Below are positions 1-64,000 of a stretch of 64,000 nt of DNA, in pieces. The number at the start of each line of letters is the position of its first letter. Position 1 is the stretch's first letter. The notes under the pieces were generated by a model, which was not told the DNA's origin, did not search any database, and saw only the letters and a list, made by a program, of their open reading frames with translations. Both the position numbers and the translations under genes were made by a program. The stretch is from contig JAPYON010000001.1 in the NCBI GenBank assembly GCA_029938175.1, positions 1-64,000 of the forward strand, given 5' to 3'. Source of the DNA: Paracoccaceae bacterium (GTDB taxonomy: Bacteria > Pseudomonadota > Alphaproteobacteria > Rhodobacterales > Rhodobacteraceae).

Positions 1-273
1 GTTTTTGTCCAATAGCCCGCGACGCTGAGCAGCAGCGATACAGATCACGAGATCTAGATCATGTTCTTTGCCCAGTGCAGTCCACTGTTCCTGAATCTGG
101 CGATCATCCTGTGGCGGGACCGAAAGGCGTGTGCCCACGTTAACCCCGTCATGATAGAAGAACACTCGCGATACCTCATGGCCTTTGGCCAATGCAGCTT
201 TTACAAAGTTATAAGCTGAATCAGACGCTTGGTGCTGATACGGCCCTTCTGAAACTACGATTCCGAATTTCAC
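1..273 (-). CDS. dsrE: DsrE-like sulfur relay subunit, 3' end outside window; GTG start
   Basis: Reverse-strand reading gives MKFGIVVSEGPYQHQASDSAYNFVKAALAKGHEVSRVFFYHDGVNVGTRLSVPPQDDRQIQEQW...; typical DsrE/TusD N-terminus, directly downstream of dsrB. Not in ORF track (GTG start, truncated). Confidence 0.88.
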   Translation of the reverse strand, partial: MKFGIVVSEGPYQHQASDSAYNFVKAALAKGHEVSRVFFYHDGVNVGTRLSVPPQDDRQIQEQWTALGKEHDLDLVICIAAAQRRGLLDKN

Positions 274-286
274 GTCAATTCACCCC

Positions 287-1369
287 TTAGAAGTGTACGT
301 GGGCCGAAGCGTTCATCGTTTTACGAGAACCGGTCCATGTATCAATGTGGTGCTTAGTAAACGCGAGGTCAGTCATTTCGAAGAAACGGCTCCAGCCGAT
401 ACGTTCTATCCATTCACCTACACGCTCCCAATGCTTGGCGTCGGCTTTGTAGGCGTCCAGAATCTTGCGAACCACTTCGCGAACTTCCGGCCAATGTGGC
501 GGGTTGTTTGGAAGGTTAGCCACTGCAAGTTTGTGGAATGTAGGCTTGGAGCGCGCGTTCGAGTGCTTACCACCAACCCAGATAGCAATTTTCGTGCTTT
601 CTGCGGAGTTGATCTGCATAGGTGGGCATGGAGGGTAACAAGCACCGCAACATACACATTTCTTCTCGTCGATTTCCAGCGAAGGCTTGCCGTTAACCAT
701 AGCTGGGCGAATAGCTGCAACCGGGCAACGCGCAACAACTGCTGGACGTTCACATACGTTACCAACCAGATCGTGGTTGATTTTAGGTGGTTTGGTGTAC
801 TGCACGTTGATCGCAATATCGCCCTGACCACCACAGTTGATCTGACAGCAAGAGGTCGTGATACGAACACGGTTTGGCATCAGTTCAGTTGTGAAGTCTT
901 CATAAAGATCGTCCATCAGGCCTTTTACAACGCCGGACGCATCAGTGCCCGGAATATCGCAGTGCAACCAGCCCTGCGTATGCGAAATCATGGAAACCGA
1001 ACCGCCTGTGCCGCCAACTGGAAAGCCAGCTTCAGTCAAAGCGTCAACCAATGGCTGAACTTTGGCGTGATCGGATACCATATATTCGATGTTCGAACGT
1101 GTTGTAAAACGGATGAAGCCATCTGCGAATTCGTCACCCAGGTCACAGAGTTTACGAATTGTGTAAACATCCATCTGACGCTGTGTACCAGCGCGCACAG
1201 TGAAAAGGTCAGCGCCGGATTTCGACACGTGATGCAGAACACCGGGTTTCAGGCGTTCATGCCAATCCCAAGTGCCATAATTCTCGATGCTTGTCGGGTG
1301 CATGTACTGGAACGGGTCCGGTACACCAACCTCGTCAGGCATGCGTGGCTTTGCGCTCATTTCGTTCAT
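287..1369 (-). CDS. dsrB: Dissimilatory (reverse-type) sulfite reductase beta subunit
   Basis: 360 aa; siroheme/[4Fe-4S] cysteine motifs (TTSCCQINCGGQGD), ferredoxin motif CVCCGACYPPCP; paired with dsrA. Confidence 0.96.
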   Translation of the reverse strand: MNEMSAKPRMPDEVGVPDPFQYMHPTSIENYGTWDWHERLKPGVLHHVSKSGADLFTVRAGTQRQMDVYTIRKLCDLGDEFADGFIRFTTRSNIEYMVSDHAKVQPLVDALTEAGFPVGGTGGSVSMISHTQGWLHCDIPGTDASGVVKGLMDDLYEDFTTELMPNRVRITTSCCQINCGGQGDIAINVQYTKPPKINHDLVGNVCERPAVVARCPVAAIRPAMVNGKPSLEIDEKKCVCCGACYPPCPPMQINSAESTKIAIWVGGKHSNARSKPTFHKLAVANLPNNPPHWPEVREVVRKILDAYKADAKHWERVGEWIERIGWSRFFEMTDLAFTKHHIDTWTGSRKTMNASAHVHF

Positions 1370-1432
1370 TTTTATTCCTCCATTCCTGCAAGTGAGCAGG
1401 AAAATAAAATTAGATTAGGGCGAATTGCAGAC

Positions 1433-2725
1433 TTAGTCGTCGGCAGCCACAGTCATGCCAGCGTCGAGAGCCTTCTTCTCGAAATACTTCGCGGCTTCGA
1501 TATCGAAATCGTCTGTCCGTATGTAGCTGGAAGTTGTTGGGTGGTTAACCATGTTCGGATCAGCCACAATATCCAGTGCGTCAAGGAATGCAGGAACACC
1601 GATACGGTCGATACACTCACCGATACGCTCGTGCTCTAGGGCGTTGTCAGCGAAGAACTCCATAACTTCCTCAGCGAAATCTTCGAGCTTTTCGAAGTCT
1701 TCGTCTGTTTCCAACTTCATGAATGGGACAACCATTGTGCCCATCAAATCGCCAACTTTAAGCGAGCGCTTACCACCGATCATGATGGACGCACCGCGAT
1801 CATTACCCGGGCTAAGTGCCTTGGTCATAACATTGATACAGTGCATGCAGCGTACACAAGACTTGTTGTCGATTTCCATAGTGTCATCGTCGTTCAAGGA
1901 GATCGCACGGGTTGGGCACATGGAAACAACGGTGTCGATTGTGTATTTACGACCTTTTTCCTTGATGTGCGCCTTAACCATGTCCTGCTTGATAACGATG
2001 TCATCGCGCCAAGTACCGATTACCGCAAAGTCAGCACGGTGGATCGCGTTCACGCAGTCATTACCACAACCGGAAAACTTGAATTTGAACTTATAGGGCA
2101 TCGCAGGACGGTGCATCTCGTCCAAAAGACGATTGATGACGCCGCGGTGGGCTTTAACTCCGTCAAAACAAGACTGCTCGCAACGCGCGTGACCAACACA
2201 GGACATAGCAGTACGAAGTGCTGGACCAGCACCACCAAGATCGAAGCCTAGCTCATTGAATGCATCAAACGCTGGCTGCGCGTTTTCCGATGTGCACCCC
2301 TGGAACATGATGTCGCCGGACTGACCGTGAAAAGCGATAAGGCCCGAGCCATGCTCCTCCCAAACATCACAAAGCTGACGCAGAATGTCTGTTGTATAGT
2401 GGTTACCCGCTGGCGGCATAACGCGCAGCGTGTGGAATTCTTTGGAAGCAGGATAGTCGCCAGAAACCTCGGAGAAACGAGGAATGATGCCGCCTCCATA
2501 ACCGAAAACAGAGAGCGTGCCACCCTTCCAGAAGCCAAGACGCTCTTCATAACTATGGTTCAACTGACCCAGAAGGTCGTTCATCATTGGAGCGTATTGA
2601 GCGTCTTTCGTGTCGCGCAGACGTTTGATGCCCGTAACGAAGCTCGGCCACTTGCCGCCTTCAAGTTGATCGAGCATAGGTGTTTCGTGCTGCGGATTAG
2701 CCTTATTCTCGCTGGCATCTTTCAT
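1433..2725 (-). CDS. dsrA: Dissimilatory (reverse-type) sulfite reductase alpha subunit
   Basis: 430 aa; CVGHARCEQSC, KFSGCGNDC, CVRCMHCINV motifs. Confidence 0.96.
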   Translation of the reverse strand: MKDASENKANPQHETPMLDQLEGGKWPSFVTGIKRLRDTKDAQYAPMMNDLLGQLNHSYEERLGFWKGGTLSVFGYGGGIIPRFSEVSGDYPASKEFHTLRVMPPAGNHYTTDILRQLCDVWEEHGSGLIAFHGQSGDIMFQGCTSENAQPAFDAFNELGFDLGGAGPALRTAMSCVGHARCEQSCFDGVKAHRGVINRLLDEMHRPAMPYKFKFKFSGCGNDCVNAIHRADFAVIGTWRDDIVIKQDMVKAHIKEKGRKYTIDTVVSMCPTRAISLNDDDTMEIDNKSCVRCMHCINVMTKALSPGNDRGASIMIGGKRSLKVGDLMGTMVVPFMKLETDEDFEKLEDFAEEVMEFFADNALEHERIGECIDRIGVPAFLDALDIVADPNMVNHPTTSSYIRTDDFDIEAAKYFEKKALDAGMTVAADD

Positions 2726-2899
2726 TCCGTATTTCTCCCTTTAATGCCCACTCTTATTTCAGATTAAGTATAGGCGATTTTGCTTTTAGGCCTTAATTTC
2801 TTCCCAAAGCATAAATTATTTGTAATGCTTCTATTACATTTATATATTAAGATACGCGAATGTAAAGAAGAACATGTCACCAATTTGGCGCCGGTTATC

Positions 2900-2942
2900 T
2901 TAGTATGCACTAAAGCTGGCATTTATTTAAGTGCATTAGTAT
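2900..2942. promoter_or_regulatory. Imperfect inverted repeat in the dsrA / TauD divergent intergenic region
   Basis: TTAGTATGCACTAAA ... TTTAAGTGCATTAGTAT: TGCACT-AAA / TTTA-AGTGCA arms, TTAGTAT repeated. Confidence 0.35.
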
Positions 2943-2956
2943 TTGGAATAAATGTA

Positions 2957-3868
2957 ATGGAAAAAATAGCTGAACTTACGACGGATTCTCCGTTTTATCT
3001 AGAAAATCACGCGGAATACGCAACTTGGCGTGAACAAAAGCTCTTGGCGGGCGGGCGGGCACTTGGGGCCGGTTTTGTCAAAATCTCTAACCAGTTGAAC
3101 CTGACTGATTCGGAAATATCGGAGATTCTGACGCGCGTGAGGGATACAAATATGGCCCTTTATGCGACCCCCGCTGAATCTGACGATTCTATTCTGCGTA
3201 AAAATTTGCGCTCGATGGCCGAAAAGCTTGGTATGGGCGAGCCAGAAGGCCACCGCTCGAAGGGCAAAAAAGCGATCGTTGCATTGACCGTTTCCAATCG
3301 CCCAAGTCAGCGCGGGTTCATTCCGTACTCCCGCAAAGCGCTGAATTGGCATACTGACGGATATTACAACGCCCCTGACAACCAAATCCGTGGCTTCATC
3401 CTGCATTGTGTTCAAGATGCGATGGCTGGTGGCGTTAACCAGCTTTTGGATAATGACATCGCCTATATCCGTCTGCGCGACGAAAACCCTGACTATATAG
3501 CTGCCCTTATGCATCCGCAGGCGATGACGATCCCCGAAACGTACGAGGAAGACGGGACATTGCGTCCGGCCTCGATCGGTCCGGTGTTCCATGTCGAGGG
3601 CGACGCCCTTATCATGCGCTACACCGCCCGCACCCGATCAATCAAGTGGCGCAATGATCCGGTGACACGTGACGCCGTGGCATTCTTGCAAAACCTGCTG
3701 ATGGTGGGCGATCCGTTAATGATCGAAGCCAAGCTGAAGCCCGGCCAAGGCGTTATCAACAACAACGCGCTACATAACCGCACCGCTTTTGATCCGTCAG
3801 AGGTTGGAAACCATAGCCGCCGCATTATGTATCGCGTAAGGTTTAACAGCAGAATTGGGAGTAAATAA
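2957..3868 (+). CDS. TauD/TfdA-family Fe(II)/2-oxoglutarate dioxygenase-like protein
   Basis: HTDGYY (HxD) and NNNALHNRTAF (distal His/Arg) motifs; ATG at 2957 preferred over the upstream extension, which looks non-coding. Confidence 0.75.
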   Translation: MEKIAELTTDSPFYLENHAEYATWREQKLLAGGRALGAGFVKISNQLNLTDSEISEILTRVRDTNMALYATPAESDDSILRKNLRSMAEKLGMGEPEGHRSKGKKAIVALTVSNRPSQRGFIPYSRKALNWHTDGYYNAPDNQIRGFILHCVQDAMAGGVNQLLDNDIAYIRLRDENPDYIAALMHPQAMTIPETYEEDGTLRPASIGPVFHVEGDALIMRYTARTRSIKWRNDPVTRDAVAFLQNLLMVGDPLMIEAKLKPGQGVINNNALHNRTAFDPSEVGNHSRRIMYRVRFNSRIGSK

Positions 3869-4069
3869 ATGGCAAAGCTATCAGATCTAATCATCGGCCA
3901 CCACGAAGTGGACAGTTTCGCACAACTAGAGCGCCTCGTGGCGCATGCTGGCGAATCCGGTGTGATATTCATGGAATATGACGTGAAGCCCGACTACCGC
4001 GATACGCCCAAGAAGTGGGAATGGCGGTTAGAGGCCGTGTTTACCCGGGGTCTACGCTATGACAAATGA
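3869..4069 (+). CDS. Small uncharacterised protein (66 aa)
   Basis: ATG immediately after the TauD-like stop codon; its stop overlaps the next start. Confidence 0.65.
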   Translation: MAKLSDLIIGHHEVDSFAQLERLVAHAGESGVIFMEYDVKPDYRDTPKKWEWRLEAVFTRGLRYDK

Positions 4070-4271
4070 AGAAGAGGCGATCCTACTAAAGGAATTCGAA
4101 CTGCCGTTCCTGAAAACCGCGGCATTAAAGGACGTGACGCTGTTCGGCGGCATGAAAGTGTTGCGCATGACATTTCGGGAACGTAAACGGTTCACGACAA
4201 TCGACCTCGATCCGAATACCGCAAAAGAGTTCGCAGGATCGCTGCTCGCTTGGGCTGAAGAAAACAAATAG
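4059..4271 (+). CDS. Small uncharacterised protein (70 aa)
   Basis: Overlaps preceding ORF; 8 nt before cysG; operon-like packing. Confidence 0.7.
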   Translation: MTNEEEAILLKEFELPFLKTAALKDVTLFGGMKVLRMTFRERKRFTTIDLDPNTAKEFAGSLLAWAEENK

Positions 4272-4279
4272 GGCGGTAC

Positions 4280-5719
4280 ATGGACCATCTTCCAATATTC
4301 CTTGATGTAAAAGACAAAAAAGTTATCGTTGACGGTGGTGGCACTTTGGCCGCGCGCCGCGTCGAACGTGCGCTTGATGCCGGCGCATTGGTCCATGTCT
4401 ATGCCGCAGAACTCGGTGGTGAATTTCGCGAGCTGCAAAACCATCCCTCGCTCACACATCACACCGCGGCGCCCCAACTGCCCGATTTCGCCGGTGCCAC
4501 AGTTGCCTACGGCGCGACCGAGGACGCCGACCGCGACCGTGCGCTTTACGACATGGCCAACCACCACCACGCGCTGGCCAACGTCGCCGATGTGACGGAA
4601 TACTGCGATTTCATAACGCCTTCGATCATCGACCGCTCACCTTTGGTTATCGCGATTTCATCAGGCGGGGCCGCTCCGATCATCGCACGCATACTACGTG
4701 CTCGAATCGAGGCAATCCTACCCGCAGCATATGGCAAACTAGCCGCGTTTTCCGGTCGCTTGCGTGAACGGGTAATGGCCAAATTGAAAGCGCCCGAGTC
4801 CCGACGGTTGTTCTGGGAAAATACCATCGACGGGCCTGTCGCCGACATGTTTTTAGCAGGTGACGCGAAGGCCGCAAAAAAACAGTTCCTCAAAGAATTG
4901 GACGCCACGGCGCTTGGCCAAGACATTTCCAAAGTCGGTGAGGTTTACCTTGTCGGCGCAGGCCCCGGTGATCCAGACCTGCTAACCTTCCGCGCCCTGC
5001 ACCTGATGCAGCGCGCCGATGTTGTCCTTTATGACAGACTTATTGGTGACGGCATCATCAATCTAGTCCGCCGCGACGCTGAACGCATTTTTGTTGGCAA
5101 AAGTCCGAACGACCACACGATGGACCAGCAAGACATAAGCGAATTAATGGTAAAACTAGCCAAAGATGGCAAACGCGTGTTGCGCCTAAAGGGTGGCGAT
5201 CCTTTCATTTTCGGTCGTGGAGGCGAAGAGCTGGAAACATTGGCCGCCGCCAACGTCCCTTTCCAAGTGATTCCCGGTATTACTGCAGCATCCGGTTGCG
5301 CCTCTTATGCCGGCATCCCACTTACGCACCGCGACCACGCCCAATCCTGCGTTTTCGTTACGGCACACGGAAAAGATGGCGTGCTGTCACTGGACTGGGA
5401 GACAATGGCGCGGCCGGGCCAAACGGTTGCAATCTACATGGGCCGCTCGTCGTTGGATTTCCTGATGGAAGAATTCATCCGCCGCGGCGTAGATCCCAAC
5501 ACTCCCGCCGCAATCGTGGACAACGGAACCCGCCCGAACCAGCAGGTCATCAAAGGGAACCTATCGAACCTTTATGAACGCGCCGAAGCCGCCAGTCTGC
5601 CCGGTCCGGCGTTGGTGATTATCGGTTCCGTTGTTGAACTGAGAGATCGGTTGAACTGGTACAAAAACTACGCGGCCGATCAGCACTCAATGAGCTTAAC
5701 CGCAAGAACAAAACTGTAA
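4280..5719 (+). CDS. cysG: Siroheme synthase (precorrin-2 dehydrogenase/ferrochelatase + uroporphyrinogen III methyltransferase)
   Basis: 479 aa, N-terminal Met8-like domain plus SUMT domain (YLVGAGPGDPDLLTFRALHLMQRADVVLYDRLI). Confidence 0.93.
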   Translation: MDHLPIFLDVKDKKVIVDGGGTLAARRVERALDAGALVHVYAAELGGEFRELQNHPSLTHHTAAPQLPDFAGATVAYGATEDADRDRALYDMANHHHALANVADVTEYCDFITPSIIDRSPLVIAISSGGAAPIIARILRARIEAILPAAYGKLAAFSGRLRERVMAKLKAPESRRLFWENTIDGPVADMFLAGDAKAAKKQFLKELDATALGQDISKVGEVYLVGAGPGDPDLLTFRALHLMQRADVVLYDRLIGDGIINLVRRDAERIFVGKSPNDHTMDQQDISELMVKLAKDGKRVLRLKGGDPFIFGRGGEELETLAAANVPFQVIPGITAASGCASYAGIPLTHRDHAQSCVFVTAHGKDGVLSLDWETMARPGQTVAIYMGRSSLDFLMEEFIRRGVDPNTPAAIVDNGTRPNQQVIKGNLSNLYERAEAASLPGPALVIIGSVVELRDRLNWYKNYAADQHSMSLTARTKL

Positions 5720-5767
5720 TTGCACCCCCGCCTTCACTGTTTATTAATCAGTTTCAGGAATAGCGCG

Positions 5768-6400
5768 TCAAGCCGCATGCACATGCACTGCCCGCTTTTC
5801 CGCCAGCGCCTGCCGTACGATTTGCGTAGCACTATTCAAGAACAGTCCCGCCATTACGCCCGCTACGATCAAATCAGGCCAACCGCTTGCCGTACCCCAA
5901 ACCCCCAGCGCGGCGAACATAACGGCCACATTCCCAATCGCATCATTGCGCGAACGCAGCCAAACCGAGCGGACATTTGCGTCTCCGTCCTTATATTTCA
6001 TCAACAATAGCACCGAGACCACATTCGCCATCAGCGCCATAAAACCAACCAATCCCATTATGTGGGCCTCTGGTACACCCATAAAAAACACGTTCCAGAT
6101 GGTCGAGCCGGCAACCCAAAGCCCCATCGCGAATAAAGTGAACGCCTTGAATAGCGCCGCATTAGTCCGAACCGCAATGCTGGCACCGATAGCCGCCAGT
6201 GAGATCCCGTAAGTCATTGCGTCGCCGAGAAAATCCAGCGCGTCGGCCTGCAATGCCCTGGACCCCGCCAGTTTTCCAGCCGCCATCTCGGTAAAAAACA
6301 TCCCTGCGTTCACCGCAATAACCGCCCACAGAATTCGCTTATATTGCGCCGATATCCCATCAAAAGTTTTCTGCGGGCCAGAACAACCACATTCCGACAT
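5768..6400 (-). CDS. Cation diffusion facilitator-like transporter
   Basis: Multi-TM, ALQADALDFLGDAMTYGISL and RSVWLRSRNDAIGNVAV motifs; ATG at 6400 (MSECGCSG). Confidence 0.82.
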   Translation of the reverse strand: MSECGCSGPQKTFDGISAQYKRILWAVIAVNAGMFFTEMAAGKLAGSRALQADALDFLGDAMTYGISLAAIGASIAVRTNAALFKAFTLFAMGLWVAGSTIWNVFFMGVPEAHIMGLVGFMALMANVVSVLLLMKYKDGDANVRSVWLRSRNDAIGNVAVMFAALGVWGTASGWPDLIVAGVMAGLFLNSATQIVRQALAEKRAVHVHAA

Positions 6401-6431
6401 GTTTCTTTCCCTTTTATTAATTCTTAAAACC

Positions 6432-6462
6432 AATATAATCCCTCTAGTCACTAGAGCTTCAA
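6432..6462 (-). promoter_or_regulatory. MerR-type promoter/operator for the CDF transporter
   Basis: Reverse strand: TTGAAG-19 bp-TATATT, with dyad CTCTAGTGACTAGAG (6442-6456) inside the over-long 19 bp spacer. Confidence 0.8.
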
Positions 6463-6469
6463 GAGGCTT

Positions 6470-6844
6470 ATGCAAATGTTATCGATCGGCGAGTTATCCC
6501 GAAAAACCGGCGTTAAGATTCCGACTATCCGGTATTATGAACAGATGGGTCTGGTCGATGCGCCAGAGCGCTCGGCGGGAAATCAGCGGCGGTATTCCAC
6601 CCGCGAACTGGAACGGCTGACCTTCATCAAACATGCTCGCGACCTTGGCCTGAAAATCGACGCTATCAAGGAGCTGCTCGAACTTTCGGCCCACCCAAAA
6701 CAGCCGTGTGCAAACGCCAACCGTATCGCCGCGACACACCTCGGCGCGATTAAGGCGCAAATCGCGCAGTTACAACGGCTGGAATCCGAACTTGAGCGCA
6801 TCACTTCGGGTTGCAAAACGATACAATCGAGTGTTGCTATGTAA
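6470..6844 (+). CDS. MerR-family metal-responsive regulator
   Basis: SIGELSRKTGVKIPTIRYYEQMGLV HTH; divergent from CDF transporter. Confidence 0.9.
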   Translation: MQMLSIGELSRKTGVKIPTIRYYEQMGLVDAPERSAGNQRRYSTRELERLTFIKHARDLGLKIDAIKELLELSAHPKQPCANANRIAATHLGAIKAQIAQLQRLESELERITSGCKTIQSSVAM

Positions 6845-6884
6845 TCGAGGCTCTATACAACCACACGCTATGCGAGGGTAAACA

Positions 6885-7556
6885 TTAGAGCGTTATTGTC
6901 TTTTCGTTAACAGCCGCCAGAAAGCCCGCCAAATCTGCAAATGTACTGAAGCGGGTTGTATGGGCGATCTCGCTAACGGGGCTTTTCCGATAGCCATTTG
7001 TAAATAACGAAAATCGGATACCTGCTGCAACGGCCGTCTCGGAATCAACCTCGCTATCGCCGACATACCAGACGTCATCGCAACCCAACTGCTTGGCGCA
7101 GTCTTGCAACATCGCCGGTTCGGGTTTGCGCGTCGGCAGGCTGTCTCCGCCAACTACCGCATTGAAATATTGGGAGATATTTAATCCATCGAGGACCTGC
7201 AACGTGATCCCGTGGACCTTGTTTGTGCAGACACCCATCCTATATCCGCGCCGTTGTAACATATCCAGTGCGTCGCGGACACCCGGATACAGCACTGTAA
7301 GCGCAACTACGTTGGCGGAGTACAGCTTCTCGAACGCTTCGGTCATTTCAGCATGGCGTTTTTCGGTAAATTCGATATCCGAGTGAGCCATAACGCGTTT
7401 CACCAGCATCGGCACTCCATTCCCGATGAACGAGCGGATTACCTCAAGCGAAATCGGCGGACACCCCATTGAACGGAGCAAAGCATTCGCGGCCGCCCGC
7501 AGATCTGGTGCGGAATCGCAAAGTGTTCCATCAAGGTCGAAAATTACGGCACGCAT
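6885..7556 (-). CDS. cbbZ: Phosphoglycolate phosphatase (HAD family)
   Basis: FDLDGTLCDSAPDL, KPEPAMLQ, YVGDSEVDSETA motifs; at end of cbb operon. Confidence 0.85.
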   Translation of the reverse strand: MRAVIFDLDGTLCDSAPDLRAAANALLRSMGCPPISLEVIRSFIGNGVPMLVKRVMAHSDIEFTEKRHAEMTEAFEKLYSANVVALTVLYPGVRDALDMLQRRGYRMGVCTNKVHGITLQVLDGLNISQYFNAVVGGDSLPTRKPEPAMLQDCAKQLGCDDVWYVGDSEVDSETAVAAGIRFSLFTNGYRKSPVSEIAHTTRFSTFADLAGFLAAVNEKTITL

Positions 7557-8110
7557 TACGCATCCTTCCATTTGATCGAGCAGCCCATAGAAGGAACTTG
7601 TTCCTCCGGTCCCTGCCCCGTTTCAGCTACTTGTTTCATCGCCTCGTAAAGATCACGGCGCAAATCAGCCGGCCCCGCTTCTTTGCGCGAAGCATCCAGT
7701 CGGCCACGGTATTGCAACTGCCCGTCGGCGTTAAATCCGAAGAAGTCCGGCGTACAGGCCGCGTCGTAAGTCTTGGCAATCTCTTGCGTTTCATCGTGCA
7801 GGAACGGAAACGGTAAATCGTGTTTCACCGCCGCGTCCTGCATGCCTTCAAAACTGTCTTCTGGATACCCTTCGGCATCGTTTCCATTGATCGCAACGAT
7901 TCCGATGCCCAATTTCATCAAGTCGTTTGCGTCGCGTATGATTCGGTCCAGAATGGACTTCACATACGGGCAGTGGTTACAGATAAACATGACCAAAGTA
8001 CCATTCGGTCCCGAAACATCCGCCAGCGATATCGTCTTGCCGTCAATGTTTTTCAACGTAAAATCAGGCGCTTGCCAACCAAAATCGCACACTGGAGGAA
8101 CGGCAGCCAT
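7556..8110 (-). CDS. Thioredoxin-like/AhpC-TSA redoxin family protein
   Basis: APDFTLKNIDGKTISLADVSGPNGTLVMFICNHCPYVKS. Confidence 0.85.
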   Translation of the reverse strand: MAAVPPVCDFGWQAPDFTLKNIDGKTISLADVSGPNGTLVMFICNHCPYVKSILDRIIRDANDLMKLGIGIVAINGNDAEGYPEDSFEGMQDAAVKHDLPFPFLHDETQEIAKTYDAACTPDFFGFNADGQLQYRGRLDASRKEAGPADLRRDLYEAMKQVAETGQGPEEQVPSMGCSIKWKDA

Positions 8111-8111
8111 G

Positions 8112-8807
8112 TTACTCTCCTAACAGGTTATTAAGTTTTTCAACCGTATCGACTTCAGTAAAACAGTCGATAACCGCCGCCGCTTCGCTGAAATCGGAGC
8201 CCAGCGTGTAAACGCCCGGTGACACCACACAAGGAACACCCGCGCCATTGCACGACAGCAAACCATTGCGCGAATCCTCCAGACCGACGCACTCGGACGG
8301 GTGCAAACCCAATCGGTGAACTGCCAGGTCAAACACGTCCGATGCAGGTTTCTTGTTTTTCACCTCATCGCCCGCTGCGATCACTTCGAAAACGATGCCC
8401 GCATCTTTGCCAAAACACGCTTCGGATAGCCGGTCAACGTTTGGGCGATTGGTAGTCGTCGCCACCGCAACCCGCACGCCGTTCTTGGCCGCATCTTCGA
8501 TCAACGCCGCAATACCCGGGCGCAGTGCAGCAGCACCTCTGGCGATCAATTCGCCGTAGATCTCCGTCTTGCGCTTGTGTATTTTTGCTATCTTTTTCTG
8601 ATCTGCCGGCTTATTCAGGTGGTTGATCAAATACACTGTCATCCGTTCCTTGCCGCCAGTGGTTTTTAATAACTCACCGTACAATTCCTGCGACCAAACC
8701 CAGGGCAAGCCAAACTCGACAAACGTCTTGTTAAACGCCTCTCGGTGCGCCTCTTCTGTCTCGGAAAGCGTGCCGTCTACGTCAAATATGATCGCTTTCA
8801 CGGACAT
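8112..8807 (-). CDS. cbbY: HAD-family phosphatase CbbY-like
   Basis: FDVDGTLSETEEAHREAFN; position in cbb operon. Confidence 0.87.
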   Translation of the reverse strand: MSVKAIIFDVDGTLSETEEAHREAFNKTFVEFGLPWVWSQELYGELLKTTGGKERMTVYLINHLNKPADQKKIAKIHKRKTEIYGELIARGAAALRPGIAALIEDAAKNGVRVAVATTTNRPNVDRLSEACFGKDAGIVFEVIAAGDEVKNKKPASDVFDLAVHRLGLHPSECVGLEDSRNGLLSCNGAGVPCVVSPGVYTLGSDFSEAAAVIDCFTEVDTVEKLNNLLGE

Positions 8808-9490
8808 TATCGCACCGCTTCGGACGCATCGCGAATCGCACGGATGTTTTCGCCATATGGCGCTGTATTCTCGACCGAACCGCCTTTGAACACTGCCGAG
8901 CCAGCCACTAGAATATTGGCACCAGCCGCCGCCATCAATGGCCCGGTTTCAGGGGTAATCCCGCCGTCGATCTCGATGTGAATGTCACGATCTCCAATCA
9001 TCTTGCGGATTTCCTTTACTTTCTTGATCTGGCTGTGAATGAACTTCTGCCCGCCAAAACCGGGGTTCACCGTCATCACACAAACGAGGTCAACGAGGTC
9101 CATAACATATTCAATTGAACTCGCCGAAGTTGCCGGATTAAGCGCAACGCCAGCCTTACAGCCAAGGTCACGAATATATTGCAGTGAGCGGTGCAAATGT
9201 GGCCCAGCCTCGACGTGGATCGTTAGGTAATCAGCGCCGGAATCGGCAAACGCCTTAAGGTATTGATCGGTCGGAGCAATCATCAGATGCACATCCATTA
9301 CCGTTTTAATATGTGGGCGGATTGCCTTACAGGTATCCGGTCCGAAGGTGATGTTTGGCACAAAATGCCCGTCCATCACGTCAACATGAACCCAGTCACA
9401 GCCTTCGGCCTCGATGGCGCGAATTTCCGCACCAAAGTTGGCGAAGTCGGACGCCAAAATGGAGGGGGCAATTTTAATAGAACGGTCCAT
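8807..9490 (-). CDS. rpe: Ribulose-phosphate 3-epimerase
   Basis: IAPSILASDFANF, VHVDVMDGHFVPNITFG, VMTVNPGFGGQKFI motifs. Confidence 0.96.
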   Translation of the reverse strand: MDRSIKIAPSILASDFANFGAEIRAIEAEGCDWVHVDVMDGHFVPNITFGPDTCKAIRPHIKTVMDVHLMIAPTDQYLKAFADSGADYLTIHVEAGPHLHRSLQYIRDLGCKAGVALNPATSASSIEYVMDLVDLVCVMTVNPGFGGQKFIHSQIKKVKEIRKMIGDRDIHIEIDGGITPETGPLMAAAGANILVAGSAVFKGGSVENTAPYGENIRAIRDASEAVR

Positions 9491-9516
9491 AATTATCCTC
9501 GTTTGTTAAAAGTCTT

Positions 9517-9544
9517 GCCGACCCCACGAACGACGGGGGTCGGC
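9517..9544. terminator. Strong stem-loop inside the cbb operon (terminator or processing/stability hairpin)
   Basis: GCCGACCCC-acgaacgacg-GGGGTCGGC; T-rich tract only on the + side, so polarity is unclear. Confidence 0.6.
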
Positions 9545-9587
9545 TTTTATTGATACTAGTGAAACGTTAACCAAATACGACGGTGTA

Positions 9588-9731
9588 TTAATTAACGCCC
9601 AACGCACGGCGCCAGCCAGGATAGATGCTGTCCGCATCGCTCGGGAAGCTTTCGAATACACGCGCGAACTGTTTGTGCTCTTTCGCGAATTCGATAGGGT
9701 CTGCACCCTCTTTCCAGCAATGTTCAGCTTG
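9588..9731 (-). pseudogene. cbbM: C-terminal remnant of a form II RuBisCO (cbbM)
   Basis: Reverse-strand frame: [47 protein letters not shown]; aligns to the C-terminus of the intact CbbM in this window ([48 protein letters not shown]). No start codon or N-terminal part. Confidence 0.92.
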
Positions 9732-9755
9732 CGGCTTGGTTATTCGGTTATTGAG

Positions 9756-10805
9756 TCAGAGCGACCCGTCAGAATAGCGTTTGGCCATGTCATCCAGTGG
9801 GATAACCTTGATCGAAGACGCATTGCCCGCTGCCCCAAACCGCTCAAATCGATCGGTGCAGAGTTTCTCCATTTCAGCCATCGCAGGGATCATGAATTTA
9901 CGCGGGTCGAACTCCTTCGGGCTCTCCTTTGCAACTTTGCGGAACATACTCGTCAAAGCCATGCGATTATCTGTGTCGATATTTACCTTGCGAACACCAG
10001 ATTTGATGCCACGCTCAATTTCTTCAACTGGAACACCGTAAGTCTGTGCCATCTCGCCGCCATTTTCGTTGATCAAGTCCTGCAAATACTGCGGAACAGA
10101 AGACGAGCCGTGCATAACCAGATGAACATCAGGGATCTTGGAGTGGATAGCTTCGATCACGCTGATGGCCAAGGTATCACCGGTTGGCTTACTGCTGAAT
10201 TTATACGCGCCGTGGCTGGTACCACAGGCAATCGCCAGTGCGTCAACCTTGGTTTTGGCAACAAAATCTGCTGCCTCGTCAGGGTCGGTCAAAAGTTGAT
10301 CCATCGACAATTTGCCAACAGCTCCTGATCCGTCTTCCTCGGCAGCTTCGCCAGTTTCCAGCGAACCTAGAACACCTAGCTCACCCTCGACCGATGCTCC
10401 AACCCAGTGGGCCATGCGCGAAACGCGCTCGGTGATATCAACGTTATATTCGAAATCAGCCGGTGTTTTCATGTCAGCCTTAAGCGAGCCGTCCATCATC
10501 ACCGATGTGAAACCGTATTTGATTGCGGACATACAAGTCTGCTCATTATTTCCGTGGTCCTGATGCATACACACAGGAATGTCCGGGTACATTTCAGCCA
10601 AAGCCTGAATCATATGCTGAAGCATAATATCGCCAGCATAGGATCGCGCGCCACGCGAAGCCTGCATGATGACCGGCGCGTCAACCTTACTCGCGGCCTC
10701 CATAATTGCCAGACCTTGTTCCATGTTGTTGATATTGAATGCAGGCATACCGTAGTTATTTTCGGCTGCGTGATCCAACAATTGACGAAGGGTAATCAGG
10801 GCCAT
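9756..10805 (-). CDS. cbbA: Fructose-bisphosphate aldolase class II
   Basis: [34 protein letters not shown] motifs. Confidence 0.95.
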
Positions 10806-10817
10806 TGATTTTATCCT

Positions 10818-12023
10818 TTAGTTAACCGCAGCGAGGCGGAGGGCAGCTATTGCAGGCAACTCTTTGCCTTCAAGCCATTCGAGAAACGCACCACCGGCGG
10901 TGGAAACATATGTGAAATCATCTGCAGCACCTGCAACGTTCAGCGCAGCAACAGTATCCCCGCCCCCTGCGATGGACGCGAGCGTGCCGTCTTTGGTCAA
11001 CTTCGCCGCAACTTTCGCCAGCGCAATGGTTGCCATATCAAACGGCTCCATCTCGAAGGCACCCATTGGTCCATTCCAGAGGATCGTTTTGGAATTAGCG
11101 AATACATCAGCGATCACTTTGACCGACTTGGGGCCGGCATCAAGGATCATCGCATCCTCTGGGCAACCATCAAGATCGGTCGTAATATTTTTGGCGTTAG
11201 GTGCGAAGTCAAAGGCGCAAACCACGTCAACCGGCAAGATAATCTTGCATCCGGATTTCGCAGCCAATTCTCGAATTTCGTGTACCGTCGGCACCTGATC
11301 TGCTTCGCAAAGCGATTTGCCAATCGGGTGACCGTCAGCCAACATGAACGTATTAGCCATGCCGCCACCAACAACCACCGCGTCCACCTTGCCAACAAGG
11401 TTCTTCAGAACCGCAATCTTGCTAGAAACCTTGGCACCACCAACAACTGCAACTGCGGGCCGTTTCGGATCTTCCAAGGCAGCGATAAGCGCCGTGATTT
11501 CCTCGGCCATCAAGGGGCCGGCAAAGGCAGGAAGCAGTGTAGTGATGGCCGCTGTCGAAGCATGCGCACGGTGCGCCGCTGAAAAGGCGTCATTCACGTA
11601 AATATCGCCAAGTTTGGCCAGTTCGACCGCGAAACCCGCATCATTCGCCTCTTCGCCCGGATGGAAACGTACATTTTCGCAAAGCATAATCTCGCCGTTG
11701 GCCAGATTTTCGGACGCCAGGACCGCCGCTGCACCTATGCAATCATCAGCAAATCTAACCGATACGCCAAGAGCCTCGGCCAATACCGGAAGAATCGGAG
11801 CGATAGTGAAATCCTTGTTCCGCTCGCCCTTTGGGCGACCGAAGTGGGACAGCACCGTAATCCGTGCACCTTCATCCAGTAGCGGCTTAATGCCCGCCGC
11901 AAACCGCTGAATGCGGGTTGCGTCGGAAACCTTGCCGCCTTGTACAGGCGCGTTCAGATCGGCGCGGACAACAAGACGTTGTCCCGCCACATCTGCAGCA
12001 TTTATGGTGCGAAATTCGCTCAC
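10818..12023 (-). CDS. pgk: Phosphoglycerate kinase
   Basis: [43 protein letters not shown] motifs. Confidence 0.96.
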
Positions 12024-13024
12024 AAAAATGCTCCCATTGCCACGGCTGTATCAGCCATACGGTTCGAGAAGCCCCACTCGTTGTCATACCAAGTCAGGAT
12101 GCGACAAGAAGTTCCTGCCATGACTTTGGTCTGATCCATGTGGAATATTGAAGAACGTGGATCGTGGTTAAAGTCGATCGAAACATTCGGCTGATCGGTA
12201 TATCCAAGAACACCTTTTAAAGGGCCGTTATCGGCCGCCGCACGGATTGCTGCATTGATTTCTTCAACCGTAGTTTCACGTTTAGAAGTGAACTTCAGAT
12301 CAACAACCGAAACATTCGGTGTTGGAACGCGGATCGAAACGCCGTCCATTTTGCCGTCCATTTCCGGCAGAACCAGACCAACAGCTTTCGCTGCACCAGT
12401 TGAAGTCGGGATCATCGACAGGCTAGCCGCACGTGCGCGATAGAAATCCGAATGCATCGCATCCAGTGTCGGCTGGTCGCCGGTATAAGAGTGAATAGTC
12501 GTCATGAAACCGTGGTCGATGCCGATCGCGTCGTTCAGAACTTTAACAACTGGCGACAAGCAATTTGTTGTACATGAAGCGTTCGAAACAACTGTGTCCG
12601 CAGCGGACAGCACATCGTGGTTAACACCATAAACGATTGTCTGGTCAGCGCCCGCACCCGGTGCGGAAATCAGCACCCGCTTGGAGCCGTTCTCAAAGTG
12701 TGCAGTGGCCGCTTCGCGTTTAGTGAAAAAACCTGTGCACTCCAGCGCGATATCAACGTCGCCCCACGGCAAATTTTTAGGGTCGCGTTCGGCGGTAACT
12801 TTGATCGGGCCTTTGCCAACATCGATAGTGTCGCCGTCAACTGTAACAGTCGCCGGAAAACGGCCGTGAACCGAGTCAAACCGCAGCAGATGCGCGTTCA
12901 TTTCAACAGGGCCAAGGTCGTTGATCGCAACTACTTCTATATCTGTGCGGCCGGATTCGATGATTCCGCGTAAAACGTTACGTCCGATGCGACCGAAGCC
13001 GTTAATGCCTACTTTGATTGTCAT
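12020..13024 (-). CDS. gap: Glyceraldehyde-3-phosphate dehydrogenase
   Basis: [29 protein letters not shown] motifs. Confidence 0.97.
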
Positions 13025-13036
13025 GGTTTATATCCT

Positions 13037-15010
13037 CTAGTTTGCCAACAGATCGCGGGCAGCTTGGGCCGTTGCGTCTGCAGTGATCCCGAATTTTTTA
13101 TAGAGCTCTCCGGCTGGCGCCGACATTCCGAAGCCTGTCATACCGATAAATGCGGAATTGTCACCAAGCATCTTGCCCCACCCCTGTTCAATTAATGCTT
13201 CAATTCCTACACGCGGGGCAGTTCCCAGCGTCGCTTTGCGATAGTCTACAGGTTGCTCTGCGAATAACTCGAAACAAGGAGCGGAAACAACCGCCGCTTT
13301 GATGCCGTCGGCAGCCAGAATATCCGCGGCATTCATAGCAATTTCTACTTCGGAGCCGGTTGCGATCAACGTCACATCCCGATTGCCGTCTGTGTCACGT
13401 AAAACGTATGCGCCTTTGGCAGTTAGGTTCTCTTCAGTGTGGTCTGTACGCAGCAATGGCAAGCCTTGACGCGAAAGCGCCATAATGGAAGGCGTGCCGT
13501 TAGCCATGACCGCAATCTCCCATGCTTCTGCCGTTTCAACCGCATCCGCCGGACGGAAAACATTGATATTCGGCATGGCGCGGAGGCTGGCAACCTGCTC
13601 AACAGGTTGATGCGTCGGGCCATCTTCACCAAGGCCAATGGAATCGTGCGTCATAACGTAGGTTACGGGGACGCCCATAAGCGCAGAAAGGCGGATGGAA
13701 CCGCGGCAGTAATCAGCAAACGCCAAGAACGTGCCGCCATAAGGAAAGAAGCCGCCGTGAAGGTAAAGACCGTTCATTGCCGCCGCCATGCCATGCTCGC
13801 GCACGCCGTAATAGATGTAATCGCCGCCGTAGTTATCCTTGGAAACAATGGTCATACCCGATGTTTTGGTTAGATTCGAACCCGTAAGGTCAGCAGAGCC
13901 GCCAACCATGTTTGGCACAACCGCGTTAACCACTTCCAAGACCATCTGCGAGGCTTTGCGTGTCGCAACCTTAGGCTTGTCCGCCGACAGTTCGGCCTTG
14001 TATTTGGAAATCGCCACATTCAGCCCACCGCGCGAAGAGCCGCCCAATGCGGCGAAGAAATTGCTAGCCTCGGGGCTGTCTTTGGCCCTCGTTTCCCAAG
14101 CTTCGCGTGCTGCTGCGCCACGGCTCGCGATTGCGCGCCAATCTGCATAGACGTCATCAGGAATGGTGAACGGCGCGTGTGGCCAGACCAGTGCTTCGCG
14201 TGTCAGGGCGATTTCGTCGTCACCAAGCGGTGCGCCATGCGTGGCCGCAGTGCCTTGTTTGTTTGGCGACCCGCAACCAATAATGGTTTTACATGCAATC
14301 AACGTCGGGCGGGATTCATCGGAACGTGCCTCGGTCAATGCCGCGGCCACGGCTTCCTTGTCATGACCATCCACCGAAATCACCTGCCAACCGCTGGCCG
14401 CAAAACGCGCTTGTTGGTCTGTCGAGGTGGACATGTCCGTGCCACCGTCAATCGTGATCGAATTATCGTCCCACATCACAATCATCCGGCCCAGGCCCAT
14501 GTGGCCGGCCATGTCGATTGCTTCGTGGCTGATACCTTCCATCAGGCAGCCGTCGCCGGAAATCACATATGTCCAATGGTTAACTATATCATTACCAAAA
14601 CGCGCATTCTGCATACGTTCGGCCAGTGCCATGCCGACAGCGGTCGCGAGCCCCTGACCCAGCGGGCCAGTCGTCGTTTCGATGCCGTCCGCATGGCCAT
14701 ATTCAGGGTGACCAGCCGTGCGGTAACCAATCTGGCGGAAGTTGCGGATCTGGTCCATGTCCATATCCGCATACCCTAACAAATGGTTAATGCCATACAT
14801 CAACATAGAGCCGTGGCCAGCCGACAGCACAAAACGGTCACGATCGGGCCATTTCGGGGTGCTCGGATCGATGTTCATGAAACGGCTGAACAGCACCGCC
14901 GCCACGTCCGCCATGCCCATCGGCATACCGGGGTGACCAGAATTAGCCGCCTGCACCGCATCCATTGCAAGGGCGCGAAGGGCGTTGGCCATGTTGGTTT
15001 CGTTGGTCAT
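13037..15010 (-). CDS. tkt: Transketolase
   Basis: [48 protein letters not shown] motifs. Confidence 0.97.
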
Positions 15011-15022
15011 ATTAATAACTCC

Positions 15023-15895
15023 TTAAACGCGGCGCGAATTGTCAGCCAGACGCAGGATCATCGGCGTCAGGATCAGTTGCATCGCGAGGTCCATCTTGCC
15101 GCCCGGGACAACGATAGAGTTAGCGCGGCTCATCCATGAACCTTCGATCATGTTGGTCAGATACGGAAAGTCGAAGCCGTGCGGGTCGCGGAACCGGATC
15201 ACCACAAGGCTCTCGTCCAATGTCGGGATCGAGCGCGAGACGAACGGGTTCGACGTATCGACCACAGGCACACGCTGGAAATTGATGTCCGTCTCGGAAA
15301 ATTGCGGCGTGATGCATTTCACATACGCATCCATGCGGCGCAGGATAACATCGGTAATCGCCTCAGTGGAATAACCACGTACATCGCGGTCGCGGTGCAT
15401 CTTCTGAATCCACTCAAGGTTAATCACAGGCACAACGCCAACTTTTAGATCAGCGTAATCCGCGACCTTGATGTCGCCAGCGTTTACCGCGCCATGCAGC
15501 CCTTCATAAAACAAGATGTCGGAGCCGGATTCGAAATTCGCCCACTCGGTGAACTCGCCAGACGGCGTGCCCAGCTTTGCGGCTTCTTCGTCGCTGTGAA
15601 CGTAGTAACGGGTTTTCCCGCCGCCAGTCTCGCCGTATTCGCGAAAGACGCGCTCCAATTCGCTTAGCTCGTTCGCATCAAGGCTGAAGTGGCTGAAGGA
15701 ATGATCGCCAGTAGCCAGACGCTTTTCAAGTTCGGCCTTCATATCAGCGCGATTGTAACGGTGAAACGCATCGCCCTCGATGGATACGGCATTGATGCCT
15801 TCGCGACGGAAAATCTGGTCAAACGTTGCTTTGACTGTTGATGTGCCCGCCCCGGAAGAACCAGTAACGGAGATGATTGGGTGCTTGGTGCTCAT
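15023..15895 (-). CDS. cbbP: Phosphoribulokinase
   Basis: VTGSSGAGTSTVKATF P-loop; HRYNRADMK; FYEGLHG. Confidence 0.96.
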   Translation of the reverse strand: MSTKHPIISVTGSSGAGTSTVKATFDQIFRREGINAVSIEGDAFHRYNRADMKAELEKRLATGDHSFSHFSLDANELSELERVFREYGETGGGKTRYYVHSDEEAAKLGTPSGEFTEWANFESGSDILFYEGLHGAVNAGDIKVADYADLKVGVVPVINLEWIQKMHRDRDVRGYSTEAITDVILRRMDAYVKCITPQFSETDINFQRVPVVDTSNPFVSRSIPTLDESLVVIRFRDPHGFDFPYLTNMIEGSWMSRANSIVVPGGKMDLAMQLILTPMILRLADNSRRV

Positions 15896-15911
15896 GTCAT
15901 TTGGTCCTTAG

Positions 15912-16940
15912 TTATCCGCGAAAGAGGCCACGTTTGCCAAACAGGGCAGAGGTCTCGTTGTCAGGTAAATCGTTGTAAGTTGTAACTTTGTCGACTTTGT
16001 TGGCAGAGCCGAAAACGAACGGCGTCCGCCCGTGTAGTTCGTCGGCTTGTTGGTCCAGTATCGGGTCAATCGCGTCGGTCGCCTTGCCGCCCGCTTGCTC
16101 AATCAGGAACGCAATCGGCGCGCATTCGTAAATCATCCGAAGGCGGCCACGTTTGTAACCCTCGCGTGCATCGCCGGGATACAGAAAAATCCCGCCGCGC
16201 GATAAAATCCGATGTGTTTCGGCAACCAGGGATGCCACCCACCGCATATTGAAATTCTGCCCACGCGGGCCTTCGGTTCCGTCTACACAATCGTCGATGA
16301 ATGCACGGATCGGGCGTGGCCAATGGCGATAGTTCGAAGCGTTGATCGCATATTCAGACGATTCAACGGGGATTTCAACGCGACGTTCGACCAGCAGGAA
16401 TTTGCGGGTGCGGCTGTCCATGGTGAAATGCATAGTGCCGTCACCAAACGTCACCATCAGCCCGCATTGTGGCCCGAAAATAAAATACCCGCCGGCGATC
16501 TGTTCGCGCGCAGGACGAAGAAAGCTAGCGTTAGCATCCTCGACCGCGGGGAAGATCGAAAAGATCATGCCGATGGAAACATTAACGTCGATATTTGAAG
16601 ATCCATCCAGCGGATCAATCGCCAGCGCAAGGTTGCCCGCACTGTTCAGCTCGACCACATCATCTTGTTCTTCGGATGCATACCAACGCACTGCCGTGTC
16701 TTTCAGCGCGACCATGTAAGCGTCATCTGCAATCAGATCGAGTGCCTTTTGACCGTCGCCACCAAGGTTCGTACCAACAGCAGCCGCCAGATCGCCCGCC
16801 AACGGGCCGTCTGCGATGGTTTGTGCCAATTTTTCGGACACCTCGGCCAAGGCCAACATTACAGGCATCAATTCTGCCGGAACGTCCGTAGTATTCTCAA
16901 GAGGCGTATGCTCGGCCATTTGGTCGGTTCTCCGGTTCAT
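15912..16940 (-). CDS. cbbF: Fructose-1,6-bisphosphatase class I
   Basis: [26 protein letters not shown] motif. Confidence 0.95.
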
Positions 16941-17018
16941 ATTAGGTTACCCGAATGTTCACCAAAGATTCGCGGAAAAGGAAATTGAATTTTTTCTTCG
17001 TTGTGTTAAATTATTTTT

Positions 17019-17945
17019 ATGACTCAGTTAAACGCCATCACATTGAAACAGCTTCGCGCACTGTCTGCGGTGGATGCGCGCGGCTCGATCACCGCTGCGG
17101 CGGACATGTTGAACCTGACTGTTCCGGCGGTGTCCACGCAACTGAAACATCTAGAAGCGAATATCGGGGCGGAACTGGTGGTGCGGGCAAGCGACGGCAA
17201 CGGCTCAATCACGCAGCAGGGGCAAGAGGTTCTTGCCACCATCAAACGGATCGAGTCGGCGTTGAATAACTGTATGAAAGCAATCGACTCTATAAATTCC
17301 GGTAAGTCCGGCCTAGTGACTTTGGGTGTTGTCAGCACGGGCAAATATTTTGCGCCGTCACTCGTCGCGCTAGCCAAAAAACAACTGCCGGACATCCGCG
17401 TTGACCTTGTCATCGGCAACCGTCGCCACATCATTTCAGCCCTCGAAGAACGGTCGATTGATCTTGCAATCATGGGCCGCCCACCGCGTTTTCCGGCAGT
17501 GGAATCGGTGGCCTTGGGGGACCATCCGCACATCATGATCGCCGCGCCGGATCATCCGCTTGTCACCACCCGCGACATATCGACCAAACGCCTGTTGACC
17601 GAAACTTTCATCATGCGAGAAGCCGGATCGGGCACGCGAATCCTAATGGAACGTTTTCTGGATCGCCGCGGTGAAGGCCTGACCTATGACCGAATCGAGT
17701 TCAACACCAACGAAACCATCAAGCAGGCGGTGATCGCGGGGCTGGGTATCGCTCTGATCTCGGCGCACACGGTAATGGACGCGCTGGCGGCGGGGCGAAT
17801 CGAGACGATTGATATGCCGGGCCTGCCGATTGTACGGAAGTGGCATCTGGTTAGGCCGAGCAGCGCGGCGCAGTCGCCTGTCACGGAAAAGGTCCGTGAA
17901 TTTCTTGTGGCACTTAAAGGCAGCTTTCTTCCGGATTTGCCCTAA
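17019..17945 (+). CDS. cbbR: LysR-family regulator CbbR, divergent from cbbF
   Basis: LysR HTH (LKQLRALSAVDARGSITAAADMLNLTVPAVSTQLKHLE), position next to cbb operon. Confidence 0.9.
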   Translation: MTQLNAITLKQLRALSAVDARGSITAAADMLNLTVPAVSTQLKHLEANIGAELVVRASDGNGSITQQGQEVLATIKRIESALNNCMKAIDSINSGKSGLVTLGVVSTGKYFAPSLVALAKKQLPDIRVDLVIGNRRHIISALEERSIDLAIMGRPPRFPAVESVALGDHPHIMIAAPDHPLVTTRDISTKRLLTETFIMREAGSGTRILMERFLDRRGEGLTYDRIEFNTNETIKQAVIAGLGIALISAHTVMDALAAGRIETIDMPGLPIVRKWHLVRPSSAAQSPVTEKVREFLVALKGSFLPDLP

Positions 17946-18023
17946 GAAACGTCGCTGCGTTTATTGACCATCGCGAAAAAGTGCGAAACTCTGTGGCAAA
18001 TAACTGCTGTTTAGGAGGCCACC

Positions 18024-19685
18024 TTGAACCCTGATTTTATTATTGTAGGCAGCGGATCCGCCGGATCTGCGATGGCATGCCGCCTGTCCGAAGACGGGCC
18101 GCACAATGTTCTAGTGATCGAATTCGGCGGTACGGATGCTGGCCCCCTCATCCAGATGCCCGCCGCGCTTTCCTATCCGATGAACATGAAAGCCTACGAT
18201 TGGGGTTATAGCTCGGAGCCAGAACCCCATCTTAATGGACGCTCGCTTGTGACGCCGCGCGGCAAGGTTGTTGGCGGTTCATCCTCGATCAACGGGATGG
18301 TTTATGTGCGCGGGCACGCCAAGGATTACGATTATTGGGAGGAACAGGGCGCTGACGGTTGGGGCTATGACGATGTGTTGCCATATTTCAAGCGGATGGA
18401 AAGCTGGCAAGACGGGGGTCATGGCGGCGACCCGTCGTGGCGCGGGACCGATGGACCGCTGCATGTAACCCGTGGCCCGCGTGCAAATCCGCTGTTTCAA
18501 GCGTTCGTCGATGCGGGTAGGCAAGCCGGTTACGAGGTGACGGATGATTACAACGGTGAAAAGCAGGAAGGCTTTGGCCCGATGGAGCAGACCGTCTGGA
18601 AAGGCCGGCGTTGGTCTGCGGCGAATGCGTACCTGAAGCCTGCGTTGAAAAGACCGAACGTTGATTTGAAGCGTGGTCTGGTCCGCAAAGTCGTGATCGA
18701 AAATGGCCGCGCTGTCGGGGTTGAAGTTGAATCCGGTGGAAAAATCGAAGTTATCCGCGCCAATCGCGAGGTGGTTTTGGCGGCGGGCTCGATCAACTCG
18801 CCCAAGATATTACTTCTGTCGGGGGTTGGTCCGGCGGATGATTTGGCCGAGCATGGCATTGACCTAGTTGCTGATCGTGCTGGCGTCGGACAGAATCTGC
18901 AAGACCATCTAGAACTGTATATCCAGCAGGCCTGTATCCAGCCAATTACGCTTTTCAAACACTGGAATCTGTTTTCCAAGGCTATGATCGGGGCGCAGTG
19001 GTTGTTTTTGAAAACGGGCCTAGGCGCGTCTAACCAGTTTGAATCTGCTGCATTTATTCGTTCCAAAGCGGGGGTTGAATACCCCGACATTCAATATCAC
19101 TTCCTGCCCATCGCCGTTCGATATGACGGACAAGCCGCCGCCGAAGGCCACGGGTATCAGGCGCACGTCGGCCCAATGCGATCTGCGTCACGCGGGACGG
19201 TGACATTGCGATCTGCCTATCCGTTGGACACCCCGAAAATCCAGTTCAATTACATGAGTAAACCCGAAGACTGGGCAGATTTCCGCAACTGCATCCGCCT
19301 GACCCGCGAGATTTTTGGGCAGGAGGCGTTCGCTCCCTATGCTGGCAAAGAAATCCAGCCCGGCACCGACTTGCAAACCGACGACGAGCTAGATGGCTTC
19401 ATCCGCGAACACGTCGAAAGCGCGTTTCACCCCTGTGGTACTGCCAGAATGGGCCGCGCTGACGACCCGATGGCGGTCGTTGACAGCGAGTGCCGCGTGA
19501 TCGGGGTTGAAGGTTTGCGACTGGCAGACAGCTCAATCTTTCCACGAATTACGAACGGAAACCTGAACAGCCCTTCGATTATGGTCGGAGAAAAAGCCAG
19601 CGATCATATTTTGGGAAAAATCCCACTGGCAAAGTCGAATGCCGAGCCGTGGATAAGCCCGCGTTGGGAAGAAACACAGCGGTAA
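18024..19685 (+). CDS. GMC-family FAD oxidoreductase (choline dehydrogenase-like), TTG start
   Basis: [42 protein letters not shown]-terminal [12 protein letters not shown] aggagg upstream of TTG. Confidence 0.92.
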
Positions 19686-20621
19686 ATTCTGATGCACGGT
19701 TCTTGAACGATTTCTAATAGAGAAGGGAAAGAATATAACCCCGACGCCCTTCTCTTCGGAGGGATTAGGGTTTTCAACAATCCTGCCTCTAAAAGTTTGT
19801 TAGTGAGCCCATTTGCCACCGCGCTCGGAATTCCTGCATTTCGCCGGAAGCGGTTGTTTCGGAAAACCGGGTTTTCAAAGCTGTAGTCCAATGCGTCTGA
19901 TGACCATCTAGACCTCAAGGTATCACAGAAAATTTCGCGAATTTCGTCATAGTGCTGCTGTATTTGTCCGACAACTTCGATGTTGCTGATACCTTGGTGG
20001 TGTAGCGCTTTGAAAAAGAACTCCGCCCAAGCGGTCCAGTCGCCCTCTTCCGAAACCCCGCGAAGTCGGCTGATATATTCATCTTTGTTGCGCTCAAAAT
20101 AGTCGCTAACAAAGAAATGTGGGGCGCTTAGCGTTTTGGACTCCCATAACATTAGTGTAATCAGCATGCTTCCAAGTCGCCCGTTTCCGTCCTCGAACGG
20201 GTGCAGGGCCTTGAATTCTGCATGCGCAAGTGCTGCCTTCATAAGTGGGCGCATATCGCTGGTTCGGATAAAGTCGATAAGCGACACCATGCCCGCGGGC
20301 AGGTGTTCGGGTGCAATCGGTATAAATTCAATACTACGTCGCAACCTGCCACCAATATAGTTCTGGCTATCTTTGTATTCTCCTGGTCGCTTCTCGGCCC
20401 CCCTGCCAAAACTTAACAGCATCTTATGGGGGCCGCGTTCAGATATCGCGTGCCCTTAGGGAGGCAAGTAGAAGTTCGCTATTGGGCATACCGCGAAGCA
20501 TTGTATCGCAGTGAGTCAAAACAGTTTGCGTATCCGACAATGGCATCAGCAACCGATTCAGGTCAGGTTGCGCGGGCGGGAGCCCCCCTGTAGTGGTAGG
20601 TAACCGCACTAGAAGCATCAT
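19604..20621 (-). pseudogene. Fic/DOC-family protein, frameshifted with internal deletion
   Basis: Two frames: Fic_N-like LPPAQPDLNRLLMPLSDTQTVLTHCDTMLRGMPNSELLLASLRARDI* (20439-20621), then ISERGPHKMLLSFGRGAEKRPGEYKDSQNYIGG...HPFEDGNGRLGSM... (from ~20455 down; ATG at 20422). C-terminus runs into the 3' end of the GMC gene. Confidence 0.8.
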
Positions 20622-20652
20622 ATATTGTGTTGTGTATCTTTATTTTGGTTTT

Positions 20653-20707
20653 ATCTGTCATAAAAGTGTTTGTGGCAGATAAAGCGATCACAAAGTGTTT
20701 TGTGATC
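20653..20707. repeat. Two adjacent inverted repeats
   Basis: ATCTGTCA-N12-TGGCAGAT (20653-20680) and perfect GATCACAAA-gtgt-TTTGTGATC (20686-20707). Confidence 0.55.
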
Positions 20708-20761
20708 GGTCTAATGTCCACTAATCTAGTTGCTATCGTTATTTGGCAAAACTCCTGACAC

Positions 20762-20792
20762 AAAAAGCCCCGACGTTTCCATCGGGGCTTTT
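20762..20792 (-). terminator. Rho-independent terminator of pnp
   Basis: Reverse strand AAAAGCCCCGAtggaaacgTCGGGGCTTTTTG. Confidence 0.85.
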
Positions 20793-20813
20793 CAAATTCA
20801 TTAACCGTCGGGA

Positions 20814-22940
20814 TTAACCGTCGTTTTTGATTTCTTCGCCAGTTTCCTGATCGACAACTTTCATCGACAGGCGAACTTTGCCGCGATCGTCGAAGCCCAT
20901 CAACTTAACCTTAACTTCCTGACCTTCAGTCAGAATGTCTTTCGGGTGGTTAACGCGCTCGTTCGCAAGCTGGCTTACGTGCACAAGGCCGTCACGTTTG
21001 CCGAAGAAGTTCACGAATGCACCGAAGTCCATCAGTTTCACAACTTTACCGGTGTAGATTTTACCGGCTTCAGGAACTGCAACAATCTCGTTGATCATCG
21101 CCATGGCTTTCTCGATGCTTTCAGCGTTGGCCGACGCGACCTTGATTACGCCATCATCGTTGATGTCAACTTTAGCACCGGAAACTTCAACGATTTCGCG
21201 GATCACTTTACCTCCGGAACCGATCACTTCGCGGATTTTATCCGCCGGAACGTTCATGGTTTCAATGCGAGGCGCGTGGATCGAGAAATCGCCAGCACCT
21301 GTAAGCGCTGTGCCCATTTCGGCAAGAATTGTCATCCGGCCAGCTTTAGCCTGATCCAACGCTTTTTCCATGATGTCGGCAGTGATGCCGGCAACTTTGA
21401 TATCCATCTGAAGTGACGTAATACCAGCTTCGGTACCCGCAACTTTGAAGTCCATATCGCCGAGATGATCTTCGTCGCCAAGGATGTCTGTCAGGATTGC
21501 ATAGTCGTCACCCTCAAGGATCAAGCCCATCGCAACACCGGCAACGGCAGATTTCAGCGGAACGCCCGCATCCATCATGGACAAAGAACCACCACAAACA
21601 GACGCCATTGACGACGAGCCGTTTGATTCAGTGATCTCGGAAACAACACGCACAGTATACGGGAAATCGGTTGCAGCAGGCAGAACAGCCTGAAGCGCAC
21701 GCCATGCCAGTTTACCGTGACCGATTTCACGACGGCCAGGACCCATCATGCGACCAGCTTCACCAACCGAATAGGATGGGAAGTTATAGTGCAGCATGAA
21801 GTTGGAGCGGTATGTGCCAGTCAACGCGTCGATCATCTGCTCGTCGTCGCCAGTACCAAGCGTGGTAACAACCAAGCCTTGAGTCTCACCACGTGTGAAC
21901 AATGCCGAACCGTGTGTGCGTGGCAGAATGCCAACTTCGGAAACGATCTGACGAACTGTTGTCAGGTCACGACCGTCAATACGCTTGCCAGTTTTGATAA
22001 CGTCGCCACGAACAACCGCGGATTCCAGTTTCTTGAAGCAGTTACCAAGCTGGCTGTCGTCGCGATCTTCTTCGCTTAGGGCCGCTTTGATGGTGTCACG
22101 CGCTGCGGAAATCGCAGTAGTGCGCTCTTGCTTGTCTGTGATTGCGAAAGCTACGCGAACAACTTTTTCGCCAACTTTTTCGACCTTGCCGTAAAGCTCG
22201 GAGTAATCAGCAGGCTGGAAGTCGAACATGTCGTTTGCAGCGCCTTCGGCAAGATCAATGATCATGTCGATTACTGGCTGCATTGCGTCATGGCCAAATT
22301 TGACGGCGCCCAGCATTTCAGCTTCGGACAGCTCGTAAGCTTCGGATTCAACCATCATCACAGCGTCTTTAGTACCAGCAACGATCAAGTCCAAACGCTG
22401 CTCTGGATTTTCACGCAGCTTGTGCATGTCATCGCAGGACGGGTTCAATGTGTATTCGCCGTCAACGAAACCAACGCGTGCACAACCGATTGGGCCGCGG
22501 AACGGCGCGCCGGAAAGTGTTAGCGCAGCCGATGCCGCAATCATTGCAACTACGTCTGGATCATTTTCCAGATCGTGCGAAAGAACTGTACATATAACCT
22601 GTGTTTCGTGCTTGAAGCCCGGAACGAACAGTGGGCGGATCGGGCGGTCGATCAGACGGGAAGTCAGCGTCTCTTTTTCAGTAGGGCGTGCTTCACGTTT
22701 GAAGAAGCCACCAGGGATTTTACCCGCGGCGTAGTATTTCTCTTGGTAATGCACTGTCAGCGGGAAAAAATCAAAACCAACCTTCGGTTTCTTTTCGAAC
22801 ACTACAGCACACAGAACGCTGGTTTCACCCAAGGTGGCGATAACACATGCGTCTGCTTGACGGGCAACTTTGCCAGTCTCAAGGGTCAGCGTCTCGCCGC
22901 CCCATTCGATTGATTGTTTGAATTCTTTAAACATTTTCAC
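20814..22940 (-). CDS. pnp: Polyribonucleotide nucleotidyltransferase
   Basis: 708 aa; RNase PH domains, KH ([14 protein letters not shown]) and S1 domains. Confidence 0.97.
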
Positions 22941-23007
22941 TTTCCTATCTGCGGTTCATCCCCCATGGACGAAACCCGCGATGTGGCCGATGCCACGGTA
23001 TTAACGC

Positions 23008-23033
23008 AAAGCGCGCCCGTGAAGGCGCGCTTT
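23008..23033 (-). terminator. Stem-loop between rpsO and pnp
   Basis: AAAGCGCGCC-cgtgaa-GGCGCGCTTT. Confidence 0.7.
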
Positions 23034-23040
23034 GGTATTC

Positions 23041-23310
23041 TTAGCGGCGAATGCCGAGACGTTCGATAAGCGACTTGTAACGCGCTTCGTCTTTGGAACG
23101 TGTATAGTCCAACAGCTTACGACGTGTCGCAACCATTGTTAGTAGACCACGACGCGAGTGATTGTCCTTTTTGTGGGACTTGAAGTGCTCAGTCAGGGTT
23201 TTGATGCGGCTGGTCAGGATGGCAATCTGAACTTCAGGGGAACCAGTGTCACCCTTTTTAGTTGCGAATTCTTTGATCAGGCGTTCTTTTTCTTCTGGCG
23301 TAATCGACAT
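23041..23310 (-). CDS. rpsO: 30S ribosomal protein S15
   Basis: 89 aa, [17 protein letters not shown]...[12 protein letters not shown]. Confidence 0.97.
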
Positions 23311-23465
23311 CGTATTTTCCTTATTCTTAAAGGTTTCAAAATCCTTAATGCTCCGGCGGATGCCAAGATGTCGTCCAGCAACGTCAAAACAGAAAGGGCC
23401 GCGAAGGGGATTCCCTAGGCAGCACGGGCGTTATAGCTGTTTTTGTGGGGAATGGAAGGGTGAAT

Positions 23466-23972
23466 CTACCACCAGTTTTCCGGTCGCACAGCATACGCAA
23501 TATACAGCGGGTGCTTTGGGTGCCCCGCCTTCGTTAACCCTAAATGCTTGGGGGAAATAGGCATGGTGAGCAGCAATGCCTCAACATCTGCGCCCCTGTT
23601 CATATGTTCGCCATGTGCGCCCCAGGCGGCGACCAGATCGTCGGCCCATTCCACGCCTTGGCGGATGGTTTCGTCGTTCAGAGGGCCGACCGGATCGGCG
23701 ACGCTGCGCATGACTTTGGGGTCCGTCGCGCGGTAGGCGAAAATGTTGCAAACCCGAAACGCACCATACCCCAACGTGCGGGCGCGGCGTTCACAGCGCT
23801 CCACTGTCGGGTCGTTTTGCACCTCGGTCGCGGTCGAGGGGTTGAGCATCAGGAACATCACCTTTTTCCCACCCTCGTCCCAAACACGAGTCAGATCATA
23901 GCGGTATTCCTCACAATCCGAGTAGTTCGCTACGGAAGGCGCGTCGCCCTTCAAATGCGAGCGAGTAATCAT
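23466..23972 (-). CDS. DUF1643-like protein
   Basis: YRYDLTRVWDEGGKKVMFLMLNPSTATEVQNDPTVERCERRARTLGYGAFRVCNIFAYRATDP. Confidence 0.85.
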   Translation of the reverse strand: MITRSHLKGDAPSVANYSDCEEYRYDLTRVWDEGGKKVMFLMLNPSTATEVQNDPTVERCERRARTLGYGAFRVCNIFAYRATDPKVMRSVADPVGPLNDETIRQGVEWADDLVAAWGAHGEHMNRGADVEALLLTMPISPKHLGLTKAGHPKHPLYIAYAVRPENWW

Positions 23973-24673
23973 GCGCGGAAATCTTCCAGCCGTTTGATCT
24001 GTCGTCCGTTTGTGTCGAAATTCGACGGATCCGGCCAGACATTGAAGGATGATTCCAGCGCGGGCCGCTTGGAATCGATGATCGAGAACCACGCCGTATC
24101 GCGATTGCGGCCTTTATACATAATCGCCTGCCGGAAAAGCCCTTCATACGTGAACCCCAACCGTTTCTCCGCCTTATGCGAGAGCGCATTCAGGTTGTCG
24201 CATTTCCATCCATACCGCCAATAACCTAGTTCATTAAATACACGTTGCATCATAAGGAACATGGCCTCGGTCGCAGCGGGGGTACTTTGCAGTAGAGGTG
24301 AGAAGTTAATGTTGCCCACCTCGATAATGCCTACCGCCAGATCAATCCGCATAAAGGTCGCAAGACCAACGACCTTTTCGGTGCGCTTGTCGACGATGGT
24401 GTGAAGCAGCGGGTCATCGCCAAGACAGGCAGTAGCCATCCATTCGCGAAAATCCGCCTCGGTTTCGAAGGGGTCGGTGAACAGATATGTCCAGATGCCG
24501 CCGGTTTCATCGGTCGAGAACGCCTCGAACAAATCTACTGCGTGGCGGTCTATGTCGATTGGTTCAAGACGGCAATGTCGCCCATCCATATTGGAGAGGG
24601 GCGGAGTCTTGGCCGCCTGCCAGACAACATCATCGCCAATCGGTTGGTTAAGATGGTTCACGCGCTGCGTCAT
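23969..24673 (-). CDS. GNAT-family N-acetyltransferase (RimJ/RimL-like)
   Basis: RHCRLEPIDIDRHAVDLFEAF..., EVGNINFSPLLQSTPAATEAMFLMM. Confidence 0.85.
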   Translation of the reverse strand: MTQRVNHLNQPIGDDVVWQAAKTPPLSNMDGRHCRLEPIDIDRHAVDLFEAFSTDETGGIWTYLFTDPFETEADFREWMATACLGDDPLLHTIVDKRTEKVVGLATFMRIDLAVGIIEVGNINFSPLLQSTPAATEAMFLMMQRVFNELGYWRYGWKCDNLNALSHKAEKRLGFTYEGLFRQAIMYKGRNRDTAWFSIIDSKRPALESSFNVWPDPSNFDTNGRQIKRLEDFRA

Positions 24674-25585
24674 TTAGCCCTCCAGCACAAAAACCCGGTT
24701 TGGGTGCAATTCGCCTGCTTTGTAAACCCCGATCGCGACCGGCGTTCCGTTCAACGAGGCCCAGCATTCTTCGCCGTATTCCACATCCGAAGCGATAACC
24801 ATGCCCGGATTACCATTTCGCAACTTGGCCGCGCCTTCTGGGGTGCAGTGCAATTCGTTCAGGTCATGCAAGCCCGCCTCTAACGGCAACAGGAATTCAT
24901 CCAGCTTGCGGTCTTTAGCCATCTCGTTAAGGATTTCGAAAGAAATGCCGTCGGACACTTCGAACGGACCAGCCCAAACGCGGCGCAATTGCACGACGTG
25001 GCCGAAACAGTCTAACGCCTGACCCAGATCGCGAGCGATGGAGCGGACGTAGCCGCCCTTGCCGCAGGTCATTTCCAGAATGGCGTGGTCCGCGTCCGGC
25101 ATCTCGATCAATTCCAGAGATTCCACGGATAGTGGGCGCGCCGTAAGTTCCATTTCTTCACCGTCGCGGGCACGTTTATAGGCGCGCTCTCCGTCGACTT
25201 TCACGGCAGAATATTGCGGGGGGACTTGCATGATGTCACCGCTAAACTCTGGCAGCGCTGCGCGAATTTCGTCGGCTGTTGGACGTTGAGCTGATTCGTT
25301 AACCACTTCGCCCTCACCATCATCGGTGTTGGTCGCCTGCCCCAAGCGGACGGTAAAGCGGTAAGCCTTCATGGAATCCGTGACATATGGCACGGTCTTG
25401 GTTGCCTCGCCAAAGGCAATCGCCAACACGCCTGTCGCTTCGGGGTCGAGCGTGCCCGCATGCCCGGCCTTTTGCGCGTCAAACGCCCATTTCGCCTTGT
25501 TTACAACGGCGCTGGATGTCACGCCCAGTGGTTTGTCCACGATCAGCCAACCACTTAGCGCGCGGCCTTTTTTACGTCTTGCCAT
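24674..25585 (-). CDS. truB: tRNA pseudouridine(55) synthase
   Basis: [43 protein letters not shown]. Confidence 0.96.
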
Positions 25586-25616
25586 GATAATCCTATAGAA
25601 TTGGGGGTCGGCCAAC

Positions 25617-26287
25617 TTGGCGCCAACCAGCTTTGACCCGCTCATACAACGCCTGATCCTCGCCATAAAGGGCCGAAATGCGCTTGGCGATCTCAGGTAT
25701 TATCATCTGGACTGCATTGAACAAGTTCTGTCTGTTGGTGAGGATTGCCCTGAATGCGGTGGTGACCCGTCAAAGCTGGGCGAAGATATCACCGAAGAGC
25801 TGGAATACATCCCCGATCTCTTTGTCGTGAACAAGATTATTCGTCCCCGTATGGCTTGCCGCCACTGTGAGGCAATATCCCAAGCCCCAATGCCCTCGCG
25901 CCCGATTGAAGGGGGTCGCCCCGAGCCGGGTCTGTTTGCGCATGTTTTGGTAAGCAAATCTTCCGCCCTGCTGGCACCGCTGGCTGAGGCCATTGCACAA
26001 AGCGCCAAGGATGGTGTCGCCTTGTTCGCCGACGATACCCCGCTCAAGATGCTGGCTCCCAGCAATAAGAAGACTAAAACCGCCCGCATCTGGGCTTATG
26101 TCAGGGACAAACGACCGTGGTCTGGCCAATAACCGCCTGGCGTCTGCTACCAGTTTACGGTGGGTCGCAAGGGCGAGCACCCAGTCAAACACCTGTTGGA
26201 CTATCAGGGCTGGGTGCATGCAGCCCTTGAACTGGGCGTGGACATGAAAGCGCATGTGCCTGTGCAATACGGGTTTTATATTGGCTA
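25617..26287 (+). mobile_element. IS66-family transposase relic (degenerate)
   Basis: CPECGG...LGEDITEELEYIPDLFVVNKIIRPRMACRHCEAISQAPMPSRPIEGGRPEPGLFAHVLVSK | internal deletion | ALFADDTPLKMLAPSNKKTKTARIWAYVRDKRPWSGQ*PPGVCYQFTVGRKGEHPVKHLLDYQGWVHA; in-frame TAA and missing segments. Confidence 0.85.
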
Positions 26288-26319
26288 GTATGGGTGGAAC
26301 TGGACACGATCCAGAGGTT

Positions 26320-27270
26320 CTAGGCTTGTTCTTGTTTGACGGGGAATAGGATTTCGTCTTTGTTATCGTGGATGAAGTCAAGAAACGTGCGCGCCGCAAG
26401 GGAAAGCTGTTTGTTTTGATTGCAGACAGCGTACCACGGTCGAACAAGCGGAAATCCTTTTGCGTCCAGCACGGCAATATGATTGCCCGCCAGTTCCAGC
26501 CGAAGGTTGTAAATCGACAACACGGATATTCCCAATCCGGCCATCACACCTTGCTTGATCGCTTCACTACTGCCCAATTCCATGAACGGAGTGATTTTTA
26601 CGCCTTGATTGTCAAATACACGCTCAACCGCTTGTCGGGTGCCAGAACCAGGTTCGCGCACCAGATGGCGTTCTTGGGCCAGTGCCTCAAGCGGTATGTT
26701 GCGTGCCGAAGTGAGGGGATGCCCGAACGGAGCCACCACTACCAACTGGTTATCAATCAACGGATAGGACTGCACAGCCATCTCATTGGGAACCTGCCCC
26801 ATGATGATCAGATCATCCTCGTTGGACTTCAGCCGTTGAATAACTTGCGAGCGGTTTGTGACGGTCAATCGAGGAATCACTTGCGGGTGCTTTGCTATAA
26901 ACGCACCAAGAAGGTGCGGCATAAAGTACTTTGCGGTGGTGATTACCGAAATACTAAGACTTCCTTTGATCACGCCTGTCAGCTCCGAAGTGCTGTCGCC
27001 CAGTGCTTCCAGCCGCGTCAGTATTTCTTGTGCTGCGGTATAAACATCGCGTCCGGCAGTTGTTGTGCGGTTGCCTTGCGCACCGCGCTCTATCAACGGT
27101 AATCCGATTGTATCCGTTAGTTTTTTCACCTGCATCGAAACGGTCGGCTGGGTAAGTTTCAGCGCTTCACTGGCACGCGTTACACCGCCGAGCCTGACGA
27201 CAGCCTCGAATATTTGCAGCTGTCGCATGGAAATATTGCGGACCAAATATTCGGTAGTAGAGTGCAGCAT
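26320..27270 (-). CDS. cbbR: Second LysR-family CbbR-like regulator, divergent from cbbM
   Basis: MRQLQIFEAVVRLGGVTRASEALKLTQPTVSMQVKKL; divergent from RuBisCO. Confidence 0.9.
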   Translation of the reverse strand: MLHSTTEYLVRNISMRQLQIFEAVVRLGGVTRASEALKLTQPTVSMQVKKLTDTIGLPLIERGAQGNRTTTAGRDVYTAAQEILTRLEALGDSTSELTGVIKGSLSISVITTAKYFMPHLLGAFIAKHPQVIPRLTVTNRSQVIQRLKSNEDDLIIMGQVPNEMAVQSYPLIDNQLVVVAPFGHPLTSARNIPLEALAQERHLVREPGSGTRQAVERVFDNQGVKITPFMELGSSEAIKQGVMAGLGISVLSIYNLRLELAGNHIAVLDAKGFPLVRPWYAVCNQNKQLSLAARTFLDFIHDNKDEILFPVKQEQA

Positions 27271-27273
27271 AGA

Positions 27274-27286
27274 TAATAGCCTATTA
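27274..27286. promoter_or_regulatory. Candidate CbbR (LysR T-N11-A) operator
   Basis: Perfect dyad TAATAG-C-CTATTA in the cbbR/cbbM intergenic region. Confidence 0.55.
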
Positions 27287-27388
27287 ATAATATTGAAAAC
27301 TTCGATTTTACTTTATGTTGTAAGCTTGCTAATGTCCAGCTTGTGCAGCGCTTGTCGCTAAAACTTGAGAAATGCTTAGGAGAAAACC

Positions 27389-28774
27389 ATGCTAGACCAA
27401 ACCTCGCGCTACAGCGATTTAACGCTTAACGAAGACGATCTGATTGCCGGAGAAAAGCACGTCCTTGCCGCCTATAAGATGAAACCGGCGCCCGGCTTCT
27501 TTGATTACATCGGCACCGCTGCGCATTTCTGCGCCGAAAGCTCTACCGGTACGAACGTACAAACCGTCACAACTGACGATTTTGCCATGGGTCTTGATGC
27601 GATCTGTTACGAGATCGACGAAGAAAAAGAGCTGATGAAAGTCGCTTTTCCGGTCGACCTGTTTGACCGCAACATAACCGATGGCCGCGCCATGGTTGTG
27701 TCGTTAATGACATGTATGGTTGGTAACAACCAAGCCATGGGCGACGTTGAGTATGCCAAGTTGCTGGACTTCTTCGTGCCGCCGCGTTTCATGCGTTTGT
27801 TTGATGGCCCATCCAAAGGCATTCAGGACATGTGGCGTATTCTTGGTCGCCCACTGGAAGATGGCGGTATGGTTGTTGGTACGATCATCAAGCCAAAACT
27901 GGGCCTGCGTCCGAAGCCATTTGCCGAAGCATGTTACCAGTTCTGGCTAGGCGGTGACTTCATCAAAAACGACGAGCCGCAGGGTAATCAGGTTTACGCT
28001 CCAATGCGTGAATCCATCCCCTTGGTCGTTGACGCGATGAAGCGCGCGATGGATGATACTGGCCAATCCAAAATCTTCTCAGCCAACATTACGGCAGACT
28101 GCCACGACGAGATGATCGCTCGTGGCGAGTATGTTCTGGAGCAATTCGGCAGTATGGCTGAAAACGTGGCTCTGCTTGTTGACGGCTTTGTTGGCGGCAC
28201 AGGCATGGTTACGACAGCACGTCGTCACTTCTCTAACCAGTTCATCCACTATCACCGTGCTGGTCACGGCATGATCACGGGTGAAGAATCGAACCGTGGT
28301 TATACAGCGCTTGTGCATATGAAGTGGGCACGTATGGCCGGTTCTTCGGGCATCCATACAGGTACAATGGGATTTGGCAAGATGGAAGGTTACAACAGTG
28401 ACACCGTTCTTTCCCGCGCTTTGATGGACGATGTTTCTGTCGGCACGCATTACACCCAACCTTGGGAACGCATGAAACCAACATCGCCAATCATCTCGGG
28501 CGGTATGAACGCGCTACGTCTACCGGGTTTCTTCGAAAACCTTGGCCACTGTAATGTTATCCAGACATCTGGCGGCGGGGCATTGGGCCACAAAGACGGC
28601 ATTGCAGACGGTGCGACTTCGCTTCGCCAAGCATATGAAGCATGGCAGGAAGGTGCTGACATCATAGAATACGCCAAAGAGCATAAAGAGCTGGCTGGTG
28701 CCTTTGAAAGTTTCCCGTCGGATGCTGACACCATCTATCCGGACTGGCGTAAGAAACTGGGCGTGCATAAGTAA
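27389..28774 (+). CDS. cbbM: Ribulose-1,5-bisphosphate carboxylase/oxygenase form II
   Basis: 461 aa; [40 protein letters not shown] motifs. Confidence 0.97.
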
Positions 28775-28792
28775 GCGCCGAGATACTAATTT

Positions 28793-28822
28793 ACCTGCAT
28801 CCCGATTATTCGGGGTGTAGGT
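28793..28822 (+). terminator. Stem-loop between cbbM and cbbQ (no T tract)
   Basis: ACCTGCATCCCGA-ttat-TCGGGGTGTAGGT (two G:U pairs). Confidence 0.6.
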
Positions 28823-28891
28823 GGCTATATACAAACAACAGGAAGTATCCTTTACATAACGGATCACATTTCCAATCCGGGGAGCCACGAC

Positions 28892-29695
28892 ATGACAGAT
28901 TCCAGCCAATATCTGATCAAAGACGAGCCTTATTACAAAACCACCGGAAACGAAGTGGGGCTTTATGAAAGCGCGTATTCATGTCGCCTGCCAGTCATGG
29001 TCAAGGGGCCGACTGGCTGCGGTAAGTCGCGGTTTATCGAGTATATGGCGTGGAAACTGCAAAAGCCTCTGATCACTGTTGCCTGTAACGAGGATATGAC
29101 CGCAGCCGATCTGATTGGCCGCTACCTCCTCGATGAAAAAGGCACACGTTGGCAGGATGGTCCGCTGACCGTGGCTGCCCGCATTGGCGCGATCTGTTAC
29201 CTCGACGAGGTGGTCGAGGCCCGTCAGGACACAACCGTCGTGATCCATCCGCTGACCGATCATCGTCGCGTATTGCCGCTTGATAAAAAGGGCGAGCTGC
29301 TGGAGGCACATCCGGATTTCCAATTGGTGATTTCTTATAACCCAGGCTACCAAAGCCTGATGAAAGACTTGAAGCAGTCCACTAAACAGCGGTTTACGGG
29401 CCTTGATTTCGACTATCCCTGTAAAGAAGACGAATCCGCGATTGTTAGCCGTGAGGGCAGTGTAGAAGCAGATATTGCCGACAAGTTGATCGACGTCGCA
29501 GTACGTGCGCGGAACCTGAAAGGGCACGGCCTTGACGAGGGCATATCCACGCGATTATTGGTTTACGCGGCGCAGTTGATGAACGCTGGCGTCTCACCTG
29601 TGGAGGCATGTAAAATGGCGCTGGTTCGTCCATTGACTGACGACGTAGACATACGTGCGACACTCGATGCCGCCGTGGAGCTGATCTTCGGCTAG
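28892..29695 (+). CDS. cbbQ: RuBisCO activase AAA+ subunit CbbQ (MoxR family)
   Basis: GPTGCGKSRFIEYMAWKL P-loop; CYLDEVVEARQD Walker B; next to cbbM. Confidence 0.95.
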   Translation: MTDSSQYLIKDEPYYKTTGNEVGLYESAYSCRLPVMVKGPTGCGKSRFIEYMAWKLQKPLITVACNEDMTAADLIGRYLLDEKGTRWQDGPLTVAARIGAICYLDEVVEARQDTTVVIHPLTDHRRVLPLDKKGELLEAHPDFQLVISYNPGYQSLMKDLKQSTKQRFTGLDFDYPCKEDESAIVSREGSVEADIADKLIDVAVRARNLKGHGLDEGISTRLLVYAAQLMNAGVSPVEACKMALVRPLTDDVDIRATLDAAVELIFG

Positions 29696-29721
29696 GGCAA
29701 CGAACAGCAGGAGACGAGGCC

Positions 29722-31941
29722 ATGACCCCCGAAACGCAAGCAATCCGTGACCGGCTTAGATGCTCTGTTCGCAAGATCGACGACATATTCGAGGACGCGT
29801 TTAATGAGGCGCAAACCGTTCTTTCACCTAGCGGCATTGATGCGTGGTTAACCGGCGTGGATCGTGTCTGCGCATTGGGTCGTGGCACTGAACTACCCCT
29901 GATTTTTCTTGATGAAATTCCCGAAATCGTGCGCCACAGCGACGAAGCAATAATAAGTGAAATCGCGGACGTTACGGCCTACCTGTCCGAATTCGCGGTT
30001 CGCGGCAGTTATGCACCGTTCTTATCCAGCCTGCCGTCAATCGCCCGCCGCCTGAACAGTGCCAGCCTTCTGCGTGGTTGGCTGAAAATGGTGCGGGAAA
30101 TGGTCACCGGCGCTAAAGAGGGCACAACACCATTCCTAGAACGCGCCCCCTACATTTTCTCGCAACTAAGCTGCGAGGGCGTTAACAGTTGGGTAAACTA
30201 CGGCAAACGCGTTTATAAAGACCACCCGCATCGCTTGCCGGATTACTTTGGCCTTAAAAGCGCCGACGCGCAGGCAATGCTGGTAAAAGAACGCAGCGGC
30301 ACGCTGTTCATGGATCACGAACGCCAATTGCGAATGTTCGAGCGCGCATTCTGGAACCTCGAGACCGAATTCCGTCCATATTCCATGGCGTTTGATACAG
30401 CACGTAAGCCACGCCCGCACATTTCGACACTTGGCCTCCATATCCCCGATGTTTACGAAGACCTCGGCGACGTAAGCGGCATTGATCGCTACCGCGCTAT
30501 GATCGCACATATGATGGCACATAAGGTCTGGAGTAAGCCATATCTCGCCGACAATTTCAGTGCCTTCCAGCATATCAGCATCGAGGTGTTCGAGGATGCG
30601 CGCGTTGAATATCTGGCGATACAGAAATTCCCGGGCCTGCGGCAACTGTGGCTGAAAATGCATCCGGCCCCACATCCCGGCAGATGCCCTGACGGTTGGT
30701 CATGTATTCGCCATGATCTCGCGATCCTGTCTTTCGCCTTGTTGAACCCCGATCACCGCTACACCAACCCCTCCGTTTTGACGTTTGTTGAAAAATTCAA
30801 AGCGCGGATTGAGACTAATCCATATGACACAGATATGGCCAAAAATCTGGGCGTTGAATGGTTGAAGGACAATTTCGTCCATGAATTCCGCCAACCAAAG
30901 GTATGGTTTGAAGATACCGAGGTCAGCTATCGCGACGACAACCGTTATCTGTGGATTTTCCTTGAGGAGGCCGAAGAAGCGGATGATTTTACCTCGGATC
31001 ACGGTGCGCAAAGTCGGGCAAACGACGAAGATGACGAGGGGCTTTTGCCACCTCAACACTACCCTGAGTGGGATTCGAACGTTCAAAACTACCGCCCCGA
31101 CTGGGCGACAGTTTACGAGGCAATTCAGCCTGCTGGTAACGCGTCGGAAATTGACAGCTTGCTAGATAAGCACAAGATGCTGTCGCGCCAGTTACGGCAA
31201 ATCGTCGATCTGTTAAAACCCCAGCAACGCAAGCGCGTTCGGTATCAGGAAGAAGGCGACGAGCTTGATTTGGATACCGCCATTCGTGCCGCTATTGATC
31301 ACCGGATTGGCTCGACGCCGGACACGCGCATACATCAAAATCACGTCAAGGACGGGCGCGATATTTCGGTATTGTTGCTGTTGGATCTGTCCAAATCAAT
31401 AGGCAAAGTTCCAAAAGGGGTCGAGCATACAATCCTGCAATTGTCACAAGAGGCTGTTGCACTGATGGCCGAGGCCGTCGAAGGGCTGGGTGATCCGTTT
31501 GCCATTGCAGGATTCTCGTCAAACACGCGCCACGAAGTTCGGTATACGCATCTGAAAGGATTTTCCGAGGCCTGGGGCCACGACCCGAAGGCACGTCTGG
31601 CTGCAATCAAGGCCGGAGATTCTACACGAATGGGTGCTGCACTCCGTCATGCTGGTCGGTATCTGGAAAACCGCAAAGAAGAAAAACGGCTGTTATTGTT
31701 GCTGACCGATGGGGAGCCGCATGACATCGACGAGCAAGACCCAAAATACCTTCAGGACGATACCCATGTCGCGGTTAAGGAGTTGGAAAGCAAGGGGATC
31801 ACGACCTATTGCATCACCCTCGACCCGGATGCGGATGATTATGTGGCAGATGTCTTCGGGCGGAATAATTACACCGTCATCGACAAAGTCGAGCGCCTGC
31901 CGGAAAAGCTGCCGCGGTTGTTCATGTCCTTGACAAGGTAG
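29722..31941 (+). CDS. cbbO: RuBisCO activase adaptor CbbO, VWA-domain protein
   Basis: 739 aa; C-terminal VWA with MIDAS LLLDLSKSIGK and LTDGEPHDID; after cbbQ. Confidence 0.94.
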   Translation: MTPETQAIRDRLRCSVRKIDDIFEDAFNEAQTVLSPSGIDAWLTGVDRVCALGRGTELPLIFLDEIPEIVRHSDEAIISEIADVTAYLSEFAVRGSYAPFLSSLPSIARRLNSASLLRGWLKMVREMVTGAKEGTTPFLERAPYIFSQLSCEGVNSWVNYGKRVYKDHPHRLPDYFGLKSADAQAMLVKERSGTLFMDHERQLRMFERAFWNLETEFRPYSMAFDTARKPRPHISTLGLHIPDVYEDLGDVSGIDRYRAMIAHMMAHKVWSKPYLADNFSAFQHISIEVFEDARVEYLAIQKFPGLRQLWLKMHPAPHPGRCPDGWSCIRHDLAILSFALLNPDHRYTNPSVLTFVEKFKARIETNPYDTDMAKNLGVEWLKDNFVHEFRQPKVWFEDTEVSYRDDNRYLWIFLEEAEEADDFTSDHGAQSRANDEDDEGLLPPQHYPEWDSNVQNYRPDWATVYEAIQPAGNASEIDSLLDKHKMLSRQLRQIVDLLKPQQRKRVRYQEEGDELDLDTAIRAAIDHRIGSTPDTRIHQNHVKDGRDISVLLLLDLSKSIGKVPKGVEHTILQLSQEAVALMAEAVEGLGDPFAIAGFSSNTRHEVRYTHLKGFSEAWGHDPKARLAAIKAGDSTRMGAALRHAGRYLENRKEEKRLLLLLTDGEPHDIDEQDPKYLQDDTHVAVKELESKGITTYCITLDPDADDYVADVFGRNNYTVIDKVERLPEKLPRLFMSLTR

Positions 31942-31968
31942 CGGGCGTTGATTCGAAGCCAGCCCCGC

Positions 31969-32169
31969 CTACAACCCCCAGCGATCGGCGATCATGTGCC
32001 AGTTTAGCACCGCAGGCATAAACCCCGGGTTGCCGTTATAAAGCGGTTTCGTTTCAAAGATGAGGTCGTCAAACGCCGTGCGCCCCTCGTTATTGCCCAA
32101 AATTTTATGCGCCAGCCAATTGCCGAAATAACGCGCGCGCCACGCCCGACCCGCAATATCCCATGGCAT
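31969..32169 (-). pseudogene. C-terminal fragment resembling an FAD-dependent oxidoreductase
   Basis: RYFGNWLAHKILGNNEGRTAFDDLIFETKPLYNGNPGFMPAVLNWHMIADRWGL; no FAD-binding N-terminus nearby. Confidence 0.5.
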
Positions 32170-32195
32170 AATACAAGCCCTCGCGTTACAATCCG

Positions 32196-32850
32196 TTAGC
32201 TGTGAAGGGCTTGGTCGAGGTGTTTTGGCGAGGGGTGGCCTTGGTTACCGCCTCTAAACCCGCGATGTTCGGTCAGGCGTTGAGTTATACACGCGAAAGC
32301 GTTGCTGCTGGTTTCGAGAATCTTGTCGAAATATAACGAGAAGAAGCGGTTAACGGGATTGTGAGTAACGAAAAAGCTTACATCCTCGGCAACCTGTGGC
32401 CGCGTTAACGCACTATTAACCAATGCTCCCTTGGAGTGGATGTTAACCGGATCGGCATAAGTCTCACCGTGGTCGGGATGATACAGAACGTTCTTGATAT
32501 ACGTCGCGCCCACCTTAAGCGTTAAGATCGTGTTGATCGGTTGATCTTTGGTCGAGAAGAACCGCAAGGTTTCCTCGATTTTAGACCGGCATTTCCGCCA
32601 AGGTTGCCACCGGATCGCGCAGAACGGCAAGTGCATGAAGGCTTTGGTTAATGGCTTCTTCATCTCCGCGATGGCGCGAACTATCGTCTGCATTTGAGTG
32701 AATATTAACTGCAGCGGAATGCTCTTCCGCATGATCCAGATAAAAGAACAGGTTTTTCGGATAAGTGCTGCCGCATTTCGTGGTCGGCCGGTATTAAACC
32801 GAAGCGCTTCGCAACGTCAGCATCCGCTGCGCCGGAGTCCAGCTTACGGG
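32196..32850 (-). pseudogene. Degenerate sulfotransferase-like gene
   Basis: LKVGATYIKNVLYHPDHGETYADPVNIHSKGALVNSALTRPQVAEDVSFFVTHNPVNRFFSLYFDKIL, with out-of-frame continuation upstream. Confidence 0.5.
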
Positions 32851-32888
32851 TTTGCGAAACTTTTGCAAAACGCCTTGATCATTTCTGC

Positions 32889-33293
32889 TTATTCGTCGTC
32901 TTGGTCCAGATCACGGCGGACCTCGTCTGAATCCAGTAGGCGTTGGGTTTCATCCATTTGGTCATAACTGTGGTCAGCCAGAAACTTCAGTTCTGGGGCG
33001 TGTTTCAGCTTTAATCCTTTGGTAACCAAATGACGAAGCTCGCCCTGATTCCGGTTAAGCGCCTCAATCACGCTGTCCGTGTTTATCCCGCCAAGTGGCA
33101 GGGCAAATACAATCGCGTTACGTAAGTCAGGGGAAATTCGCACCTCGCCGATAGTCACGGAAACATGCGCCAGCTCGTCGTCGTGCAGCTCGCTACGCAA
33201 CATAATGTCGGATAATTTACGCCGGATCAGTTCGCCCACGCGAAGCTGTCGTTGCGATGGGCCCGCGCCCGCACTGAATCTTTTCTTTGCCAT
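32889..33293 (-). CDS. rbfA: Ribosome-binding factor A
   Basis: SQRQLRVGELIRRKLSDIMLR...VTIGEVRISPDLRNAIVFALPL. Confidence 0.94.
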   Translation of the reverse strand: MAKKRFSAGAGPSQRQLRVGELIRRKLSDIMLRSELHDDELAHVSVTIGEVRISPDLRNAIVFALPLGGINTDSVIEALNRNQGELRHLVTKGLKLKHAPELKFLADHSYDQMDETQRLLDSDEVRRDLDQDDE

Positions 33294-33395
33294 AGCCTCT
33301 ATTCCCCCCAGATTGTGCGCGAGTCAAGCCATCGCCTCTTTGCATTGCGCTAATTGAACGCTAAACCTGTGAACGAACAGTTAATGAGGGCAGAT

Positions 33396-34208
33396 ATGAC
33401 CGAAACTACAGGCATCGCAGTTGCAGGCGCATCGGGCCGTATGGGCAGGATGTTGATTCAAGCAATCGACGAAAATGAGGCCTCGCATCTTGCGGGTGTT
33501 ACCGAACGTCCGGGCCACGACTGGATTGATCGCGATTTGGGCGAATGTTTAGGCGGCGCGCCGAACGGTATTACGGTGGTTGACGATCTACTGGAAATCG
33601 TCGGACATAGCCACGCGTTGGTTGATTTCACCTCGCCCGAAGCGACAGTTTCGAACTCGGCACTGGCGGCGCAGGCTCGGATTACGCATGTCATCGGAAC
33701 CACCGGTCTGGAAGACGAACATTTGGCTAAAATCGCGGCGGCAGCACGACATGCGATTGTCGTCCGTGCAGGAAATATGAGCCTCGGCGTAAACTTGTTA
33801 ACGGTTTTGACTCGCAAAGTCGCTGCAGCGCTGGATATGGATTTTGATATCGAGATTGTCGAAATGCATCACAAACATAAAATTGATGCCCCATCAGGCA
33901 CAGCTTTAATGTTAGGCAAAGCGGCAGCTGAAGGGCGCAGTGTCAATCTGGACGAAGTTTCAGATCGCGGGCGTGACGGCGAGACCGGAGCACGTAAACG
34001 TGGTGACATCGGTTTCGTATCCATGCGTGGCGGGGACGTTGTCGGAGAACATGACGTAATTTTCGCGGGCGAAGGAGAGCGGATCATCTTGCGCCATATT
34101 GCTGGCGGCCGCATGATATTTGCACACGGTGCCATCAAAGCGGCCTTATGGGGCCAAACACAAAAGCCCGGTGAATACACTATGCTGGATGTGCTTGGCC
34201 TTGATTAG
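33396..34208 (+). CDS. dapB: 4-hydroxy-tetrahydrodipicolinate reductase
   Basis: [37 protein letters not shown]. Confidence 0.96.
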
Positions 34209-34210
34209 GG

Positions 34211-34470
34211 CTATTCGCCGGTGCGCTGACAAATAATCGAGAACGCAACACGAACCAGGGCGCCGCCCAGAAAACCGCCTTCGATTGCCAGAACCCACGA
34301 TACTCCGCCGGTGGCCACCACGATTAACGTGTGCAGCAACGCCACCAAGGACGCCGGTAACGACGTTGCCAAGCAAGCCCATCGAGTGCTCTTCCATAAA
34401 TTGTGAAGAAAAGACGCCGCCGCCAATACCGCATAGTGCGCTAATTACAAATAAGATCGCTTCGAAACCC
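34211..34470 (-). pseudogene. Small membrane protein (GlsB/YeaQ-like glycine-rich), apparently frameshifted
   Basis: EAILFVISALCGIGGGVFSSQFMEEHSMGLLGNVVTGVLGGV in one frame continues as LLHTLIVVATGGVSWVLAIEGGFLGGALVRVAFSIICQRTGE* in another. Confidence 0.4.
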
Positions 34471-34625
34471 TTGTTGGTTAGTTTTATAGTTAGTTTCGCC
34501 CCTTAGTATTTCTATACTAATTTTCGGTATTCCCAAAGGGACGCTTTCACCGGCCGGACGCTGCGTTAGTAATTGCTTTGTCATAGGAAATTGGGCAGTC
34601 TTTGTGGGAATTTTCTAGAGGGCGG

Positions 34626-35453
34626 ATGATGTCATATCTTAACGGTATTTTTGGAGTTTCAGGTAAAGTTGCGTTGGTAACAGGGGGAGCCACGGGGATT
34701 GGCCGGATGATTGCCGAGGCACTGGTGTGCGGTGGCGCGCACGTGGTGATTGCTAGCCGAAAGGGACAGGCATGCGAGGTCGTCGCTGCCGAACTTAATG
34801 CGCTGGATGCCAGCGGATCGGCTGAGGGGTTTACTGGCGACGTTGGATCAGAAGCGGCGATCGAATCGTTAACCGCTGCCGTTAAATCCCGCACAGACAA
34901 ACTGCACATACTCGTTAACAATGCTGGAATTACTTGGGGCGGTCCGTATAATTCCTTTCCGCATAAAGCTTGGGAAAAGGTGATGAATGTTAACGTCGCC
35001 GGGATGTTTACCCTTACTCGCAACCTTACCGAATTGCTGGGGTCCGCAGCGACCGATACGGATCCTTCTCGGATTATTAACATCGGCTCGATAATGGGAA
35101 CCGTGCCGCTGGCCGAAGGCACCTATTCTTATTCGGCATCCAAAGCTGCCGTACATCATCTGACAAAAATTCTAGCGTCCGAACTGGCCTCAAAAAACAT
35201 TACCGTTAACGCCTTTGCGCCTGGTCCCTTTCCTTCGAAAATGACTGCCTTTGCGATTGGCAGCGGTGAGGGGCAGGCCAAGGTCGGAGCGAATGTCCCG
35301 ATTGGGCGCGTTGGTTCGTCCGAAGATATCGCTGGTGCCACGTTGTTCCTTTGCGGGCGTGGAGGGGCTTACACGTCCGGTGCAATTATTCCACTAGACG
35401 GTGGAATGAACGCTCAAGGACCAACCAACCTGTTTGCGAACGCGTTAACATGA
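34626..35453 (+). CDS. SDR-family oxidoreductase
   Basis: VALVTGGATGIGRMIAEAL; YSYSASKAAVHHLTKILA. Confidence 0.92.
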   Translation: MMSYLNGIFGVSGKVALVTGGATGIGRMIAEALVCGGAHVVIASRKGQACEVVAAELNALDASGSAEGFTGDVGSEAAIESLTAAVKSRTDKLHILVNNAGITWGGPYNSFPHKAWEKVMNVNVAGMFTLTRNLTELLGSAATDTDPSRIINIGSIMGTVPLAEGTYSYSASKAAVHHLTKILASELASKNITVNAFAPGPFPSKMTAFAIGSGEGQAKVGANVPIGRVGSSEDIAGATLFLCGRGGAYTSGAIIPLDGGMNAQGPTNLFANALT

Positions 35454-36199
35454 CGTTTGCCGGCAAAACCGTCCTAATAACAGGCGCATCCGGTGGATTT
35501 GGTTCAGCGACAGCAAGAATGTTCGCGGATGCGGGTGCAAATTTGGTGCTGGGAGATATTTCTGCGGATGAGCTGGGGGTTGGTTTTGTTGGCAATGTCG
35601 CGATGCTGGTCGGAGATGTTCGCGACCCTTCGTATAGTAACGATTTGGTTAATCTGTCGCTAGATCGGTTCGGAACGCTCGACGTTGCTATCAACAATGC
35701 TGGAATCGTTCACGATTATGCAAAAATTCCCGACTTGCCTGAAGATGTCTGCCGAAAGATTGTGGATGTTAACCTTTTGGGAGTTTTTTGGGCGTTGCAG
35801 GCGCAACTTCCGGTGATGGCGGAACAATTTGCCAAGAACGGAAATAGTTGCGCAATTGTTAACGTCGCTTCGGTCGCCGGACTGCGTGGTGCGCCTTGGC
35901 TGGCCATCTACGGTGCCGCGAAACACGGTATCGTTGGGCTTACCAAGTCCGCCGCGCTGGAATATGCCCGCAAAGGCATCCGCGTTAACGCCGTTTGCCC
36001 CAGCTTTGCGGCAACACCCATGGCGGGTGACGCGCTTCACGATCCCGAAGCCGCTGCGAACATGACGCGGGGCATTCCAATGCGACGGCTCGCAACGGTT
36101 AACGAAGTAGTTCAGGCGATCTTTTGGGCGACCGATCCTGCGAACAGCTTTTTGACCGGCCAAACGGTGGCGATCGACGGTGGGCTGGGGGCGCTCTAA
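35450..36199 (+). CDS. SDR-family oxidoreductase
   Basis: VLITGASGGFGSATARMF; AIYGAAKHGIVGLTKSAA; ATGA overlap with upstream SDR. Confidence 0.92.
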   Translation: MTFAGKTVLITGASGGFGSATARMFADAGANLVLGDISADELGVGFVGNVAMLVGDVRDPSYSNDLVNLSLDRFGTLDVAINNAGIVHDYAKIPDLPEDVCRKIVDVNLLGVFWALQAQLPVMAEQFAKNGNSCAIVNVASVAGLRGAPWLAIYGAAKHGIVGLTKSAALEYARKGIRVNAVCPSFAATPMAGDALHDPEAAANMTRGIPMRRLATVNEVVQAIFWATDPANSFLTGQTVAIDGGLGAL

Positions 36200-36221
36200 C
36201 CTGCCGTAGCGTCCTCCGTGA

Positions 36222-38939
<2,718 letters not shown>

Positions 38940-38943
<4 letters not shown>

Positions 38944-39908
38944 GGCAAATTGTTCATAATTCCAACCAGTTCTGCAGCGATCGCTGGTTCGGACATGGCG
39001 TGCCCTGCCCTGACCAGCCAAAATTTCGATTTCGGCCAAAGCCGGTGCAGACTGTGCGCGGTGTGAGGCGGGCAAATCATGTCATATCGACCTTGGACGA
39101 TATACCCCGGAATATGTTGAATTTTGTGCATGTCGGCGAAAATCTGACCGTCCTCGCGAAGAAACCCTTTGTGGGTGAAATAGTGATTTTCGATTAGAGA
39201 AAACGCTTTGGCATAAGGCGCGAGAACACGCCCACCGTGGCCTTTGGAATCAAGCGTCGCCAACGCGTTTTCCCATGCAGCCCATGCCCGAGAAAATCGA
39301 ATAACCTCGGCGTCAATCTTGCCAAAAAGGCGTGCACGATAGGCAGCGATCAGGTCGTGACGTTCGCCTAGCGGTACCATGTCGTTGAATTTCTGCCATG
39401 CTTCTGGCCAGAACTTCCCTGCCCCGCCACCGTAAAACCAGTCCAGCTCGGCCTGAGTCATTGTAAATATACCACGCAGAACCAGTGCGTTAACGCGGGA
39501 AGAATGGGTTTGGGCATACAGCAACGATAGCGTCGCGCCCCATGACCCGCCAAAAACGGTCCATTTCGAAATACCGAGAGTGTCGCGGATAACCTCTATA
39601 TCGTCGATTAAATCCCATGTCGTATTGTTTTCCACACTGGCATGTGGCGTCGAGCGCCCGCATCCGCGTTGGTCAAACAGGATCACGCGATACCGGTCGG
39701 GGTCAAAAAACCGGCGCATCGCTGGACTGCATCCACCACCTGGGCCGCCATGCAGGACGACAACTGGTTCGCCGTCTTCGCGGCCGGATTGTTCTAAGTA
39801 AATCGCGTGCCCACCACTGACCTCCAACGTCTGCGTGTCGAACGCATCGCGGGCGGAGTACAGAGTGCGACGAGGGTTTTCGTCTTTATGGCTCGCATGT
39901 TCTAACAT
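38940..39908 (-). CDS. pip: Proline iminopeptidase
   Basis: VVLHGGPGGGCSPAMRRFFDPDRYRVILFDQRGCGRSTPHA; GGSWGATLSLLYAQ. Confidence 0.94.
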
Positions 39909-39956
39909 ATATGCTCTATTAGTTAATCATTCGTCCCAACATGGCAGGTAGAAAAG

Positions 39957-40709
39957 ATGAGTGCAACGCAAACAGCCGTTACGGTCGATCCGGCCGAAAT
40001 TGCTAAATTTGAAGCAATGGCCGCCGAATGGTGGGATCCCAAAGGGAAATTCAAGCCGCTGCATAAAATGAATCCGATCCGATTGAAGTACCTTGTGCAA
40101 CAGATTTGCGCCGAATTCGGGCGCGATCCGGACTCATTACGCCCGTTTGAGGGGCTGCGCCTGTTGGATATCGGTTGCGGTGGTGGGTTATTGTCTGAAC
40201 CGATGGCGCGACTCGGGGCTACAGTTATTGGTGCGGACGCAGCGGCGGGGAACATTCCGGTGGCGCAGTTGCACGCAGAGCAGTCTGGTCTGGATATCGA
40301 CTATCGCAACGAAACCGCCGAAGGGTTAGCGGCGGACGGCGAACAATTCGATATCGTATTGAACATGGAAGTGGTCGAGCATGTGGCCGACACTCTGGCA
40401 TACCTAACCGCTTGTCGCCAATTGCTGAAGCCAGGCGGGTTGATGTTGTGTTCGACGCTCAACCGCAATCCCAAAAGTTATATGGCAGCAATTATCGGGG
40501 CCGAGGTTATCATGCGCTGGCTGCCGCGCGGCACACATGAGTGGCACAAATTCATCACTCCAGATGAACTGTTCGCGCTGATCTCGAACGCGGGGTTAAA
40601 GCCTGTAGATCGCAAGGGGTTCGTTTTCAACCCAATCTTATGGTCGTGGTCTATTTCGGATCAGGATTTGTCAGTCAACTATGTTACGGCTAGCATTAAG
40701 CCAGAATAA
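39957..40709 (+). CDS. ubiG: 3-demethylubiquinol 3-O-methyltransferase
   Basis: [46 protein letters not shown]. Confidence 0.95.
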
Positions 40710-41159
40710 TTAGTCTTCGCTGGCAAGCAACATCCGAAGGTCACGTAGTATCGGCAACGCAGCGCGGATTTTTTCCGAACCCAGGTGCTCTATTGTATCG
40801 TCAAAAACCGGTGCGATGGCGCGAACGGCCTCGTCGCGGGCGGCGTGTCCTGCTGGACTGATGGTCACGAATTTTCGCCGCGCGTCATCCCAATCTGGAC
40901 GGATATGAACGTATCCAGCGGTCTCGAGCTTCGATAACGTGTTGGTCATTGCGCCCTTGGTTACGTGGAATATCCGCGCCAGTTGGGCGGGCGTTTTCTC
41001 ACCACCCAATCGGGAGAAATGGTTTAAGACGGTGAAGTGCGATAGCTCCATTCCTTTTGGTAATGCACGGCTAAAACGGGTTCGCGCCATTTGCTCTACA
41101 GCAGAAATTTCGCTGAAAAGGGCAATTGCGAGTGGGTCGTTTGATGGTTTATCTGACAT
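40710..41159 (-). CDS. MarR-family transcriptional regulator
   Basis: LARIFHVTKGAMTNTLSKLETAGYVHIRPDWDDARRKFV. Confidence 0.9.
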   Translation of the reverse strand: MSDKPSNDPLAIALFSEISAVEQMARTRFSRALPKGMELSHFTVLNHFSRLGGEKTPAQLARIFHVTKGAMTNTLSKLETAGYVHIRPDWDDARRKFVTISPAGHAARDEAVRAIAPVFDDTIEHLGSEKIRAALPILRDLRMLLASED

Positions 41160-41995
41160 TACGCCTCGGGTGGTTCGTATTCTCGATCATGGAGCAGCGA
41201 AGGAATTTTCGCGCGGGCCTTGGCAACATCGTTAAAGTCCAAATCGACAAAAGTCACGCCTTGCGTTTTGCCACCGTCCGCCAAAACGTCGCCCCAAGGC
41301 GAAATTGCGAGCGAGTGCCCATAAGTTTCGCGGCGCGGCTCTCGGCCCCAATCATGGGTACCACATTGGGCCGGAGCCAAAACAAAATACCCGTTTTCGA
41401 TGGCGCGAGCACGCAGCAAGGTGTGCCAATGTGCGCGACCCGTCGGGACTGTGAACGCTGCGGGAACGGTCAGAATTTCGGCTCCGGACTGTGCAAGTTG
41501 ACGGTAAAGATCGGGAAAGCGTATGTCGTAACAGATCGTCATACCGATGTTGGCAAAGTCGGTTTTCACTAGCATGGCTTTAGTTCCTGCGCGATAGGCC
41601 GAAGATTCGCGATAAACCTCGCCATTGCCCAGATCGACATCGAACATATGGATTTTGTCGTAGCTGGCAGCGATTTCGCCCATCGGGGTGATCAAGAACG
41701 AACGATTTGCAAAGCGATCGTCTGGGTCTTGGGTTTTAAGCCCAAGTGAGCCGATCAACAGCCAGACTTCCAATTCCTTTGCCAGCACTCGCATGCGGGC
41801 CAGCGTCGGATCGTCTGCCTCGGTATGCAAGACCTCGGCCTGCTGTTTCCGGCTTGGCGAAATAATGTTGGTGGTTTCTGGCGTCAGGATAAACTGTGCG
41901 CCGCCCGCGTGCGCCTCGCGAATATACCCCTCAACAAGGCGCATATTGGCCGCTGGATCGTTGCTTGACGTAAGCTGAACCAGTGCAATTTTCAT
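41159..41995 (-). CDS. Carbon-nitrogen hydrolase (Nit-like amidase)
   Basis: IALVQLTSSNDPAANM; IGMTICYDIRFPDLYRQLAQSGAEILTVPAAFT. Confidence 0.93.
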   Translation of the reverse strand: MKIALVQLTSSNDPAANMRLVEGYIREAHAGGAQFILTPETTNIISPSRKQQAEVLHTEADDPTLARMRVLAKELEVWLLIGSLGLKTQDPDDRFANRSFLITPMGEIAASYDKIHMFDVDLGNGEVYRESSAYRAGTKAMLVKTDFANIGMTICYDIRFPDLYRQLAQSGAEILTVPAAFTVPTGRAHWHTLLRARAIENGYFVLAPAQCGTHDWGREPRRETYGHSLAISPWGDVLADGGKTQGVTFVDLDFNDVAKARAKIPSLLHDREYEPPEA

Positions 41996-41997
41996 GT

Positions 41998-42252
41998 TTA
42001 GGCCAGCATCCTGTCGAGAAGATCGTCGCCTTCAAGTTCGAATAACTCGTCGCAACCGCCGATTGGCTTGCCGTCAATGAAAATCTGCGGGACAGTGCGG
42101 CCACCGTTGCTTCGCTGGGCCATCTCGGTACGTTTGTCGGGGCTCATCATTACGTCGTATTCTGCGAACTCGACACCCTTTTTATTTAAAAGGCGTTTCG
42201 CGGCAACGCAAAAGCCGCAGATAGGGGTGGTATAAATTTCGACGGGTTTCAT
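41998..42252 (-). CDS. grxC: Glutaredoxin 3
   Basis: 84 aa; EIYTTPICGFCVAAKRLLNKKGV; RTVPQIFIDGKPIGGCDEL. Confidence 0.94.
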   Translation of the reverse strand: MKPVEIYTTPICGFCVAAKRLLNKKGVEFAEYDVMMSPDKRTEMAQRSNGGRTVPQIFIDGKPIGGCDELFELEGDDLLDRMLA

Positions 42253-42295
42253 GCCGATGCTCCATAATTAGTGTTTCGTCCGTCTATATAGGAAC

Positions 42296-42763
42296 TTAAC
42301 CGTCTCGTGCAACGCGAGCGAGGACAAGAACGTCGATTCTTTGCGTGCTTGCCGTGCGGAGGGCCTGCGCACAGGCGGAAAGCGTTGCTCCCGTTGTCAT
42401 CACGTCATCGATTAACAGTATGTTTTTCTGGACTTCTCGACGGTTATGGGCGGCCAACGCTCCTCGTTGGTTCTCGAACCTCTCTCTCCGCGTCAAACCG
42501 TCTTGGATCGACGTGGCCTTGGTGCGGATGAGTAAATCAGGGATTTTCGGGGTGCTCGAAAGCGCCGTAAGTGTCGCAAATCGTACCGGATATAAACGCC
42601 GTATCCACCTAGAAATCGGCGCAAAGGCACCGTGTTCGGTTAGTTCTGAACAAGTCAGGCAGCGCGGGGGGGGGTAGATCGTGTTAAGCAACACGCTCTT
42701 TCCCTTGGAGACGAAGCGAGTTAGGTGTTTCAACGAGAGGATTTCTGAATATGCAGACACCAC
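42296..42763 (-). pseudogene. ComF-family phosphoribosyltransferase with internal deletion
   Basis: N-terminal YPPPRCLTCSEL fused to C-terminal PDLLIRTKATSIQDGLTRRERFENQRGAL...ILLIDDVMTTGATLSACAQALRT; expected central part missing. Confidence 0.7.
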
Positions 42764-43596
42764 CAGACCTTTTTGACCGCGGGCTATTGAGCATGCGCCG
42801 TGTGCGGGCGGCCGGTTTTGGCGCAGAAGGGGAATTCCTACACGTCGAGATTGCCGACCAAGTGTCAGAAAGACTGCAAGAGGTTAATAAATCGTTTCAA
42901 TCCGCTGCCATAATCGGTCCAAAGGCTGAATTGTGGGTGGAAGCACTTGGGAATCCGGCATTTCGGGCCTATGTAGACGGCGAAGTGCTCGACTTGCAAG
43001 AGTCCTCGCTTGATTTGGTGGTCCACGGGTTGGCCTTGCATTGGGCGAACGATCCGGTTGGGCAGCTGGTACAAATGCGGCGTGCGCTAAAGCCGGACGG
43101 GTTGATGATAGCGGCAATGTTTGGAGGGCAAACCCTTAACGAATTGCGAACTGCGTTGGCCGAAGCGGAAACCGAGTTCGAGGGTGGTTTGTCCCCGCGT
43201 ATCGCTCCGATGGGTGAAATCCGAGACCTTGGCGGGCTGATCCAACGGGCCGGTTTGGCCCTTCCGGTCGCCGATTCCGTTAATCTGACGGTAACTTACG
43301 AAACACCACTACATTTGATGCAGGATTTGCGGGCGATGGGGGAAACCAATGTCATGCACGCGCGGAGAAAAACGCCGATGCGGCGCAAAACGTTGATGCG
43401 AGCGATGGATATCTATACGGAATACTTTGCGGAACCCGACGGACGTGTCCCTGCTACATTCGAGATCGTGTTCCTGACCGGGTGGGCCCCGTCCGAGACG
43501 CAGCAAAAATCGCTGCGGCCCGGTTCAGCGAAGGCGAGACTCGCCGACGCTTTGCAGGTGCCCGAACGTAGCGCGGGCGACAAAGCGAAGAATTAG
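42751..43596 (+). CDS. SAM-dependent methyltransferase (BioC/NDUFAF5-like)
   Basis: LDLVVHGLALHWANDPVGQLVQMRRALKPDGLMIAAMFGGQTLNELR. Confidence 0.85.
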   Translation: MQTPPDLFDRGLLSMRRVRAAGFGAEGEFLHVEIADQVSERLQEVNKSFQSAAIIGPKAELWVEALGNPAFRAYVDGEVLDLQESSLDLVVHGLALHWANDPVGQLVQMRRALKPDGLMIAAMFGGQTLNELRTALAEAETEFEGGLSPRIAPMGEIRDLGGLIQRAGLALPVADSVNLTVTYETPLHLMQDLRAMGETNVMHARRKTPMRRKTLMRAMDIYTEYFAEPDGRVPATFEIVFLTGWAPSETQQKSLRPGSAKARLADALQVPERSAGDKAKN

Positions 43597-44177
43597 TCTT
43601 CGGCTTCTTCCTTAGCAGGCGCTGGTTTGCTTGAGTTGGAGGAAACGCCAACCTGTGCGGCGCGTAACAAACGGTCGCCAATTGCGAAACCCGACGCCAT
43701 AACCTGAATGATCGTGCCTTTTGTGGTGCTTGGTACCGGTGCTTCGAACATTGCCTGATGCAGTTTCGGATTAAACTTGTCGCCGACTTCCGGAGCAACC
43801 GTCAGAATTTTGTGCTTCTCAAAGACCGACAGCAATTCGCGCAATGTCAGTTCTAGACCTTCGGTCAAAGACTTGTGATGCTCGCGAAGGTCATCGTCAA
43901 TGTTTTCCAGCGCACGCTCCAAATTGTCCTGCACCGACAGAAGGTCGCGGGCAAGCTTGGTTCCGCCGTACACCTCGGCATCGCGGCGATCACGCTCGGA
44001 ACGTTTTCGAAGGTTTTCGGTTTCCGCGAAAGCACGCAAAAGGCGGTCCTTTAGCTGATCGCGCTCCTTGATTACGGAATCTATGTCGGGCATTGCCAGA
44101 ACGTTTTCTTCCAGATCCAGCTCTTCTTCGGACTCATCGATATCGTCCAGAAACCCGTTTTCTTTTTCGTTACTCAT
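43593..44177 (-). CDS. grpE: Nucleotide exchange factor GrpE
   Basis: AFAETENLRKRSERDRRDAEVYGGTKLARDLLSVQDNLERAL. Confidence 0.94.
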   Translation of the reverse strand: MSNEKENGFLDDIDESEEELDLEENVLAMPDIDSVIKERDQLKDRLLRAFAETENLRKRSERDRRDAEVYGGTKLARDLLSVQDNLERALENIDDDLREHHKSLTEGLELTLRELLSVFEKHKILTVAPEVGDKFNPKLHQAMFEAPVPSTTKGTIIQVMASGFAIGDRLLRAAQVGVSSNSSKPAPAKEEAED

Positions 44178-44194
44178 CTTACTTACCTTCTTGT

Positions 44195-45256
44195 TCAAGT
44201 CCGGCGGGACATTAATCGACCCACCAGCTGCGCGGTATAATCTACGATCGGAACGATCCGGCCATAATTCAGCCTTGTCGGTCCGATCACGCCTACCGCG
44301 CCAATAATTTTTCGCTCAGCGTTCATATAAGGGGAAACCACCAAAGAGGAACCCGAAAGTGAGAAAAGTTTGTTCTCTGAGCCAATAAAAATGCGGACTC
44401 CGTCTCCTTCTTCGGTCAAATCCAGCAATTGCGCCATATCACGCTTGCGTTCAAGGTCGTCAAACAGCTGCCGGATGCGTTCCAGATCTTGCTCGGTAGC
44501 ACCATCTTCGACCAAATTCGCGCGGCCCCGAACGATAAGGCGGTCTCGACCGTCCTGCTCGTCCACCCAAATCGCCAGCCCGTCTTTGATCAGGCTTTGC
44601 GATAAGCGGTCGAGTTCTTGGCGATTTCGCTCAATTTCGCGTGTCACCACGCTCTGCATTTGTGAAACGGTGTGACCTTCGAGAATCGCGTTCAGAAAAT
44701 TAGCCGCCTCGCGCATAGCAGACTGTGTTAGCCCGGTTGGCGGTGTAAAAAGGCGGTTTTCTACCTGTCCGTCGGCGGTGACTAATACCACAAGCGCCTT
44801 TTCGGACGACAATGCCACGAATTCTAAGTGCTTTATCGGGGATTCCGTTTTTGGTGTCAGGACGAGGCTCGCACCATGGGTCAGACCCGACAACATATTG
44901 CCGACCTTGTCCATCATGCCGCCAATATCTGGTTCGTTACTGTCAAGCGAGCGCTCTATTTCACGTTGTTCGGAATCGGAAACGGAACCAACCTCAAGCA
45001 ACCCATCCACGAACATCCTAAGGCCCACCTGTGTTGGAATACGGCCAGCGGATGTGTGCGGAGAGCCCAGAAGATCGAGCCGTTCAAGGTCGCTCATAAC
45101 ATTGCGAATGGTGGCGGGCGAGACTCTCTCGGTTAGTGCTTTTGTAAGGGTTTTAGAGCCGACAGGATCACCGGTTTCCAGATATGATTCCACCACTTGT
45201 CGGAAAACCTCGCGGCTGCGGTTGGTCAGATCTGAAAGCGGAGTGGTTTGGGTCAT
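44195..45256 (-). CDS. hrcA: Heat-inducible transcription repressor HrcA
   Basis: FRQVVESYLETGDPVGSKTLTKAL...SPATIRNVMSDLE; GVIGPTRLNYGRIVPIVDY. Confidence 0.95.
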   Translation of the reverse strand: MTQTTPLSDLTNRSREVFRQVVESYLETGDPVGSKTLTKALTERVSPATIRNVMSDLERLDLLGSPHTSAGRIPTQVGLRMFVDGLLEVGSVSDSEQREIERSLDSNEPDIGGMMDKVGNMLSGLTHGASLVLTPKTESPIKHLEFVALSSEKALVVLVTADGQVENRLFTPPTGLTQSAMREAANFLNAILEGHTVSQMQSVVTREIERNRQELDRLSQSLIKDGLAIWVDEQDGRDRLIVRGRANLVEDGATEQDLERIRQLFDDLERKRDMAQLLDLTEEGDGVRIFIGSENKLFSLSGSSLVVSPYMNAERKIIGAVGVIGPTRLNYGRIVPIVDYTAQLVGRLMSRRT

Positions 45257-45268
45257 GTTTAAGCACCT

Positions 45269-45284
45269 TGGTTCACGTGAAACT
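45269..45284. promoter_or_regulatory. parS: Degenerate parS-like site
   Basis: TGGTTCACGTGAAACT vs TGTTTCACGTGAAACA (2 mismatches). Confidence 0.65.
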
Positions 45285-45376
45285 ATGCATTCCGGCTGAT
45301 CGGGTCAATCGTCGGGATGGACGCAAGCGTTGATTTTGGTTAAGACGCTGCAAAACCTAACCCAACGGAGGCTTCT

Positions 45377-46090
45377 ATGCGCCCATCTGGCCGTAATACT
45401 GATATCATGCGTGACATAGTTATAGAAACTAACGTCACCAAACACGCCGAGGGCTCGTGCCTCATAAAAATGGGTGACACACATGTGCTTTGTACTGCTT
45501 CACTAGAAAGTCGCGTGCCACCGTTTTTGCGCAACTCCGGCCTTGGCTGGGTAACCGCTGAATATGGCATGCTGCCGCGCTCAACGGGTTCGCGGATGCG
45601 GCGCGAGGCTACGGCTGGAAAACAGTCTGGTCGTACGCAGGAAATTCAACGGCTGATCGGCCGGTCTTTGCGATCTGGCGTTGATCGTGTTACTTTAGGT
45701 GAACGTCAGATCACTGTGGATTGTGATGTTATTCAGGCGGATGGTGGCACACGTTGTGCGGCGATTACTGGCGGGTGGGTTGCGTTGCGTTTAGCAGTTA
45801 ACAAGTTGTTGACGGCTGGTGATATAAAAGAAGACCCTTTGACAGATCACATCGCGGCGGTTTCTTGCGGAATTTATGCCGGACAGCCGGTTCTGGACCT
45901 CGACTACCTTGAGGATAGCGATGCAGGCACTGATGCGAATTTCGTTATGAGTGGCGCAGGTGGTATGGTCGAGATTCAAGGTTCTGCGGAGGGCGCGACT
46001 TTTTCTCGTGACGAGTTTAACACGCTATTGGATTTGGCGGAAAAAGGCGTGGCCGAACTGGTTATCGCGCAGAAAGCTGCCATCACCTGA
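45377..46090 (+). CDS. rph: Ribonuclease PH
   Basis: [39 protein letters not shown]. Confidence 0.96.
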
Positions 46091-46698
46091 TGAGGAAGTT
46101 CGTCGAGCCCAAACTACTGATCGCAACCCATAACAAAGGCAAGCTGGAGGAAATCATCCGCCTGCTAGAGCCTTTCGGTGTTGCGGTAGTCTCGAACGCT
46201 GAACTCGACTTGCCTGAGCCAGAAGAAACCGAGGATAATTTCCTCGGCAATGCTCGGATCAAGGCGCATGCGGCGGCGAAGGCCAGCGGATTGCCGGCGT
46301 TGGCCGACGACAGCGGTATCGAGGTGGATGCTTTGGGTGGTGCGCCGGGTGTTTACACTGCGGATTGGGCGGAAACGCCTAATGGACGTGATTTTTCCGT
46401 GGCGATGACCAAGGTTTGGGATGAATTGGAGGCGTTGCGCGCCCCTGCCCCTCGTATCGCCCGATTTCGCAGCACGCTTGTTTTGGCATGGCCGGACGGA
46501 CATGACGAAGTGTTTGAGGGTAAAGTCGTGGGACAATGCGTCTGGCCAATGCGTGGCGAAGAGGGTCACGGCTACGATCCGATGTTCATGCCGGAAGGGT
46601 ATGATATCACATTTGGCGAGATGGATCGTTGGAAAAAGAACCGCATAAGCCACCGGGCGGACGCATTCGACAAACTGGTGAAGGAGTGTTTTGTATGA
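46090..46698 (+). CDS. rdgB: XTP/dITP pyrophosphatase
   Basis: LLIATHNKGKLEEI; LPALADDSGIEVDALGGAPGVYTADWAE. Confidence 0.95.
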   Translation: MRKFVEPKLLIATHNKGKLEEIIRLLEPFGVAVVSNAELDLPEPEETEDNFLGNARIKAHAAAKASGLPALADDSGIEVDALGGAPGVYTADWAETPNGRDFSVAMTKVWDELEALRAPAPRIARFRSTLVLAWPDGHDEVFEGKVVGQCVWPMRGEEGHGYDPMFMPEGYDITFGEMDRWKKNRISHRADAFDKLVKECFV

Positions 46699-47078
46699 GT
46701 AAGATAAAACGAAACTCGACTGGTTCTCCGTTTGAGAAGACAGTTGGGTATTCCCGCGCAACCGTTAAGGGTGATTGGTGCTTTGTTGTAGGTGTGTCGG
46801 GGTATTATTATACCACTATGGTGATGCCGGAAGGAATAACTGCACAAGCACGTAGTTGTTTTTCTACAATAAAACCTGTACTCGATGAAGCCGGTTTTTA
46901 GATGTCAGACACCGCTCGCCTTCAGTGCACTGTTGTAGTTGTGGAACTGGTAGACGAGGTAACACCTGCCTTGGGCGAATCGATGGGCGAAATCCGGCCA
47001 GCAGCGACAATGGTTGTTGCTGGGTTAGTCAAACCTGAAATGCTGATAGAAATCGAAGTCATGGCGTTCAAGGGGTAA
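46695..47078 (+). pseudogene. RidA-family (YjgF) gene with in-frame amber codon
   Basis: MSKIKRNSTGSPFEKTVGYSRATVKGDWCFVVGVSG...FSTIKPVLDEAGF*MSDTARLQCTVVVVELVDEVTPALGESMGEIRPAATMVVAGLVKPEMLIEIEVMAFKG*; one TAG interrupts a 128-codon frame. Confidence 0.8.
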
Positions 47079-47080
47079 TT

Positions 47081-48235
47081 ATGGAAGATTGGCAAAATGC
47101 TGGGTTCGGGGTCTATGTCCACTGGCCATTTTGCATGCACAAATGCCCGTATTGTGATTTCAACAGCCATGTTTCAGGTGAAGTTGACCAAAAGAAGTGG
47201 CGCGACGCGCTTTTGTCTGACATTCAACGCAGCGCGGCCGAACTGCCCGAACGCACGGTTAACACAATATTTTTCGGCGGGGGAACGCCAAGCCTGATGC
47301 CACCGGAAACTGTGGCCGCCGTAATCGAGAAAATCGGGAAATCCTGGAAGCTGTCACCAGCCGCAGAAATCTCATTAGAAGCAAATCCAACTTCTGTCGA
47401 GGCTGGGCGCTTTTCCGGATATGCGGACGCGGGCGTAAATCGCGTTTCCATGGGCATTCAATCGTTGCGCGATGCTGATTTGAAAGCGCTAGGACGAATG
47501 CATTCCGTCAGGGAAGCTCGGGCAGCCTTCGAGATTGCCAGAAAACAGTTTGACAGGGTAAGTTTTGATCTAATTTACGCACGGCAAGGGCAAACTGTCG
47601 ACACGTGGGAGGCTGAATTGACCGATGCCATAGATATGGCCGTTGATCACCTTTCGCTTTACCAATTAACGATCGAGGAAGGCACACGGTTTGGCGATAT
47701 GCATGCGCGGGGCAAGCTGCGTGACATGCCAAACGATGCCACAGCAACCGATATGTATTTCCGTACGCAAGAAGTTTGTGAAAAACACGGGCTACCGGCG
47801 TATGAGGTTTCAAACCATTCACGCGCCGGTGCCGAAAGCCGGCACAACCTGATATATTGGCGTTATGGGGATTACGTCGGCGTCGGACCGGGCGCACATG
47901 GGCGGATTACGTTGGATGGACAAAAGCTGGCCACAGATACGTTTATTGATCCCGCCGATTGGCTGAATGCGGTTAGCAACAATGGTTGGGGCCGGAAGGC
48001 CAGCGAGATCGTTTCTGGTGAAGATCAAGCAAGTGAGTACTTGATGATGTCGATGCGATTGGCCGAGGGTAGTAGCCTTAACCGTTATGCAGCGCTGAAT
48101 GGGTCGGCGATGAATGAAGGGAATCTGGAAGACATGGTTCGCGCCGGATTTGTTTCACGTGAATGCGGCAGAATCACGACAACAAGCAGAGGCCGCCCAC
48201 TGCTTAACGCAGTACTTCGACAGTTGATGACCTAG
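47081..48235 (+). CDS. hemW: HemW-like radical SAM heme chaperone
   Basis: GVYVHWPFCMHKCPYCDFNSH radical SAM motif. Confidence 0.94.
   Translation: MEDWQNAGFGVYVHWPFCMHKCPYCDFNSHVSGEVDQKKWRDALLSDIQRSAAELPERTVNTIFFGGGTPSLMPPETVAAVIEKIGKSWKLSPAAEISLEANPTSVEAGRFSGYADAGVNRVSMGIQSLRDADLKALGRMHSVREARAAFEIARKQFDRVSFDLIYARQGQTVDTWEAELTDAIDMAVDHLSLYQLTIEEGTRFGDMHARGKLRDMPNDATATDMYFRTQEVCEKHGLPAYEVSNHSRAGAESRHNLIYWRYGDYVGVGPGAHGRITLDGQKLATDTFIDPADWLNAVSNNGWGRKASEIVSGEDQASEYLMMSMRLAEGSSLNRYAALNGSAMNEGNLEDMVRAGFVSRECGRITTTSRGRPLLNAVLRQLMT
48151..48166. promoter_or_regulatory. parS: Degenerate parS-like site inside hemW
   Basis: TGTTTCACGTGAATGC; 13/16 match to parS. Confidence 0.5.
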
Positions 48236-48589
48236 ATGCGTATGATTTGGCTGTTTTTCGGAGCGGTTTCTGTAGCTGCGGGATTCACGGGCATTTTCTT
48301 GCCCGTTCTGCCCACCGTTCCATTCCTATTGTTGGCCGCATTCTTCCTCGGCAAGTCGTCGCCAAGAGCTCATAAGTGGCTGCTTGCGCATCGACTATTT
48401 GGTCCACCCATCCGCGACTGGCACGAACGTGGCGCGATTAGCAGGAAGTCGAAAATTCTATCTGCAGCGTCAATGATCGCGGTATTTGTTGTGTCTATAT
48501 GGCTACAAGTACCTGTATTTATTATTTTAATCCAGATTGTAGCACTATTATCAGTATCGGTCTTTATTTGGACCAGACCTGACACCTGA
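48236..48589 (+). CDS. DUF454/YbaN-like membrane protein
   Basis: TGIFLPVLPTVPFLLLAAFFLGKSSPRAHKWL. Confidence 0.87.
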   Translation: MRMIWLFFGAVSVAAGFTGIFLPVLPTVPFLLLAAFFLGKSSPRAHKWLLAHRLFGPPIRDWHERGAISRKSKILSAASMIAVFVVSIWLQVPVFIILIQIVALLSVSVFIWTRPDT

Positions 48590-49480
48590 TCATTGCGACA
48601 GCAACTGACATAATCCGTCGAGCTGCTCTAGATCCGAATATTTAATTCGAAGCTCACCACTTTGACCGCCAGATTTGTGATCAATTGTGACCTTTGCGCC
48701 GAGATTCGCAGTCAAGTCGTACTCGATCGCACGAGTGTCCGCATCTTTGGCTGGTTTCAGACGACGCTTCTGTGGTGAAACTGATTTTTTTGCCTTGGCC
48801 AACGCCTCGGCTTGGCGAACTGACAGACCCTTGGAAATGATGATGCGGGCGAGTGCTACGGGGTCATCGACGGGAACCAGTGCACGAGCATGGCCTGCGG
48901 ATAGTTGTCCATTTTGCAAATATTCCAAAACCTCGGATGGAAGATTCAGCAGGCGAAGAAGATTCGCGATATGACTACGGCTTTTACCCAATGCCTCGGC
49001 CATTTTTTCCTGAGTACGTCCGAATTTATTCATCAACTGACGGTATCCCAGCGCCTCTTCTACCGCGTTCAAATCGGCGCGCTGGATATTTTCGATGATG
49101 GCTAGCTCAAGAACTTCGGTGTCCGATAGCTCGCGTACCAACACCGGAATCGTATGCAGTTTTGCGCGCTGCGCTGCGCGCCATCTACGTTCGCCAGCCA
49201 CGATCTGGTAGTCGTTCTGATTGTTCGGATCGGGCCGGACGATAAGCGGTTGTATTACGCCCTTTTCAGTGATCGAGGCGGTGAGATCCTGCAAATCATG
49301 TTCATTGAAAGCTCGACGCGGCTGCTCAGGGTTAGCGTGGACTTTCTCGATCGGAACTTCAGACGCTCCAGCGAGAGACACAAGGGCGCCACCAATTGGG
49401 TTTTCGTCATCTAAATTTACGTCTGCCAATAGTGCAGAAAGGCCGCGGCCAAGGCTTTTGCGTTCAGTTTTCTTTGACAT
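48590..49480 (-). CDS. parB: Chromosome partitioning protein ParB
   Basis: LGRGLSALLADV; YQIVAGERRWRAAQRA; GHARALV. Confidence 0.96.
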   Translation of the reverse strand: MSKKTERKSLGRGLSALLADVNLDDENPIGGALVSLAGASEVPIEKVHANPEQPRRAFNEHDLQDLTASITEKGVIQPLIVRPDPNNQNDYQIVAGERRWRAAQRAKLHTIPVLVRELSDTEVLELAIIENIQRADLNAVEEALGYRQLMNKFGRTQEKMAEALGKSRSHIANLLRLLNLPSEVLEYLQNGQLSAGHARALVPVDDPVALARIIISKGLSVRQAEALAKAKKSVSPQKRRLKPAKDADTRAIEYDLTANLGAKVTIDHKSGGQSGELRIKYSDLEQLDGLCQLLSQ

Positions 49481-49492
49481 TATTCTGTTTCT

Positions 49493-50311
49493 TCAATCTG
49501 TTACGTTATCATTCATCCGCCGAAGAAGTTCGGCAGCTAGTTTCTGGTACGCAATACTGCCGGAGCTACGATGATCGTAAATCAGCGCCGGAATAGAATG
49601 CGAGGGCGCCTCGCTTAACCGTACGTTGCGCGGGATTATTGTCTCGTATACCAGATCGCCAAGATTATCGCGCACGTCCTCCTCGACCTGACGGGAAAGG
49701 TTGTTCCGGCGATCATACATCGTCAACACAATACCCTGAATACCCAATTTGGGGTTAAGAGATTGTTTAACCTCTTTAATGGTCATCATTAACTGCGACA
49801 GCCCCTCAAGAGCAAAAAATTCGCATTGCAAGGGTACAAGAACAGAGGTCGCAGCAACCATCGCGTTGACCGTTAAAAGATTCAGGGATGGTGGGCAATC
49901 GATCAAAATATAGTCGAAATTGCAAGCCAGCGCGTCTGTCGAGCTGAGTGCTTGTCTCAAGCGCAAGACACGATTCGGGTCGTTGACCATATCCACATCG
50001 GCAGAACTTAGGTCATTCGTCGAGGGTGCGATGAACAAGTTCGGAATCATCGTTTCTTGCGCGATGTCTGACAGCTTTGTATCGCCAAGTAGTAGATCGT
50101 AAGTGGTTAACTTTCGTTGGTCAGGCGAAATGCCTAGACCAGTAGACGCGTTTCCCTGCGAATCCAGGTCGATCAACAACACCTTCCGTCCCACCGCAGC
50201 CAACGCCGTACCCAGATTAATCGCTGTGGTAGTCTTACCAACCCCGCCTTTTTGGTTTGCCACGGCAAGGATAACCGGCAGTTTTTCCCGTTTCTTATTG
50301 GTCTTGGACAC
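49493..50311 (-). CDS. parA: Chromosome partitioning ATPase ParA
   Basis: AVANQKGGVGKTTTAINLGTALA. Confidence 0.96.
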   Translation of the reverse strand: MSKTNKKREKLPVILAVANQKGGVGKTTTAINLGTALAAVGRKVLLIDLDSQGNASTGLGISPDQRKLTTYDLLLGDTKLSDIAQETMIPNLFIAPSTNDLSSADVDMVNDPNRVLRLRQALSSTDALACNFDYILIDCPPSLNLLTVNAMVAATSVLVPLQCEFFALEGLSQLMMTIKEVKQSLNPKLGIQGIVLTMYDRRNNLSRQVEEDVRDNLGDLVYETIIPRNVRLSEAPSHSIPALIYDHRSSGSIAYQKLAAELLRRMNDNVTD

Positions 50312-50927
50312 GGCTTAATTCTCCGATGCGGAGTATAACTGCGTCTGCGTCAGTCATACTGGGAAATGTCTGGTATGACATATGCCAACATGTTGAGGCC
50401 TCGGTCAATTCCGAATTGACTCGTATGCCCTTCGGAAACAAGCTAATTCCATCGGGTTTTCTGTGTAGTTTAGTAAATTCAAGTAGTTGCGGTAATGATG
50501 ATAACGCCCGAGCGGACAATATATCTGCGCTTTGTGGCTCAAGAACTTCAATTCTTTTTGTTATGACCTTTACGGACACGCCCATCTCGCGCGCTGCAGC
50601 TTGCAAAAATACTGACTTGCGCCTATCGCTTTCTACAAGTGTTACAAGTAAATCAGGTGCCTTCTCAGCCGCGATCGCAGCGATCACCAATCCGGGAAAC
50701 CCTGCACCCGAACCAATGTCCAACCAGTTTTTCTTACCTGATGGCGCCAACTTCCAAAGCTGAGCCGAGTCAGTAATGTGACGCTGCCATAGGTCAGGGA
50801 TCGTTGACTTTGCCACCAGGTTTATCTTTGGGTTCCACTTCTCTAAAAGCGAGGAATACGCTTTTAGGCGTTCGGTTGTTTCACGTGAAACACTGAAAGT
50901 ATCGGCGAAGTTAATTTCTGTAGTCAT
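50295..50927 (-). CDS. rsmG: 16S rRNA (guanine527-N7)-methyltransferase
   Basis: WNPKINLVAKSTIPDLWQRHITDSAQL; LDIGSGAGFPGLVIA. Confidence 0.95.
   Translation of the reverse strand: MTTEINFADTFSVSRETTERLKAYSSLLEKWNPKINLVAKSTIPDLWQRHITDSAQLWKLAPSGKKNWLDIGSGAGFPGLVIAAIAAEKAPDLLVTLVESDRRKSVFLQAAAREMGVSVKVITKRIEVLEPQSADILSARALSSLPQLLEFTKLHRKPDGISLFPKGIRVNSELTEASTCWHMSYQTFPSMTDADAVILRIGELSRVQDQ
50877..50892. promoter_or_regulatory. parS: parS centromere-like site (perfect), within rsmG
   Basis: TGTTTCACGTGAAACA, perfect 16-bp palindrome. Confidence 0.92.
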
Positions 50928-50935
50928 AGCACCCC

Positions 50936-52792
50936 TTATGCCGAACGCTTTCTGCCAGGCTTACGGATACTAGCAAGTATCAAAGTCAATCCCGCAGGAG
51001 TCATTCCGTCTATGCGACCCGCCTGCCCCAGAGTAGATGGTTGAATTTGTGAAAGCTTTCCTCGCAGCTCATTCGATAGTCCAATAATATTGGAATAGTC
51101 TATATCCCCCGGTATTCGCAGTGCTTCATCTCTACGCATCGCCTCAACATCGTTCTTTTGCCGTTTAATATAATGGGCGTAGCGGGCATCATTTTCGATC
51201 TGGCGCGCGATTTTTTCCGGAATTTCGTCTAGCTCTTTCCAGATTTCGGACAATTTCGAGATCGTGACGTCAGGATAGGTTAATAAATCAAGTGCTGTAC
51301 GCCTTACACCATCTTGATTAACCTTTATTTTGTAATGTCCTGCCTCTTTAGGCAACACGGAAAGCCGTTCACAAACTGATTTCGTTTGGCTTATTGATTC
51401 CATGCGCGCATTAAACGCACTTTTCCTGTTGCTAGACACACAGCCTAGAGAGATTCCGATAGGAGTAAGCCTTTGATCAGCGTTGTCCGCGCGTAACGAA
51501 AGGCGGTATTCCGCCCGAGACGTAAACATTCGATATGGTTCTGTCACTCCACGGGTCACCAAATCATCGATCATGACACCGATATACCCATCCGCACGGT
51601 CAAACAGCACAGGATCGCGACCAGCAACTGCCAAGGCGGCGTTAAGACCCGCCACTAGCCCCTGCGCGGCTGCCTCTTCATATCCGGTTGTTCCATTAAG
51701 CTGTCCCGCAAAGTACAGGCCCGGAGCCTGTTTAACCTCCAGTGTCGAACGCAGCGCTCGTGGGTCGATGTAGTCGTATTCAATCGCATAACCCGGCTGC
51801 AATATCTTGACGTTTTCCAAACCTTTAATTGAAGTCACATACGCCTGCTGCACGTCGATCGGCAGTGATGTTGAAATTCCGTTCGGATAGATGGTCGGAT
51901 CATTGAGCCCCTCTGGCTCTAGAAAAATCTGGTGCTGCGTCTTATCGGCGAAGCGCACTATCTTATCTTCGATTGACGGACAATACCGGGGTCCAACCCC
52001 GTCAATATGCCCTCCGTACATTGCCGATTTCTCGATATTATTTCGAATAATATCATGCGTTTGTTCATTGGTATGTGTTATACCGCATGAAATTTGGCGC
52101 GCTGTCGTCCGGTCAGACAAGAACGAAAACATCGTGGGGTCATCGTCCCCTTTCTGAACCTCTAACCCGTCCCAGTTTATCGTCCGTCCATCAAGCCGCG
52201 GTGGTGTGCCCGTTTTTAGCCGACCAAGTGGCAGGCCCATAATATCAATTCGTTCAGCCAGCGCGATAGATGATTTGTCACCCATCCTGCCACCGGTTTG
52301 GGTTTCATTGCCGATATGTATAACGCCACGAAGGAATGTTCCGGCAGTCAAGATCACTGCGCCAGCGGTAATCTGGCTGCCGTCGTCCAAGACGACCCCC
52401 TCGATGCGATCGCGAACCACGATCAAATCGCTTACTTCCGCCTCCAAAACTTCCAGGTTTCGGCGATTTACAAACTCGGCTTGCATTGCAGCGCGGTATA
52501 TCTGCCGATCGGCTTGTGCACGTGGGCCTTGCACTGCTGGCCCTTTTCGTCGATTCAGCAGGCGGAACTGGATGCCAGCCAAATCTGCAACTCGCCCCAT
52601 AACTCCATCCAGCGCATCAATTTCTCGGACAAGGTGTCCTTTACCCAGCCCACCAATTGCAGGATTGCAGGACATTTCACCAATTTTGTCGAACGATAAC
52701 GTAATTAGAGCGGTCTTCGCGCCCATGCGCGCGGCTGCCTGCGCCGCCTCAGATCCCGCGTGGCCACCACCAACTACAATTACATCAAACAT
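50936..52792 (-). CDS. mnmG: tRNA uridine-5-carboxymethylaminomethyl modification enzyme MnmG
   Basis: [48 protein letters not shown] at 52792. Confidence 0.96.
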
Positions 52793-52793
52793 A

Positions 52794-52809
52794 TGTTTCA
52801 CGTGAAACA
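52794..52809. promoter_or_regulatory. parS: parS centromere-like site (perfect), immediately upstream of the mnmG start
   Basis: TGTTTCACGTGAAACA. Confidence 0.92.
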
Positions 52810-52812
52810 CTC

Positions 52813-54111
52813 CTACTTCCCAATACAAAAACTGGAAAATATAACGTCTAGGACATTTTCCACATCTACACGCCCTATCATAGAATCCAAAGACCGCAAG
52901 GCCTGCCGCATTTCTTCAGCCGCCAAGTCTGACCATTCTGGGCCTGCACATACATGTTGTTCGGCTTTATACAAAGAGGCTAACCCTTGTTCTAACGCGA
53001 CGCGATGCCGCTCTCGAACGGCCGAACTTGCCCCCGCAGCACGAATCTCCAACTCACCAGCAAGGCGGCCGAGCAGTTCCTCGATCCCTGCTCCAGTAAT
53101 ACCTGAAACAGACAGCCCATCCGAACTCGAAATATCCGCTTTCCCGTAAGCAACCACATCTCCCTTAATAAAGTCGACCCCCAAATCATCATAAGATTGC
53201 CCGACTTTCAGCAAAAAGACACGTATATCTGCCGCTGTGGCCCGAACCTTCGCTCTTTCCACGCCTAAAACTTCAATCTCGTCATTCGAGGTTCGCAATC
53301 CAGCAGTATCAAGCAGCGTTATAGGCAGGCCGTCTAGGTCCATACGCACCTCGATTACATCTCGAGTCGTTCCTGCAATAGCAGATGTAATCGCCGCATC
53401 TTTTTTTGACAAAGCATTCAAAAGAGTAGATTTTCCTACATTCGGACACCCTATTATCGCAACCTCAAAACCGTCGCGGATCCTCGTGGAAATCCCGCTA
53501 CCATCAACCTCAGTCCTCATACCAATGCGCGCGGTTTCGATAAGTTCTAGCACCTCTGGCGCAACATCAACTGGCACCTCTTCATCCGCAAAATCTATCG
53601 TAGCTTCCAGCAATGCAACTGCACGTAGTAACTTTTCCCGCCAAACCTTGGTCTTTTCACTCAGCGCACCGCGCATAACCATAAGCGCCTGTCTTCGTTG
53701 TGCCTCGGTCTCCGCGTCTATCAAATCGGCTAGGCCCTCAACCTGAGGCAAGTCCAATCGACCGTTATCTAAGGCCTGTCGCGTGAACTCGCCAGGTTCG
53801 GCCAACCTCAGTCCTTCACAATCTGACAATTCATGCAATATTGCCCCAATAACAGCTGTTGATCCGTGCAACTGTATCTCGACTACTCTCTCACCGGTAA
53901 AACTTGCACCCGCTTCAAAGGTCAAGATCAACGCTTCATCCAACGGCTCGCCATCCGACGTCCGTACAACTCTCAACGCTGCTCGCTTCGGCTCTGGTAG
54001 CTCACCGACCAACCGGCTTACTCCATCCCATGCAGATGGGCCAGACACTCGCACAACGGCTACACCTGCACGACCACGTGCGGTTGCTAATGAAAAAATT
54101 GTGTCGTGCAT
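52813..54111 (-). CDS. mnmE: tRNA modification GTPase MnmE
   Basis: [37 protein letters not shown]-terminal CIGK. Confidence 0.96.
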
Positions 54112-54137
54112 AACTGTATCTCGTTGTTACTAAAGCA

Positions 54138-54162
54138 AAAACCCGAGACAATGCCCGGGTTT
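54138..54162 (-). terminator. Rho-independent terminator of rho
   Basis: Reverse strand AAACCCGggcattgtctCGGGTTTTTGC. Confidence 0.75.
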
Positions 54163-54182
54163 CAGCAAATATGAACTAAAAC

Positions 54183-55454
54183 CTAGCTATTCATCGAATC
54201 GAAGAATTCCGAGTTTGTCTTCGTCTGCTTCATCTTGCCGAGCAAGAATTCTGCTGCATCCGTTGTTCCCATCGGATTCAAAATACGGCGCAGCAAGAAC
54301 ATCTTAGTCAGTTCGCTTTTCTCGACCAGCAACTCTTCTTTCCGAGTGCCTGATTTCAAGATATCAATCGCCGGGAACACGCGTTTGTCCGCAATCTTGC
54401 GATCCAGAACGACTTCCGAGTTACCAGTTCCCTTGAACTCCTCAAAGATCACTTCATCCATCCGGCTTCCGGTATCAATCAACGCAGTAGCGATAATCGT
54501 AAGCGAACCGCCCTCTTCAATATTACGTGCCGCACCAAAGAAGCGTTTCGGGCGTTGCAAAGCATTCGCGTCCACACCACCGGTCAAAACCTTACCAGAT
54601 GACGGGACCACGGTGTTGAATGCGCGCCCTAGGCGTGTAATCGAGTCCAGCAAAATCACAACATCGCGCTTATGTTCAACCAGACGTTTGGCCTTTTCGA
54701 TGACCATTTCTGCAACGGCCACGTGACGCGATGCTGGCTCGTCAAAAGTCGAGGCCACCACCTCTCCCTTAACGCTGCGCTGCATATCTGTAACTTCTTC
54801 AGGGCGTTCATCGACCAGCAATACAATCAAGAAACATTCAGGGTGGTTGACGGCTATAGACTTAGCAATATTCTGCAAAATCATGGTCTTACCAGTTCTT
54901 GGCGGCGCCACAACCAGCGAACGTTGGCCTTTGCCGATCGGCGCAACCAGGTCAATAATCCGCGGAGTCTTATCCTTAATAGTCGGGTCTTCAATCTCCA
55001 TTATCAACCGCTCATCTGGGTATAATGGAGTAAGGTTATCAAAATTAATCTTGTGTTTAGAATTTTCCGGGTCTTCAAAGTTGATCGACGAAACATCTAC
55101 CAGCCCAAAGTATTTTTCCCCCTCTTCAGGCGCCTTGATAACACCATCAACGGTATCCCCAGTCCGCAGCGAAAACTTCCGAATTTGCTCGGGGCTAACA
55201 TAAATATCTTCTGGGCCAGCCAGATAGTTAGCCGCTGGTGAGCGCAAAAATCCAAACCCGTCCTTCAGAACTTCGACCACTCCGTCGCCGGAAATTTCAA
55301 CGCTGTCTTCGGCCATTTCCTTAAGGATCGCGAACATCATGTCGCCCTTACGCATGGTGGTTGCGTTATCGATTTCCAGATCTTCAGCCATAGCCAACAA
55401 ATCTGCAGGAGTTTTAGCTTTTAGTTCAGCCAAAGATAGTTTTTCAATATCCAT
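54183..55454 (-). CDS. rho: Transcription termination factor Rho
   Basis: [37 protein letters not shown]. Confidence 0.97.
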
Positions 55455-55588
55455 TAATTTACCATTGCCTTACGCATGCACCGCCATAGCCATGCAATGC
55501 TTTTTATTTGGGGAGCGCACATTCTGGGCGAGGACCGCCCGTGCTTACCGTCACATATCGGTATTTCACATCAAATGTCAATTATTCA

Positions 55589-56041
55589 TTAAAATGGCTT
55601 CGGAATTACCATAAATACGATGACAATCATCAATACCGTTGGAATTTCATTGGCCCGTCGATACGTCTTACCGCTACGGGTATTTTTGTCTTGATCAAAT
55701 TCTTTCCGTCGCGCTGATAGCCAACCATGAAAACCGGACATACCGATCACCATCGCCGCTTTCACCCATGGCCAAATTGATGACCAGTCAATAACGCTCG
55801 GTGTGAATACCAAACACAGGCCAAACACCCATGTTGCTATCATGGCTGGGTTGATTATCGCGCGCATCAGTTTGCGCTCCATAACTTTGAAAATCTCGGA
55901 TTGATCACTGCCAACCGGCGCTTTTTCTGCGTGATATACAAAAAGTCTCGGTAGATAGAACATGCCAGCCATCCATGAAATTACCGAGATAATATGCAGT
56001 GACAAAATCCATGGATATGCCGAGGTAAGGAAGTTTGACAT
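55589..56041 (-). CDS. hemJ: Protoporphyrinogen oxidase HemJ (CopD-like membrane protein)
   Basis: LSLHIISVISWMAGMFYLPRLFVYHAE; next to hemE. Confidence 0.9.
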   Translation of the reverse strand: MSNFLTSAYPWILSLHIISVISWMAGMFYLPRLFVYHAEKAPVGSDQSEIFKVMERKLMRAIINPAMIATWVFGLCLVFTPSVIDWSSIWPWVKAAMVIGMSGFHGWLSARRKEFDQDKNTRSGKTYRRANEIPTVLMIVIVFMVIPKPF

Positions 56042-56045
56042 TTGT

Positions 56046-57083
56046 TTACCCTCTGATAACTCTCAACATTTTCTCTACATTAGCCGGATCACCTTGTGGA
56101 GTTATTCCGTGACCAAGGTTGAAAATATACGGTCCTTGTCCTAGAATTTCCAACAGCCGGAGTGTTTCCCGTTCCAGCGATACACCGCCGGTAATCAACA
56201 GCATCGGATCAAGGTTCCCCTGCACCGCAAGCTTATTTTGCAACGTATCTCGCGCCCACTCTGCTGGTACTGAAGTATCAAGCGCTAGACCGTCAAACAC
56301 ACCGGCATCAGCGAATTTTACATATCCACCACCTGCCCCACGTGGGAACCCAATGACCGGCAGACCGGGAAATCGTGCCTTCAACTCAGTCGCGATCCGA
56401 ATTGCTGGTTTCAGCGCATATTCTTCAAAGCAAGAACCACCAAGTGCACCGGACCAACTATCAAAAAGCTTAACAACCTCTGCGCCAGCTTCGACCTGTT
56501 TGGCTAAATACTCAATCGTCGATTCTGTTATCAGATCTATCAACTGACTGAACCCAGCTGGATCGCGATACATCCACTCCCGGGCTGGTCCTTGATCAGG
56601 TGTACTTCGACCCGCCACCATATAGGTGGCAACGGTCCAAGGTGCGCCAGCAAACCCTATCAGCGTGGTTTCTTTAGGTAATTCACCTGAAAGCCGCTTA
56701 ACAGTCTCATAGACGGGCGACAAAACGTCGTGAATATCGTCTTTTCCCTTCAGCGCTTCCAACTCTGCCACGTTCGTGACCGGATTGAGACGAGGTCCTT
56801 CACCTGTTTCGAACCACAAATCCATTCCCAATGCTTGTGGTAACAACAAAATATCAGCAAATAGGATCGCTGCATCAAACCCGAACCGGCGGATTGGTTG
56901 CATTGTTACCTCGGTTGCAAACTCGGGATTATAACATAGGTCTAGAAAACCACCCGCTGTAGCACGCAATTCACGATATTCTGGTAAATAACGTCCCGCT
57001 TGCCGCATAATCCAAACTGGAGGGGTTTTTACGGTTTCTCCAGCAAGTACGCGAAGTAATTTTTTATTAGGCATACCGGTCAT
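56046..57083 (-). CDS. hemE: Uroporphyrinogen decarboxylase
   Basis: [36 protein letters not shown]. Confidence 0.96.
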
Positions 57084-57413
57084 TTTATTCTCCCTCTTAT
57101 AATATAAATATTTAAGAGAAGTAGTGGTTGATAGTAGATACTCTGAATAATGTGGATTACCGCATTTATATAGTTGTGCACAAGGTTATCCATAGCGACA
57201 TCTGCGCCTACCCACTATGTATTGCTTAATAAAACAAATAACCTACCTTTTTATCCACAAACTGAACTATTTCTTTTCCCCAAGAATAAAAAGGTGCATA
57301 AAATTTTGAACTGTGTGCAAAACACCTCCGTAGTTTTTAGCCTGTGGGCTAATAGGTTTTTTCCATTAATTACCCCCGAATGTGTCCACAGGCCGATTTT
57401 GGAGACCTAAACC
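57084..57413. other. oriC: Candidate chromosomal replication origin (oriC)
   Basis: AT-rich intergenic region; perfect DnaA box TTATCCACA (57251-57259), near boxes TTATCCATA (57186-57194), TGTGGATTA (57151-57159, reverse), GTGTCCACA (57382-57390); AT-rich stretch 57097-57117; flanking genes diverge. Confidence 0.82.
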
Positions 57414-58010
57414 ATGAAACAACTCATTTTGGCATCAGGATCCGGAATTCGCGCTGAAATGTTGCGTTCAGCTGGTGTCCCGTTCGATACGGTTGTTGTG
57501 CGCGTGGATGAAGAAACGATCAAAGCTACAATGCTGGCGGAAGGTGCAAAGCCAAGAGGTGTGGCAGATATGCTTGCGGAAATGAAGGCGCGACGCGTTG
57601 CTCAAAAGTATCCCGAGGCGTTGGTTCTTGGTGCTGATCAGGTTCTAGTGTCTGGTGGCGTACTGTTTGATAAGCCGACTTCTATCGCAAAAGCCCGGGA
57701 ACAATTGATTGCTTTACGCGGAAATACCCACGAATTGCTATCAGCGGCTGTAATTTACGAGGACGGGACCCCAGTTTGGCGGCATATCGGGCGTGCACAA
57801 CTTATGATGCGACCTTTTAGTGACGTGTTTTTGGAAAACTACATCAAGTCGCAGTCCGAGGAATTGTTTACAACCGTTGGCGGGTATAAGCTGGAAAAAG
57901 AAGGCTCACAGTTGTTTACGCGGGTTCAAGGGGACTATTTCTCCGTGCTAGGGCTACCATTGTTAGAGATACTCGGGTTTTTGCGGACAAGAGGAATTTG
58001 TCAGGAATGA
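57414..58010 (+). CDS. maf: Maf-family nucleotide pyrophosphatase
   Basis: LILASGSGIRAEMLRSAGVPF; VLGADQVL. Confidence 0.94.
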   Translation: MKQLILASGSGIRAEMLRSAGVPFDTVVVRVDEETIKATMLAEGAKPRGVADMLAEMKARRVAQKYPEALVLGADQVLVSGGVLFDKPTSIAKAREQLIALRGNTHELLSAAVIYEDGTPVWRHIGRAQLMMRPFSDVFLENYIKSQSEELFTTVGGYKLEKEGSQLFTRVQGDYFSVLGLPLLEILGFLRTRGICQE

Positions 58011-58843
58011 GTAATAAAGTATCGCCACTTGCCGGTGTGGTCGGGTGGCCAATCAAGCACAGTAAGTCACCCGTGCTTCATAGGCACTGGTTAAACCGGC
58101 ATAATTTGCCTGGGCAATACTTGCCGATCGCTTTGCCGCCAGAAGATTTGGCAAGCGGCCTGCGCAAGTTGGCGGGTAAAGGGTACAAAGGGGTTAACCT
58201 CACAATTCCCCATAAAGAGTCCGTTCTTCTGACTGCCCATAGTATCACAGATCGCGCTTCTTTAATTGGGGCGGCTAATACGATCCACTTTCACGCGGAC
58301 GGCACAATCGGTGCAGATAACACTGACGGTTACGGGTTTATACAAAACCTACGCCAGAATGCGGCAGATTGGGAACCCGAATCCGGCCCGGCTTTGGTCG
58401 TCGGGGCAGGGGGCGCGGCGCGGGCTATTGTCTGGGCCCTACTTAGCGAAGGTGTACCTAGTGTGAATATTGCCAACAGAACGCGCATTCGGGCAGAAAA
58501 TCTAGCCGATCATTTCGGATCGAGGGTCAAAGTGGTCGAGTGGAACGAGGTTAGCGATGCAACCGACGGGGCCACTACGATAGTTAACACCACTTCGCTC
58601 GGGATGGAGGGCCAGCCGGAGTTGCGGATACATTTTGACGCTGCCTTACCGAACGCCCTTGTGACGGACATTGTATATACACCATTGATCACACCGTTTT
58701 TAGAAAAAGCCCGGGAACGCGGGTTGAAAACGGTGGATGGGCTAGGAATGCTATTACATCAAGCAGTTCCAGGATTCGAAAGCTGGTTTGGACATCGACC
58801 AGACGTAGACGAAGAGTTGCGACAAGCAGTTCTGCAAACATGA
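58007..58843 (+). CDS. aroE: Shikimate dehydrogenase
   Basis: VVGWPIKHSKSPVLHRHWL; GVNLTIPHKESV; GAGGAARAIVWAL. Confidence 0.95.
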   Translation: MSNKVSPLAGVVGWPIKHSKSPVLHRHWLNRHNLPGQYLPIALPPEDLASGLRKLAGKGYKGVNLTIPHKESVLLTAHSITDRASLIGAANTIHFHADGTIGADNTDGYGFIQNLRQNAADWEPESGPALVVGAGGAARAIVWALLSEGVPSVNIANRTRIRAENLADHFGSRVKVVEWNEVSDATDGATTIVNTTSLGMEGQPELRIHFDAALPNALVTDIVYTPLITPFLEKARERGLKTVDGLGMLLHQAVPGFESWFGHRPDVDEELRQAVLQT

Positions 58844-59436
58844 CGTCAGGGACCTACATTCTTGGGCTCACCGGATCTATCGGGATGGGAAAGTCCACGA
58901 CAGCCAACTTTTTTCGGGATGCGGGGGTTCCAGTTTGGGATGCCGACGCTGCTGTGTATGCGCTTTATAGCAAGGGCGGGGCAGGGGCGCAGGCAATCGC
59001 GACGCTCGCACCCGATTCTGTTAATGAAGGAAAAGTCGATCGGGGGGCGTTGCGAAAAGCGATTTTGGACGACAAAACGCTGCTAAAGCGCATAGAGGTC
59101 GCTGTGCATCCACTTGTTGCGTCCGACCGGAAAAAGTTTCTCGTATCCAACGCAGACGAGAGCTTGGTAGTTTGTGATGTTCCGCTGCTGTTTGAAACGA
59201 GTGCAGAGGCATGGTTGGACGGTGTTTTAGTCGTAACAGCAGATAAAAACACACAAAACCAACGTGTTATGGATAGGGAAGGGATGACTGCCGAGATGTT
59301 AGAGACAATGTTGTCCAAGCAAACCCCTGACTCCGAAAAGCGACGAAAAGCGGATTTTATAATTGATACAGGAAAAGGTATGGACCTCGCTCGTGCCGAG
59401 GTATTATCTTTGATTGAACGGATTAAGGATCGGTAA
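58840..59436 (+). CDS. coaE: Dephospho-CoA kinase
   Basis: LGLTGSIGMGKSTTANFFRDAGVPVWDADAAVY. Confidence 0.95.
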   Translation: MTSGTYILGLTGSIGMGKSTTANFFRDAGVPVWDADAAVYALYSKGGAGAQAIATLAPDSVNEGKVDRGALRKAILDDKTLLKRIEVAVHPLVASDRKKFLVSNADESLVVCDVPLLFETSAEAWLDGVLVVTADKNTQNQRVMDREGMTAEMLETMLSKQTPDSEKRRKADFIIDTGKGMDLARAEVLSLIERIKDR

Positions 59437-60129
59437 ATGCGTGAAATCGTGATGGACACAGAAACAACCGGATTGGATCCTAATTCCGGCGACCGGATCG
59501 TTGAGATCGGTGCTGTAGAGTTGTTCAATCACATGCCGACAGGTAAAACGTATCATCAATACCTTAATCCGCAGCGTGATATGCCCGAAGGCGCGTTTGC
59601 GGTTCACGGGCTTAGTGAAGAATTCTTGTCAGATAAACCGCTGTTTGCGGACGTTGCGCAAGCATTTTTGGATTTCACCGGCGATTCCAAGCTTGTGATT
59701 CACAATGCGGCATTTGATATGAAGTTCATCAACGCCGAGCTGAAATGGGTTGATCGCCCGCAGCTTCCTTGGGCGCAGGCGCTTGATACATTAGAAATTG
59801 CGCGGAAGAAGTACCCGGGGGCGCAAAACTCGTTGGATGCTTTGTGCCGCAGGTTCGGGATTCAAACAGAACGCGAGCTGCACGGGGCTTTGCTCGATTC
59901 CGAGATTCTGGCCGAAGTGTATCTCGAATTGATCGGTGGACGGCAACCGAACTTTGCGTTGTCTGTGGTGTCTAACAACGATACAAAAGGCAGCGCAAAT
60001 ATGGCGAAATGGGCTCCGCAACAGCGACAAAATCCGCTGCGCTCGCGCCTGACAGACACAGAAGTCGCGGCGCATGCCGATTTTGTTGAAAAGATGGGTG
60101 AGACTGCCGTTTGGAAGCAGTTCAAGTAA
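59437..60129 (+). CDS. dnaQ: DNA polymerase III epsilon subunit
   Basis: REIVMDTETTGLDPNSGDRIVEIGAVE exonuclease motif. Confidence 0.96.
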   Translation: MREIVMDTETTGLDPNSGDRIVEIGAVELFNHMPTGKTYHQYLNPQRDMPEGAFAVHGLSEEFLSDKPLFADVAQAFLDFTGDSKLVIHNAAFDMKFINAELKWVDRPQLPWAQALDTLEIARKKYPGAQNSLDALCRRFGIQTERELHGALLDSEILAEVYLELIGGRQPNFALSVVSNNDTKGSANMAKWAPQQRQNPLRSRLTDTEVAAHADFVEKMGETAVWKQFK

Positions 60130-60130
60130 T

Positions 60131-60153
60131 AAAGGTGGCACAATCGCCACCTT
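60131..60153. terminator. Bidirectional terminator between dnaQ and secB
   Basis: AAAGGTGGC-acaatc-GCCACCTTTATTA. Confidence 0.85.
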
Positions 60154-60166
60154 TATTATGGCATTC

Positions 60167-60664
60167 TTAGGAAATCGGTGTTGTTTTGGCTTCTTCCTGT
60201 GCTTTCGCCATGCGGGCCATCTCATTGCGATAAAGAGCAAGGAAATCAATGTTATCCAGATTTAGCGGGGGAAACCCGCCATCGCGCGTTATATCACCAA
60301 CTACACGGCGCAGGTATGGGAAGATCATGCGCGGGCACTCGATCATCAGGAATGCGTGCAGTTGTTCTTTCGGGACATTCTGAATGTCGAACCGACCCGC
60401 ATAATCCATCTCTAAGATGAAAATCTTGTCATCACCAGCCTTGGCATTAATTTTCAGCGTGTTGATGACTTCATACTGGTCTTCACCCAATTTGCGGGCG
60501 TCTAATGCTACCTGTACTTCAAACTCTGTTTTGCCTTCGGGTAATTTGTCTTTCTGAAGCGCTATGTTTTCGAAAGATAGATCGCGAATAAACTGGTTAA
60601 GGATTTGTACGCGTGGGGCTTGTGGGACTGCATCAGTTGCTGCTCCTTGGTTTTCTTCTGTCAT
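60167..60664 (-). CDS. secB: Protein-export chaperone SecB
   Basis: VQILNQFIRDLSFENIAL; FLMIECPRMIFPYLRRVV. Confidence 0.96.
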   Translation of the reverse strand: MTEENQGAATDAVPQAPRVQILNQFIRDLSFENIALQKDKLPEGKTEFEVQVALDARKLGEDQYEVINTLKINAKAGDDKIFILEMDYAGRFDIQNVPKEQLHAFLMIECPRMIFPYLRRVVGDITRDGGFPPLNLDNIDFLALYRNEMARMAKAQEEAKTTPIS

Positions 60665-60740
60665 TTGGTCGGATTCCTGACTGGGTTTAAAATACTGGAA
60701 GTGGCAATATCACTTCTATGCAAGGGGAACAATCGTTTCG

Positions 60741-61259
60741 TTACTCCTCTGGCCGCGTCCAGCCGGAATCTCCGGGTTTGCTGTTCATATTATCCTCGGC
60801 TACTTCGAACTCTCCCTCGACGACGGCGTCAGAAGTATATTTCGTTTCAGCACCATAGCCGGCCGCGTAGGATTTAACGCTGGATTTCAGGCGGGCTGCA
60901 ACGGTGCGAATAAGAGACTGACGCACCGGCGGAATCAGAAACGCCATGCCCAAAGCATCTGTGAAGAACCCAGGGGTAAGCAATAAAAGCCCCGCCACCA
61001 GAATGAATGCGCCGTTCGCGATAGGATCGGTCGGATTGCCACCAGTTTCGATATTGGTTTGCAGTTTTTGCAGGGCCGCCAAGCCTTGCGCCCGCATCAA
61101 AGCCGTCCCCACCAAAGCGGTAGTAATAACTATAGCTAGTGTTGGCCACAGGCCTAGAATTCCGCCAACCTGAATAAATAATCCAATCTCGATGATCGGG
61201 ACCGCTACAAATATAAGAAATAGCCACATATGTCTTTTCCAAAGTTTACACAGGACCAA
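60741..61259 (-). CDS. fxsA: FxsA-family membrane protein
   Basis: VPIIEIGLFIQVGGILGLWPTLAIVITTALVGTALMRAQG. Confidence 0.9.
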   Translation of the reverse strand: MVLCKLWKRHMWLFLIFVAVPIIEIGLFIQVGGILGLWPTLAIVITTALVGTALMRAQGLAALQKLQTNIETGGNPTDPIANGAFILVAGLLLLTPGFFTDALGMAFLIPPVRQSLIRTVAARLKSSVKSYAAGYGAETKYTSDAVVEGEFEVAEDNMNSKPGDSGWTRPEE

Positions 61260-61345
61260 TGGACTTGGCCCCTGACAATGCTTACATAAGGTGCGAATGG
61301 GTCGAACACCAATGTTTACCCAAAAATTTTTGAAAGGCCGACCCT

Positions 61346-61996
61346 ATGGGCTCGCAACTCATCCAAATTCTTGTTCTTGCCGGTGTAGCGGTATTTTTGC
61401 TGTTACGCTTGCGCAGCGTACTTGGCACGCGCGAAGGTTTCGAGGATACGACACAATCCGCCCAACCGACTAAACGCAAATTCGAGGTGATCGACGGCGG
61501 TGGGGAGGACTTCGATATTTCCAACCTGGTCGATTTGCAAAGCCATTCCGGTAAAGCGCTAGCCTCGATGAAACGGGCCGAGTCAGGGTTCTCTGTCGAG
61601 GTTTTCACTTCCGGCGCGCGTCAGGCATATGAGATGATCCTCATGTCTTTTGAAAATGGCGATTTGCCGTTCTTGGAACAATATCTGGCCCCTGACGTTT
61701 ATGAGTCATTCTCAACTGCTATTACGGCACGGGTAGACAGTGGCTTGACAGTGGACGCGAAATTCATCGGAATTAGCGGCGTTAAGTTGGTTAGCGCGAA
61801 GTTTGATGAAGAAAATAGCGAAGCCGAAATCACAATGAAGTTCTGCGGGGAGCTGACATCTATTGTCCGTAATGCTGACGGAGAAGTTGTCGAGGGAGAC
61901 GATAAAACCGTTAAAAAGCATTCGGATGTATGGACGTTCGCGCGCCTGATGGGTGGCGACAACCCGAATTGGTTGCTTGTCGGTACTGGCGCGTAA
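61346..61996 (+). CDS. Tim44/TimA-family protein
   Basis: N-terminal TM anchor; Tim44-like domain; next to secB/fxsA. Confidence 0.88.
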   Translation: MGSQLIQILVLAGVAVFLLLRLRSVLGTREGFEDTTQSAQPTKRKFEVIDGGGEDFDISNLVDLQSHSGKALASMKRAESGFSVEVFTSGARQAYEMILMSFENGDLPFLEQYLAPDVYESFSTAITARVDSGLTVDAKFIGISGVKLVSAKFDEENSEAEITMKFCGELTSIVRNADGEVVEGDDKTVKKHSDVWTFARLMGGDNPNWLLVGTGA

Positions 61997-62005
61997 GCAT
62001 TTGTT

Positions 62006-62614
62006 ATGAAGAGACGAAAGCGTGGGAAATTAACCGAGGATGACCACGAGGTCTGGGAAAAAGTTACCCAGACTACTGTGCCCTTACACCCCATAAAACT
62101 TTCACCGCCGCAGTTTACCCCAAAGCCCACGCGTGCCCCGCTGGCACAAAAATTGCACAAACCCGCAATTCGCCCGTTGACCAGAATCGGCGGCGCACTG
62201 CCTGAGGCACTTGTGACTATCAATCTTGTACTTGACCCGATGAAGGCCAGCGAAAAGCCTGATCACCAGATGGACCGCAAGAACTTTGACCGTCTTCGCA
62301 AAGGAAAAATCAAACCGGATGCGAGGCTCGACTTACACGGCATGACTGCTGCGCAGGCACATTTTGAATTGACAGCCTTTATTCACCGAAGCCACGCTGC
62401 GCGCAAACGTCTTGCGCTGGTGATTACGGGAAAGGGGAACTCTACCCGTGAGAAAGAAGAAATCATGCCAACGCGCCAAGGCATATTGCGGCACAGCTTG
62501 CCGCATTGGCTAAACCGCGCTGACCTGCGTCCGAAAATATTGCAGATAACGCCGGCGCACGCAAAACACGGCGGTGGCGGAGCATATTACGTATATTTGC
62601 GCCGCACCCGCTGA
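62006..62614 (+). CDS. Smr/MutS2 C-terminal domain protein
   Basis: ARLDLHGMTAAQAHFEL; VITGKGNSTREKEEIMPTRQGILRHSLPHWL. Confidence 0.92.
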   Translation: MKRRKRGKLTEDDHEVWEKVTQTTVPLHPIKLSPPQFTPKPTRAPLAQKLHKPAIRPLTRIGGALPEALVTINLVLDPMKASEKPDHQMDRKNFDRLRKGKIKPDARLDLHGMTAAQAHFELTAFIHRSHAARKRLALVITGKGNSTREKEEIMPTRQGILRHSLPHWLNRADLRPKILQITPAHAKHGGGGAYYVYLRRTR

Positions 62615-62637
62615 TGTCTTACGAAGTCATTTACGGA

Positions 62638-64000
62638 TTACCAGAGGCTCTTCCCATTAGCAGAAATTCCGCTTTCTGAGAACGAGATCTCTGAAATAAA
62701 TTGATCTACTTCTGGCCCGGGCGCTCCAAATGCCATTATCATCCCCAGCGCGATGGCAGCCTGCATTTGATCTAACAAACCAAGCGCCACCAATTGGTCC
62801 GCCAAGGTTGAAATACCGTCCATCTGGATATTAACAATACCCAGAGGCGATGGGATCGGGCCCGAATTATCAAAGGTCGCAGCGCCGTCGACTTGAATCG
62901 AGGCCCCCGCAATGGCGAGAAGTATCTGGTTAATATCCAAATTATATATTGTGGCAAAGGATAACGGATCGTTGCTGGTGACGGCAGCCATTGGGTCGAT
63001 CTGGACCATGGCTTCTATATCGATGTCCATCTGAGCGGGATCGCGGGAAATTGTTTTGTCAGGGTCAAACATCGACCACAGGCCTTCTCCCACAACCATA
63101 TCAGCGAACAAGATGTCGATACTCATTTCCTCAGGGGTGTCAACCGCACCAGCCGGTACGACGATTTTAATCCCCAGCTTTCCCATTCCGATTTCCACTT
63201 GCGGGAACGGCATGCCTGGTTCTGGTGTTACAGCCATATCAAATCCATCGGCATTTACATCGTAGGTTACGATCCCGTTAACGATTTCAAATAACACAGA
63301 ACCCGCGCCCGTAGACCCGCTCATCTGCATTTCAATATCGTCAGTGATTATCGTGCTTACAAATTCGGCGGCGCCACTTACGGCGCTAAACACTGCAAGT
63401 TTGCTGCCATCCAGATACCCAAGCGCGTCGTCTTCGTCGGCGGGGATATCGAATTCAAACGATACAGAGGTCGCTTCGGCGGTCTGTTTAACCATTTGCG
63501 TTTTACCCTCCATCGTATAATCGTACACCAAGTCCATTTTCGCCAGTTGCAACGCACCTTTGGCAAACATTTCCTGGGCCGAGATTAATAAATCGAAACC
63601 AATCGCACCTGTATCCAAGAATATCCGGCGCAAAACGCTGCTGTCAGGGTTGGCCCCATCGATGACAAATTCGTCTGCCAGGAAGGTGACCGTAATATCT
63701 TCGGTGCTCATCGCCTCGCGCAAGAGGCCATTCGTTGTCAGTCCTAGTCCGGAAGACTGGATTTGGAACTGAAATTCAGCATCCTCTGCTATACCCGAAA
63801 CATTAACGATATCGGCGACGGTAAAGGTGACGTCTGCGCCAACTGGCACGCCTTTTATCCAGTCAGTCGACAATGTGATCTCGCCATCTGGGTCCGAAAT
63901 GACCAGATCGATGTATTCAACACTACCGTCCGCGCCAATTATACGTTTGCCATACGAAATCTCGGCGCCGTTATACATCATTCCATGAACCGCCAGATCC
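62638..64000 (-). CDS. DUF2125-like protein, 5' end beyond the window
   Basis: Frame stays open to the window edge; long beta-rich protein ending ISFSESGISANGKSLW. Confidence 0.65.
   Translation of the reverse strand, partial: DLAVHGMMYNGAEISYGKRIIGADGSVEYIDLVISDPDGEITLSTDWIKGVPVGADVTFTVADIVNVSGIAEDAEFQFQIQSSGLGLTTNGLLREAMSTEDITVTFLADEFVIDGANPDSSVLRRIFLDTGAIGFDLLISAQEMFAKGALQLAKMDLVYDYTMEGKTQMVKQTAEATSVSFEFDIPADEDDALGYLDGSKLAVFSAVSGAAEFVSTIITDDIEMQMSGSTGAGSVLFEIVNGIVTYDVNADGFDMAVTPEPGMPFPQVEIGMGKLGIKIVVPAGAVDTPEEMSIDILFADMVVGEGLWSMFDPDKTISRDPAQMDIDIEAMVQIDPMAAVTSNDPLSFATIYNLDINQILLAIAGASIQVDGAATFDNSGPIPSPLGIVNIQMDGISTLADQLVALGLLDQMQAAIALGMIMAFGAPGPEVDQFISEISFSESGISANGKSLW

Follow-up and report, generated by a model that had tools for sequence, protein, structure and literature searches.

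The hemE–maf intergenic region as the probable chromosomal replication origin of a marine Rhodobacteraceae bacterium, and the turnover of its flanking genes

We propose, with a probability that we put at roughly 0.93 on sequence grounds, that the main chromosome of a marine Rhodobacteraceae bacterium, whose genome amounts to 2.13 Mb in 216 contigs, has its replication origin (oriC) in the hemE–maf gap. The stretch of DNA analyzed here, henceforth the window, comprises 64,000 nucleotides of a contig (C49) of 189,818 bases. An earlier note on this DNA had nominated the gap as a candidate chromosomal origin, a proposal that now draws support from several directions: a cluster of DnaA boxes, conserved spacing, diverging strand polarity, an adjacent parABS system and strand-switch points in four relatives. 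It is almost certainly an ordinary origin of a known alphaproteobacterial type, whose flanking genes have taken a modestly unusual evolutionary course.

By the coordinates of the open reading frames, the gap spans exactly 57084–57413, i.e., 330 bp, with a GC content of 0.36 versus approximately 0.5 around it; the AT-rich intergenic region of the earlier note is hence confirmed in both its extent and its composition (36% GC). The same holds for the gene directions that it described: those from parB to hemE point left and maf-aroE-coaE-dnaQ point right. The relevant features, in window positions, are the following:

48590–50311, minus strand: parB and parA, chromosome partition genes (Pfam)
50877–50892, no strand: perfect parS TGTTTCACGTGAAACA
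52794–52809, no strand: perfect parS TGTTTCACGTGAAACA
54183–56041, minus strand: rho and hemJ (UPF0093), left-arm genes that are origin-adjacent family-wide
56046–57083, minus strand: hemE (uroporphyrinogen decarboxylase), left flank (Pfam URO-D, E = 3.9e-115)
57084–57413, no strand: putative oriC, the entire hemE–maf intergenic region, with 8 DnaA-like boxes, conserved in the genus
57097–57122, no strand: AT-rich stretch on the hemE side, candidate duplex-unwinding element
57123–57141, plus strand: conserved TAG-rich block GTTGATAGTAGATA, which separates the first strong box from the AT-rich stretch (alignment A1)
57142–57150, minus strand: DnaA-like box TTATTCAGA, 85% identity in six genus members
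57151–57159, minus strand: DnaA box TAATCCACA, 98% identity in six genus members
57174–57183, no strand: DnaA-like box TTGTGCACA, a palindrome read on both strands; relatives have TTTTGCACA
57186–57194, plus strand: DnaA box TTATCCATA, 100% identity in six genus members
57251–57259, plus strand: perfect DnaA box TTATCCACA, 98% identity in six genus members
57293–57301, minus strand: DnaA-like box TTATGCACC; several genus members have TTATTCACA, a full match
57314–57322, minus strand: DnaA-like box TTTTGCACA
57382–57390, plus strand: degenerate DnaA box GTGTCCACA; some relatives carry TTATCCACA at this site
57414–58010, plus strand: maf, right flank (Pfam Maf, E = 4.2e-42)
57998–60129, plus strand: aroE, coaE and dnaQ, right-arm genes that are origin-adjacent family-wide

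Allowing up to one mismatch to TTATNCACA, we count 8 DnaA-like boxes on the two strands of the gap (shuffle mean 0.53), and a scan of the full contig (189,818 bases) returned at most 2 such boxes in any other 330-bp window. Measured against the stricter TTATCCACA, there are 3 boxes with at most one mismatch (shuffle mean 0.11) and 10 with at most two (shuffle mean 1.4), in keeping with the one perfect box and the several one- to two-mismatch boxes on both strands that had been noted before; none of 1500 Markov shuffles of the gap sequence reached the counts of 3, 10 and 8. The single perfect box is weak evidence, since TTATCCACA occurs 22 times in the 2.13-Mb genome and 5 times in this contig; it is the cluster that is exceptional. 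Two of the features by which an oriC is recognized, namely a box cluster above background and an AT-rich stretch beside the boxes, are observed here. As regards the latter, the A+T content reaches 80% over 40 bp at both 57084 and 57097, and the most AT-rich 40 bp of the gap lie at its hemE end, so the AT-rich stretch reported next to hemE is real.

We compared the orthologous gap across other genomes of the genus and named public contigs. Boxes recur in most members at approximately 68, 91, 103, 168–170, 210–212, 231–233 and 300 bp from hemE, with some of them differing in letters between members. In six close genus members, identity to the window averages 87% in the box columns as against 67% in the other columns of the gap (circular-shift p = 0.013). 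A protein-binding array under constraint shows just this pattern. Across the same six, identity is 93% over 57097–57140 and 59% over 57195–57250. The former block, made up of the AT-rich stretch and TTGATAGTAGATA, is the most conserved part of the gap outside the boxes; it may be where the duplex opens, or else an element resembling DnaA-trios. Its AT-rich portion (57097–57122) is likely the duplex-unwinding element. For the TAG-rich portion (57123–57141), a DnaA-trio-like element is possible: the rule for the basal unwinding system requires a DnaA box, a spacer and at least three DnaA-trios (PMC8287927), which we applied as at least three NAN trios no more than 16 bp from a box. By eye, we find two strict 3'-GAT-5' trios 13 bp from the box at 57151–57159, followed by a break, a suggestive arrangement with fewer trios than the published rule asks for.

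Strand polarity in the contig itself agrees with an origin in the gap. GGGNAGGG is the KOPS form of Escherichia coli; its forward and reverse copies number 0 and 4 to the left of the gap and 17 and 2 to the right (Fisher p = 0.0017), i.e., on either flank these KOPS-like motifs are directed outward, a polarity suggesting that GGGNAGGG would act as KOPS in this organism too. The two perfect parS sites lie 4–6 kb from the gap, beside parAB; imperfect parS-like sites with 2–3 mismatches are seen at 45269 and 48151 of the window and at 68998 of the contig. GC skew was set aside as proof, being ambiguous in this 190-kb contig of a 216-contig genome: it is weak, and its cumulative minimum lies at 26 kb, the dip near 57 kb being no more than a local one, and therefore it leaves the origin undecided. 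It seems to follow gene direction.

A skew minimum or a polarity switch at the locus is, however, observed in better-assembled relatives: skew in G088 and G128, and motif polarity, used in place of skew, in G012 and G094. G128 belongs to the same genus and has a 2.35-Mb contig, of which half was sampled; its cumulative skew minimum, by a modest margin from that half of the sequence, falls at 280–320 kb, and maf-PPSR-hemE lie at 296–299 kb. Its hemE–maf locus, with 6 boxes, ranks at the top of 59 sampled 20-kb pieces, the others having at most 3. In G088, a single contig of 3.205 Mb, maf lies at 787 kb and the skew minimum falls on the 800-kb sample, and the motifs change polarity near 2.54 Mb, roughly half the chromosome away; the gap has only 3 boxes here, a number also found elsewhere in its sampled sequence. 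In G012, the polarity of GGGTAGGG flips between 1,167,876 and 1,195,368, an interval of 27 kb with maf inside it at 1,180,523; the likelihood of the change-point fit is symmetric, so maf scores no better than the switch in the other sense near 3.40 Mb, presumably the terminus, and no worse. In G094, GGGTAGGG flips between 2.574 and 2.829 Mb, bracketing hemE-PPSR-maf at 2.737–2.739 Mb.

These relatives also bear on the notion that replication starts instead at dnaA (117354 in the contig, 60 kb rightward of hemE–maf), in the rpsT–dnaA gap. Origins linked to dnaA are common in bacteria and that gap has a perfect DnaA box at 116548, but it has 2 boxes versus 8 at hemE–maf. Moreover, motif polarity favors maf over an origin at dnaA, by 2.6 lnL units in G094 (dnaA approximately 505 kb from maf) and by 6.1 in G012 (approximately 217 kb away; hemE, approximately 581 kb away, fits 11.1 units worse), and in G128 dnaA is at 128 kb, with the skew minimum near 300 kb. 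Boxes upstream of dnaA are also compatible with DnaA controlling its own gene. Box count and polarity in the relatives led us to discard this candidate, to which we attach very little probability. The box at C49:116548 is itself embedded in a near-palindrome, GGATAAAATTTTATCC, in the rpsT–dnaA gap (L008, L016), through which dnaA is possibly controlled by its own product.

The most probable reading thus remains an origin between hemE and maf, for which, by analogy with what is known of DnaA-dependent origins, we would picture the following course of events. DnaA would bind the box array at 57142–57390 and then form an oligomer. The AT-rich stretch near hemE, at approximately 57097–57122 and beside the most conserved boxes, would be the likeliest place for the duplex to open. 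Two replisomes would then diverge, leftward through hemE-hemJ-rho-trmE-gidA-gidB-parA-parB and rightward through maf-aroE-coaE-dnaQ, with the newly copied origins being segregated by ParB at the two nearby parS sites.

The closest parallel is the experimentally mapped origin of Caulobacter crescentus, Cori, between hemE and COG1806 (PMC1914354). Like Cori, the gap in the window lies between hemE and the position of COG1806 (the PPSR gene), with an AT-rich stretch, a DnaA box array and parAB nearby, and in most members of the genus COG1806 is still in place. Unlike in Caulobacter, the COG1806 flank (PF03618) has been deleted in the window's genome while the hemE flank is present; hence, maf now abuts the origin. 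A further difference concerns regulatory motifs: the gaps of the window and ten relatives contain neither the CtrA site TTAA-N7-TTAA nor a site fitting the IHF pattern that we applied, and no GANTC occurs in the window's gap. With TTAA-N7-TTAA in none of the 11 gaps, this motif gives no indication of CtrA control as in Caulobacter. Origins predicted from the same kind of evidence lie between hemE and COG1806 in Rickettsia and between COG1253 and hemE in Wolbachia, Ehrlichia and Anaplasma (PMC1914354). These are hemE-linked like that of the window but differ in the other flank, the fixed flanks in Rhodobacteraceae being rho/hemJ and maf. Within the family, oriCs have been predicted by Ori-Finder in 101 closed chromosomes (PMC6699656), a study that uses the same criteria of DnaA boxes, local GC minimum, skew minimum and nearness to parAB; its main text names no flanking genes such as hemE.

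The loss of COG1806 left its traces in the genus. PF03618 has no match in the window's own genome or in G131; PPSR is kept in 11 of the 13 genus members, between hemE and maf wherever the locus spans both genes, and is absent from most of the other genera checked. In several relatives the hemE-to-PPSR distance is 329–330 bp, the same as the hemE-to-maf distance here (330 bp, and 332 bp in G131); therefore, the PPSR gene was removed cleanly. Correspondingly, in alignment A1, the ribosome-binding stretch once before PPSR now stands before maf, at 57384–57413. Pyruvate phosphate dikinase is a target of PPSR-type regulators; it is present in both PPSR-less genomes and is likely the target of the lost PPSR. 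In a small tree these two genomes do not group together, G131 joining other lineages (88% support); this hints that the gene was lost twice.

Beyond the genus, we surveyed 29 other genera (loci L019–L047), with G094 examined separately. As far as the loci reach, they retain the arrangement rho-(hemJ)-gap-(PPSR)-maf-aroE-coaE. Box counts in the best 350-bp window of each of the 29 loci range from 2 to 9, with 4 or 5 being typical, and this best window lies upstream of maf in 28 loci, the upstream stretch of L046 having been wrongly delimited. In contrast, hemE is away from maf in 28 of the 29 genera and in place only in G088; G094 likewise retains it at the origin locus. Relocated copies of hemE are seen in G012, G003, G051, G041 and others (L230–L243), and G112 has two copies. 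The description of hemE as a neighbor of the origin, as in the earlier note, is accordingly fair for the genus, but in most of the sampled Rhodobacteraceae hemE is elsewhere and the cluster stays upstream of maf. Since the clusters lie there and the hemE loci distant from maf hold 0 to 2 boxes, the marker of the origin in the family, as read from box counts, is maf and not hemE.

The survey speaks equally to the idea that the cluster is not an origin but a DnaA titration or regulatory site for hemE and maf. DnaA boxes do serve in both capacities and the gap contains the starts of both genes; yet in relatives this locus is where strand asymmetry changes sign, and the cluster persists upstream of maf in nearly all sampled genera, even without hemE, hemJ or PPSR. 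We consider such a site in place of an origin exceedingly improbable.

Taking the gap as an origin, we think it probable that the Rhodobacteraceae origin is anchored to rho-hemJ on one side and maf-aroE-coaE-dnaQ on the other, with hemE and COG1806, the genes by which alphaproteobacterial origins are classically marked, having been repeatedly moved or lost; in the lineage of the window, COG1806 would have been cleanly removed, placing maf at its start position with the length of the origin unchanged. We found no paper on Rhodobacter in which maf, rho and oriC are mentioned jointly. In practical terms, hemE is unsuitable as an origin marker in Rhodobacteraceae, a purpose for which the gap preceding maf (or PPSR-maf) is suitable. 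The position of the origin in this largely uncultured genus can serve coverage-based estimates of growth rate. In evolutionary terms, the genus displays intermediate stages through which the ancestral neighborhood hemE-oriC-COG1806 has decayed.
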